NCBI GenBank assembly: GCA_016178075.1
Contig: JACOUA010000062.1
Location: 1-38,567 of the forward strand
Origin: Acidobacteriota bacterium
GTDB taxonomy: Bacteria > Acidobacteriota > Vicinamibacteria > Vicinamibacterales > JACQTH01
DNA length: 38,567 nucleotides
Direction: 5' to 3'
In this document: one piece after another, positions 1-38,567 of the stretch
Position numbering within the stretch: position 1 is the first letter of the stretch
Layout of the letters: every line of letters starts with the position of its first letter
Translations under genes and position numbers: made by a program
The notes under the pieces: model-generated
Told to the model about the DNA's origin: nothing
What the model saw: the letters and a program-made list of their open reading frames with translations, nothing else
The model's database searches: none

Positions 1-569
1 CCGCGCGTGTGGCCGCCCGTGACGTGCGCGGTGAGCGCGATCGGACCGACTCGGATCGTGTCGCCGTCCTTGAACCGGTGGTCGACGCGCACGGCCGGGT
101 AGCCGAGGATCCCGATCCGAATGAGCGCCCTCAACGGCAGGACCATGTCGGGGCCGTCGCCGCCGGAGGCGATGGCGTCCGCGCTCGCTTCGCTGGCCCA
201 CAGCTCGGCACCGGACGCCTGCTGGAGCGCCCCCAGCCCGCCCGCGTGGTCGGGGTGCGGCTCCGAGTTCAGGAGCACTTTGACGTCCTTGGTGTCGAAG
301 CCGAGCTTCGCAATGCTCGCCATGATCATCGACGCGGTGGTGGGATAGCCACCGTCGAGCACGATGTGGCCGTCGGGCCCGGTGATGAGGAAGGCCGCGA
401 CGTCGTTCGCCCCGACGTAGTAGAAGTTGCCGGCGATGCGGAACGGTTCAGCGGGCTCCTGCCCGCCGCGCTTTGTCGCGTTCAGCCACCTGCCGAACAG
501 TACCAGCGCAAGAGCGCTCAGCACTCCCAGCAGGACTACCAGCCAACGTCGCGTGGCAACGCGTTTCAC
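1..569 (-). CDS. Subclass B3 metallo-beta-lactamase (MBL fold), partial; C-terminus beyond window edge
   Basis: Manual reverse-strand translation from a GTG at 569: VKRVATRRWLVVLLGVLSALALVLFGRWLN...EPFRIAGNFYYVGANDVAAFLITGPDGHIVLDGGYPTTASMIMASIAKLGFDTKDVKVLLNSEPHPDHAGGLGALQQASGAELWASEASADAIASGGDG...TAHVTGGHTRG; MBL metal motif and B3-like layout, N-terminal hydrophobic segment. Not in the ORF track because it runs off the window. Confidence 0.85.
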   Translation of the reverse strand, partial: MKRVATRRWLVVLLGVLSALALVLFGRWLNATKRGGQEPAEPFRIAGNFYYVGANDVAAFLITGPDGHIVLDGGYPTTASMIMASIAKLGFDTKDVKVLLNSEPHPDHAGGLGALQQASGAELWASEASADAIASGGDGPDMVLPLRALIRIGILGYPAVRVDHRFKDGDTIRVGPIALTAHVTGGHTR

Positions 570-1951
570 GCGTACCCGAACAGCGGCGGAAACAGCAGGA
601 CGACGAGCGCGGCCCAGATCGAGTACACCGGCAGGTACGCGGTCTGCCACGCCTCGAGCGCGCGGAACGGTGTGCGCCCGCGCAGGAACGCGGCGAAGAG
701 CCACGCCGACCATGCGAGGTTGACCAGCAGGATCAGGTTCTCCCCGAGCGCCGCGACACGGTTCGGGGTGAAGCCGAACTCCGAGATGCGTGAGGCGATG
801 GCGGCAAGCGCCAGGGCGTCGACCACGAGGGCGCTCAGGATCAGCAGCAGCTGCAGGCCGTCAAACAGGTTCGGCGGCGCCTCCGGATCGCGCGCCGACG
901 CGGAATAGAGCACCAGGCCCACCACCAGTGCCAGCAGCAGGTCGAACGCAATCAGCACGTTGCGCTGGATGTCGATCGGGCGGCCGGTCCAGGCCATCGT
1001 CGCCAGGAACACCAGCAAGACGGTAGTGAAGAGCGGCGTGAACAGGCGCGTCAGCACGGGCGCCATGTTCTCGATGACGCTCTGCTTCGCCTCGACCAGC
1101 CACGAGCCGACGATGACCGCACCCGTCGCGCCGCACGGGATGAGCCAGTCCTGGGCGATCCAGTCGGGTTTCAAACCAATGGCCTGAAACATCATCATCG
1201 TGAATGCCGTGAGCACGCCGCCGCCGAGCGCGATGAGCACGTAATAGATGAACAGCTCGCCCGAGAAGCGCACGAAGTCCATGCGGCCGGCGCCCTCGAA
1301 CCAGCGGCCGCGCACGTAGGCGATGCCGACAACCAGCGACAGCGCGATCGGGAGGTGCATCGCACTCAGCGCCTCGGTGTCGCTGACAACCTGCTGAGGA
1401 CGTCGGGTGAACGGAAAGGTGTTGACGACGGCAGCGGCGGCGATGAACGGGACCGCCAGCCATACGCAGTGGCGCGGATCCATCCGGCGCTTCCAGACGA
1501 AATACCCCGTGAGGAACGGCAGCACGAAGAGGCTCGCGTTGCGCGCATAGAAGGCCGCGTCGCCGTCTGGCTTCAGGCCGAAGAGCACGGGAATCTTGAT
1601 TGCGAGCGCCGCGGCAGCGGCCAGCGCAAACACGACGAGCGTTTCGGTACGGGTGGCCGTCCCGGGCGCTGCGTCGCCTTCGGGAGCGATGACGAGCTGC
1701 TTCCACAGCCGCTCGGAGTGCTCGCGCGCGAACTCGCGCGAGAGGGCGTCCAGGCTGCCCATGCGCTTGACGGCGACCAGGAACGCCTCATCCTCCGCGA
1801 GCCCCGCCTGGGTGAGGACACCCACCTGGTCGCGCAGATGCGTTTCGAGCTCCTCGACGTCAGGCCCGTTGAAGGCGCGGCGCTGGCGGAGGTAGGCGCG
1901 CCACTGGCCGATCTGCTCTTCGAGCAGCGCGTGGCCGGGTCCGGCGCTCAT
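566..1951 (-). CDS. Membrane protein with N-terminal permease prefix domain
   Basis: ORF 566..2092; likely start MSAGPGHALLEEQIGQWRAYLRQRRAFNGPDVEELETHLRDQV at 1951 (ATGA overlap with PadR stop); multiple hydrophobic segments. Confidence 0.75.
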   Translation of the reverse strand: MSAGPGHALLEEQIGQWRAYLRQRRAFNGPDVEELETHLRDQVGVLTQAGLAEDEAFLVAVKRMGSLDALSREFAREHSERLWKQLVIAPEGDAAPGTATRTETLVVFALAAAAALAIKIPVLFGLKPDGDAAFYARNASLFVLPFLTGYFVWKRRMDPRHCVWLAVPFIAAAAVVNTFPFTRRPQQVVSDTEALSAMHLPIALSLVVGIAYVRGRWFEGAGRMDFVRFSGELFIYYVLIALGGGVLTAFTMMMFQAIGLKPDWIAQDWLIPCGATGAVIVGSWLVEAKQSVIENMAPVLTRLFTPLFTTVLLVFLATMAWTGRPIDIQRNVLIAFDLLLALVVGLVLYSASARDPEAPPNLFDGLQLLLILSALVVDALALAAIASRISEFGFTPNRVAALGENLILLVNLAWSAWLFAAFLRGRTPFRALEAWQTAYLPVYSIWAALVVLLFPPLFGYA

Positions 1952-2286
1952 GCGCGGCAGGCCTTCATCCAGATGCGGTGCAGCGTCTCGTCGACGATCT
2001 GCCACCGTTTCCGCTCGGTCTCGAGCTCGGTGCGCCCTTCGTTCGTCAGGCGGTAGTACTTCCGGCGCCGGCCGCTCTCCGACGATCGCCACTTCGACGC
2101 GACGAGGCCGTGGTGCTCCAGCCGGTGCAGCACCGGATACAGCATGCCGTCGGTCCAGTGCACGTGCCCGCCGGACAGCTCGCTGACGCGTTTGATGATG
2201 GCGTAGCCGTAGCTCTCACCCTCGGCGAGGATGGCGAGCACGAGCGGCGTCGTGGAGGCGGCGACGAGATCTTTTCCGAGGTCCAT
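1948..2286 (-). CDS. PadR family transcriptional regulator
   Basis: 112 aa, MDLGKDLVAASTTPLVLAILAEGESYGYAIIKRVSELSGGHVHWTDGMLYPVLHRLEHHGLVASKWRSSESGRRRKYYRLT is a classic PadR winged helix. Confidence 0.95.
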   Translation of the reverse strand: MDLGKDLVAASTTPLVLAILAEGESYGYAIIKRVSELSGGHVHWTDGMLYPVLHRLEHHGLVASKWRSSESGRRRKYYRLTNEGRTELETERKRWQIVDETLHRIWMKACRA

Positions 2287-2393
2287 ACCGAGGTCTTATA
2301 CATTGGACTTCTATGTATTGTCAACTGTGCCGCGTCAGAAACGGCTGCACGCGGAACGAAACTCACAGCGCCAGCCGTTTGCACGATCGAACT

Positions 2394-2633
2394 TCAACGC
2401 CTGCGCTTCGCTCGCACCTTGACCCACGACGCATGGTCGTTGGGGACGTCGATCGCCTTATGCAGCCTTACCCGTGCGCAGGAACGCCATATGGCCTGTT
2501 CGAGTTCGTCCTTTCGCAGCTTCTTCGCGGCGGGGATGCCGATGCGCTCGGCGAAGTTCTTCAATTGCTCGAGAGACCAATAGCCGTTCTCGAAGTCGCG
2601 CAGCGTCATCGTCGGAGAGAGGGCGTCCGCCAT
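2394..2633 (-). CDS. SAP domain-like small protein
   Basis: 79 aa, MTLRDFENGYWSLEQLKNFAERIGIPAAKKLRKDELEQAIW resembles SAP helix-turn-helix. Confidence 0.65.
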   Translation of the reverse strand: MADALSPTMTLRDFENGYWSLEQLKNFAERIGIPAAKKLRKDELEQAIWRSCARVRLHKAIDVPNDHASWVKVRAKRRR

Positions 2634-2665
2634 GTTGTGTTAGTTACAGGTACTTTGGCGCGCGA

Positions 2666-3268
2666 TTACTGTGCGGCTTTCGCTCGTTGGTAGTGGCGAC
2701 GCGCCTTCATACGGTTCCCACAGACACTCATGTCGCACCAGCGTCGGCTGCGGTTCCGGCTTTCGTCGACGAACAGCCAGGTGCAATCGGCGGAGGCGCA
2801 CTGGCGAATTCGACCCACGCGATCGCTGGCGAGCAGCTCTGCCGCGCTGGCGAGGACGGCAAAAAGAGCCTGCTGCAGCCCGTCGACTGCACTCGTCCAT
2901 GCCGTTTCGATCCTGTCGGCGCTCTTGTGCACACGCAGCCGTCCGGGCGCTTGTGCCATGGCTGAGTTCAACTCGGACAGACGCCGGGATGACACCGGAC
3001 GACCATGTGCGATGCCGGCGAAGATCGAGAACAGGAGGTCACGGATCGCCGTGCCCTTGGCCAGAGCAGCCGCGGCCTTCCGAGGATTGCGGTTGTAGTG
3101 CGCGGCTACGCGGTCGTGATCGGCCGAGGAGAGCAGCCCGGCTTCTTTCGCCCATTGCAGCAGGTCGGCGATCGCGTGCAGCTCCTCACCTTTGTCCTCG
3201 GCGCGCACGTTGTGGACGGTATTGGCGAACTCGAGGCAGAGGGCCCCGGCGATGAACTCAAACCGCAT
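2666..3268 (-). CDS. CGNR zinc finger (ABATE-type) putative transcription regulator
   Basis: 200 aa; N-term CLEFANTVHNVR, C-term CASADCTWLFVDESRNRSRRWCDMSVCGNRMKARRHYQR. Confidence 0.92.
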   Translation of the reverse strand: MRFEFIAGALCLEFANTVHNVRAEDKGEELHAIADLLQWAKEAGLLSSADHDRVAAHYNRNPRKAAAALAKGTAIRDLLFSIFAGIAHGRPVSSRRLSELNSAMAQAPGRLRVHKSADRIETAWTSAVDGLQQALFAVLASAAELLASDRVGRIRQCASADCTWLFVDESRNRSRRWCDMSVCGNRMKARRHYQRAKAAQ

Positions 3269-3409
3269 GCAGCGATCCTAACCATCTATATCTGATTTGA
3301 GAGGAATTGCCTCGACATGTCCGACTGGCTCGTCATTACCGAGGCGGCAGACTCACGAACGCTTGATGCTGCGATTCGATCTGTTCCGGCGTTGCAGCGC
3401 CTGACAGAA

Positions 3410-4285
3410 TCACAATCCGGGATGTCCTGGGTTCTGCGGATGGTCGAGAATCGCGATCGTGACCGGCTCTTGCGCGACGGTGCCGGTGAGCATCATCCAG
3501 CGCGCTCGCGTTCCCCAGACGTCGTCGCCGACGTTCCCTTCGCTGCTGCGGTAAAGCCCCGTGACGCCGGTGTTGTCCAGTTTGGGCACCGTCGTGGCAT
3601 GGCCGCTGGCGTCGGTGAAGACTTGCGGCTCGTTGGACGGCTGTTCCAGCGATCGTGCGACGCGAATGCCGAAGGCTCCCTCCTTGGTGTCGTTGAAGAC
3701 GACGCGCTTGGCGCGCGCGGTCCAGCGCGTGACCCGGTCCACGGTGCGTGAGTCGGCGGTCCCGCGGAAGACAAACCGCGTCTCCTCGTCCAGGATCGTG
3801 GAGCCGTCTGGCATGACCCAATCGGCCGTCACCGCCAGCTCGCCGCGATCGGCGCCATTGAGCGTCTTGGTAATCGCCCTGTGACGAATCGTTCCCTTTT
3901 GGGGAACTTCGTCGCGCGGCGTCGCATCCGAGTATCCCCAGAAGTCGATCCCGTTCACGTCGCCGTACGTGAACCACGCGCCGACCTGATGCGTATGATC
4001 CGCTCGCTCGCCGGGACGCGGCTCGAGTGGAAATCCCCGGGTGACGATGGTCCCTCGTGCCGTGCGGAGCGGAAAGAGGACGGGCTTCTTGATCGTCGCC
4101 GGGTAGATATAGGACGTGAACGGCTGTCCGCCGACGATGACGTCGACGCGGCGCGCATCGTCTCTGCGCACCACCGTGACGCTCGATTCGCGATTCGTTC
4201 GTGCAGGCGATTTCAGCGACGCGGTTCCGGTTGCAACCGCGGCGCCGAGTACGACCAGAGCGGGGATCGTCAGTCGATTGAACAT
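3410..4285 (-). CDS. PmoA-like / DUF6807 family protein, secreted
   Basis: ORF 3410..4345; signal peptide MFNRLTIPALVVLGAAVATG; family-like stretch PFTSYIYPATIKKPVLFPLRTARGTIVTRGFPLEPRPGERADHTHQVGAWFTYGDVNGIDFWG. Confidence 0.8.
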   Translation of the reverse strand: MFNRLTIPALVVLGAAVATGTASLKSPARTNRESSVTVVRRDDARRVDVIVGGQPFTSYIYPATIKKPVLFPLRTARGTIVTRGFPLEPRPGERADHTHQVGAWFTYGDVNGIDFWGYSDATPRDEVPQKGTIRHRAITKTLNGADRGELAVTADWVMPDGSTILDEETRFVFRGTADSRTVDRVTRWTARAKRVVFNDTKEGAFGIRVARSLEQPSNEPQVFTDASGHATTVPKLDNTGVTGLYRSSEGNVGDDVWGTRARWMMLTGTVAQEPVTIAILDHPQNPGHPGL

Positions 4286-4551
4286 ACACACACCCACTGC
4301 TTTCTGCGCCGCTGCCGCAAGTAGCGCGAGACGGACGCGCCACACTTCCTGCGCCCGGCCACCGGGTCAAAACGACCGGGCGTCGCTCAGATTATGTCCT
4401 GATAGGCGCGAAACATCCCGCGGAAACTTCAGGACGCGAACCGGATCGGCCGACTCCGCGCGAATGCGCGGCAGGCGCGAAGTGTCCTGTCCGTGGACTT
4501 CGAGCGGGATTCGGATGCCGTGCTCGGTCGCAAACACGCGCCCAGTTCCAT

Positions 4552-4841
4552 ACGATAGCGGACGTTCAAGCCGGACTGGAAGCACTACGACGTCGTCGTG
4601 CTGAACTACAACACCGGGATCGGCGGCGATTCTCCGCAGTGGCTGCCGGAAATCAAGACGTCGTTTCAGCGGTACGTGTCAGTGGGTGGCGGTCTCGTCT
4701 CGGTACATGCCGCCGATAACGCGTTACGCGAACTGGCCGGAGTTCAACGAGATGATTGGCGTTGGCGGCTGGGGCGATCGAGACCAACGACACGGTGCCA
4801 TCGTCGTTGTTCGGCAGTCAATGAAGGCGAGGACGCCGTGA
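4552..4841 (+). pseudogene. ThuA-domain protein remnant, frameshifted and 5'-truncated
   Basis: Frame 1: RTFKPDWKHYDVVVLNYNTGIGGDSPQWLPEIKTSFQRYVSVGGGLVSVHAADNA; after ~4720 homology continues in another frame as NWPEFNEMIGVGGWGDRDQRHGAIVVV then stop. Confidence 0.75.
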
Positions 4842-5048
4842 GCCGAGCAGACAGTGTGCGCCGCTTGACACCCTTATTCAGACGATGACATCGTCGTCGG
4901 TTTACAGGTGCCGATCGATGACGCCGCTGTGCCATGCCTGCCGCTACGCGACCATCGTCAGAGGCGCCTACACAGAGAGAACACCATCGACTCTGTGCTC
5001 GAGCGATCTCGCGCCAAAGCACCGGTTTGTGCTCGCAAACGAGGACTT

Positions 5049-5552
5049 GTGAAGCTGCTCGTCATCTCGGGTTCGATGGGAACCGGGAAGACCACCATCA
5101 TGGCGGAAGCCTCGGACATCCTGTCGGCTCAGGGTGTCGAGCACGCCGCGATCGACGTGGACTCTCTCGGGACTGCTCACCTTCCGCGCGAGCTGTCGGA
5201 CGATCTGACGTGCCGCAACCTAGCGTCGGTCTGGGGAAACTATGCGGCGGTCGGCGTGAAGCGGCTGCTACTCGCCTGCGCCATCGAGGACGGGGCAGAG
5301 CTCGACCGACTCTATCGAACCCTTCAGATTGCCGAGGGCGTCGTCTGTCGGCTAAGGGCCGGAGTCCAGACTATGGAGCAACGTATTCGCGTACGCGAAC
5401 CGGGTATGCTTCAGGAACAGCTCGTGAGGCGAGCGGTTGAATTGGAAGCGGTGCTGGACCGGACGCACGTCGAAGACTTCTCGATCGCCAATGATGACCG
5501 CCCGGTCACAGACGTGGCGCACGAACTGCTTAGGCGCGCTGGATGGTTGTAG
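5049..5552 (+). CDS. P-loop NTPase / kinase-like protein
   Basis: GTG start giving VKLLVISGSMGTGKTTIMAEASDILSAQGVEHAAIDVDSL (Walker A GSMGTGKTT). Confidence 0.75.
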   Translation: MKLLVISGSMGTGKTTIMAEASDILSAQGVEHAAIDVDSLGTAHLPRELSDDLTCRNLASVWGNYAAVGVKRLLLACAIEDGAELDRLYRTLQIAEGVVCRLRAGVQTMEQRIRVREPGMLQEQLVRRAVELEAVLDRTHVEDFSIANDDRPVTDVAHELLRRAGWL

Positions 5553-5556
5553 CCCA

Positions 5557-7521
5557 ATGGTCGATCTGATTGCGCCGCTCCATCGCCATTTCGGCCACAC
5601 GGCGTTTCGCCCGGGCCAGGAGGATCTCGTCCGCGCGGTGCTGGACGGGCGCGACGTGCTCGCGGTCATGCCGACCGGATCGGGCAAGTCGCTCGGATTC
5701 CAATTGCCCGCTCTCCTGCTGCCGGGCACCACGCTGGTAGTTTCCCCGCTGATCTCCCTGATGAAAGACCAGGTGGACGAGCTGAATCGACGTGGCATCC
5801 GCGCGGCGGCGCTGCATTCGATGCTGTCGGGTGATGCTCGGCGCGAGATTCTGAGCTCCGCGCGGTCCGGCGACGTCCGCCTGCTGTACGTCGCGCCCGA
5901 GCGGTTCGCGTCGGATCACTTCGTTCGGACGCTCCGCGATCTCCCTGTCGCGAGATTCGTCGTCGACGAAGCGCATTGTGTGTCGGCATGGGGACACGAC
6001 TTCAGACCCGACTACCGCCGGCTGCGGCAGGCGGCCGCCGAGTGCCGTCGGAGCGACGCCCACCCGGGCCGGCCGCCCATCGCGGCCTTCACCGCGACGG
6101 CCACGCCAGAAGTCCGCGACGACATCGTCGACCTTCTCGGCCTGGCCGAGCCACAAGTCATCGTGGCGGGGTTCGATCGGCCCAACATCGAGCTGCGCGT
6201 ACGTCCCGTGACCGGCGAGTTGGAAAAGCGACAGCTTGTCACTGAACTCGTCGGTCATAAGCGAGCGCTCGTGTACGCGGCGACCCGCCGGAACGCAGAG
6301 TCGGCGGCAGAGGCGCTGCAAACCGCGGGTCACCAGGCCGCGGCGTATCACGCCGGCCTGGGCGATGCGGACCGAACCCGCGTGCAGGACCACTTCGCGT
6401 CCGGCGCATTGCTCGTCGTCTGCGCGACCAATGCGTTCGGCATGGGGATCGATCGCCCGGACGTCGAGGCGGTGGTGCACATCGATATCCCAGGATCGCT
6501 CGAGGCGTACTATCAGGAGATTGGCCGTGCGGGGAGGGACGCACGCCCGGCAATCGCGACGCTGCTCTGGAACTATGCCGACGTGAAGACACGCGAGTTT
6601 CTGATCAATCACGGGCGCGACGAGTCACCGGCGCGTCCAGGCGTGCCTCTCGATCCGGCCGAAGCCGCGCGTCGGAAGGAGCTCGAGCACAAGAAGCTTC
6701 GGCGCATGGTGGCGTACGCAGACAGCGCCGGCTGTCTGAGGGCAACGATTCTGCGATACTTCGGCGATCCTGCGGCACGAGAGCCGTGCGGGGCGTGTGG
6801 GAATTGCGATCGCCGCGCGCCGCTCGATGCCGACACGCGACTCCTGGTTCGGAAGATCCTGTCGGGCATCGCGAGAGGCGGCGAGCGGTACGGCCGGCGC
6901 AGAATCGCCGCGATGCTCATCGGCAACGTCGACGATCTGCCCGAGCCGCTGACGCGATTGTCCACGACCGGCCTGTTGCGGAACGAACAACCCCGGACGA
7001 TCGAGCGGTGGATCGACGCGGCGTGTGGGGCCGGGTTGATTGGTGTGTCAGAGGACCAGTATCGGACGCTCGGCTTGACACCGCTCGGCCGGGACGTGAT
7101 GGCCGGTCGCGTCGAGGATGTCAGGATGGCCGTGCCGCTGGTCCGTCAACCGTTCTCGCGCCGACATGCCTCGGGGCAACTCCGTGTGAGGCGGCGCGGC
7201 GCCGATCGGCCTGAACGCGGATACGGGCGCGTGGGATCAACCGAGGCGCCGGGAGTGGACGAGGAAGGCGGCGCGGCCAAGCCGCTCGAATCGGTCGTCG
7301 CGACGCTGCGCGCCTGGCGGCTCGAAGAGGCGCGCAAGCGGGCGATCGCCCCGTTCGTCATCCTGCACGATCGAACGCTCGTTGCCATTGCGACCACGCT
7401 GCCGCGCTCGTCCGCGGAGTTGCACGCCGTGCCTGGCATCGGACCTGCGAAGCTCGCGGCGTACGGCGACGCGATCCTGGCCGTGATTGAATCGATCGTC
7501 GCTTCCGTCAACACCCGATGA
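5557..7521 (+). CDS. recQ: ATP-dependent DNA helicase RecQ
   Basis: MVDLIAPLHRHFGHTAFRPGQEDLVRAVLDGRDVLAVMPTGSGKS, VVDEAHCVSAWGHDFRPDY, Zn-binding CLRATILRYFGDPAAREPCGACGNCD, C-terminal HRDC-like AVPGIGPAKLAAYGDAILAVI. Confidence 0.95.
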   Translation: MVDLIAPLHRHFGHTAFRPGQEDLVRAVLDGRDVLAVMPTGSGKSLGFQLPALLLPGTTLVVSPLISLMKDQVDELNRRGIRAAALHSMLSGDARREILSSARSGDVRLLYVAPERFASDHFVRTLRDLPVARFVVDEAHCVSAWGHDFRPDYRRLRQAAAECRRSDAHPGRPPIAAFTATATPEVRDDIVDLLGLAEPQVIVAGFDRPNIELRVRPVTGELEKRQLVTELVGHKRALVYAATRRNAESAAEALQTAGHQAAAYHAGLGDADRTRVQDHFASGALLVVCATNAFGMGIDRPDVEAVVHIDIPGSLEAYYQEIGRAGRDARPAIATLLWNYADVKTREFLINHGRDESPARPGVPLDPAEAARRKELEHKKLRRMVAYADSAGCLRATILRYFGDPAAREPCGACGNCDRRAPLDADTRLLVRKILSGIARGGERYGRRRIAAMLIGNVDDLPEPLTRLSTTGLLRNEQPRTIERWIDAACGAGLIGVSEDQYRTLGLTPLGRDVMAGRVEDVRMAVPLVRQPFSRRHASGQLRVRRRGADRPERGYGRVGSTEAPGVDEEGGAAKPLESVVATLRAWRLEEARKRAIAPFVILHDRTLVAIATTLPRSSAELHAVPGIGPAKLAAYGDAILAVIESIVASVNTR

Positions 7522-7752
7522 AGGTGCGCGCGTTCCTGGTCGGCCTGAGGGCGCCGGGCGTCGCCTGATCGTGCTGTCCAGCTCACTCAATCGTGCAGCA
7601 CTGGCAGGCGGAATTCGCCAGACGCTAAGGACCCGGATGCCGGACGAGCGACACTGCCACAGGTCCATTCTGAAGCGCGTCCTCCGTACGCAGGGCGCGC
7701 GATTCGCCTGAGTCTTGCACCTCTCATACTGCTTCGAACGCGGGAGGCCACG

Positions 7753-8184
7753 ATGATCGCGGGTGCAGCAACTCTTCTTTTGGTAGCCGCCGCCTCACAG
7801 CAGGCCGCGCCGACCGACGATGTCCGCGAGCTGACCAGGCTGGAAGCGGTCTGGAACGACGCCCACGAGCGCGCCGAAGCGGAGGCGCTCGAGCGACTCT
7901 GGTCGGACGACCTCGAGGTTGCGGTGCCGAAGATGGCGCTAATGAACAAATCGGACGCGCTGAGGTTCTTCCGCGTCGGGCGAATGAAGTTCCAGCGGTA
8001 TCAGACGTCGGACGTCCGCGTGCGCCTCTACGGCGACGCGGCGGTTGTGACCGGCCGCCTGCGCAGGCAGCGGGTCGTCAACGGGCGGCAGTTGGATGAC
8101 GATTGGCGGTTCACCAAGACGTACGTGCGGCGGTCAGGGCACTGGCAGGTCGTCGCCTATCACGCGTCGGAAAGCGCGCCGTAA
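7753..8184 (+). CDS. NTF2-like / DUF4440 nuclear transport factor 2 family protein
   Basis: 143 aa; signal peptide then LTRLEAVWNDAHERAEAEALERLWSDDLEVAVPKM...GDAAVVTGRLRRQRVVNGRQLDDDWRFTKTYVRRSGHWQVVAYHAS. Confidence 0.88.
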   Translation: MIAGAATLLLVAAASQQAAPTDDVRELTRLEAVWNDAHERAEAEALERLWSDDLEVAVPKMALMNKSDALRFFRVGRMKFQRYQTSDVRVRLYGDAAVVTGRLRRQRVVNGRQLDDDWRFTKTYVRRSGHWQVVAYHASESAP

Positions 8185-8356
8185 CCCAGATCGTCTACCT
8201 CGACGATCCTGCCGGTGTCAGGTCAACCTGCCGGCGTTGGAAGCGTGATGGCGCTCCAGCTCGGCGCCAGCGCGAGCGCAGCCATCAGGACGATCGGCTG
8301 CATGGATGTCATGGCAGATTATGGTCCGGGCGCCTCATCACGTGTAGAGTCATTCG

Positions 8357-8550
8357 ATGACACGGAAGCCCGGACGCCAGGCCCTCGTCTTCGTTCTGAT
8401 CACGGTCCTCATCGACATCATCGGCTTGGGCATGATCATGCCGGTCCTGCCGACGCTGACGCGCTCGTGTTGGGCTCTCTGCTCGTGGTGCAGGGCGCGC
8501 TGACGATCGCGTACCTCGTGCCGGGGCTCATTCCGCGCGTCGGGTCGTAG
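8357..8550 (+). pseudogene. MFS (TCR/Tet-like) transporter N-terminal remnant
   Basis: MTRKPGRQALVFVLITVLIDIIGLGMIMPVLPTL followed by a frame change and hydrophobic ALVLGSLLVVQGALTIAYLVPGLIPRVGS*; full transporter body absent. Confidence 0.65.
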
Positions 8551-8650
8551 GCCAGGCTGGCCCACTACCCCGCGTCGTTCGAGAGCCGCTGAGCCGCCCG
8601 TCTGGGTATAATCCGCGATTGAACGCTTGCAACCCGAGGAGGTCTGTGCG

Positions 8651-9427
8651 GTGACCATCCATCAATCGCGTCTTCGGTTTTTCGTCGGCGCCGCCGCCGT
8701 TGCAGCCGCGCTGACGCTTTCGGCCATCGCGCTGACGGCGCAAGGGGGCCCCGCCCCGCAGACGCCCTTCGACTCCGCTCAGGGCAGGCGCCCGATGAAG
8801 ATCGGCCTCATCGGGTCCGGGCAGCAGGGCGGCGCGCTGGGCCTCTTGTGGGCGAAGGCGGGTCACGAGGTGCTCTTCTCGTCCCGCCATCCAGAGAACT
8901 TGAAAGATCTCGTCGCGCGCGCCGGGCCGAAGGCGCGTGCCGGCACGCCGCAGGAAGCCGCGACCTTCGGTGACGTCATTCTGATCGCCGTGCCGTACGG
9001 CGCAACGCCGCAAGTCGGGCGCGACTACGCGCCGCTGATGAAAGGCAAGATCGTGATCGATTGCGGGAACCCGCGCGAGGACCGCGACGGCCCGATGGCC
9101 AACGACGCGATCGCGAAAGGGACCGGCGTGGCGTCTGCGGAGTTTCTGCCGGGCGTCCGGCTTGTGCGCGCGTTCAACGCGATCAGCTTCACGATGCTGC
9201 AGAAAGAGGCGCATCGCGCCGGAGAACGGGTGGGGATCCCGGTGGCTGGTGACGATCAGGCGGCCGTCGCGACCGTCGTCAGGCTCGTCGTGGACGCGGG
9301 CTTCGACCCGGTGGTCGTCGGCCCGCTCTCGCGCGCCAGGGAGTTCGACCGGGGCACGCCTGTCTACGTGAAGGGCATGACCGCCCGTCAACTGCGCGAG
9401 GCCCTGAAACTCCCCCCGAGACCCTAG
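8651..9427 (+). CDS. NADPH-dependent F420 reductase-like / NAD(P)-binding oxidoreductase, secreted
   Basis: GTG start preceded by AGGAGG; signal peptide; MKIGLIGSGQQGGALGLLWAKAGHEVLFSSRHPENLKDL...FNAISFTMLQ. Confidence 0.85.
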   Translation: MTIHQSRLRFFVGAAAVAAALTLSAIALTAQGGPAPQTPFDSAQGRRPMKIGLIGSGQQGGALGLLWAKAGHEVLFSSRHPENLKDLVARAGPKARAGTPQEAATFGDVILIAVPYGATPQVGRDYAPLMKGKIVIDCGNPREDRDGPMANDAIAKGTGVASAEFLPGVRLVRAFNAISFTMLQKEAHRAGERVGIPVAGDDQAAVATVVRLVVDAGFDPVVVGPLSRAREFDRGTPVYVKGMTARQLREALKLPPRP

Positions 9428-9628
9428 CAGTCCGTGGTGCAAGTCCAGCGTCGCACCGAGACCGGCGATGCGCCCGGTCGACCACCCCAGCGCGGCTGCC
9501 GCGCTGGGGACGCCGGCTGGCAAGGCGCGACGACCGAGCATATCGGGAATATGTGAGGGAGGAGCAACGACGCCAGCCGCGATGCAGCGCCGGTCGAATG
9601 CAGCCGGACTTTCACCACGGACTGCTAG
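9424..9628. mobile_element. MITE-like element: 197 bp with ~18-bp TIRs flanked by CTAG direct repeats
   Basis: Left CTAG|cagtccgtggtgcaagtcc (9424-), right ggactttcaccacggactg|CTAG (-9628). Internal 11-bp perfect hairpin ccccagcgcgg/ccgcgctgggg. No ORF. Confidence 0.75.
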
Positions 9629-9849
9629 GCCGCAGAGCCGGCCGACTCGCACAACTTGCTGAGCACCAGTGGTTTGCCGCGCAGGATGTCGTGACAACCG
9701 CTGACAACCGGCGGCGCCAGGCCGGGCGAAAATAGTGCGTTGTCGCCGTATAATATTCAGTCAAGCTCACGGCGGGAAGCGGGCGTCTGCCGATACGTGG
9801 TGGGGGTGTCTTTCTGTACCTATTAAAGGATACAACGGCGAGGGAGCGA

Positions 9850-12342
9850 GTGTCGGGTCTGACGAAGTTCAGCGTCGCCATTCTGTGTATTGCGCTCGTC
9901 ACGCTCAGCCTCGCGGCCGCCAGCCAGCAGGCCGCGCCCGGTCAAGCGCCTCGCCCGGCGCCCGCTTTGGCCGTGGCGCATGACAGCCGCGCACTTTCGG
10001 CCGAATCACAGAGCGCGCTGGTCACTCAGTACTGCGTGGTCTGCCACAACGACAAGAACAAGGACAAGACCGCGGGCCTGACGCTCGCCGGCTTCGATCC
10101 GGCTCGCCTCGAGGAGCGAGCCGAAATCGGCGAGAAGATGATCCACAAGCTGCGCGCCGGCATGATGCCGCCGCCGGGCGCGCGCCGGCCGGACGCCGAC
10201 ACGATCAAGGCGTTCGTGACGGCGCTCGAGACGCGCATCGATCAGGCCGCCGCGCTTCGTCCGAATCCAGGCCGCCGAAGCTTCCAGCGTCTGAACCGGG
10301 CCGAGTACGAGCGGTCGGTCCGCGACCTGCTGGACCTCGACGTCGACGTCAACGCGTTTCTGCCGCCCGACACCATCAGCCACGGCTTCGACAACATCGC
10401 CGAAGCGCAGACGTTCTCGCCGACCCTGATGGAAGGCTATCTCCGGGCGGCGGCCAAGATTTCCAGCCTGGCGCTGGGCGATCGGACGGCGAGCCCGACC
10501 GAGGCGACCTACAAGGTGCCGCGCACGCAGTCGCAGATGCACCACATCGAGGGGACGCCCTGGGGCACGCGCGGCGGCCTCGCGATCAGCCACATCTTCC
10601 CGGCCGACGGCGAGTACAGCTTCCGAATCATGATGCACGGCGTGCCGACGGGTCAGCTGTACGGCGGCGCGTTCGGCCGCAACGAGCAGATCGAGGTGTC
10701 GATCAACGGCGAGCGCGTGGCGCTCCTCGACGTCAACTACCGGATGTCGGAGACCGACAAAGAAGGGCTCAACATCACGACGCCGCGCATCCACGTCACG
10801 GCGGGCCCGCAGCGTGTGGCGGCCGCGTTCCTCCAGCGCTTCGACGGCCCGGTGGACGACGTGATCGCGCCCATCGACTACACGCTGTCCGACACCGAGA
10901 GCGGGAGCTCGTTCGGCATTACGACGCTGCCGCACCTACGCGACTTCAGCATCACCGGGCCGTACCAGGTCACAGGCGTCTCCGATACGCCGAGCCGGCG
11001 CAAGGTGTTCACCTGCCGTCCGACCGCGGCCGACGAAGAGCCCGAGTGCGCGGCGCGCATCGTCAAACAACTGGCCGCGGTCGCCTATCGCCGGCCCCTG
11101 AAGCCTCAGGAATTCGAGAGCCTGATGTCCTTCTATGAGCGCGGCCGCACGGACAAGGACTTCGAGGGGGGGATCAAGGCGGCGCTGCAGGCGATGCTGG
11201 CGAGCCCGCACTTCCTCTTCCGGCTCGAGACGATGCCGGCCGGCGCGAAGCCGGGTCAGAACTACCGGATCGTGGATCTCGACCTCGCGTCGCGGCTCTC
11301 GTATTTTCTCTGGGCCGCGAGCCCCGACGCCGACCTGCTGAAGGTCGCGGCGAGCGGCACGCTCAGGACGCCGGCAGTGCTCGAGAAACAGGTGCGGCGC
11401 ATGCTCGCGGACCCGCGGTCGGAGGCGCTCGCGACGCGTTTCGCCTCGCAGTGGCTGCGACTGCAGGACGTCGACAAGATTCGTCCGGACGCCCTCCTCT
11501 ACGCGTCCTACGACAACGAGCTGGCCGAGTCCTACAAACGAGAGACCGAGCTCTTCTTCGACAGCATCGTGCGCGAGGACCGCAACGTGCTCGACGTCCT
11601 GACCGCGGACTACACCTTCGTCAACGAGCGTATTGCGAAGGTGTACCGGATCCCGAACGTCATGGGCCACGAGTTCCGACGGGTGACGATCGCGGACGAG
11701 GCGCGGCGAGGCATTCTGGGCCACGGCAGCGTCCTGATGCAGACGGCCGTAGCGGATCGGACCTCGCCGGTGCAGCGCGGGAAATGGATCATGGAAGTCC
11801 TGCTCGGGTCACCGCCGCCTCCCCCGCCGCCAAACGTGCCTCTGTTCGACGAGACCAAGGCGGTCGCGGACGGCGGTCGCACGCTTTCGGTACGCGAGCG
11901 CATGGAAGAGCACCGAAAGAACCCGGCCTGCACGTCGTGTCACCGCGTGATGGATCCGCTCGGCCTCGCGCTCGAGAATTTCGACGTTGTCGGCGCGTGG
12001 CGGATCAGGGACAACGGCGTCGTCGTGGATCCGTCGGGCAAGCTGTACGACGGCACGGATCTGAACGGCCCCGCCAGCCTGCGCCGCGCGCTCTTGAACC
12101 ATTCGGACTCGGTGCTCCTCAACTTCACCGAGAACCTGATGGCGTACGCGCTCGGCCGTCCGGTCGAGTATTTCGATCAGCCGGCGATCCGCGCGATCGT
12201 GAAGAAGGCGTCGCAGAGTGACAACCGGTTTTCGTCATTGGCCCTTGGGATCATCAACAGCGCGGCGTTCCAGATGAGCCAGGCGGAAGCCGTCCTGACC
12301 GAAGAAGCTCCATCACCCGGACGTCCCGAGAAGAACAGGTAG
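9850..12342 (+). CDS. DUF1592 domain-containing protein (DUF1587/1592/1588/1585 c-type cytochrome-like)
   Basis: 830 aa; signal peptide, YCVVCHNDKNK heme motif, RRSFQRLNRAEYERSVRDLLDLDVDVNAFLPPD, C-terminal CTSCHRVMDPLGLALENFDVVGAWR. Confidence 0.93.
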   Translation: MSGLTKFSVAILCIALVTLSLAAASQQAAPGQAPRPAPALAVAHDSRALSAESQSALVTQYCVVCHNDKNKDKTAGLTLAGFDPARLEERAEIGEKMIHKLRAGMMPPPGARRPDADTIKAFVTALETRIDQAAALRPNPGRRSFQRLNRAEYERSVRDLLDLDVDVNAFLPPDTISHGFDNIAEAQTFSPTLMEGYLRAAAKISSLALGDRTASPTEATYKVPRTQSQMHHIEGTPWGTRGGLAISHIFPADGEYSFRIMMHGVPTGQLYGGAFGRNEQIEVSINGERVALLDVNYRMSETDKEGLNITTPRIHVTAGPQRVAAAFLQRFDGPVDDVIAPIDYTLSDTESGSSFGITTLPHLRDFSITGPYQVTGVSDTPSRRKVFTCRPTAADEEPECAARIVKQLAAVAYRRPLKPQEFESLMSFYERGRTDKDFEGGIKAALQAMLASPHFLFRLETMPAGAKPGQNYRIVDLDLASRLSYFLWAASPDADLLKVAASGTLRTPAVLEKQVRRMLADPRSEALATRFASQWLRLQDVDKIRPDALLYASYDNELAESYKRETELFFDSIVREDRNVLDVLTADYTFVNERIAKVYRIPNVMGHEFRRVTIADEARRGILGHGSVLMQTAVADRTSPVQRGKWIMEVLLGSPPPPPPPNVPLFDETKAVADGGRTLSVRERMEEHRKNPACTSCHRVMDPLGLALENFDVVGAWRIRDNGVVVDPSGKLYDGTDLNGPASLRRALLNHSDSVLLNFTENLMAYALGRPVEYFDQPAIRAIVKKASQSDNRFSSLALGIINSAAFQMSQAEAVLTEEAPSPGRPEKNR

Positions 12343-12351
12343 GGAGGCGTC

Positions 12352-13770
12352 ATGTATATCGAGCAGAAGCATCTTTCGCGTCGCACGGTCCTGAAGGGCA
12401 TGGGCGTGACCGTGGCGTTGCCATTCCTGGATGCGATGGTCCCGGCGGGCACGGCGTGGGCCAAGACTGCGGCGGGCTCGCCAAAGGTGCGGCTCCTCTG
12501 CATGGAGATGGTGCACGGCTCGGCCGGCAGCACCGCCTTCGGCATCAAGAAGAACCTCTGGGCGCCCGCCGGCGTCGGGCAGACCTTCGATTTGGGTCCC
12601 ACGAGCCTGGCGACACTCGAGCCGTTGCGTGACTACGTAACGATCGTGAGCAACACGGATGTCCGCAACGCCGAGGCGTTCGCGCTGCCCGAAATCGGCG
12701 GCGACCACTTCCGATCGAGCGCCGTGTTCCTGACCCAATCGCACCCCAAGCAGACCCAAGGGTCCGACGTCCACGCGGGCACGTCGTTGGATCAGCTCTA
12801 CGCGCAGCGGTTCGGGCAGGACACGCCAATCCCGTCGATGCAGCTGTCGGTCGAGAACGTCGACCAGGCGGGCGGGTGCGTCTACGGCTACTCCTGCGTG
12901 TATACCGACACGATCAGCTGGGCCTCCCCCACGCAGCCGCTCCCGATGGTGCGCGACCCGCGCGTTGTCTTCGATCAGTTGTTCGGCGTCGGCGCCACGG
13001 CCGAAGAGCGCCGCGCCAACCGTCGCGCCGACCGCAGCATCCTTGACTGGATCGCCGAGCAGGTCGCCCAGGTGCGGAAGGAGCTGAGCCCCGGCGACCG
13101 GGCGCGGTTGAACAAGTACCTCGACGACATCCGCGAGATCGAGCGCCGGATCCAGCAGGTCGAGGCCCGGAACTCGAGTGGCGAGCCGCGGGATCTCCCC
13201 GACGCGCCGATCGGCGTGCCCGACTCGTTCGAGGAGCACGTCAAGCTGTTGTTCGACCTGCAGGTGCTCGCTTTCGCGTCCGACAGTACCCGCGTCTTCT
13301 CGTTCAAGCTGGGGCGCGACGCCTCGGGCCGCTCCTATCCAGAGAGCGGCAACAGGACCGGCTTCCACAATGCGTCGCATCACGGCGAGCGCGAGGACCG
13401 CATCCTCGACTTCGCGAAGATCAACCGGTACCACGTCAGCCTGGTGCCGTATCTGCTCGAGAAGCTGAAGAACACGCCCGACGGCGACACCAACCTGCTG
13501 GAGAACAGCCTGGTGCTCTACGGCTCGCCGATGGGCGACTCGAATATTCACAACCACAAGCGGGTGCCGCTGTTCCTGGCCGGGCACGCTGGCGGCAAGC
13601 TGCGAGGGAACCTCCACCTCAAGGCCGCCGACGGGACCCCGATGGCCAACGTGATGTTGACGCTGCTTCACGGTCTCGGACTCGACGACCTGAAGACCTT
13701 CGGCGACAGCACCGCCGAATTCGACCTCACGTCCGTGCCGACCGAGACGACGGAATCGTCGAAGGCCTGA
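12352..13770 (+). CDS. DUF1552 domain-containing protein
   Basis: 472 aa; Tat-like SRRTVLKGMGVTVALPFLDAMVPAG; follows DUF1592 gene by 9 nt as is usual for the pair. Confidence 0.92.
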   Translation: MYIEQKHLSRRTVLKGMGVTVALPFLDAMVPAGTAWAKTAAGSPKVRLLCMEMVHGSAGSTAFGIKKNLWAPAGVGQTFDLGPTSLATLEPLRDYVTIVSNTDVRNAEAFALPEIGGDHFRSSAVFLTQSHPKQTQGSDVHAGTSLDQLYAQRFGQDTPIPSMQLSVENVDQAGGCVYGYSCVYTDTISWASPTQPLPMVRDPRVVFDQLFGVGATAEERRANRRADRSILDWIAEQVAQVRKELSPGDRARLNKYLDDIREIERRIQQVEARNSSGEPRDLPDAPIGVPDSFEEHVKLLFDLQVLAFASDSTRVFSFKLGRDASGRSYPESGNRTGFHNASHHGEREDRILDFAKINRYHVSLVPYLLEKLKNTPDGDTNLLENSLVLYGSPMGDSNIHNHKRVPLFLAGHAGGKLRGNLHLKAADGTPMANVMLTLLHGLGLDDLKTFGDSTAEFDLTSVPTETTESSKA

Positions 13771-13805
13771 GCCCGCGGAGCCACGCCCAAGACCAAAGAG
13801 CCTGA

Positions 13806-13903
13806 GAAAAATGCCCACGATCACCACAGAGCTCACAGAGAACAATAGGGTTCTCTCCGTGGTCTCTGTGGGCTCTGTGGTAAAACGGGTTGTTTCACAA
13901 GCT
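13806..13903. repeat. Dispersed palindromic repeat, copy 1
   Basis: aaaaatgcccacgatcaccacagagctcacagagaacaatagggttctctccgtggtctctgtgggctctgtggtaaaacgggttgttt; near-identical to 15839-15952. Confidence 0.9.
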
Positions 13904-13975
13904 CCAAAGACCGTCGCGCGAAGCGCGTGAAACGCGTGGGGGAACCCCCATGCGCAGTAAAGAGGAGTTCTGGAA

Positions 13976-15823
13976 ATGGTGCGAAGCATGCTTGTCAAAG
14001 GCCTCACCGTCAGCGCCGTCGCCGCGCTGTGGCTCTCGGCGCTGATGCAGGCGGCGCCGGTCAGCACGCCCGTCGCCGACGCCGCCATGCTGGGCAACAG
14101 GGACGCGGTTCGCGCCCTGTTGAAGGACGGCGCCGACGTGAACTCCGCCCAGGCCGACGGCATGACGGCGCTTCACTGGGCCGCGACCAAAGATGACGTG
14201 GAGATCGTGAAGATTCTGCTCTACGCGGGAGCGAACGTCAGAGCCACCACGCGACTCGGCGGCTACACGCCGCTCCTCCTCGCCAGCAAGAGCAGCAGCG
14301 CGGCCATGATCGAGACGCTCGTCGCCGCGGGCGCCGACCCGAACGCCACCACGACGAACGGTACGACCCCGCTCATGTTGGCGGCGGCATCCGGCAAGGT
14401 CGACGCGGTGAAGGCGCTGCTCGGTCGCGGCGCGAATGTGAACGCCGCGGAGAACGCCAAAGGCGAGACGGCGCTGACCTTCGCGGCCGCGTACGGCCGC
14501 GCGGACGTGATCCGCGCGCTCGCGTCACACGGCGCCGACCTCAAGACGACGACGAAGGTGCTCGACCTCGCCCAGTTCGCACGGGAAGAGTTGGAACGCT
14601 TCGCGCAGCAGGGCGGCGGCGGGGGCGGTCGCGCCGGCCGCGGCGGGCAGCCCGAACCCCAGCAGGGTGCGCAACCGGCGGCGGGCCAGCCTGCCGAGGC
14701 CAGCCGCCAGCCTGGACAGCGCGGCGCCGCCGCGCCGGCACCAACCGAACCACAGGGAGCGCCGGCGCCGGGCCGGGGAGGCCGTGGTGGTGGGCGCGGT
14801 GGTCCGCAGGTGCCGGGGGTCGATCGCAGATTGACGTATCCCGAGCAGGTCGGCTACCACGGTGGTCTTGCGCCTCTGCACATCGCGGCGCGGCAGGGCT
14901 CGACAGACGCGGTGCAGGCGCTCGTCGACGCAGGCGCCGACATCAACCAGCGGAGCGCGGGTGACAAGATTACGCCGATCATCATCGCGACCATCAACGG
15001 ACACTTCGATCTCGCGAAGCTCCTGCTCGACAAGGGCGCCGATCCGAATCTGATCGAGGACAACGGCGTCACGGCCCTCTACGGCGCCATCAACTGTCAG
15101 TGGGCCCCGAAAGCGCTGTACCCGCAGCCTCGCGCCTACGAACAGCAGCAGACGACGTATCTGGATCTGATGAAGGCGCTGCTCGAAAAAGGTGTCAATC
15201 CGAACGCCCGCGTGACGAAGAAAGTGTGGTACTCCGGCTACAACTTCGACCTCTCCGGCGTGGACGAGGCGGGCGCGACGGCGTTCTGGCGCGCCGCCTA
15301 TGCGGCCGATGTCGACGCGATGAAGCTGCTCGTGGCGTACGGCGCCGACCCGAACATCTGGACGATGAGAACCCCGGGGCGGCCGCGCGCGGGCGACCAG
15401 GAGCGCGAGGCCAGGGACGTCTCCGGGCTCCCGCCGGTGCCGGTCGGCGCGCAGGGCGTGCCACCGCTCCTGGCGGCCGCGGGCGTCGGGTACGGCGAGG
15501 GCTTCGCCGCGAACTCTCACCGGTTCGCCCCCGGCGGCCAGCTCGCCGCGGTCAAGTATCTCGTCGACGGGCTGCACGTCGACGTCAACGCGCGCGACCA
15601 CGAGGGCAATAGCGCTTTGCATCACGCCGCCGCGCGTGGCGACAACGACATGATCGTCTACCTCGTCTCCAAAGGCGCCGACGTCATGGCCGTCAGCCGT
15701 GAGGGCCGGACCACGGTCGACATGGCCAACGGGCCCGTGCAGCGGATTCAGCCGTTCCCCGAAACGATCAAGCTGCTCGAGGGCATGGGCGCGAAGAACA
15801 ACCACCGCTGCGTGTCCTGCTGA
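13976..15823 (+). CDS. Ankyrin repeat domain-containing protein
   Basis: 615 aa with repeated DGMTALHWAATKDDVEIVKILLYAGANV / GTTPLMLAAASGKVDAVKALLGRGANVN units, N-terminal signal peptide, central Gly/Gln/Pro-rich insert. Confidence 0.95.
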   Translation: MVRSMLVKGLTVSAVAALWLSALMQAAPVSTPVADAAMLGNRDAVRALLKDGADVNSAQADGMTALHWAATKDDVEIVKILLYAGANVRATTRLGGYTPLLLASKSSSAAMIETLVAAGADPNATTTNGTTPLMLAAASGKVDAVKALLGRGANVNAAENAKGETALTFAAAYGRADVIRALASHGADLKTTTKVLDLAQFAREELERFAQQGGGGGGRAGRGGQPEPQQGAQPAAGQPAEASRQPGQRGAAAPAPTEPQGAPAPGRGGRGGGRGGPQVPGVDRRLTYPEQVGYHGGLAPLHIAARQGSTDAVQALVDAGADINQRSAGDKITPIIIATINGHFDLAKLLLDKGADPNLIEDNGVTALYGAINCQWAPKALYPQPRAYEQQQTTYLDLMKALLEKGVNPNARVTKKVWYSGYNFDLSGVDEAGATAFWRAAYAADVDAMKLLVAYGADPNIWTMRTPGRPRAGDQEREARDVSGLPPVPVGAQGVPPLLAAAGVGYGEGFAANSHRFAPGGQLAAVKYLVDGLHVDVNARDHEGNSALHHAAARGDNDMIVYLVSKGADVMAVSREGRTTVDMANGPVQRIQPFPETIKLLEGMGAKNNHRCVSC

Positions 15824-15838
15824 CCTGGCGGCCTGCCG

Positions 15839-15952
15839 AAAAAAATGCCCCACGATCACCACAAAGCTCACAGAGCACACAGAGAACAATAGGGTTCTCT
15901 CCGTGGTCTCTGTGGACTCCATGGTAAAACGGGTTGTTGCACAACCTCTTTA
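15839..15952. repeat. Dispersed palindromic repeat, copy 2
   Basis: aaaaatgccccacgatcaccacaaagctcacagagcacacagagaacaatagggttctctccgtggtctctgtggactccatggtaaaacgggttgttgcacaac. Confidence 0.9.
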
Positions 15953-15965
15953 GCTCTACGAACCG

Positions 15966-17192
15966 CTAGCGGCCGGGAACTTTGATCGGGCGCCCGTACT
16001 TCGCCATCGCCTGCGCGAGCCGGTCGTACGGAAGCCCGTAGACCGTATTGCCGTTGACGCCCGTCATGGTCTCGGCGGCCGTGAGCGCGTTCAGCACGGC
16101 TTCCTCGGTGGTCTCCACCACAGCGCGAAACAGCGGTTCGACGTTGTCCGTCGAGAGCAGCGACACCTGCAGGGTGCGGGGCGGCTTTTCGAGCGGGATC
16201 ACGTTGCCCGTCGAGAACGCGACGAAGATATCCCCACTGCTGTTCCCCGACACGGAGCCGGTGCGCGCCAGACCGAGGCTCGCGCGGCGCGCCATCCGCT
16301 CGAGCTGCCTGGACGACAGCGGCGCATCCGTGGCGATGACGACGATGACGGACCCTTCACGGGCCTCGGCGCCCACGCCATCCCGAGCGGCAACGGTGGC
16401 GCGGAGGTCGGGAATCTCGCGACCGACCGGGACCCCGTCGACCACGAGCTGATCGCGGCGGCCGAAGTTCGCCTGCACGAGCACGCCGACGGTGTAGCCG
16501 CCCGCTTCCGACGGCAGATGACGCGAGGAGGTGCCGATACCCCCCTTGAAGCTGTAGCACACCATCCCGGTTCCGCCGCCGACGTTGCCTTCGGCAACTG
16601 CGCCGCCCTTCGCGCCATCGAGCGCCGCGAACACGTGCTCCTCGCGGACGTGCCGGCCGCGGATGTCGTTGAGGCGGCCGTCCCACGTTTCCGCGACGAC
16701 GGGCAGAAACCCCCAGCTCCGGTTCGGGTGTCGCACGTTCATGTAGGCGATCGCGGCGTCATGGACCGCGCCGACGCTCGCCGTGTTCGTGATGAGCACC
16801 GGGTGGGCGAGCGTTTCGAGATCCCGAATCCAGTGCACGCCCGTCATCTCGCCGTCCCCGTTCAGCGTATGGGTCGCGGCGAAGACGGCGTTGAACCACA
16901 CGTCTTTCCGCGGCAGGACGGCCGTCACGCCGGTCCGCACCGGACCTTCCCCCACCTTGAGCGCGCCGCTGCCGCGAACGATTGTCGAGTGCCCGACCAG
17001 GACGCCGGTGACGTCGGTGATGGCGTTGGCGGGTCCCGGCGGGTAGATGCCGACGGCGATGCCGAGATCGCGTGCGCGGACGCGCGGCGACGGCGCGGTG
17101 CCGGGCGACGGCGACTGCATCCGGTCGCCCGCCGCGGCGGCGGAAAAGACGATGACGGCGAGGGCCGACAAAGAGATGGTCATGCGGCGCAT
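15966..17192 (-). CDS. P1 family peptidase (DmpA/S58-like)
   Basis: 408 aa; ARDLGIAVGIYPPGPANAITDVTGVLVGHSTI, GGTGMVCYSFKGGIGTSSR, SGNSSGDIFVAFSTGN; signal peptide. Confidence 0.93.
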   Translation of the reverse strand: MRRMTISLSALAVIVFSAAAAGDRMQSPSPGTAPSPRVRARDLGIAVGIYPPGPANAITDVTGVLVGHSTIVRGSGALKVGEGPVRTGVTAVLPRKDVWFNAVFAATHTLNGDGEMTGVHWIRDLETLAHPVLITNTASVGAVHDAAIAYMNVRHPNRSWGFLPVVAETWDGRLNDIRGRHVREEHVFAALDGAKGGAVAEGNVGGGTGMVCYSFKGGIGTSSRHLPSEAGGYTVGVLVQANFGRRDQLVVDGVPVGREIPDLRATVAARDGVGAEAREGSVIVVIATDAPLSSRQLERMARRASLGLARTGSVSGNSSGDIFVAFSTGNVIPLEKPPRTLQVSLLSTDNVEPLFRAVVETTEEAVLNALTAAETMTGVNGNTVYGLPYDRLAQAMAKYGRPIKVPGR

Positions 17193-17296
17193 ACGGCCTC
17201 CAGCGAGGTTGCTGCGGGTGGTCCCGGATTATACGTGCCTCTTGATTGTTCGGCACATGTCCCATAACCTACCGCTTTCCATTCTGGAGGGCTGTG

Positions 17297-18529
17297 ATGT
17301 CGCATGCACGTCGAGTCGGATTCACGCCGGCAATGGTCGTTCTGGCGGTGGTCACCATGCTGGGCGGGGGGGCCTACATGCAGGAGGCGGTCAAGCCGAC
17401 CAATGACGCACCGAACCCGTATCTGACGATCGCGGACTACTTCAAGCTGCCCGAGGGGCGGACGTGGGGCTCGACGAGCGCGGTCGAGATCGACAAGGAC
17501 GGCCGGTCGATCTGGGTCGCCGAGCGGTGCGGCGCCAACAGCTGCCTCGATCGAGCGACCGGTAAGATGTCGGAGTTCAACACGGTTCTCAAGTTCGACC
17601 AGTCGGGAAAACTGGTGAGAAGCTTCGGGGCCGGGATGCTGATCTTCCCGCACGGCATTTTCGTGGATCGGGACGGTAACGTCTGGGTGACGGACGGCCA
17701 GGACAACGGGACGCAGCCGGCGCGCGGCGGCGCGGGAGTCGGTCAGCCGGCGGCGGGCGGCGCCGCAGCGGGGACACCGCCTCTAGGAGCGGCCGCTGCT
17801 GGCGTCGGTCGCGGTGCCGGTGAGCAGGCTGGCCGTGGCGGCGGCCGCATGGGACCGCCGGCCGACGCGACGAAAGGCCATCAGGTCTTCAAATTCAGCC
17901 CGGACGGCAAGCTACTGATGACGCTGGGGAAGCCAGGCGGTGCGGCCGACCCGGAGTACTTCTATCAGCCGAACGACGTTCTCGTCGCGCCGAACGGCGA
18001 CATCTTCGTTTCAGAAGGACATGGCGGAGCCAACTCGCGAATCCTGAAGTTCTCCAAGGACGGCACGTTCATCAAGTCGATCGGCAAGAAAGGCACGGCC
18101 CCGGGCGAGTTCGACCAGCCGCATGCGCTCGCGATGGACTCGAAGGGACGGCTGTTCGTCGGCGATCGCGGCAACAACCGCGTGCAGGTTCTCGACCAGG
18201 ACGGGCAGTTCATCGCCCAGACGACGGCGTTCAGCCGGCCGAGCGGGATCTTCATCGACAAGAACGAAACGCTCTACTCCGCCGATTCGGAGTCGGGTTC
18301 GGTCAACCCGAATCGTCCCGAGTGGAGGCGAGGGATTCGAATCGGGAAGCTCAGCGACCTCAAGGTCACGATGTTCATCCCGGATCCTGAAACAAAGAAC
18401 GCGCCCGACTTCCGCGGCACCAGCGCGGCCGAGGGCGTGGCCGTCGATCAGCAGGGCAACATCTACGGCGCGGAAGTCGGTCCGCGTGCGGTCAAGAAGT
18501 ACGTCAGGAAACAGGGCACCTCGCAGTGA
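17297..18529 (+). CDS. NHL-repeat / peptidyl-alpha-hydroxyglycine alpha-amidating lyase-like protein (copy 1)
   Basis: PNPYLTIADYFKLPEGRTWGSTSAVEIDKDGRSIWVAERCGANSCLD...FDQPHALAMDSKGRLFVGDRGNNRVQVLDQDGQF. Confidence 0.9.
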   Translation: MSHARRVGFTPAMVVLAVVTMLGGGAYMQEAVKPTNDAPNPYLTIADYFKLPEGRTWGSTSAVEIDKDGRSIWVAERCGANSCLDRATGKMSEFNTVLKFDQSGKLVRSFGAGMLIFPHGIFVDRDGNVWVTDGQDNGTQPARGGAGVGQPAAGGAAAGTPPLGAAAAGVGRGAGEQAGRGGGRMGPPADATKGHQVFKFSPDGKLLMTLGKPGGAADPEYFYQPNDVLVAPNGDIFVSEGHGGANSRILKFSKDGTFIKSIGKKGTAPGEFDQPHALAMDSKGRLFVGDRGNNRVQVLDQDGQFIAQTTAFSRPSGIFIDKNETLYSADSESGSVNPNRPEWRRGIRIGKLSDLKVTMFIPDPETKNAPDFRGTSAAEGVAVDQQGNIYGAEVGPRAVKKYVRKQGTSQ

Positions 18530-18547
18530 CGCTTTCAAACCCGTAGA

Positions 18548-18567
18548 GGCCGACCTTCAGGTCGGCC
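18548..18567. repeat. Short palindrome/hairpin between tandem NHL genes
   Basis: ggccgaccttcaggtcggcc, near-perfect hairpin in the intergenic region. Confidence 0.6.
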
Positions 18568-18586
18568 CTTCGGCGAAGAGGTGGTT

Positions 18587-19642
18587 ATGTCAGCCCGTCA
18601 TCCCAGCTTCGTCCTCCTCGCGTTCGTCGTCGTGTTCGCGGCGGGCGCGCACACGCAGAGCACGGTCCAACCGGTCAACGATCTCCCGAATCCGTACCAG
18701 ACGGTGGAGAACTATTTCAAGCTGCCGGAAGGCCGGACGTGGGGATCGACGAGCGCCGTCGACATCGATCGCGACGGCAAGTCGATCTGGGTCGCCGAGC
18801 GGTGCGGCGCGAACAGCTGCGTCGGGTCGAACCTGCCGCCCATCTTGAAGTTCGACGAGTCGGGAAAGCTCGCGAGGAGCTTCGGCGCCGGGATGTTCCT
18901 CTTTCCTCACGGCATCCACGTGGACCGGGACGGCAACGTCTGGATCACCGATGCGCAAGGTCCCGACGGCAAGGATCCGAGGCGAGACGGCAAGGGGCAT
19001 CAGGTCGTCAAGTTCAGCCCGGACGGCAAGGTTCTGATGGCGCTGGGCAAGGCGGGCGCGGCTGGCAACGGTCCCGACACGTTCAACGAGCCGAACGATG
19101 TCGTGACGGCGCCGAACGGTGACATCTTCGTCGGCGACGGCCACAGCGGTCAGAACCGGAACGCGAAGCCGGAGACGAACGCCCGTATCGTGAAGTTCAC
19201 GAAGGATGGCAAGTACATCAAGGAGTGGGGCAAGCTCGGATCGGGGCCCGGCGAGTTCCGAACGCCCCACAGCCTCGCCTTCGATTCGAAAGGGCGCCTG
19301 TTCGTCGCCGATCGTGGCAACCTCCGGCTCCAGATTTTCGACCAGGAAGGCACGTTCCTCGAGGAGTGGAAGCAGTTCAGCCGGTTGAGCGGGATCTTCA
19401 TCGACAAGAACGACATGCTGTACGGCGTCGACTCGGAGTCGAGTGACGCCAACCATCCTGGTTGGAAGCGTGGTCTGCGGATCGGGAGCGTCAGAGACGG
19501 CAAGGTGATGTATTTCGTCCCGGATCCAGAAAAGAACCCCACCGGCACCAGCGCCGCGGAGGGCGTGGCGGCGGATGCGGCCGGCAACATCTACGGCGCG
19601 GAGGTTGGCCCCCGCGCGGTGAAGAAGTACGTGAAGAAGTGA
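18587..19642 (+). CDS. NHL-repeat / peptidyl-alpha-hydroxyglycine alpha-amidating lyase-like protein (copy 2)
   Basis: Paralog of the preceding gene: PNPYQTVENYFKLPEGRTWGSTSAVDIDRDGKSIWVAERCGANSCVG. Confidence 0.9.
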   Translation: MSARHPSFVLLAFVVVFAAGAHTQSTVQPVNDLPNPYQTVENYFKLPEGRTWGSTSAVDIDRDGKSIWVAERCGANSCVGSNLPPILKFDESGKLARSFGAGMFLFPHGIHVDRDGNVWITDAQGPDGKDPRRDGKGHQVVKFSPDGKVLMALGKAGAAGNGPDTFNEPNDVVTAPNGDIFVGDGHSGQNRNAKPETNARIVKFTKDGKYIKEWGKLGSGPGEFRTPHSLAFDSKGRLFVADRGNLRLQIFDQEGTFLEEWKQFSRLSGIFIDKNDMLYGVDSESSDANHPGWKRGLRIGSVRDGKVMYFVPDPEKNPTGTSAAEGVAADAAGNIYGAEVGPRAVKKYVKK

Positions 19643-19821
19643 CCATCCCCCTCACGCGTCGTGATCTCATCCAGCGAGGCCACGAGCGCGTCATGCCGGG
19701 ACCCGGCTTGACGCACCGCGCGCTGATGGGCGGCGGTCAGGCCATCATGATCGACCCGGCCACCGGCGCGCTGCTGGGCGGCTCCGATTCACGCAAGGAT
19801 GGATTGGCGCTGGGGTACTGA
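19640..19821 (+). pseudogene. Gamma-glutamyltransferase C-terminal fragment
   Basis: VTIPLTRRDLIQRGHERVMPGPGLTHRALMGGGQAIMIDPATGALLGGSDSRKDGLALGY*; GGGQAI.IDP.TG.L.GGSD.RKDG.A.GY is the GGT C-terminus; the rest of the enzyme is absent. Confidence 0.75.
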
Positions 19822-19833
19822 GTGCCGAAACAA

Positions 19834-19863
19834 CCCCGGCCGCACCGTGGGGTGCGACCGGGG
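19834..19863. terminator. Putative bidirectional hairpin terminator
   Basis: ccccggccgcacc-gtgg-ggtgcgaccgggg, 13-bp stem with one mismatch between convergent genes; no U-tract. Confidence 0.5.
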
Positions 19864-19898
19864 TCAGCCTGTCTCAGCGATCGACGCTCACGCCCGTG

Positions 19899-22800
19899 CT
19901 AGAAATCGAGCCGGAGCGTGATCCCGATATTCCTCGGGTTGGTCGTCTGGTTGTACTTGCCCGTGTCCGGAGAAGTTTGGCCGTCCGCGGTGAACAAATA
20001 CGTCGCGTCCAGCCTCGTGAACTGGACCTGGTTCCAGAGGTTGTACGCCTGGATCTGTATTCGGAGATTGCCGTTCCGGCCCACCTTGACCGGCAGCCGT
20101 CGCGACAGCGTGAAGTCCCAGTTCCACCAGGAGGGATGCCGCAGCATGCCTAGCGGAGCATTGCCGAAGTTCCCGATGGAGCCGTTCGGCAGAGGCCGGC
20201 GGAACGCATTCACATTGAAGTGCGCCTGGTCCTCGAACGGCAAGCTCGAGTCCACCGTGTACCCGCTGAAGATCGGCTCGCCGGTCAACTCGCACCGCCC
20301 GTTCGACGCGTTCGTTGAGGCTGCGATGAACAGGCCGGTCAGCGACGGGTCGGTATTCGCCACGCCGCTGAGGTTGGTGCCGCAGACCGGGTCGAGGGGG
20401 TTGCCGGTCGTGAACTGGGTGACGCCCGCGGCCTCCCAGCCGTCCAGCGCTTGCTTGAGGATCGGGACGTCCTTGGCGGGATTCGGGATCGCGTAACTGT
20501 AGTGGACGACCAGGATGTGACGGCGATCCTGGTTTTGTGAGGCGGACGGTGGCCCGTAATACCGATCGCGGATGCCCTGCTTCCCGTACAGCTCCTCGGT
20601 CGCGAAATCCCAACCCTGGATCCCCTCGGCCTTGGAGAGCGTGTACGCCAGGCCCATCTGCAAGCCCCTGTGCAGGCGCCGCTGGACGCTGACCTGCATG
20701 GCGTTGTAGTTCAGGATGTCGTCGTCCGTGGTCAGGTAGCGCGTCTGCCCCAGACCCGGATAATCCCGCCGGAGGAAGTTGGCGTTGATCGGTTCGTTGC
20801 GGAACAGATTGGCCGGATTCGCGTAGGCATAGATCGGGATGTTATTTCCCGTCTTGATCCGCCAGAAGTGGCGCCCGAAGTTGCCGACCCACGCCACCTC
20901 GGCAACGGTGTCGAAGCCGATATCCTTCTGGAACGCGACGTTCGCCTGGTAGTTCTTTTCGGGTTGGAGCTTGCCCTGCGGCATCTGATTGCCATGCACG
21001 ATCAACGGCGCCCCGCCCGGCAAATTGCCTGTCTGAGGACTCTCCAGGAACGTGCCCGCTCGTGCGATATCCTGCACATCATCAATCGACGCATTGAGGA
21101 CGGTCCGGGTGCTGGCAATCAGGGGGCCGCCGTTATACAGATACTGGCTGCGGTTGATGAAGTTGTAGAAAATCCCCCCTGCGGCGCGAATCGCGGTCTT
21201 GCCATCGCCGAACACATCCCAGGCAAACCCGACGCGCGGCGCCCACGAGACGGGAGGCATGTTGTAGTACCAGCCGGCTTTCTCACCGGGGAGGCCCCCG
21301 GCGAACATGCCGTTGGTGATGCTGCCGGTGCCAGGCACGATGTTGCCCGCGTAGGCTTGTGAGAGGAACACGCCGGGATTGCGCGGGTCGATCGCTCTTC
21401 GGTTGGCTGCAGAGCACGCCTGGTTGCCGGCGACGCCGGTCGTACACACCGGTCGATAGAGGATCGCGGCCTGCCGGGGATCCCACAGCTTGGGGTCGAA
21501 GGCCGAGTTCATGTTTCTGGCTTCGTACACCGCACCGGCGTGCGTCACAGGGAGGCCGTGATCGGGGGTCATCCGTGGTGTGATGCGCCAGCTGTCCTGC
21601 GCGTAGCCGTCCGCCTGCCAATGCCGAACCTCCGCATCGATACGGTTCGTCAGTTCCGTGTAGCTCGTGAACACGCCGAGCAGGGCGTTCGCATACCCGT
21701 TGCCCGTGCTGAGCGGGTTGTCGGCGCTGTGGCCGAAGTTGTAGACGCCGTTGTAGTTGTTCGAGCCGGGCTCGGTCTTGCTGTCGCGCTCGATGAAGAA
21801 CCCGAACTTGAGGTTGTGGCGGCCCCTGGTCCACGACAGGTCGTCCTGGAACGTATAGCGATAGTTCTCATTCCGTCTCGGCAGGGGCCCGTTGCCGCCG
21901 CTCGGCCGATAGGACCCCAGCCCTGACCGATCGCCGCCGCTGTAGAGCATGTCTGGTAGGTACGGATACTCGTCCGTCTGGATCCGGCCCAAGTGCGGAG
22001 CGCCATAGGGCCCGTAGGGCTCCAACCGCGGCGGGTCGAGGCCGATGTTCTGACGGTACATGTCCGTGTAGTCGGCGGGATTGAGACTTCCTGTGCCTAC
22101 CCGGAAACCCCAGTGGTTGTGGGAGAAGCCCGCCGTGGCCTCGTTGACCATGGAGTCACTCAGCACGTGAGTGAAGCCTGCGGTCAGCAGATCCCCGGGA
22201 AACATGTTATTGACCGAGCCGATGCCCGGCGCCACTCGGTTGAACGTAATGCTGTCGTCGCGGTCGAACAGGGCCCTGGTGCTGAAGCGCATGCTCGGGC
22301 CGAGGACCGTATCGACCCGCATCACGAAGTTCTTGCGCTTGTGAATGGGCGTCACATCCTGCGCGTCATTCGAGGTCCACTCCTGGTTCACCGCTCGGTT
22401 CAGGATGCCGTTGGGGAGCGGCAGCAGGTTGAGCATCTTCACGCCCATCGCATGGAACCGTTCCGGGGGAATGACGTTGCCGGGGAACGGCTGCCCGGTG
22501 AGCGGGTCGATGATCACCTGGAGGGTGCCGTTGATCGCCGGGTTCGTCGACGTCCGGCGGGTCTGGGAGAAGTCACCGGCACGCTCGAGCGCGGTCGGCA
22601 AGTTCGTGCGGGTGACAGCGGTCGGGCGAATGTCGTCGGTGAATTCCTGCGACAGGAAGAAAAAGACCTTCTTCCGGCCCGCGCGGCTGTCAATCAACTT
22701 CGGAATCACCACCGGTCCGCCGATGCTGTAGCCCGAGATGTTCACCTCGAAGAAGGGCTTCGAGGCGCCCTGCTTGATGCGCAGGTAGTCGTTCGAGTTC

Positions 22801-23612
22801 CATTCGTCGCGCCGCGCGTTGTACCAGCCCGAACCTCTGAACTGACTCGTCCCTGACTTGGTGACGATGCTGATCAAGCCACTCGACTGGCGGCCGTTCT
22901 CGGCCGTGTAGCCGCTGGTAATGACCGTCACCTGGCCAATCGCGTCGATGTTCGGGGTGATGTGCGTGGTGCCGTCGCCTCCCTCCTCGCCGACCGGGAC
23001 GCCATCGATCGTCGTGTTCTTGTTCAGCGAGTTACCGCCGTTGATGCTCAGGCCGCGGCCCGAGCTCCACGAGGCGAAGTCGCGACTGAAGGTCGTATCG
23101 ACAACGCCGGGCAGGATCTTCATCATGCCGAAGATGTCGCGGCCCTTCACCTGAATCATCGTGAGCTGCTCGCCCGTCACGGTTCTCTGCAGCTGGCTGG
23201 ACGCGGTCTGCACGGGGGTGACCTCGGAGGTGACCGAGACGGTCTCGGTGAGCCCCCCGATCTCCAACGTCAATCTGCCCAGATCGCGTATCTCCGAGCT
23301 CAGCAGACTGATGTCGACGACGGTCACGGTCTTGAAGCTGGCGAGCTCGACGCTGAGGGCGTATCGGCCCGGATTCAACGCGGGGATGCGAAACACCCCC
23401 GAGTCGTTCGAGGCCGCCGTTCGAACGGACCCGGTGTTCGCTTCGGTCGCGTTCACGGTGGCGCCCGGAAGCGCGGCGCCCGTGCTGTCGACGACCGTGC
23501 CGGTGAGTATGCCGGTCCCGCCCCCGGCCTGCGCAAAGGCGGGGGCTGCGCCTGCCAGACAGAGCAGCGCGACGACGACGGCCCGTGCCCACGTGCAGCG
23601 CCTGTTGTCCAT
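19899..23612 (-). CDS. TonB-dependent receptor with N-terminal carboxypeptidase-regulatory domain (Oar-like)
   Basis: MDNRRCTWARAVVVALLCLAGAAPAFAQ signal; GTVVDSTGAALPGATVNATEANTGSVRTAASNDSGVFRIPALNPGRYALSVEL; plug region; aromatic C-terminus NPRNIGITLRLDF. Confidence 0.93.
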   Translation of the reverse strand: MDNRRCTWARAVVVALLCLAGAAPAFAQAGGGTGILTGTVVDSTGAALPGATVNATEANTGSVRTAASNDSGVFRIPALNPGRYALSVELASFKTVTVVDISLLSSEIRDLGRLTLEIGGLTETVSVTSEVTPVQTASSQLQRTVTGEQLTMIQVKGRDIFGMMKILPGVVDTTFSRDFASWSSGRGLSINGGNSLNKNTTIDGVPVGEEGGDGTTHITPNIDAIGQVTVITSGYTAENGRQSSGLISIVTKSGTSQFRGSGWYNARRDEWNSNDYLRIKQGASKPFFEVNISGYSIGGPVVIPKLIDSRAGRKKVFFFLSQEFTDDIRPTAVTRTNLPTALERAGDFSQTRRTSTNPAINGTLQVIIDPLTGQPFPGNVIPPERFHAMGVKMLNLLPLPNGILNRAVNQEWTSNDAQDVTPIHKRKNFVMRVDTVLGPSMRFSTRALFDRDDSITFNRVAPGIGSVNNMFPGDLLTAGFTHVLSDSMVNEATAGFSHNHWGFRVGTGSLNPADYTDMYRQNIGLDPPRLEPYGPYGAPHLGRIQTDEYPYLPDMLYSGGDRSGLGSYRPSGGNGPLPRRNENYRYTFQDDLSWTRGRHNLKFGFFIERDSKTEPGSNNYNGVYNFGHSADNPLSTGNGYANALLGVFTSYTELTNRIDAEVRHWQADGYAQDSWRITPRMTPDHGLPVTHAGAVYEARNMNSAFDPKLWDPRQAAILYRPVCTTGVAGNQACSAANRRAIDPRNPGVFLSQAYAGNIVPGTGSITNGMFAGGLPGEKAGWYYNMPPVSWAPRVGFAWDVFGDGKTAIRAAGGIFYNFINRSQYLYNGGPLIASTRTVLNASIDDVQDIARAGTFLESPQTGNLPGGAPLIVHGNQMPQGKLQPEKNYQANVAFQKDIGFDTVAEVAWVGNFGRHFWRIKTGNNIPIYAYANPANLFRNEPINANFLRRDYPGLGQTRYLTTDDDILNYNAMQVSVQRRLHRGLQMGLAYTLSKAEGIQGWDFATEELYGKQGIRDRYYGPPSASQNQDRRHILVVHYSYAIPNPAKDVPILKQALDGWEAAGVTQFTTGNPLDPVCGTNLSGVANTDPSLTGLFIAASTNASNGRCELTGEPIFSGYTVDSSLPFEDQAHFNVNAFRRPLPNGSIGNFGNAPLGMLRHPSWWNWDFTLSRRLPVKVGRNGNLRIQIQAYNLWNQVQFTRLDATYLFTADGQTSPDTGKYNQTTNPRNIGITLRLDF

Positions 23613-23637
23613 GTCGGGCCTCCCCTTCCTGCCTATC

Positions 23638-23651
23638 TGCAATCGATTACA
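23638..23651. promoter_or_regulatory. Putative LacI-family-like operator, proximal
   Basis: tgcaatcgattaca: dyad with central CG, one mismatch; 26 nt upstream of the TonB receptor start codon. Confidence 0.45.
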
Positions 23652-23807
23652 TGCGGTCGCCGGGTGTACCGACCCATTGTGGGCGGACCCTACCACGAAA
23701 CCGCAGACCCCGCAAGGGGGATCTCTCCCTTCCCGTCACGCGCCCGCCGCCGCCAAAGTTCGCCGGAGCCCCGGCGAACGCGAATCGGTCGACCCGCCGG
23801 AGCCTAG

Positions 23808-23825
23808 AATGTAATCCATTACATT
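23808..23825. promoter_or_regulatory. Putative operator palindrome, distal
   Basis: aatgtaatccattacatt, perfect 8+2+8 palindrome, same core as the proximal site. Confidence 0.45.
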
Positions 23826-24020
23826 TATCCGCCCGCCGCCCGTCGAGTTGTGAGACCATTACCTCCCGCTGGCCGAACAGGCGGTGAGACTGCAAATCAG
23901 ATAAGGCCGAAGCGCGGAGCGGGGAGGAAGGGGCCCCGCGAGCGCGAGGCTTGGCGGGGTGCAGCCGCCTTCGCGCAAGGCTTCGGCGGCCCGGCGAAGC
24001 TCGAAGAGCGGAGTCGGGGA

Positions 24021-24180
24021 CCCCGGGTTGAGACCGCGCGAGCGCAGTTCTGGAAAAACGCGCCGCAGGCCAGACTGCCGCGCAGGTCAGCACTTGACCG
24101 GCGCGGGTCGCTCAGCGCGGCGCCGAAGGCGTGTTTTCCGCGCGGCCGATAGGGGCGAGCACCAAACTGACCTGCTACCC
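24021..24180. repeat. Partial copy of the 32846-33159 MITE-like element
   Basis: Shared: gttctggaaaaacgcgccgcaggccagactgccgcgcaggtcag.acttgacc.gcgcgggtcgct and gccgaaggcgtgtttt.ccgc.cggccga..ggggcga.caccaa.ctgacc; left TIR missing. Confidence 0.8.
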
Positions 24181-24213
24181 GTCCGCGTCATACGCGATAT
24201 CGGAGAGGGTGCC

Positions 24214-24705
24214 ATGAAGGCTTTGTTGCACGTCACTGATCGCGTTGCGTTCGGACTGGCGGTTCTCGCGGTCGCGATTGGTGTCTCTCTGATCGAGGAG
24301 GCCGTTCGACTCGCCGAGGCTCGCTCAGGGCAGGTCCAGAGGCCCGCGCCGGGACCGCTGGAAGTGCCGGCTCGTACCGTGCCGGTCCCGACGACCGTCA
24401 GCCCCGAGATGCAAGCGCTCATTGGAGCCCCGCTCAGCTCAAACTGGAACCTCCTGCCAAAGTCGGCTGAGGAGTGGAAAGCGATGTCCGCGCCCTCAGC
24501 CGGCCGGGGTCTCCCGGCGCTTCGCGAGCGGTTCGGCGTCACGTCGGAACCTCTCATGGTGAACGGCGTGAAAGCCTACATGGTGACCCCTCAGGTCATC
24601 CCGCCCGAGAATCGCAACCACTACATGCGCGACGGCACCGCGCCCGAGACCAAGGAAGCGTTCGAGGAAATCGCCCGGTTCTTTGACAGGCACCTCGGAA
24701 GATAG
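24214..24705 (+). pseudogene. Alpha/beta hydrolase remnant with internal deletion of the catalytic core
   Basis: N-terminal part ends VNGVKAYMVTPQVIPPENRNHYM and joins directly to C-terminal-like DGTAPETKEAFEEIARFFDRHLGR; no GXSXG or HGGG motif. Confidence 0.55.
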
Positions 24706-24777
24706 AATCTGAACCGAGACCGCGCCCACGCTGACCGTCTGCCCAAGGCGTGACGCGGCGTTAGGTACAGGGTTCCC

Positions 24778-27603
24778 ATGCCCCCCGATCAATCGCGGCC
24801 TTCCGTATCGCCCGCCGTCCTCGCCGGGTTCTTTGCGCTGCTTCTGAACTCCGCCTACCTTGCCGCGTTCGCGCACGCGTCGGTGTTCTATTTCATGAAC
24901 GTCGGCGTGCACCCGCTGGTCGGCCTCGGCCTGGGGGTGATCCTGGCGCGCCGGTTCGCGTGGCGCGGGCTTCGCGCCTCGTCTTCGCTCCTGACTGCCG
25001 GTGTGCTGGGCCTCGCGCTTGGGCTGATCCTGGGCGTGGCTGTTCTGGTGTTCGGGGCGACGCGCCCGTACCGCGCGCTGCTGCAGGCGCACATCCTCGC
25101 GTCGACTGCCGGCGCGGCGTTGGTGACCATTCATCTCTGGCGGGCGGTGTCGCAGGGACGGGCCGCGGCCCTGCTGGTTCGGCTGGCCGTCTCCGCGGCG
25201 ATCATCGCGGCCGGCGCAGCGCTCGTCTTGCGTCTGGGCCGCAGCGAAGATCGTCGTCAGGCCTATCGCATCGAGAACCCCACGGTCGTGCCGTCCAGCA
25301 TGGATCAGGAAGGCAGCGGCCCCACGAGCCCGTTCTTCCCTTCGTCCGCCGATACAAACGTCCGGGGTATCATCCCCGCCAACTTTTTCCTCACGAGCGA
25401 GAACTGCGGGCGGTGTCATCGCGACGTCTACGAGCAGTGGAGCTCGTCGGCGCATCATTTCTCGTCGTTCAACAACCAGTGGTACCGCAAGTCGGTCGAG
25501 TACATGCAGGACGTCGTCGGCACCCGGCCCTCGAAATGGTGCGCCGGTTGCCACGACCACGCGGTCTTTTTCAACGGCCGTTTCGAGCGGCCTATCAAAG
25601 AGCAGATCGAGACCCCCGAAGCGCACGCGGGTCTGGCGTGCACGTCGTGCCATTCCATCACGCGCGTGAGGAGCACGATGGGGCAGGGGGATTTCGAGAT
25701 CGAGTACCCGCCGCTGCACGACCTGGCCGTCAGCCACAACCCCGTCCTGCGTGCGGTGCACGACAAGCTCCTGGAGCTGGATCCGGAGCCTCATCGTGAG
25801 ACGTTCCTGAAGCCGTTCCACCGCGAGCAGACGCCGGAGTTCTGCTCGACCTGCCACAAGGTCCACCTCGACGTGCCGGTCAATGCGTACCGGTGGTTCC
25901 GCGGCTTCAACGACTATGACAATTGGCAGGCGTCCGGCGTCTCAGGTGAGGGCGCCCGCTCGTTTTATTACCCGCCCAAGTCGCAGAAGTGCGCCGATTG
26001 CCACATGCCGCTGGTCGATTCGAACGACCCGGCGGCGAGGAACGGAAGGATCCGATCGCACCGCTTCCCGGCGGCAAACGCCGCCTTGCCGTTTGTCAAC
26101 GGTGACTCGGCTCAGCTCACCGCCGTTCAGGCCTTCCTGAAAGACGGGCAAGTCAGCGTCGACATCTTTGGCATCGTCCGCGCTGGCGCGCCAGCCGCCG
26201 GAGCGGAGATTGGAGGTCGGGAGGGCGCCGAGACTCAGATCGCCAGCACGTTCGCTGTGGGCGAGGAATCGATGGCCTTTGGCGCCGAGCGGGCGCTGAT
26301 GACCGCCCCCGCCGAAGTCGTCGGCCCCCTCGGGAAGGTGCCGGTGTCAGTCCACCGGGGGGAATCGGTCCGGCTGGAAGTGGTCGTCCGCACGCGGAAA
26401 GTGGGTCACTTCTTCCCCGCCGGCACTGTCGATGCGTTTGACGTGTGGGTCGAGCTGGAAGCGGTCGACGATCGCGGCCGCAAGGTGTTCCACAGCGGCG
26501 CGCTGGAGAATGGATCGGGCCCTGTCGATCCGGGAGCACATTTCTATCGCAGCCTGCTGCTCGACGAGCATGGAAACCGCATCAACAAGCGAAACGCATG
26601 GGCGGCCAGATCGGTCGCGTACGTTCGGCTCATTCCTCCCGGTGCCGCCGATACGATCCACTATCGCCTGGATATCCCTTCGGACGCCGGCGATCGGATC
26701 TTCCTGACGGCGAAAGTCAATTACCGAAAATTTGCCTGGTGGAACACACAGTGGGCGTTTGCGGGAGTGCGAGATCCCGGTCAGCCGCGGTTTCCGCTCG
26801 CTCCCGGGTACGACGATGGCCGATGGGTGTTCGTGGGGGATACGTCGCGGGTCTCGGGCCGGCTGAAAGCCGTCCCGGATGTCCCCATCACCGTGATGGC
26901 CGAAAACAGAGCGAGCTTGACGGTCCTTCCCGAAGACGCCGCGCGTCGAGAAGCGCAACGCCTGCTCGACCCGTCGGTGCGCGAGCGTTGGAACGACTAC
27001 GGCATCGGGTTATTGTTGCAAGGCGACATCAAGGGCGCCGAGTCGGTCTTTCTCGAGGTGACCCGGATGGAGCCGGGCTATGCGGACGGCTGGGTCAACG
27101 TGGGTCGGGCGCGCATCCAGGAAGGGAACATGGCCGGCGCCGAGCAGGTGCTGCGCGCGGCGCTCGACGTGGATCCGCAGCTCGCCAAGTCGCATTTCTT
27201 CCTGGCGACGGCCCTCAAAGCGCTCGGTCGGTACGATGAGGCCGTCGCGCATCTCCGGCACGCATCGTCGCAGTACCCGCGGGACCGCGTGGTCCTCAAC
27301 CAGCTCGGGCGCGTGCTGTTTCTGAAGAGGCGCTACGACGAGGCGATTGTCCAGTTCCAGAGGGTGCTCACCATCGACCCGGAGGATCTGCAGGCACACT
27401 ACAACCTCATGCTGTGCTACCAGGGGCTCGGGGATTCCGCCAACGGCGACAAGGAGCGTGTGTTGTATTTGCGCTTCAAGGCGGACGAATCCTCGCAGGC
27501 CATCACCGGGAACTTCCGCCGTCTCAATCCGGAGGACAACAACGAGCGGCAGCAGATTCACGAGCACCGGTCCGGCCCGCTGCTCCCCTCCCTGTATCCG
27601 TGA
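24778..27603 (+). CDS. Multiheme cytochrome c with TPR C-terminus
   Basis: 941 aa; N-terminal TM segments, five CXXCH motifs (CGRCH, CAGCH, CTSCH, CSTCH, CADCH), C-terminal TPRs (GRYDEAVAHLRHASSQYPRDRVVLNQLGRVLFLKRRYDEAIVQFQRVLTIDPED). Confidence 0.92.
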   Translation: MPPDQSRPSVSPAVLAGFFALLLNSAYLAAFAHASVFYFMNVGVHPLVGLGLGVILARRFAWRGLRASSSLLTAGVLGLALGLILGVAVLVFGATRPYRALLQAHILASTAGAALVTIHLWRAVSQGRAAALLVRLAVSAAIIAAGAALVLRLGRSEDRRQAYRIENPTVVPSSMDQEGSGPTSPFFPSSADTNVRGIIPANFFLTSENCGRCHRDVYEQWSSSAHHFSSFNNQWYRKSVEYMQDVVGTRPSKWCAGCHDHAVFFNGRFERPIKEQIETPEAHAGLACTSCHSITRVRSTMGQGDFEIEYPPLHDLAVSHNPVLRAVHDKLLELDPEPHRETFLKPFHREQTPEFCSTCHKVHLDVPVNAYRWFRGFNDYDNWQASGVSGEGARSFYYPPKSQKCADCHMPLVDSNDPAARNGRIRSHRFPAANAALPFVNGDSAQLTAVQAFLKDGQVSVDIFGIVRAGAPAAGAEIGGREGAETQIASTFAVGEESMAFGAERALMTAPAEVVGPLGKVPVSVHRGESVRLEVVVRTRKVGHFFPAGTVDAFDVWVELEAVDDRGRKVFHSGALENGSGPVDPGAHFYRSLLLDEHGNRINKRNAWAARSVAYVRLIPPGAADTIHYRLDIPSDAGDRIFLTAKVNYRKFAWWNTQWAFAGVRDPGQPRFPLAPGYDDGRWVFVGDTSRVSGRLKAVPDVPITVMAENRASLTVLPEDAARREAQRLLDPSVRERWNDYGIGLLLQGDIKGAESVFLEVTRMEPGYADGWVNVGRARIQEGNMAGAEQVLRAALDVDPQLAKSHFFLATALKALGRYDEAVAHLRHASSQYPRDRVVLNQLGRVLFLKRRYDEAIVQFQRVLTIDPEDLQAHYNLMLCYQGLGDSANGDKERVLYLRFKADESSQAITGNFRRLNPEDNNERQQIHEHRSGPLLPSLYP

Positions 27604-29327
27604 TGCTCCGCGCGGCTTGTATGCTGTCGTTGGGTTTGGTGGCTGGCGGCATCATCCAACCTGCTTCGTCCCCGCAGAAGGCCCTCGGTTCGGTCACCTT
27701 CGTCGACGTAACGGCGAAGTCCGGTATTCGCTTCCGTCACAACAGCGGTGCGTTCGGCAAGAAGTACCTGCCGGAAACGCTGGGATCGGGGGTGGCCTTT
27801 CTGGACGTCGACGGTGACGGGTGGCAGGACATCTTTCTCGTCAACTCGACGAATTGGCCGGGCCGGAAGGGTAAACCGTCGTTCTCCGCGCTCTACCGGA
27901 ACAAGGGCGATGGCACCTTCACCGATATCACGACGGCGTCTGGACTGCAGGTGGAGCTGTACGGGCTCGGCGTTGCGAGCGCGGACTATGACAACGACGG
28001 CCTGGCCGATCTCTACATCACCGCGCTCGGGCGCAACCGCTTGTTTCGAAATCTTGGTGGATCCCGGTTCGCCGATGTCACCGACGGCGCCGGCGTCGGC
28101 GACCCGGGGTTTTCGACGAGCGCCGCCTGGATCGACTATGACCGCGACGGACGGCTGGACCTGTTCGTCTGCAACTACGTCGAGTGGTCCATCCAGAAGG
28201 ACCTGTTCTGCACGCTGGACGGGACAACGAAGTCGTACTGCACGCCGGAATCGTACGTGGGCCAGAGCTCTACGCTGTATCGGAACAGGGGCGACGGGAC
28301 GTTCGAGAACGTCACGCGCGCCGCCGGCTTGTACGATCCCGCGTCCAAGGCCTTGGGTGTGGCCCTCATCGACTACGACAACGACGCGTGGATGGATCTG
28401 TTCATCGCGAACGACACCCAGCCTAATCGGCTGTATCACAACAATCGCGACGGAACCTTCAACGACGTCGGCGTGATGGCGGGCGTGGCGTTCAATGAAG
28501 GCGGCGTGGCCCGGGCCGGCATGGGGGTCGATGCGGCGGACTATGACGGCTCGGGGCGCCAGAGTTTGATTATCGGGAACTTTTCGAACGAGATGATGGC
28601 CTTGTACACGAATGAGGGCACCGGACTCTTCATCGACGAAGCGCCCACGACCACAATCGGCAAGGCCTCGCTCCTGACCCTGACCTTCGCCTGTTTCTTC
28701 TTCGACTACGATCTCGACGGGTTGGTGGACATCTTCGCCGCCAACGGCCACGTGGCCGATGACATCGGACGCGTGCAGCCGACGGTCAAGTATGCGCAAC
28801 CGCCCCACCTCTTCCGCAATCTCGGGTCGCGCCACTTCGACGAGGTCACCGACCGCGTCGGTCCGGCCTTCAAGCGCGCGATGGTCGCCCGCGGTGCGGC
28901 GTATGGCGATTTCGATCGGGATGGTGATCTGGATCTGCTCGTGACGACCAACAACGGGCCGCCCCGACTGCTTCGCAACGATGGGGGCAACCACCTGAAC
29001 CGTCTGCGGGTCTCGACGATCGGCACGAGCTCGAATCGGGACGGAATTGGGACGAAGATTCAAGCGCTCATTGGGGGCAAGCCTGGCCCCTGGGCGATGG
29101 TGAAGACCGGATCGAGCTACTGCTCACAAAGCGAGCTGCCCCTCACACTGGGCCTCGGGACGGTGTCCAGGATCTCGGGCCTGCGCGTCACGTGGCCGAA
29201 CGGTCGTGTCGAAACCCTTCCGGCGACGGACGCCAATCAGGCCATCACGATCCAGGAGGGAAAAGGTATCATCCGCGCCGTGCCTTACGGACCGACGGGC
29301 GTTCCACCCACCACTTTGGCCCGATAG
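27603..29327 (+). CDS. CRTAC1 family protein (FG-GAP/VCBS repeats plus ASPIC/UnbV)
   Basis: Start overlaps preceding stop; GVAFLDVDGDGWQDIFLVNSTNWPG, NKGDGTFTDITTASGL, C-terminal GIGTKIQALIGGKPGPWAMVKTGSSYCSQSELPLTLGLGTVSRISGLRVTWPNGRVE. Confidence 0.93.
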   Translation: MLRAACMLSLGLVAGGIIQPASSPQKALGSVTFVDVTAKSGIRFRHNSGAFGKKYLPETLGSGVAFLDVDGDGWQDIFLVNSTNWPGRKGKPSFSALYRNKGDGTFTDITTASGLQVELYGLGVASADYDNDGLADLYITALGRNRLFRNLGGSRFADVTDGAGVGDPGFSTSAAWIDYDRDGRLDLFVCNYVEWSIQKDLFCTLDGTTKSYCTPESYVGQSSTLYRNRGDGTFENVTRAAGLYDPASKALGVALIDYDNDAWMDLFIANDTQPNRLYHNNRDGTFNDVGVMAGVAFNEGGVARAGMGVDAADYDGSGRQSLIIGNFSNEMMALYTNEGTGLFIDEAPTTTIGKASLLTLTFACFFFDYDLDGLVDIFAANGHVADDIGRVQPTVKYAQPPHLFRNLGSRHFDEVTDRVGPAFKRAMVARGAAYGDFDRDGDLDLLVTTNNGPPRLLRNDGGNHLNRLRVSTIGTSSNRDGIGTKIQALIGGKPGPWAMVKTGSSYCSQSELPLTLGLGTVSRISGLRVTWPNGRVETLPATDANQAITIQEGKGIIRAVPYGPTGVPPTTLAR

Positions 29328-29380
29328 TGGTCCGACCTAGACCACTACGTCAGCCTCAGGAGTGTCGCTGTACTGCGTTC

Positions 29381-32300
29381 ATGAACAAAGCCGCTCGTTC
29401 CTGCTGGCTGATGGCGGTTCTCGGTGTCGGGCTGTTCACAGGACATGCGGGGCGATCCGATCACCCGCAGGCGGTGAAGCCGGACGACCGGCGCGAAGCT
29501 GCGTATCGCGCCAACAACCGCGGTGTGGCGCTGCTCGAGCAATTCGCGTATCAGGCAGCGGTCGGAGCATTTCGACAGGCGATCGAGCTGGACCCGTCAC
29601 TCCGGCTGCCGCGGTTGAATCTGCCGATCGCGCTCTTCTACGCTGGCAGCGTCAAGGAAGCCACCACGCAAGCGGCCGCGGCGCGCGACAAGTATCCGGA
29701 CGCGCCACAACCTTCCTATCTGCTCGGCCTCGTCGCCCGCTCCGAGAACCGGCCAGACGAGGCGGCCACGGCGTTTCGGCACGTCCTCGAGATGGATAGC
29801 CAGGATGTCGGCGCCAAAGTGAATCTGGCCCAGGTGTACATCCAACAGCGGAAGTACGCCGAAGCGGCGACGCTCTGCGAGTCGGCGTTGGCGATCGAGC
29901 CATACAACGCGACCGCCGCGTACAACCGGGCGATCGCGTTGGTGAGGGCCGGCAGCCGCGACCGAGGGCAGGCGGCCATGCAGCGCTTTCAGGAGCTGCG
30001 CGCCAGCGCCTACTCCGTTACCTACTCTCAAAACTATCTGGAGCAAGGCCGCTACGCGGAGGCCGTCTCGTCGACAGGCGCCGAGCCGGAGCTGGTGAGC
30101 ACGGAACCACCGCCGGTCGTCTTCGCTGATGCCACGGCCAGCTTACTCGACGGCGAGGGCGGCCGGTCGGAGGCCGCTCAACTCGGGCAGGTGGCATCGC
30201 CGACTGGTGGCGTCACGCTGGCGGACATCGATGGTGATGGGGACCTTGACGTGATCAGCACGGGAGCGACCGTGCGCGTGCTGAAAAACGACCGCCCGCG
30301 CCTGGTCGACGTGACGCGACAGGTCGGACTCGCGATGGTTGGCGGCCCGACGACCGGAGCGGTGGCGGGCGACTTCAACAACGACAGCAGAATCGACCTC
30401 CTCCTCCTGGGCTCCACCGGCCAGCGGCTGTTTGTCCAAGGCGGAAACGGCGTGTTCCGCGTGGTGGATCCCAGCGTCGGGCTGACGGGCCTGCCTGCGG
30501 TCGCCCGCTCAGCGGCCTTCGTCGACATCGATCACGATGGCGACCTCGATATCTTCGTGGGAGGTCCCACAAGCCGACTGATGCGGAACAACGGGAATGG
30601 CACCTTCACTGACATCACCACGGCGTCCGGTCTCGATGGAGTCGCCGCCGTGGTGGCGGTGGCTCCGACCGACTTCGACAACCGTCGCGACATCGACCTC
30701 TTGATCGCGTCGCACGGCACGCGCCCGAGGCTTTTTCGCAATCTCCGTAACGGCTCTTTTGTCGACGTCGCCGCGTCGGTTGGCCTGCCCGACGGCGGGC
30801 CGTACACGACGATGGCGGTGGGTGATGTCAACAAGGACGGGTTCACCGACGCGTTCTTCGGTCGGGAGGCGGCCACGGGTCTCTGGGCCATCAGCGACGG
30901 GCGTGGGCGCTTCCGCCTCGAGAACGCCCCGCCGAGCTCGCAAGACACGACCGCCGCCCAGATCTTCGATTACGACAACGATGGTCTGCTCGACGTGTTT
31001 TCCATCACCCGCGATGGGCCGCGAGTCTTGCGGAATGCGGGCCGTTTGTGGCAGGAGCAGACTGGTCGCGCGCTTTCAAAGGAGGTGCAGGACGGAGCTC
31101 GAGCCGCGGGCGGCGTGACCGCCATCGCATCCGGCGATCTCGATCTCGATGGGGACACCGACGTCGTGGCCCGCCTGCAGACCGGAGCGTTGCGCATCTG
31201 GCGCAACGATGGCGGGAACCGAAACCGGTCGCTTCGCGTCCGCCTCACCGGTCGAGTCAGCAACCGTGGAGGCGTGGGCGCCAAGGTCGAGGTCCGCGCG
31301 GGAAGCCTGTATGAAAAGCTCGAGACCGCCGCAACGGCGCCGCCGACGGCGCCGGCGGACGTGGTCTTCGGGCTCGGGCGCCGCAGCGCGGCCGACGTCG
31401 TCCGAATCCTGTGGCCCGCCGGAATCCTCCAGACGGAGACGAACCTGGGCGAGGCCGTCCCTTCTGCCGGGCTGAGCATCCTGGAACTGGATCGGAAACC
31501 CTCGTCATGCCCGTATCTCTACGCGTGGAACGGCCAGCGGTTCGCGTTCGTGACCGACTTCCTCGGTGGCGGCGAGATGGGCTCGTGGGTTGCCCCGAAC
31601 GTGCGCAACGTTCCTGATCCGGATGAGTACGTTCGGATGACCGACCAGCAGTTGAAGCCGCGGGATGGCAGAGTCGAGATCCGGGTCACGAACGAGCTGG
31701 AAGAAGCCCTGTTCCTGGACGAGGTCAAGCTGCTCGCCGTGACGCACCCGGCAGAGGTCGAGGTCTACCCCGACGAGGGCATGCGAGCGAGGCCCCGACC
31801 CTTCCGGTTGTTTGCCACGCGGGACGCGCACGCGCCCATCGCCGCCATCGATGATCACGGTCACGATGTCCTCGCAAAGATTTCGCACCTCGATCGGAGT
31901 TATCCGGACGATTTCGAGCTCCTGCCGATCCGGGGCTACGCGCGCGAGCACGCCGTCACGGTTGAACTTCCGGCGGGCGCTCTGCCTGCGAACGCGGCCG
32001 GGGCACGAACCGTGCTGCTGCTCACCGGCTGGACCGATTACGCATTCTCGTCCGACAACGTGGCCGCGCATCAAGCGGGCCTGAGCCTCAGCCCGCCTGC
32101 GCTGCAGGCGGAGGGTCCCGACGGCCGGTGGCGAACCGTCGACCCTGACGTTGGCGTGCCGGTGGGCCGGCCGCAGACGCTCGTCGTGGATATCACCACG
32201 TTCCTGCGTGAGAGCCGGCGATTCCGAATCGTCACCACGATGCGGGTTTATTGGGATCGGATACTCGTGGCGACGGCGATCCCGGATGTCCCGACGCCAC

Positions 32301-32791
32301 GGGCGCTCGCGAGGCGTTCCGCGAATCTGGCGTGGCGGGGCTTCTCGGCGGAGATCACCGCGGACGGCCGCGAGCCGCTTGCCTACGACTACGACCGGAT
32401 CTTGTTCGTCTCGCCGTGGAAGCTCATGCCGGGACGCTATACGCGCGAGGGCGACGTCTCGGAGCTCGTCGCGCGCGCGGACGATCGATTCGTCGTGTCA
32501 CGGCCCGGCGACGCGTTGGCGTTGTCGTTTGACGCCTCCGCGCTGCCCCCGTTGCCTCCGCGTACTCGCCGCACCTTCCTCCTCCACAGCGTCGGCTATA
32601 GCAAGGAAATGGACCTGCACTCGGCCAGTCCAGACGAGGCGCTGCCGATACCGTTTCGAGCCATGCGTCGCTATCCGTACACATCGCCCGAGCGCTATCC
32701 CCACGACCAGGATTTCGATCGCTTCCATACGCGCGTGGTGTCCCGATCCATTCCAGCCCTCCATGCTGCAGGTCCTCTTCTCGATCGGTAG
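29381..32791 (+). CDS. TPR plus VCBS/CRTAC1-like protein with large uncharacterised C-terminal region
   Basis: MNKAARSCWLMAVLGVGLFTG signal; TPRs; GGVTLADIDGDGDLDVIS repeats; GRVSNRGGVGAKVEVRAGSLYEKLET UnbV-like; then ~430 aa from SCPYLYAWNGQRFAFVTDFLGGGEMGSW. Confidence 0.9.
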   Translation: MNKAARSCWLMAVLGVGLFTGHAGRSDHPQAVKPDDRREAAYRANNRGVALLEQFAYQAAVGAFRQAIELDPSLRLPRLNLPIALFYAGSVKEATTQAAAARDKYPDAPQPSYLLGLVARSENRPDEAATAFRHVLEMDSQDVGAKVNLAQVYIQQRKYAEAATLCESALAIEPYNATAAYNRAIALVRAGSRDRGQAAMQRFQELRASAYSVTYSQNYLEQGRYAEAVSSTGAEPELVSTEPPPVVFADATASLLDGEGGRSEAAQLGQVASPTGGVTLADIDGDGDLDVISTGATVRVLKNDRPRLVDVTRQVGLAMVGGPTTGAVAGDFNNDSRIDLLLLGSTGQRLFVQGGNGVFRVVDPSVGLTGLPAVARSAAFVDIDHDGDLDIFVGGPTSRLMRNNGNGTFTDITTASGLDGVAAVVAVAPTDFDNRRDIDLLIASHGTRPRLFRNLRNGSFVDVAASVGLPDGGPYTTMAVGDVNKDGFTDAFFGREAATGLWAISDGRGRFRLENAPPSSQDTTAAQIFDYDNDGLLDVFSITRDGPRVLRNAGRLWQEQTGRALSKEVQDGARAAGGVTAIASGDLDLDGDTDVVARLQTGALRIWRNDGGNRNRSLRVRLTGRVSNRGGVGAKVEVRAGSLYEKLETAATAPPTAPADVVFGLGRRSAADVVRILWPAGILQTETNLGEAVPSAGLSILELDRKPSSCPYLYAWNGQRFAFVTDFLGGGEMGSWVAPNVRNVPDPDEYVRMTDQQLKPRDGRVEIRVTNELEEALFLDEVKLLAVTHPAEVEVYPDEGMRARPRPFRLFATRDAHAPIAAIDDHGHDVLAKISHLDRSYPDDFELLPIRGYAREHAVTVELPAGALPANAAGARTVLLLTGWTDYAFSSDNVAAHQAGLSLSPPALQAEGPDGRWRTVDPDVGVPVGRPQTLVVDITTFLRESRRFRIVTTMRVYWDRILVATAIPDVPTPRALARRSANLAWRGFSAEITADGREPLAYDYDRILFVSPWKLMPGRYTREGDVSELVARADDRFVVSRPGDALALSFDASALPPLPPRTRRTFLLHSVGYSKEMDLHSASPDEALPIPFRAMRRYPYTSPERYPHDQDFDRFHTRVVSRSIPALHAAGPLLDR

Positions 32792-32845
32792 CGGCGCGTG
32801 TTCAGACTCGCCGTCGAGCGAAAACGCGCGATCCGCCCGGGCGGC

Positions 32846-33159
32846 CGACTACTCGGTAGTGGGTCAGATTGGTGTTCGCCCCGTTGAGGCCGCGCGAGAA
32901 CGGTTCTGGAAAAACGCGCCGCAGGCCAGACTGCCGCGCAGGTCAGAACTTGACCTGCGCGGGTCGCTAAAGGGTTTTTCACTTCGCTGTAGCGTAGTTC
33001 TCAGTTATCAGTCATCAGTTTTCAGTTATTTGCGGGCGAGATCCGAACTGAAAACTGACTACTGAGAACTGAAAACTGCATTAAAGGCGATGCCGAAGGC
33101 GTGTTTTTCCGCACGGCCGAACGGGGCGAACACCAATCTGACCCACTACCGAGTAGTCG
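32846..33159. mobile_element. MITE-like element with 40-bp perfect TIRs and a nested inverted repeat
   Basis: cgactactcggtagtgggtcagattggtgttcgccccgtt at 32846-32885 is the exact reverse complement of aacggggcgaacaccaatctgacccactaccgagtagtcg ending at 33159. Confidence 0.85.
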
Positions 33160-33235
33160 TCCCCTGAAAGCCTGGGCTCGTGTGTGTTACCATCGCGCCC
33201 GCAAATCAGGGCTGGCACGACCAGGAGAGGATTCC

Positions 33236-34492
33236 GTGGGAACGATCGACAACCGGTGGCGCCATGGCCCCACGCGCCGCCAGGCCCTCCTGGCATTGGC
33301 CGGGATGCTGGCTGGCTCGCCACTTCTCCGCGCGCAACGAGATCCGCATCCGATAACAGGGCACAAACGGGTGCCCGGGCTCGACGAGATGATGACCGCG
33401 TTCGACTTCGAGCCGATCTGTTTCGCGAACGTGGTGTTGGCCCGATACGAGTACATGGCCCGCGCGAGCGAGTCAGAATTCACGCTGCGCCGAAATCGCG
33501 AGGCGTTCGAGTGGGTCGATCTCGTCGAGCGTCCGGGCGCGGCGACCGCCGCGCTGCAGACGTCCACCGAGGTGCTGGGGATCAAGATGGATTTTCCGAT
33601 CATGATCGCCCCCACCGCCGCGCAGCGAGACCTGCACCCTGATGCCGAGTCCGCGATGTACCAGGGCGCATCCGCCGCGAAGACGCCCATGATCGTGGTC
33701 GGTCGCTCCACGATCCCAATTGAGAAAATCGCGCAGGCCGCCACCGGTCCACGATGGTCCCAGTTCTATCCGGTGCAGGATCTGAAGATCAGCCGCGAGA
33801 CGATCGAGACCTTCCAGGCGGCGGGGGCGAGGGCGCTCGTGGTGACGGTCGATCAGCAAACGGATACCGGGTACGAGCGCGACTTGCACAATCGAAATCT
33901 CGGCGGTACCCCACGTGGCGCCTCTGGTGGCCGGGGCGGCGGTGCGCCCGAACAGGGTCGGGGCGGACGCGGTGGTGGATCAGCGGCGCCGGCTCCGATG
34001 CAGGGTCCGGCTCTGTACCGCGTCATCCCTGCCCGGCTCTGGTACACCTGGAAGTACCTCGATGACATCCGGGCGTTCACCAAGATCCCGATTCTCCTCA
34101 AAGGCATCCTGACCGCCGAAGACGCCAAGCTGTGCGTCGAACGCGGCTTCGACGGGGTCATCGTCTCGAATCATGGCGGCCGATCGATGGACTACGGACC
34201 GTCGACGTTGGAGGTCTTGCCGGAGATCGTGGACGCGGTGGGCGGAAAAATCCCGGTGCTGATCGATGGCGGCTTTCGCCGCGGAAGCGACATCGTGAAG
34301 GCGATGGCGCTCGGCGCGAGCGCGGTTTGCCTCGGGCGCGCGCCACGATGGGGCCTCGGAGCCTTCGGTCCGCAGGGCGTGCAGCGCCTGCTGGAAATCC
34401 TGCAGGCCGAGTTCCTCGAGGCCATGGCGAGAACCGGACGCACCACATTGGCGGCGCTCGACCGACGCGCGGTGAGGGTGAACTTCACATGA
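33236..34492 (+). CDS. FMN-dependent alpha-hydroxy-acid oxidase/dehydrogenase, Tat-like signal
   Basis: GTG start; RRQALLALAGMLAGSPLLRAQ; MDFPIMIAPTAAQRDLHPDAESAMYQGASAAKTPMIV, GFDGVIVSNHGGRSMDYGPSTLEVLPEIV, LIDGGFRRGSDIVKAMALGASAVCLGR. Confidence 0.93.
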   Translation: MGTIDNRWRHGPTRRQALLALAGMLAGSPLLRAQRDPHPITGHKRVPGLDEMMTAFDFEPICFANVVLARYEYMARASESEFTLRRNREAFEWVDLVERPGAATAALQTSTEVLGIKMDFPIMIAPTAAQRDLHPDAESAMYQGASAAKTPMIVVGRSTIPIEKIAQAATGPRWSQFYPVQDLKISRETIETFQAAGARALVVTVDQQTDTGYERDLHNRNLGGTPRGASGGRGGGAPEQGRGGRGGGSAAPAPMQGPALYRVIPARLWYTWKYLDDIRAFTKIPILLKGILTAEDAKLCVERGFDGVIVSNHGGRSMDYGPSTLEVLPEIVDAVGGKIPVLIDGGFRRGSDIVKAMALGASAVCLGRAPRWGLGAFGPQGVQRLLEILQAEFLEAMARTGRTTLAALDRRAVRVNFT

Positions 34493-35637
34493 GCAACCTG
34501 AAAGTCAGTCGGCGCGAGGCGCTGGGGAGCGTGGCGGGACTCATCGCCGGGCCCGGCCTGAGCGGAGTCGAAGGCCCCGGCCTGAGCGCAGTCGAAGGCC
34601 CCGGCCTGAGCGGAGTCGAAGGCCCCGGCCTGAGCGCAGTCGAAGGCCCGTCCCTTGCTCGCGGGCAGGTAGCAAAGGGGACACCTCCGCCACGACGTCC
34701 GCCACGGGATGAGCTCGTGAACGCCCTCGAGTTCGAGGACGTGGCCAAGCTCATGCTGCCTGCGGCCGTGTATTCGACGATCGCGGGCAGCGACCGTGCG
34801 GCGTTCGACCGGATCACATTTCGGCCGCGCATGCTGGTCCCCACGCTGGATCTCGACTTGAGCGTGGACCTGTTCGGGGAGAAGCACCTTGCGCCGATCC
34901 TCGTGGGCCCCGTCGCCGAGCAGCGGCAGTACCACGCTGAGGGCGAGCTGGCCACCGTGCGGGGCGCGTCCGCGGCGAAGACAGGAGTCATCGTCAGCAG
35001 CCGCTCGAGCGTGCCGATCGCCGAGATTGCGGCACAGGCCAAGACGCCCCTGTGGTATTCGGTGTACGCGGCGGACGCCAGCGCACGAAAGCAGGTTGAT
35101 CAGGCGATCGCGGCGGGCTGCAAGGTCGTCTGCGTCACCGTCGGCGCCTCGCTTGATGCCGGCCGCGCGACATCCAAGGTGCCTGCGGATTGGAAGGCTG
35201 TCGATCGGATCCGGCAGGGTCTCGACCTCCCGATCGTGATCAAAGGCGTGATGACACCCGAGGACGCGAACGCGGCGATCGCGCAAGGCGCGCGGGGCAT
35301 CGTCGTGTCGAACCACGGCGGCGTGGTGGCCGGCAGGGCGCCGCTTGAGGTCCTCGCGTCGATCGTCGACCTTGTCGGCGCGAAGATCACGGTGCTCGTC
35401 GATGGCAGCTTCCGGCGCGGAACCGACATCCTGAAGGCGCTCGTGTTCGGCGCACAGGCCGTGCTTCTCGCGAGGCCTGTGATGTGGGGGCTTGCGGCGT
35501 ACGGAGCCGAAGGTGTGCAGAGCGTGATCGAGCTGCTGCAAACCACGCTTGGCCGGAACTTCGGCATGATCGGCGCGCCGAATCTCAAAAGCCTGAATCG
35601 CGCCATGGTGAAGGTTCACGCCGAACGGAAAACGTGA
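34489..35637 (+). CDS. FMN-dependent alpha-hydroxy-acid oxidase/dehydrogenase paralog
   Basis: ATG overlaps preceding TGA; same family motifs ARGIVVSNHGGVVAGRAPLEVLASIVD, VDGSFRRGTDILKALVFGAQAVLLARPVMWGLA. Confidence 0.92.
   Translation: MSNLKVSRREALGSVAGLIAGPGLSGVEGPGLSAVEGPGLSGVEGPGLSAVEGPSLARGQVAKGTPPPRRPPRDELVNALEFEDVAKLMLPAAVYSTIAGSDRAAFDRITFRPRMLVPTLDLDLSVDLFGEKHLAPILVGPVAEQRQYHAEGELATVRGASAAKTGVIVSSRSSVPIAEIAAQAKTPLWYSVYAADASARKQVDQAIAAGCKVVCVTVGASLDAGRATSKVPADWKAVDRIRQGLDLPIVIKGVMTPEDANAAIAQGARGIVVSNHGGVVAGRAPLEVLASIVDLVGAKITVLVDGSFRRGTDILKALVFGAQAVLLARPVMWGLAAYGAEGVQSVIELLQTTLGRNFGMIGAPNLKSLNRAMVKVHAERKT
34551..34647 (+). repeat. Four in-frame 24-bp tandem repeats
   Basis: (ggccccggcctgagcgSagtcgaa)x4, S alternating g/c, encoding GPGLSGVE-GPGLSAVE-GPGLSGVE-GPGLSAVE. 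Confidence 0.95.
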
Positions 35638-35664
35638 TGTGGCGTCACGAGGCATCTCTACAAC

Positions 35665-35721
35665 CGTTCGTGGTGAGCCTGTCGAACCACGAACGCCCAG
35701 GTTCACCCTTCGACAGGCTCA
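35665..35721. repeat. REP-like palindrome cluster
   Basis: cgttcgtggt/accacgaacg (10-bp stem) overlapping tgagcctgtcgaa/ttcgacaggctca (13-bp perfect inverted repeat). Confidence 0.85.
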
Positions 35722-35745
35722 GGGCAAACGGCACTCAATGAGCCG

Positions 35746-37649
35746 TTGCAGACCGTGCATCTAGTGTCCAGAAGCCTTCTCGGCGCTTGCGTCCTGCTGG
35801 GCGCGACGGCCCTCTCGGCACAACACGGCACCACGAACGGGGAGTGGCGGACGTGGGCTGGCGACCTGGGGGCCACTCGGTACGCCCCCCTCGATCAGAT
35901 CAACGCCGCCAATTTCAACAAGCTCGAGATCGCCTGGCGCTTCAAGACGGACAACCTCGGCTCGCGGCCGGAGCCATCGACGCGGCCACCGGCGAGCTGT
36001 TGTGGGTGCATCGGCTCGACGAAGGCCGGCGCGCCCAGGCGTCCGCGCGGCGGTTGTCGGGACGCGGTGTCGGCTACTGGACCGATGGCAAGGGCGACGA
36101 GCGGATCTTTTACGTGACGATCGGCTATCAGCTCGTGGGCCTCGACGCGAAGACCGGCCGGCCGCTCGAGGATTTCGGCGTCCATGGGGTCGTCGATCTC
36201 AAAAAAGACGACGACCAGGAGCTCGATCCGATCGAAGGCGAGGTCGCGTGGAACGGCGCACCTGTGGTCGCGAAAAACGTCGTGATCGTCGGCGCGGCCC
36301 ACCGGGCCGGCGCCGTGCCGCGCAGCAGGAAAAACGCCAAGGGCTATATCCGGGGCTTCGACGTCCGCTCGGGGAAGCGGATCTGGATCTTCCACACGAT
36401 TCCATTGCCCGGCGAGCTCGGTAACGACACCTGGCTCGACGGGTCGTGGGAGTACACGGGCAACACCGGCGTCTGGACGCAGATGACGGTGGACGAGGAG
36501 CTGGGCATCGCCTACCTGCCGGTCGAAATCCCCACCGGGGACTACTTCGGCGGTCATCGCCCCGGGCAGAACCTATTTGGCGAGAGCCTCGTCGCCGTCG
36601 ACCTGCAGACCGGCAGACGCATCTGGCACTATCAGTTCGTTCACCATCCCATCTGGGACTACGACATTCCGTGCGCGCCGATCCTCGTGGACATCGCCGT
36701 CGACGGCCGAAAGATCAAGGCTGTCGCGCAGCCGACGAAGCAGGGCTTTGTCTTCGTGTTCGATCGTCAGACCGGCGAGCCGGTCTGGCCCATCGAGGAG
36801 CGGCCGGTCGAAAAAGGCGGAGTCCCGACCGAGTGGTACTCGCCCACCCAGCCATTCCCCACCAAACCGCCGCCGTTCGAGCGTCAGGGATTTCTCGCGG
36901 ACTACGTCATCGACTTCACGCCGGAGCTCAAGGCCGAGGGGTTGAAAACGCTCTCGCGGTACAAGATCGGGCCCGTCTATACACCACCGATCGCGCGCGA
37001 CCAGGGCGGCAACGCGGGTCTCCTCTACATTCCAAACGGCGCGAACTGGCCGGGCGGCTCGTTCGATCCCGACACGGGCATGCTCTACGTCTATTCACAC
37101 ACGCTGTTGCGCGTGCTCTCGCTCGTGAACGACCCGAAGCGCTCGGACATGAACTACATCAACAGCGGCGGCGGGGATGATGGCGGCGGGGGCGGCGGGG
37201 CGCTGAGCGTGCAAGGGTTGCCGCTCGTCAAGCCCCCGTGGGGGCGGATCACGGCGATCGATCTCAACAAGGGCGAGATTGTCTGGCGGATCGCGCACGG
37301 CGAGACGCCGGACTCCGTGAAGAACCATCCCGCGCTCAAGGGGCTCACCATTCCGCGCACGGGCCGGCCTGGCGGCGCCGGCGGAAGCTCCGGCGGCATC
37401 GGCACGCTGGTGACGAAGACGCTCGTGATCTCCGGCGAAGGCGGCGTCTTCACGACGCCGACCGGGCAGCGCGGCGCCATGCTGCGTGCCTACGACAAAC
37501 ACACGGGCGCGGAGGTGGGTGCGGTCTACATGCCGGGCGCGCAGACTGGCTCGCCGATGACCTTCATGCTGAAGGGCAAGCAGTACGTGCTCCTGTCGGT
37601 GAGCAGCAGCACGCTGCCCGGCGAGATCATCGCGTACAAGCTGCCATAG
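35746..37649 (+). pseudogene. PQQ-dependent (quinoprotein) dehydrogenase with internal frameshift/deletion
   Basis: Frame 1 WRTWAGDLGATRYAPLDQINAANFNKLEIAWRFKTDNLGSRPE stops matching at 35973 and continues in another frame as AIDAATGELLWVH...GKGDERIFYVTIGYQLVGLDAKTGRP to KQYVLLSVSSSTLPGEIIAYKLP. Confidence 0.8.
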
Positions 37650-38216
37650 CTACGTCGGCCCGGCCGTTTCGCCGGGTGCCCATGGCGCTCGGAGGCTCCC
37701 GCCGACGCGCGGGGAAAACCGCCTCCTTCGGCGTGGCCTCACGATCACCGCGCCGGCTCGGGTTAGCCGCTGCCCGGTGAGCCGACTGTTCATCTCTCAG
37801 GTTAGCCAATCACCTTCCGCGTACTCGTGGCCGGCGCGGCGGCGAGGCCTGCGGAGGCGGTTTAACGTCTGACGCGTGTCCCGCGCGTCGGAGGTCGCCC
37901 CGATCACCACGGGCACCCGGCGTGAAACTTCTGGAGCCGCCTGGGACGGCGAAGAGGAGCCCCGAGCGGAATGGCCGTTCGCCGCTCGCTGACGGTGGCG
38001 GTCCTGAAAACAACCGGATAAGCAAAAGATCTCTATCCGCCCCCGGCGCCGTCAGCTGCAGGCGGTGTTAGCTCGCCACCCGTCTGCGACGGACCCCGTG
38101 GACATGAAACACGGTACAGTGTCGCCGGCGCTGACGCAGAGGTCGGCCCGTCATTGGTGCTGAGAGCCCGTGTGTGAGCTTGACCCGGAGCCCCGCGAGC
38201 ACCCCGTCTTGCGTGC

Positions 38217-38257
38217 CGTTCAGAACGGAGAGCGCATCTCTTAGATTTCGCTGAACG
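38217..38257 (+). ncRNA. Candidate structured segment in the IS110 left end (possible bridge RNA portion)
   Basis: cgttcag(38217-38223)...ctgaacg(38251-38257) perfect 7-bp stem, enclosing cgtt/aacg nested complementarity; lies between element end and transposase start. Confidence 0.3.
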
Positions 38258-38295
38258 CGGACTCCATGCCAGCGTCGTTCACGAAGGGAGGTCAC

Positions 38296-38567
38296 ATGGA
38301 AGTCCTGTATGCGCGGTGTGCCGGCTTGGACGTGCATGCCGCCAGTCTCACCGCCTGCGTGCGGGTCGCGACGGGGGCGACCGTCACGTATCAGCATCGC
38401 CCGGTGTCCACCACCACCCGCGGGCTGCTCGATCTGGGCGAATGGCTCGCGGTATGTGGGTGCACGCACGTGGCCATGGAAGCCACGGGGGTCTACTGGA
38501 AGCCGGTGTGGCACATCCTGGAAGGGCGGTTCACCCTGATCCTGGCCAACGCGATGCCCATCCGGAA
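38296..38567 (+). CDS. IS110-family transposase, N-terminal DEDD domain, truncated by window edge
   Basis: MEVLYARCAGLDVHAASLTACVRVATGATVTYQHRPVSTTTRGLLDLGEWLAVCGCTHVAMEATGVYWKPVWHILEGRFTLILANAMPIR; RBS gggaggt before ATG. Confidence 0.95.
   Translation, partial: MEVLYARCAGLDVHAASLTACVRVATGATVTYQHRPVSTTTRGLLDLGEWLAVCGCTHVAMEATGVYWKPVWHILEGRFTLILANAMPIR

Follow-up and report, generated by a model that had tools for sequence, protein, structure and literature searches.

A CTAG-bounded MITE of Acidobacteriota with seating at stop codons and a conserved strand-specific fold

Directly behind the stop codon of a gene in an Acidobacteriota genome (GCA_016178075.1, contig JACOUA010000062.1) lies a short segment with inverted ends, bounded on both sides by CTAG. 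The window, i.e., the whole 38,567-bp stretch of DNA that was analysed, thus raises the question of what kind of element this is, how it came to be seated at a stop codon and what its hairpin-forming interior serves. The analysis supports the view of the earlier note that it is a bacterial MITE: it is short, has terminal inverted repeats (TIRs) and a CTAG target duplication, occurs in many dispersed copies, and has an empty site exact to the base in a relative as well as two orthologous loci from which it is absent. A non-autonomous MITE with IS5/IS1182-type mobilisation, seating at CTAG and stop codons, and a conserved strand-specific fold is the joint explanation that we consider highly likely.

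The element, its copies and its target

The structures that had been read from the sequence alone, i.e., CTAG on both sides, an element of this length, TIRs of about 18 bp, an 11-bp hairpin and a stop codon shared with the upstream oxidoreductase frame, are all present (Table 1). That frame scored 63.7 bits with the NpdG model, under the model's cut-off. The TIRs follow the pattern CAGTCCGTGGTG[C/A]AAGTCC, for which 0.03 occurrences with up to three mismatches are expected by chance in the window. The left and right 19-bp repeats differ by one mismatch, the complementarity of the arms is 93% over 27 nt with CTAG counted in, and the pairing of the arms runs well past 18 bp, across most of the element. 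The window element is short and contains no transposase or other genes.

Table 1. Coordinates of the features at the studied locus (positions in the window)
Feature	Position	Strand	Remark
Upstream ORF, NADP-binding reductase-like, 266 aa	8627-9427	+	ends in a TAG stop, 9425-9427, contained in the left CTAG
CTAG on the left, first copy of the duplicated 4-bp target	9424-9427		
Whole element, 197 bp	9428-9624	+	+ is the strand with the conserved fold
Left terminal inverted repeat CAGTCCGTGGTGCAAGTCC	9428-9446	+	
Extra segment, about 39 bp	9476-9514 (approximate)	+	contains the perfect 11-bp hairpin; borders drawn from alignment
Hairpin CCCCAGCGCGG-CTG-CCGCGCTGGGG	9485-9509		inside the extra segment
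Conserved core, apical part, AAGGCGCGA...GCAACG	9522-9569	+	has tandem G.A motifs as well as covarying pairs
Right terminal inverted repeat CAGTCCGTGGTGAAAGTCC	9606-9624	-	
CTAG on the right, second copy of the duplicated 4-bp target	9625-9628		

A BLAST search with the element against the window's genome gave 97 matches. The genome-wide search for the TIRs that the earlier note had proposed returned 69 matches, 27 of them exact, compared with 13 for the reversed control, and thus other copies with the same ends exist. In the relative G057, 217 places match the ends when one mismatch is allowed, compared with a single one for the control. Copies number dozens in the window's genome and about 100 in G057, and matches to the element are present in 31 of the 60 genomes of the relatives set; none was found in the viral contigs, phages and E. 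coli genomes searched. The commonest full form measures 158 bp between the duplications, about 39 bp less than the window copy, and one copy consists of 83 bp only. The internal hairpin described earlier does exist; it belongs, however, to the extra segment that most copies lack. Related hairpins stand at a different position in other copies, and when the hairpin was considered as a separate dispersed repeat, a similar one with a 9-nt loop was found at only two other sites of the genome. Several contigs of the window's genome (C12, C85, C137, C275, C316, C335, C365, C387 and C404) begin within or near copies, and since contigs start or end inside them, the repeats probably fragment the assembly.

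CTAG stands on both sides in 35 of 75 copies, and the flanking 4-mers are identical in 41, with pairs that include CTAA/CTAA, TTAG/TTAG, CCAG/CCAG and GTAG/GTAG. Where the left 4-mer is non-palindromic (31 copies), six pairs are direct, two are inverted and the remainder are unequal; we attribute the unequal flanks of some copies to decay or to other targets. One G057 copy interrupts a repeated sequence of which four other copies are empty. Two of the empty repeats read ...CGCGGGGG[G/A]CTAGACTCC, i.e., ...CGCGGGGG-[G/A]CTAG-ACTCC, with a single CTAG, while the filled repeat reads ...GGGGGCTAG-element-CTAGACTCC and carries CTAG twice. The comparison of empty sites thus agrees with the target duplication proposed in the earlier note. 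It could be argued that CTAG is instead a fixed palindromic part of the element ends, as the palindrome is continuous with the inverted repeats and flanks so many copies on both sides; the direct pairs of other 4-mers speak against this, and the single CTAG of the empty repeats already contradicts it, making such an explanation exceedingly improbable. Two orthologous intergenic regions of G001, a genome of the same genus, lack the element, although their divergence prevents a join exact to the base. As for the locus in the window, no ortholog of its left gene was matched at that place in the relatives. A separate G057 repeat, AGCCCCGCTACGCGGGGGCTAGACTCCTTGAACGG...TTCAAGGAGTCTAG (L244, L159, L139, L173 and L180), is apparently a second CTAG-bounded small element and acts as a target for the first.

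Transposase candidates and known systems

The suggested IS5-like target preference is borne out by comparison with IS5-family insertion sequences (ISs) and their derived MITEs, which share the 4-bp Py-T-A-Pu duplication; in E. coli IS5 it is mostly CTAG (PMC5493358). The element also shares with this family ends that start CAG with TGAAA further in, as in the resident IS L092, and differs from it in having no transposase and an interior unlike that of any resident IS examined. The L092 transposase scores above the IS5 NCBIfam cut-off, and L092 has CTAG duplications; its relatives in other genomes have CTAG, CTAA or GTAG duplications. The ends of L092 and its relatives resemble those of the element only loosely, and no L092 relative was found in G057, the genome with the most copies. 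Two further resident ISs, L095 (about 2.3 kb, C222) and L094 (about 2.0 kb, C377), have CTAG duplications and other ends.

In the search for a full IS with the same TIRs, likewise proposed earlier, no IS with complete A-type ends was present among the PF01609 transposase loci of G000 (the window's genome), G057, G018 and G049 or among the L092 relatives; a truncated candidate was found in G057 (L242:1160-1996, C278). It has a CTAG-CAGCCCGTGGTAGAAG end and is cut by the contig end, and its transposase fragment, the frame of which ends in the flanking CTAG, resembles both IS1182 and IS5 transposases below their cut-offs. L242 matches the ends better than L092 and is the best candidate for the autonomous partner, short of proof. 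Ends near L233, L235 and L238 were rejected as those of a partner IS, being neighbouring elements or chance matches. From the observed copies, ends, duplication and empty site we infer that a DDE transposase resembling those of IS5 and IS1182 would move the element in trans and recognise its CAGYCCGTGGTGNAAGTC ends, and that this enzyme would choose Py-T-A-Pu targets, mostly CTAG, and duplicate these 4 bp on insertion.

The family resembles Correia/NEMIS, ERIC and RUP elements (PMC2229807, PMC10969869) in a length of 100-200 bp, TIRs, a target duplication, high copy number and transcripts that would fold as long hairpins. Those elements target TA, whereas the window family is GC-rich, targets CTAG and is seated at stop codons; it further differs from them in that its conserved fold is specific to one strand and contains tandem G.A motifs, and in having one core with different ends across the phylum. 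REP/BIME sequences with a GTAG tag (PMC3733652, PMC2817692) share the intergenic position, palindromic structure, high copy number and a tetranucleotide beside the palindrome; REPs are 20-40 bp long, whereas members of the window family mostly measure 158-205 bp and have TIRs as well as a target duplication, and a REP/RAYT identity was rejected on these grounds. The element is of a known kind and apparently represents a new family; our literature search found no description of it.

Seating at stop codons

The earlier note had emphasised that the insertion preserves the stop codon and thereby the protein. This was supported and proved general to the family, although it is largely a consequence of the rarity of CTAG inside genes. 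With gene ends called by a simple open-frame and GC3 rule, and with control CTAGs taken from the fetched loci, the TAG or TAA of the flanking 4-mer is the stop of a coding frame in 36 of 75 copies with A-type or TGT-type ends, compared with 35 of 142 unoccupied CTAGs in the same loci (Fisher 7.6e-4) and 11 of 4000 random positions. Copies with CTAG on both flanks lie exactly at a gene stop in 27 of 43 cases (7e-6 against the free CTAGs); some of the excess in these 43 intact copies can reflect ascertainment, as a CTAG that contains a stop codon is protected from change. The arrangement in the window is typical of the family.

CTAG occurs 10 times in the window, compared with 122 occurrences expected from base composition, i.e., it is about 12-fold depleted. 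It is rare in the GC-rich genome and, where it occurs, frequently consists of the final base of a codon followed by a TAG stop. As anatomy and statistics indicate, insertion at such a stop leaves a complete CTAG beside the gene and the protein is unchanged. The seating can thus be explained, at least in part, by a target seldom met inside genes and frequent at stops, together with the loss of harmful insertions. The family offers a testable example of how a target word rare inside genes lets an element reach about 100 copies on stop codons with proteins unbroken.

The conserved fold and the core

Two features go beyond the earlier note, namely the covarying fold and a core common to elements with different ends. 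The + strand of the window element folds with a z of -10.4, and the usual 158-bp form is a single long hairpin, the pairs of which covary very strongly. When 20 genomes were aligned with one A-type copy each, duplication columns excluded, 59 pairs are formed in 95% of cells, both sides have changed in 31 of these pairs, and double-change cells number 114 compared with 35 in shuffles (0/500) and 4 to 22 with the pairing slid; because cells count sequences and not independent events, these numbers are not probabilities. Among the pairs that are mostly Watson-Crick, G.U exceeds A.C (43 vs 9), a bias seen in the outer stem and the inner part alike, and 45 related copies show a weaker bias in the same direction (66 vs 21). 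The excess of G.U over A.C indicates that it is one strand on which the pairing is maintained. Of 30 cores, 26 to 29 share each of three G.A/A.G tandems close to the tip, whereas the pairs between them swap freely (e.g., C-G 14, G-C 13). The pairing of the + strand hairpin is maintained by compensatory changes.

Arms of a palindrome can be homogenised by correction, and many copies within one genome are recent, so that the complementarity of the arms might reflect no more than recent common ancestry or correction templated by the hairpin, in which case the fold would not be under selection. However, the double changes persist with one copy per genome, and the preference for G.U, about 5 to 1, is unexpected under strand-symmetric correction or mutation. 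Moreover, the mismatched G.A positions are conserved between covarying pairs, and tandem G.A pairs fit the + strand and not its complement, which speaks against palindrome correction as the sole cause of the fold's persistence. We regard this explanation as quite improbable and retain selection on the fold. Rfam 15 covariance models gave no meaningful match up to E 10 in window positions 9300-9760, and in six other loci they matched only tRNA, outside the element.

The proposal that the hairpin terminates transcription of the abutting gene was not supported in the sense of an intrinsic terminator, as no T run follows it and the hairpin is copy-specific; the element contains no terminator-like site, the sole match lying outside it at position 9786. 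In a broader form, the hairpin could be a 3'-end signal selected by the host, either a terminator or an RNA-decay barrier for the abutted genes. Nearly half of the copies adjoin a stop codon, the stability of the fold is very high, and transcripts of Neisseria MITEs have been proposed as RNase III substrates regulating neighbouring mRNAs (PMC2229807). Apart from the missing T run and terminator-like site, this is opposed by the orientation of the copies at stop codons, which is 22 sense vs 19 antisense even though the conserved fold is strand-specific (an earlier count of A-type copies had given 20 sense and 12 antisense sides), and by free CTAGs, which are also often at stops. The parity speaks against selection on host mRNA 3' ends and weakens a role as RNA; a host signal is unlikely.

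Since a terminator is unsupported and the orientation is not tied to the neighbouring gene, the element probably is selfish, and the folded strand would aid its own spread or tolerance. We favour, at about even confidence, RNA produced by read-through of neighbouring transcription over single-stranded DNA as the form in which the strand would serve the element. A fold that acts as single-stranded DNA, e.g., a strand-specific hairpin aiding transposition or replication while a DDE transposase produces the CTAG duplications, is possible though less probable. Tandem G.A motifs are also stable in DNA, and both the strand-specific pairing that contains them and the lack of orientation bias relative to neighbouring genes would suit it; on the other hand, a 4-bp duplication with an exact empty site is the outcome of a double-strand DDE transposase, which makes a single-stranded stage unnecessary.

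The conserved core reads GCGCCCGG..GGCAAGGCGCGA..GCAACGC.GCC..CGGGATGC. Automatic clustering in the window's genome showed it with three end types, i.e., CAGTCCGTGGTG, a TGTCC/TGTGG group and TGCGTTTCACAATTACGG; a fourth, GGACCCGTCCCGGAATAAG, was seen by eye, and core-bearing elements of the relatives have additional ones. Nearly all of these elements have CTAG, TTA or TAA adjoining their ends, and some TGT ends resemble intermediates. A covariance model of the core matched 51 of 297 sampled Acidobacteriota genomes, often with CAG-type ends, and the majority of these genomes lie outside the window's order, to which the matches of a stricter DNA pattern of the core were confined. Beyond Acidobacteriota, the spread of the core rests on one plasmid, NZ_CP087953.1 of Desulfosarcina sp. 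BuS5 (L130:1455-1630), where its two conserved blocks recur at 98% identity in a hairpin element with other ends, TTA flanks and ordinary pairs in place of the G.A tandems; two places of the plasmid record match this element.

The core has been kept, and the outer ends, which differ between elements, may have been replaced or may have diverged faster. A further reading, which we hold only tentatively and consider rather doubtful, is that the core is a structured, mobile RNA or single-stranded DNA that has its own function and was carried by several unrelated transposon end sets, both inside a single genome and in two or more phyla. If true, the ends would be exchangeable and the hairpin would be the element itself. 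That a strand-specific covarying core outlives changes of the ends suggests the presence of a structured nucleic acid under selection in some bacterial MITEs, which thus may be more than deletion leftovers of insertion sequences.

Other core-bearing elements were observed in the window's genome. L117 (about 730-890, contig C89) has ends GGACCCGTCCCGGAATAAGTG, unlike those of the window element, and TTA flanks. Four full elements (L247-L250, contigs C389, C344, C346 and C229) carry the same core between ends TGTCCCGACTCAGTNATTCGTGG and are flanked by CTAG on either side; their inner stem differs from the window type. A hairpin GGGGNCCCCAACGCG..CGCGTTGGGGTGG stands at the same core position in L099, L101, L254, L030 and L002, i.e., in elements with different ends and from different genomes, and looks like a nested module.

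Follow-up and report, generated by a model that had tools for sequence, protein, structure and literature searches.

Introduction

MITEs are gene-free elements of less than 300 bp that have their terminal inverted repeats (TIRs) in common with an autonomous element, are flanked by target duplications and occur in tens of copies. The family described here, called A, has the same properties. In contrast to other MITEs, its copy in the window, which means the whole analysed stretch of 38,567 nucleotides from an Acidobacteriota bacterium, is interrupted by a second repeat and has homogenised arms. The single-ORF transposons of the IS1 family (PF03400) have a domain, GG-starting ends and an 8-9-bp target duplication, all of which are shared by the full-length relatives of A reported below. 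Unlike the IS1 family, A has no transposase, and the full-length relatives carry passenger genes and score below the cut-off of the IS1 model NF033558, which places them on a divergent IS1 branch. This branch may resemble the ISMhu11 group of ISfinder. The Correia-type and IS630-like TA-targeting repeats are about 110 bp long, with an imperfect TIR and TA boundaries, like the second repeat of the window, called B. The similarity is one of design, whereas a transposase with matching ends is missing in the case of B.

Template switching homogenises the arms of inverted repeats, and switching inside imperfect repeats is the established route to this result (PMC8604942, PMC7202029). In the quasi-palindrome template-switch mutations treated there (PMC7202029, PMC8604942), imperfect arms grow more alike or identical, and the same appears to have happened at our locus. 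In contrast to an experimental observation, our case is inferred from one natural allele against a family consensus.

Structure and surroundings of the 314-bp element

The initial annotation reported a 314-bp element with 40-bp perfect terminal inverted repeats, and the two arms were found to be exact over 40 bp. Inverted-repeat detection also gave them as 43 nt at 98%. The energy of single-strand folding of the 314 bp was -123 kcal/mol, compared with -48.7 +/- 4 kcal/mol for shuffled sequences. A chance origin of the structure is excluded because of this difference (z = -18.6). An internal hairpin that had been given as 10 bp is present, but its stem is longer, with 12 perfect pairs (32934-32945 / 32951-32962). 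The features discussed in the text are as follows, in window coordinates.

24027-24179, + strand: second copy of family A, left end lost, without B (sequence match)
29192-32791, + strand: upstream gene, TPR / FG-GAP / UnbV-ASPIC protein; ends 63 bp before the element
32846-32885, + strand: perfect 40-bp inverted repeat, left arm; 31 bp of element preceded by 9 bp of flank, right-arm-type sequence
32847-32854, no strand: left 8-bp flank GACTACTC, at the target-duplication position
32855-32969, + strand: MITE family A, left part, from the left terminus GGTAGTGGGTCAG (from family copies in the same genome)
32934-32962, + strand: internal hairpin of family A with a perfect 12-bp stem, found in most other copies and with mismatches in a few
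32968-32969, no strand: TA at the left edge of B, the target dinucleotide; B is bounded by YTA...YTA-R
32970-33081, + strand: family B repeat, 112 bp, with a left hairpin and a heptameric NNNACTG palindrome; inserted in A at TA, as judged by comparison of copies
33082-33083, no strand: TA at the right edge of B, putative target duplication (comparison with uninterrupted A copies)
33084-33150, + strand: MITE family A, right part, to the right terminus CTGACCCACTACC (from family copies in the same genome)
33120-33159, - strand: perfect 40-bp inverted repeat, right arm, pairing with the left arm
33151-33158, no strand: right 8-bp flank GAGTAGTC, at the target-duplication position
33236-34492, + strand: downstream gene, FMN-dependent dehydrogenase, 85 bp past the element; PF01070, E = 3e-101

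The FMN-dependent dehydrogenase gene has an orthologue in the congener with 81% identity. At the window locus, this downstream gene alone is orthologous in the congener, and the upstream region is different and rearranged. Therefore, an empty site between genomes was not obtained. Just 3' of the FMN-dependent dehydrogenase gene, at 34552-34649, a unit of 24 bp (CCCGGCCTGAGCGCAGTCGAAGGC) is repeated four times in tandem.

Family A: copies, ends and target duplications

The genome that contains the window is a draft of 4.96 Mb in 457 contigs with 87% completeness, and the repeat families were reconstructed from its individual loci. The search of this genome with the 314-bp query gave dozens of matches, and the strong ones outside the window covered only the middle ~120 bp. 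When the middle was removed from the query, a separate set of matches was obtained for the outer sequence, A, amounting to ~30 copies or fragments. The terminus of the intact copies is GGTAGTGGGTCAGTTTGGTG. This 20-bp TIR has 66 occurrences in the genome with up to three mismatches, while its reversed control has none. The intact copies are mostly 182-184 bp long, and five copies with an extra hairpin are 225-228 bp. The window copy of A without B is 182 bp and thus as long as the other copies (182-184 bp). Its family termini are GGTAG at 32855 and CTACC at 33150. Therefore, the outermost 9 bp of either arm belong to the flanks and not to the element. The sequence annotated as a single 314-bp element is real, but it is composed of two nested repeats, a 182-bp MITE holding a 112-bp second repeat. 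The 314 bp are very probably a nested pair, in which B was inserted at TA into the IS1-type MITE A and the left arm of A was overwritten by the right one. Transposition of the 314 bp as one whole mobile unit, to which the perfect 40-bp arms could point, is hardly credible. It is refuted within this assembly, where no second copy of the full unit exists. In the other A copies, the termini GGTAG/CTACC lie 9 bp inward of the reported ends and B is missing, and copies of B are found alone elsewhere.

The second copy that had been placed at 24021-24180 is real at 24027-24179. It is 88% identical, truncated at the left and without the inner insert. Genome-wide, the family amounts to ~30 copies or fragments. 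The absence of coding sequence and the mobility proposed for the element agree with these dispersed copies, which have no coding capacity. Target duplications, recommended as a check, were found. Six of the 18 other intact A copies (L033, L035, L037, L039, L041, and L043) are flanked by perfect 8-bp duplications, and one more (L032) has a duplication of 7/8. The number of perfect 8-bp duplications expected by chance among 18 copies is about 0.0003. The target duplication of the window copy itself is just 6/8. Fixation without copy-number variation, which had been named as an argument against the element, does not apply here, because A has ~30 copies in this genome versus three elements with the same TIR in the congener. 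The three elements in the congener, the only one searched, are ~251 bp long and have different interiors between the same ends.

Some other observations were made on the repeats. Three minimal versions of A (L068, L108, and L113) are 61-65 bp long and consist of hardly more than both ends. The stretch at 23910-24026 beside the second A copy is rich in GC and hairpins and resembles the flanks of other repeat copies (CCGGGGTCCGGGGCAGAGCCCCGG-like, L018, L049). It is possibly a third repeat family. A left-end fragment of A at 1346-1532 of L173 (G000:C84:9345-9531) continues straight into a putative BlaI/BlaR-type gene pair, recognised visually in the translation, so that the MITE sequence adjoins the beginning of the regulator gene.

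Insertion of repeat B into A

The A copies without B are uninterrupted and thus provide an empty site for B within the genome. For instance, the copy L040 reads GGGTCGCTGAAGGCGATGCC, and the window reads GGGTCGCTA-(B)-TA-AAGGCGATGCC. By this comparison of sequences, B is shown to have been inserted into the window copy of A at TA, and a duplication of the TA is the simplest reading. The left-end pattern of B was found at about 55 places in the same genome and once in each of two further genomes from the class. It was absent from the one congener searched. In nearly all of the 32 copies with both ends, the left boundary is YTA and the right boundary is YTA followed by a purine. Such boundaries are the hallmark of a TA-directed insertion. 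An IS630-type source for B was sought in the genome, and its three DDE_3 loci have no B-like ends. B is placed in no named family because a source transposase with matching ends was not found.

The absence of an IS630-type transposase with B-like ends from this genome would also fit a spread of B by another route, such as a REP/RAYT-type process or slippage of the heptamer repeats, instead of TA insertion as a MITE. The heptameric NNNACTG units and a GTAG motif ahead of the stem point in the same direction. On the other hand, nearly all 32 copies of B have sharp YTA edges at either side, the length of B is near-constant and its insertion into A is clean. The other route is considered rather unlikely, though it keeps some weight, and B as a TA-inserting MITE is the preferred reading.

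Probable homogenisation of the arms in the window copy

The 18 other intact A copies have a perfect TIR of at most 20-21 bp. Beyond the TIR, the two sides of the other copies differ consistently, with TGAAGCCCC on the left and CTCGCCCC on the right, and their left arm reads GTGTGAAGCCCC. In the window, both arms read GGTAGTGGGTCAGATTGGTGTTCGCCCC and the left arm is thus of the right-hand type. The two window arms also have in common two private substitutions relative to the family consensus, which is unique among the copies compared, and their symmetry extends 9 bp into the flanks. The 40-bp repeat annotated as the element terminus is exact, but it is peculiar to the window copy and is not the terminal repeat of the family. 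If the right arm was copied onto the left one, the right-type left arm, the shared private substitutions and the symmetry into the flanks are all explained. Therefore, this direction of copying is favoured, and quasi-palindrome template switching is most likely its process. The replaced left arm can be read from the alignment of copies, while the switching itself would be the event behind it.

Perfect arms could also result from insertion into a palindromic target or from an artefact of sequencing or assembly, such as a fold-back in the library. The flank is near-palindromic, since GACTACTC and GAGTAGTC match 6/8 as a direct repeat and 8/8 as an inverted repeat, and on another contig, C393, a further A copy is surrounded by what is probably a fold-back artefact. 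However, a palindromic target fails to explain the right-type sequence and the shared private substitutions within the left arm. As for an artefact, the window copy is well inside its contig and its flanks are unique. Both origins are judged improbable compared with template switching.

The copy on C393 was observed separately. This A copy (L036/L170, G000:C393 around 5628-5810) is near the contig end, and the sequences on its two sides form a perfect inverted repeat whose arms are at least 40 bp long. Its inverted flanks are probably a fold-back library or assembly artefact. They were not taken as biology because a perfect 40-bp palindrome lies near a contig end.

Full-length relatives and the transposase

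The 16-bp TIR core was found in 27 of the 193 genomes of the class, with no occurrence of the control. Both A and transposase-bearing elements have GGTAGTGGGTCAGTTT at their two ends. In relatives within the class, TIR pairs are separated by 2.6-4.6 kb and have duplications of 8 or 9 bp (L153, L154, L155, L157-L161, and L168), and L156 is without a clear target duplication. A full-length example of 2602 bp with the same ends is found in a marine proteobacterial MAG (L183). An Opitutaceae MAG contains a short MITE, L181, that shares these ends and has a duplication of 8 bp. A transposase with the same TIRs, which the initial annotation had proposed to look for, exists in the full-length elements of relatives. 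It is ~277 aa long, and each of L153-L155, L157-L161, L168, and L183 matches it. Six transposases of full-length elements were aligned and showed 59-79% identity. The three transposases tested with PF03400 (DDE_Tnp_IS1) passed the cut-off of 24.1 bits with 28.8-32.7 bits. Their scores with the NCBIfam IS1 equivalog NF033558 were 50-63 bits, below its cut-off of 100. Therefore, the full-length relatives are placed in the IS1 superfamily but not in canonical IS1. Since an IS1-superfamily transposase is encoded by transposons of relatives that share the 16-bp ends and have duplications of 8-9 bp, A is regarded as an IS1-superfamily MITE. The earlier description of a non-autonomous mobile element is borne out by the high copy number, the 8-bp duplications and the autonomous relatives with the same ends.

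We infer that A is mobilised in trans by IS1-type transposases. No intact transposase with exactly the ends of A was found in this draft (87% complete, 457 contigs), and the sole IS1-type gene in it, at the end of contig C84, is truncated to its C-terminal part and has GGTAGTGTCTCAGTTAGG as the adjacent end. In view of the incompleteness and fragmentation of the draft, a parent may well be missing from the assembly. Contig C84, with an A-like left end at 9345 and the IS1 gene, was considered as the parent of A and rejected: unrelated genes lie in between, and the transposase end is GGTAGTGTCTCAGTTAGG.

A structured-RNA repeat had been offered as the other identity of the element. In this case, a REP/BIME-like or terminator-like repeat, acting as structured RNA or in regulation, would have spread via its hairpins and not by transposition. 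The very strong fold of the 314 bp, the position between two co-oriented genes and the retention of the internal hairpin in most copies, along with a single paired double change (CCGTGC/GCACGG) seen in L050, could be read in this way. However, the paired change is equally possible through arm copying. There was no Rfam match at the gathering score, no promoter-like site was found around the element, and terminator-like sites were no commoner than chance. The features are those of transposition, namely exact 8-bp target duplications and ends in common with transposase-bearing elements. The RNA or regulatory repeat is largely refuted by the target duplications and is very improbable, and A is treated as an IS1-type MITE.

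Cargo of the full-length transposons

The full-length transposons have variable passenger genes that match models of the toxin-antitoxin or defence type. Fic/SoFic proteins are encoded in L156 and L159, an XRE protein with an ImmA-like peptidase in L154, and a Gp49/HTH pair (HigBA-like) in L160. An N6/N4 methylase with an Mrr domain is found in L157, an AAA protein in L158, and a DUF433 protein in L157 and L168. Moreover, all of L153-L161, L168, and L183 encode a basic protein of ~85 aa with a GKNPAAVALG.LGG.KGG.ARA-like motif. Four of these proteins were tested and matched nothing in Pfam and nothing significantly in NCBIfam. The protein was undetected in the genome of the window and in the congener, in a search without a positive control. 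A limited literature search found no description of a cargo-carrying IS1-type arrangement, and nothing relevant on ISMhu11, IS1-family MITEs or such an accessory protein. With somewhat less than even confidence, we suggest that the partners of A may form an undescribed branch of the IS1 superfamily, vehicles of defence and toxin-antitoxin genes with the ~85-aa protein, and that the MITEs here would be their fossils.

Proposed sequence of events and significance

In the proposed sequence of events, a single-ORF DDE transposase of the IS1 superfamily would first recognise the GGTAGTGGGTCAGTTT ends of A in trans. As a result, the ~183-bp MITE would be inserted with an 8-bp target duplication. Afterwards, the 112-bp B entered this copy at a TA dinucleotide. 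Before or after the entry of B, the right arm would overwrite the left one, most likely by replication template switching in the hairpin. The outcome is the 40-bp perfect repeat running 9 bp beyond the element end. No function beyond transposition is needed to explain the intergenic element.

The 314-bp finding is a real but ordinary genomic parasite, to which the nesting, the arm homogenisation and the autonomous relatives add interest. As a clear case from nature of a MITE with homogenised arms, it indicates that long perfect TIRs need not signal a young or intact element. Family A is a new family of IS1-type MITEs, with full-length same-end transposons in relatives, in a class for which the literature searched contained no IS1-type MITEs. 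The finding also points to IS1-type transposons with cargo and a conserved unknown protein.
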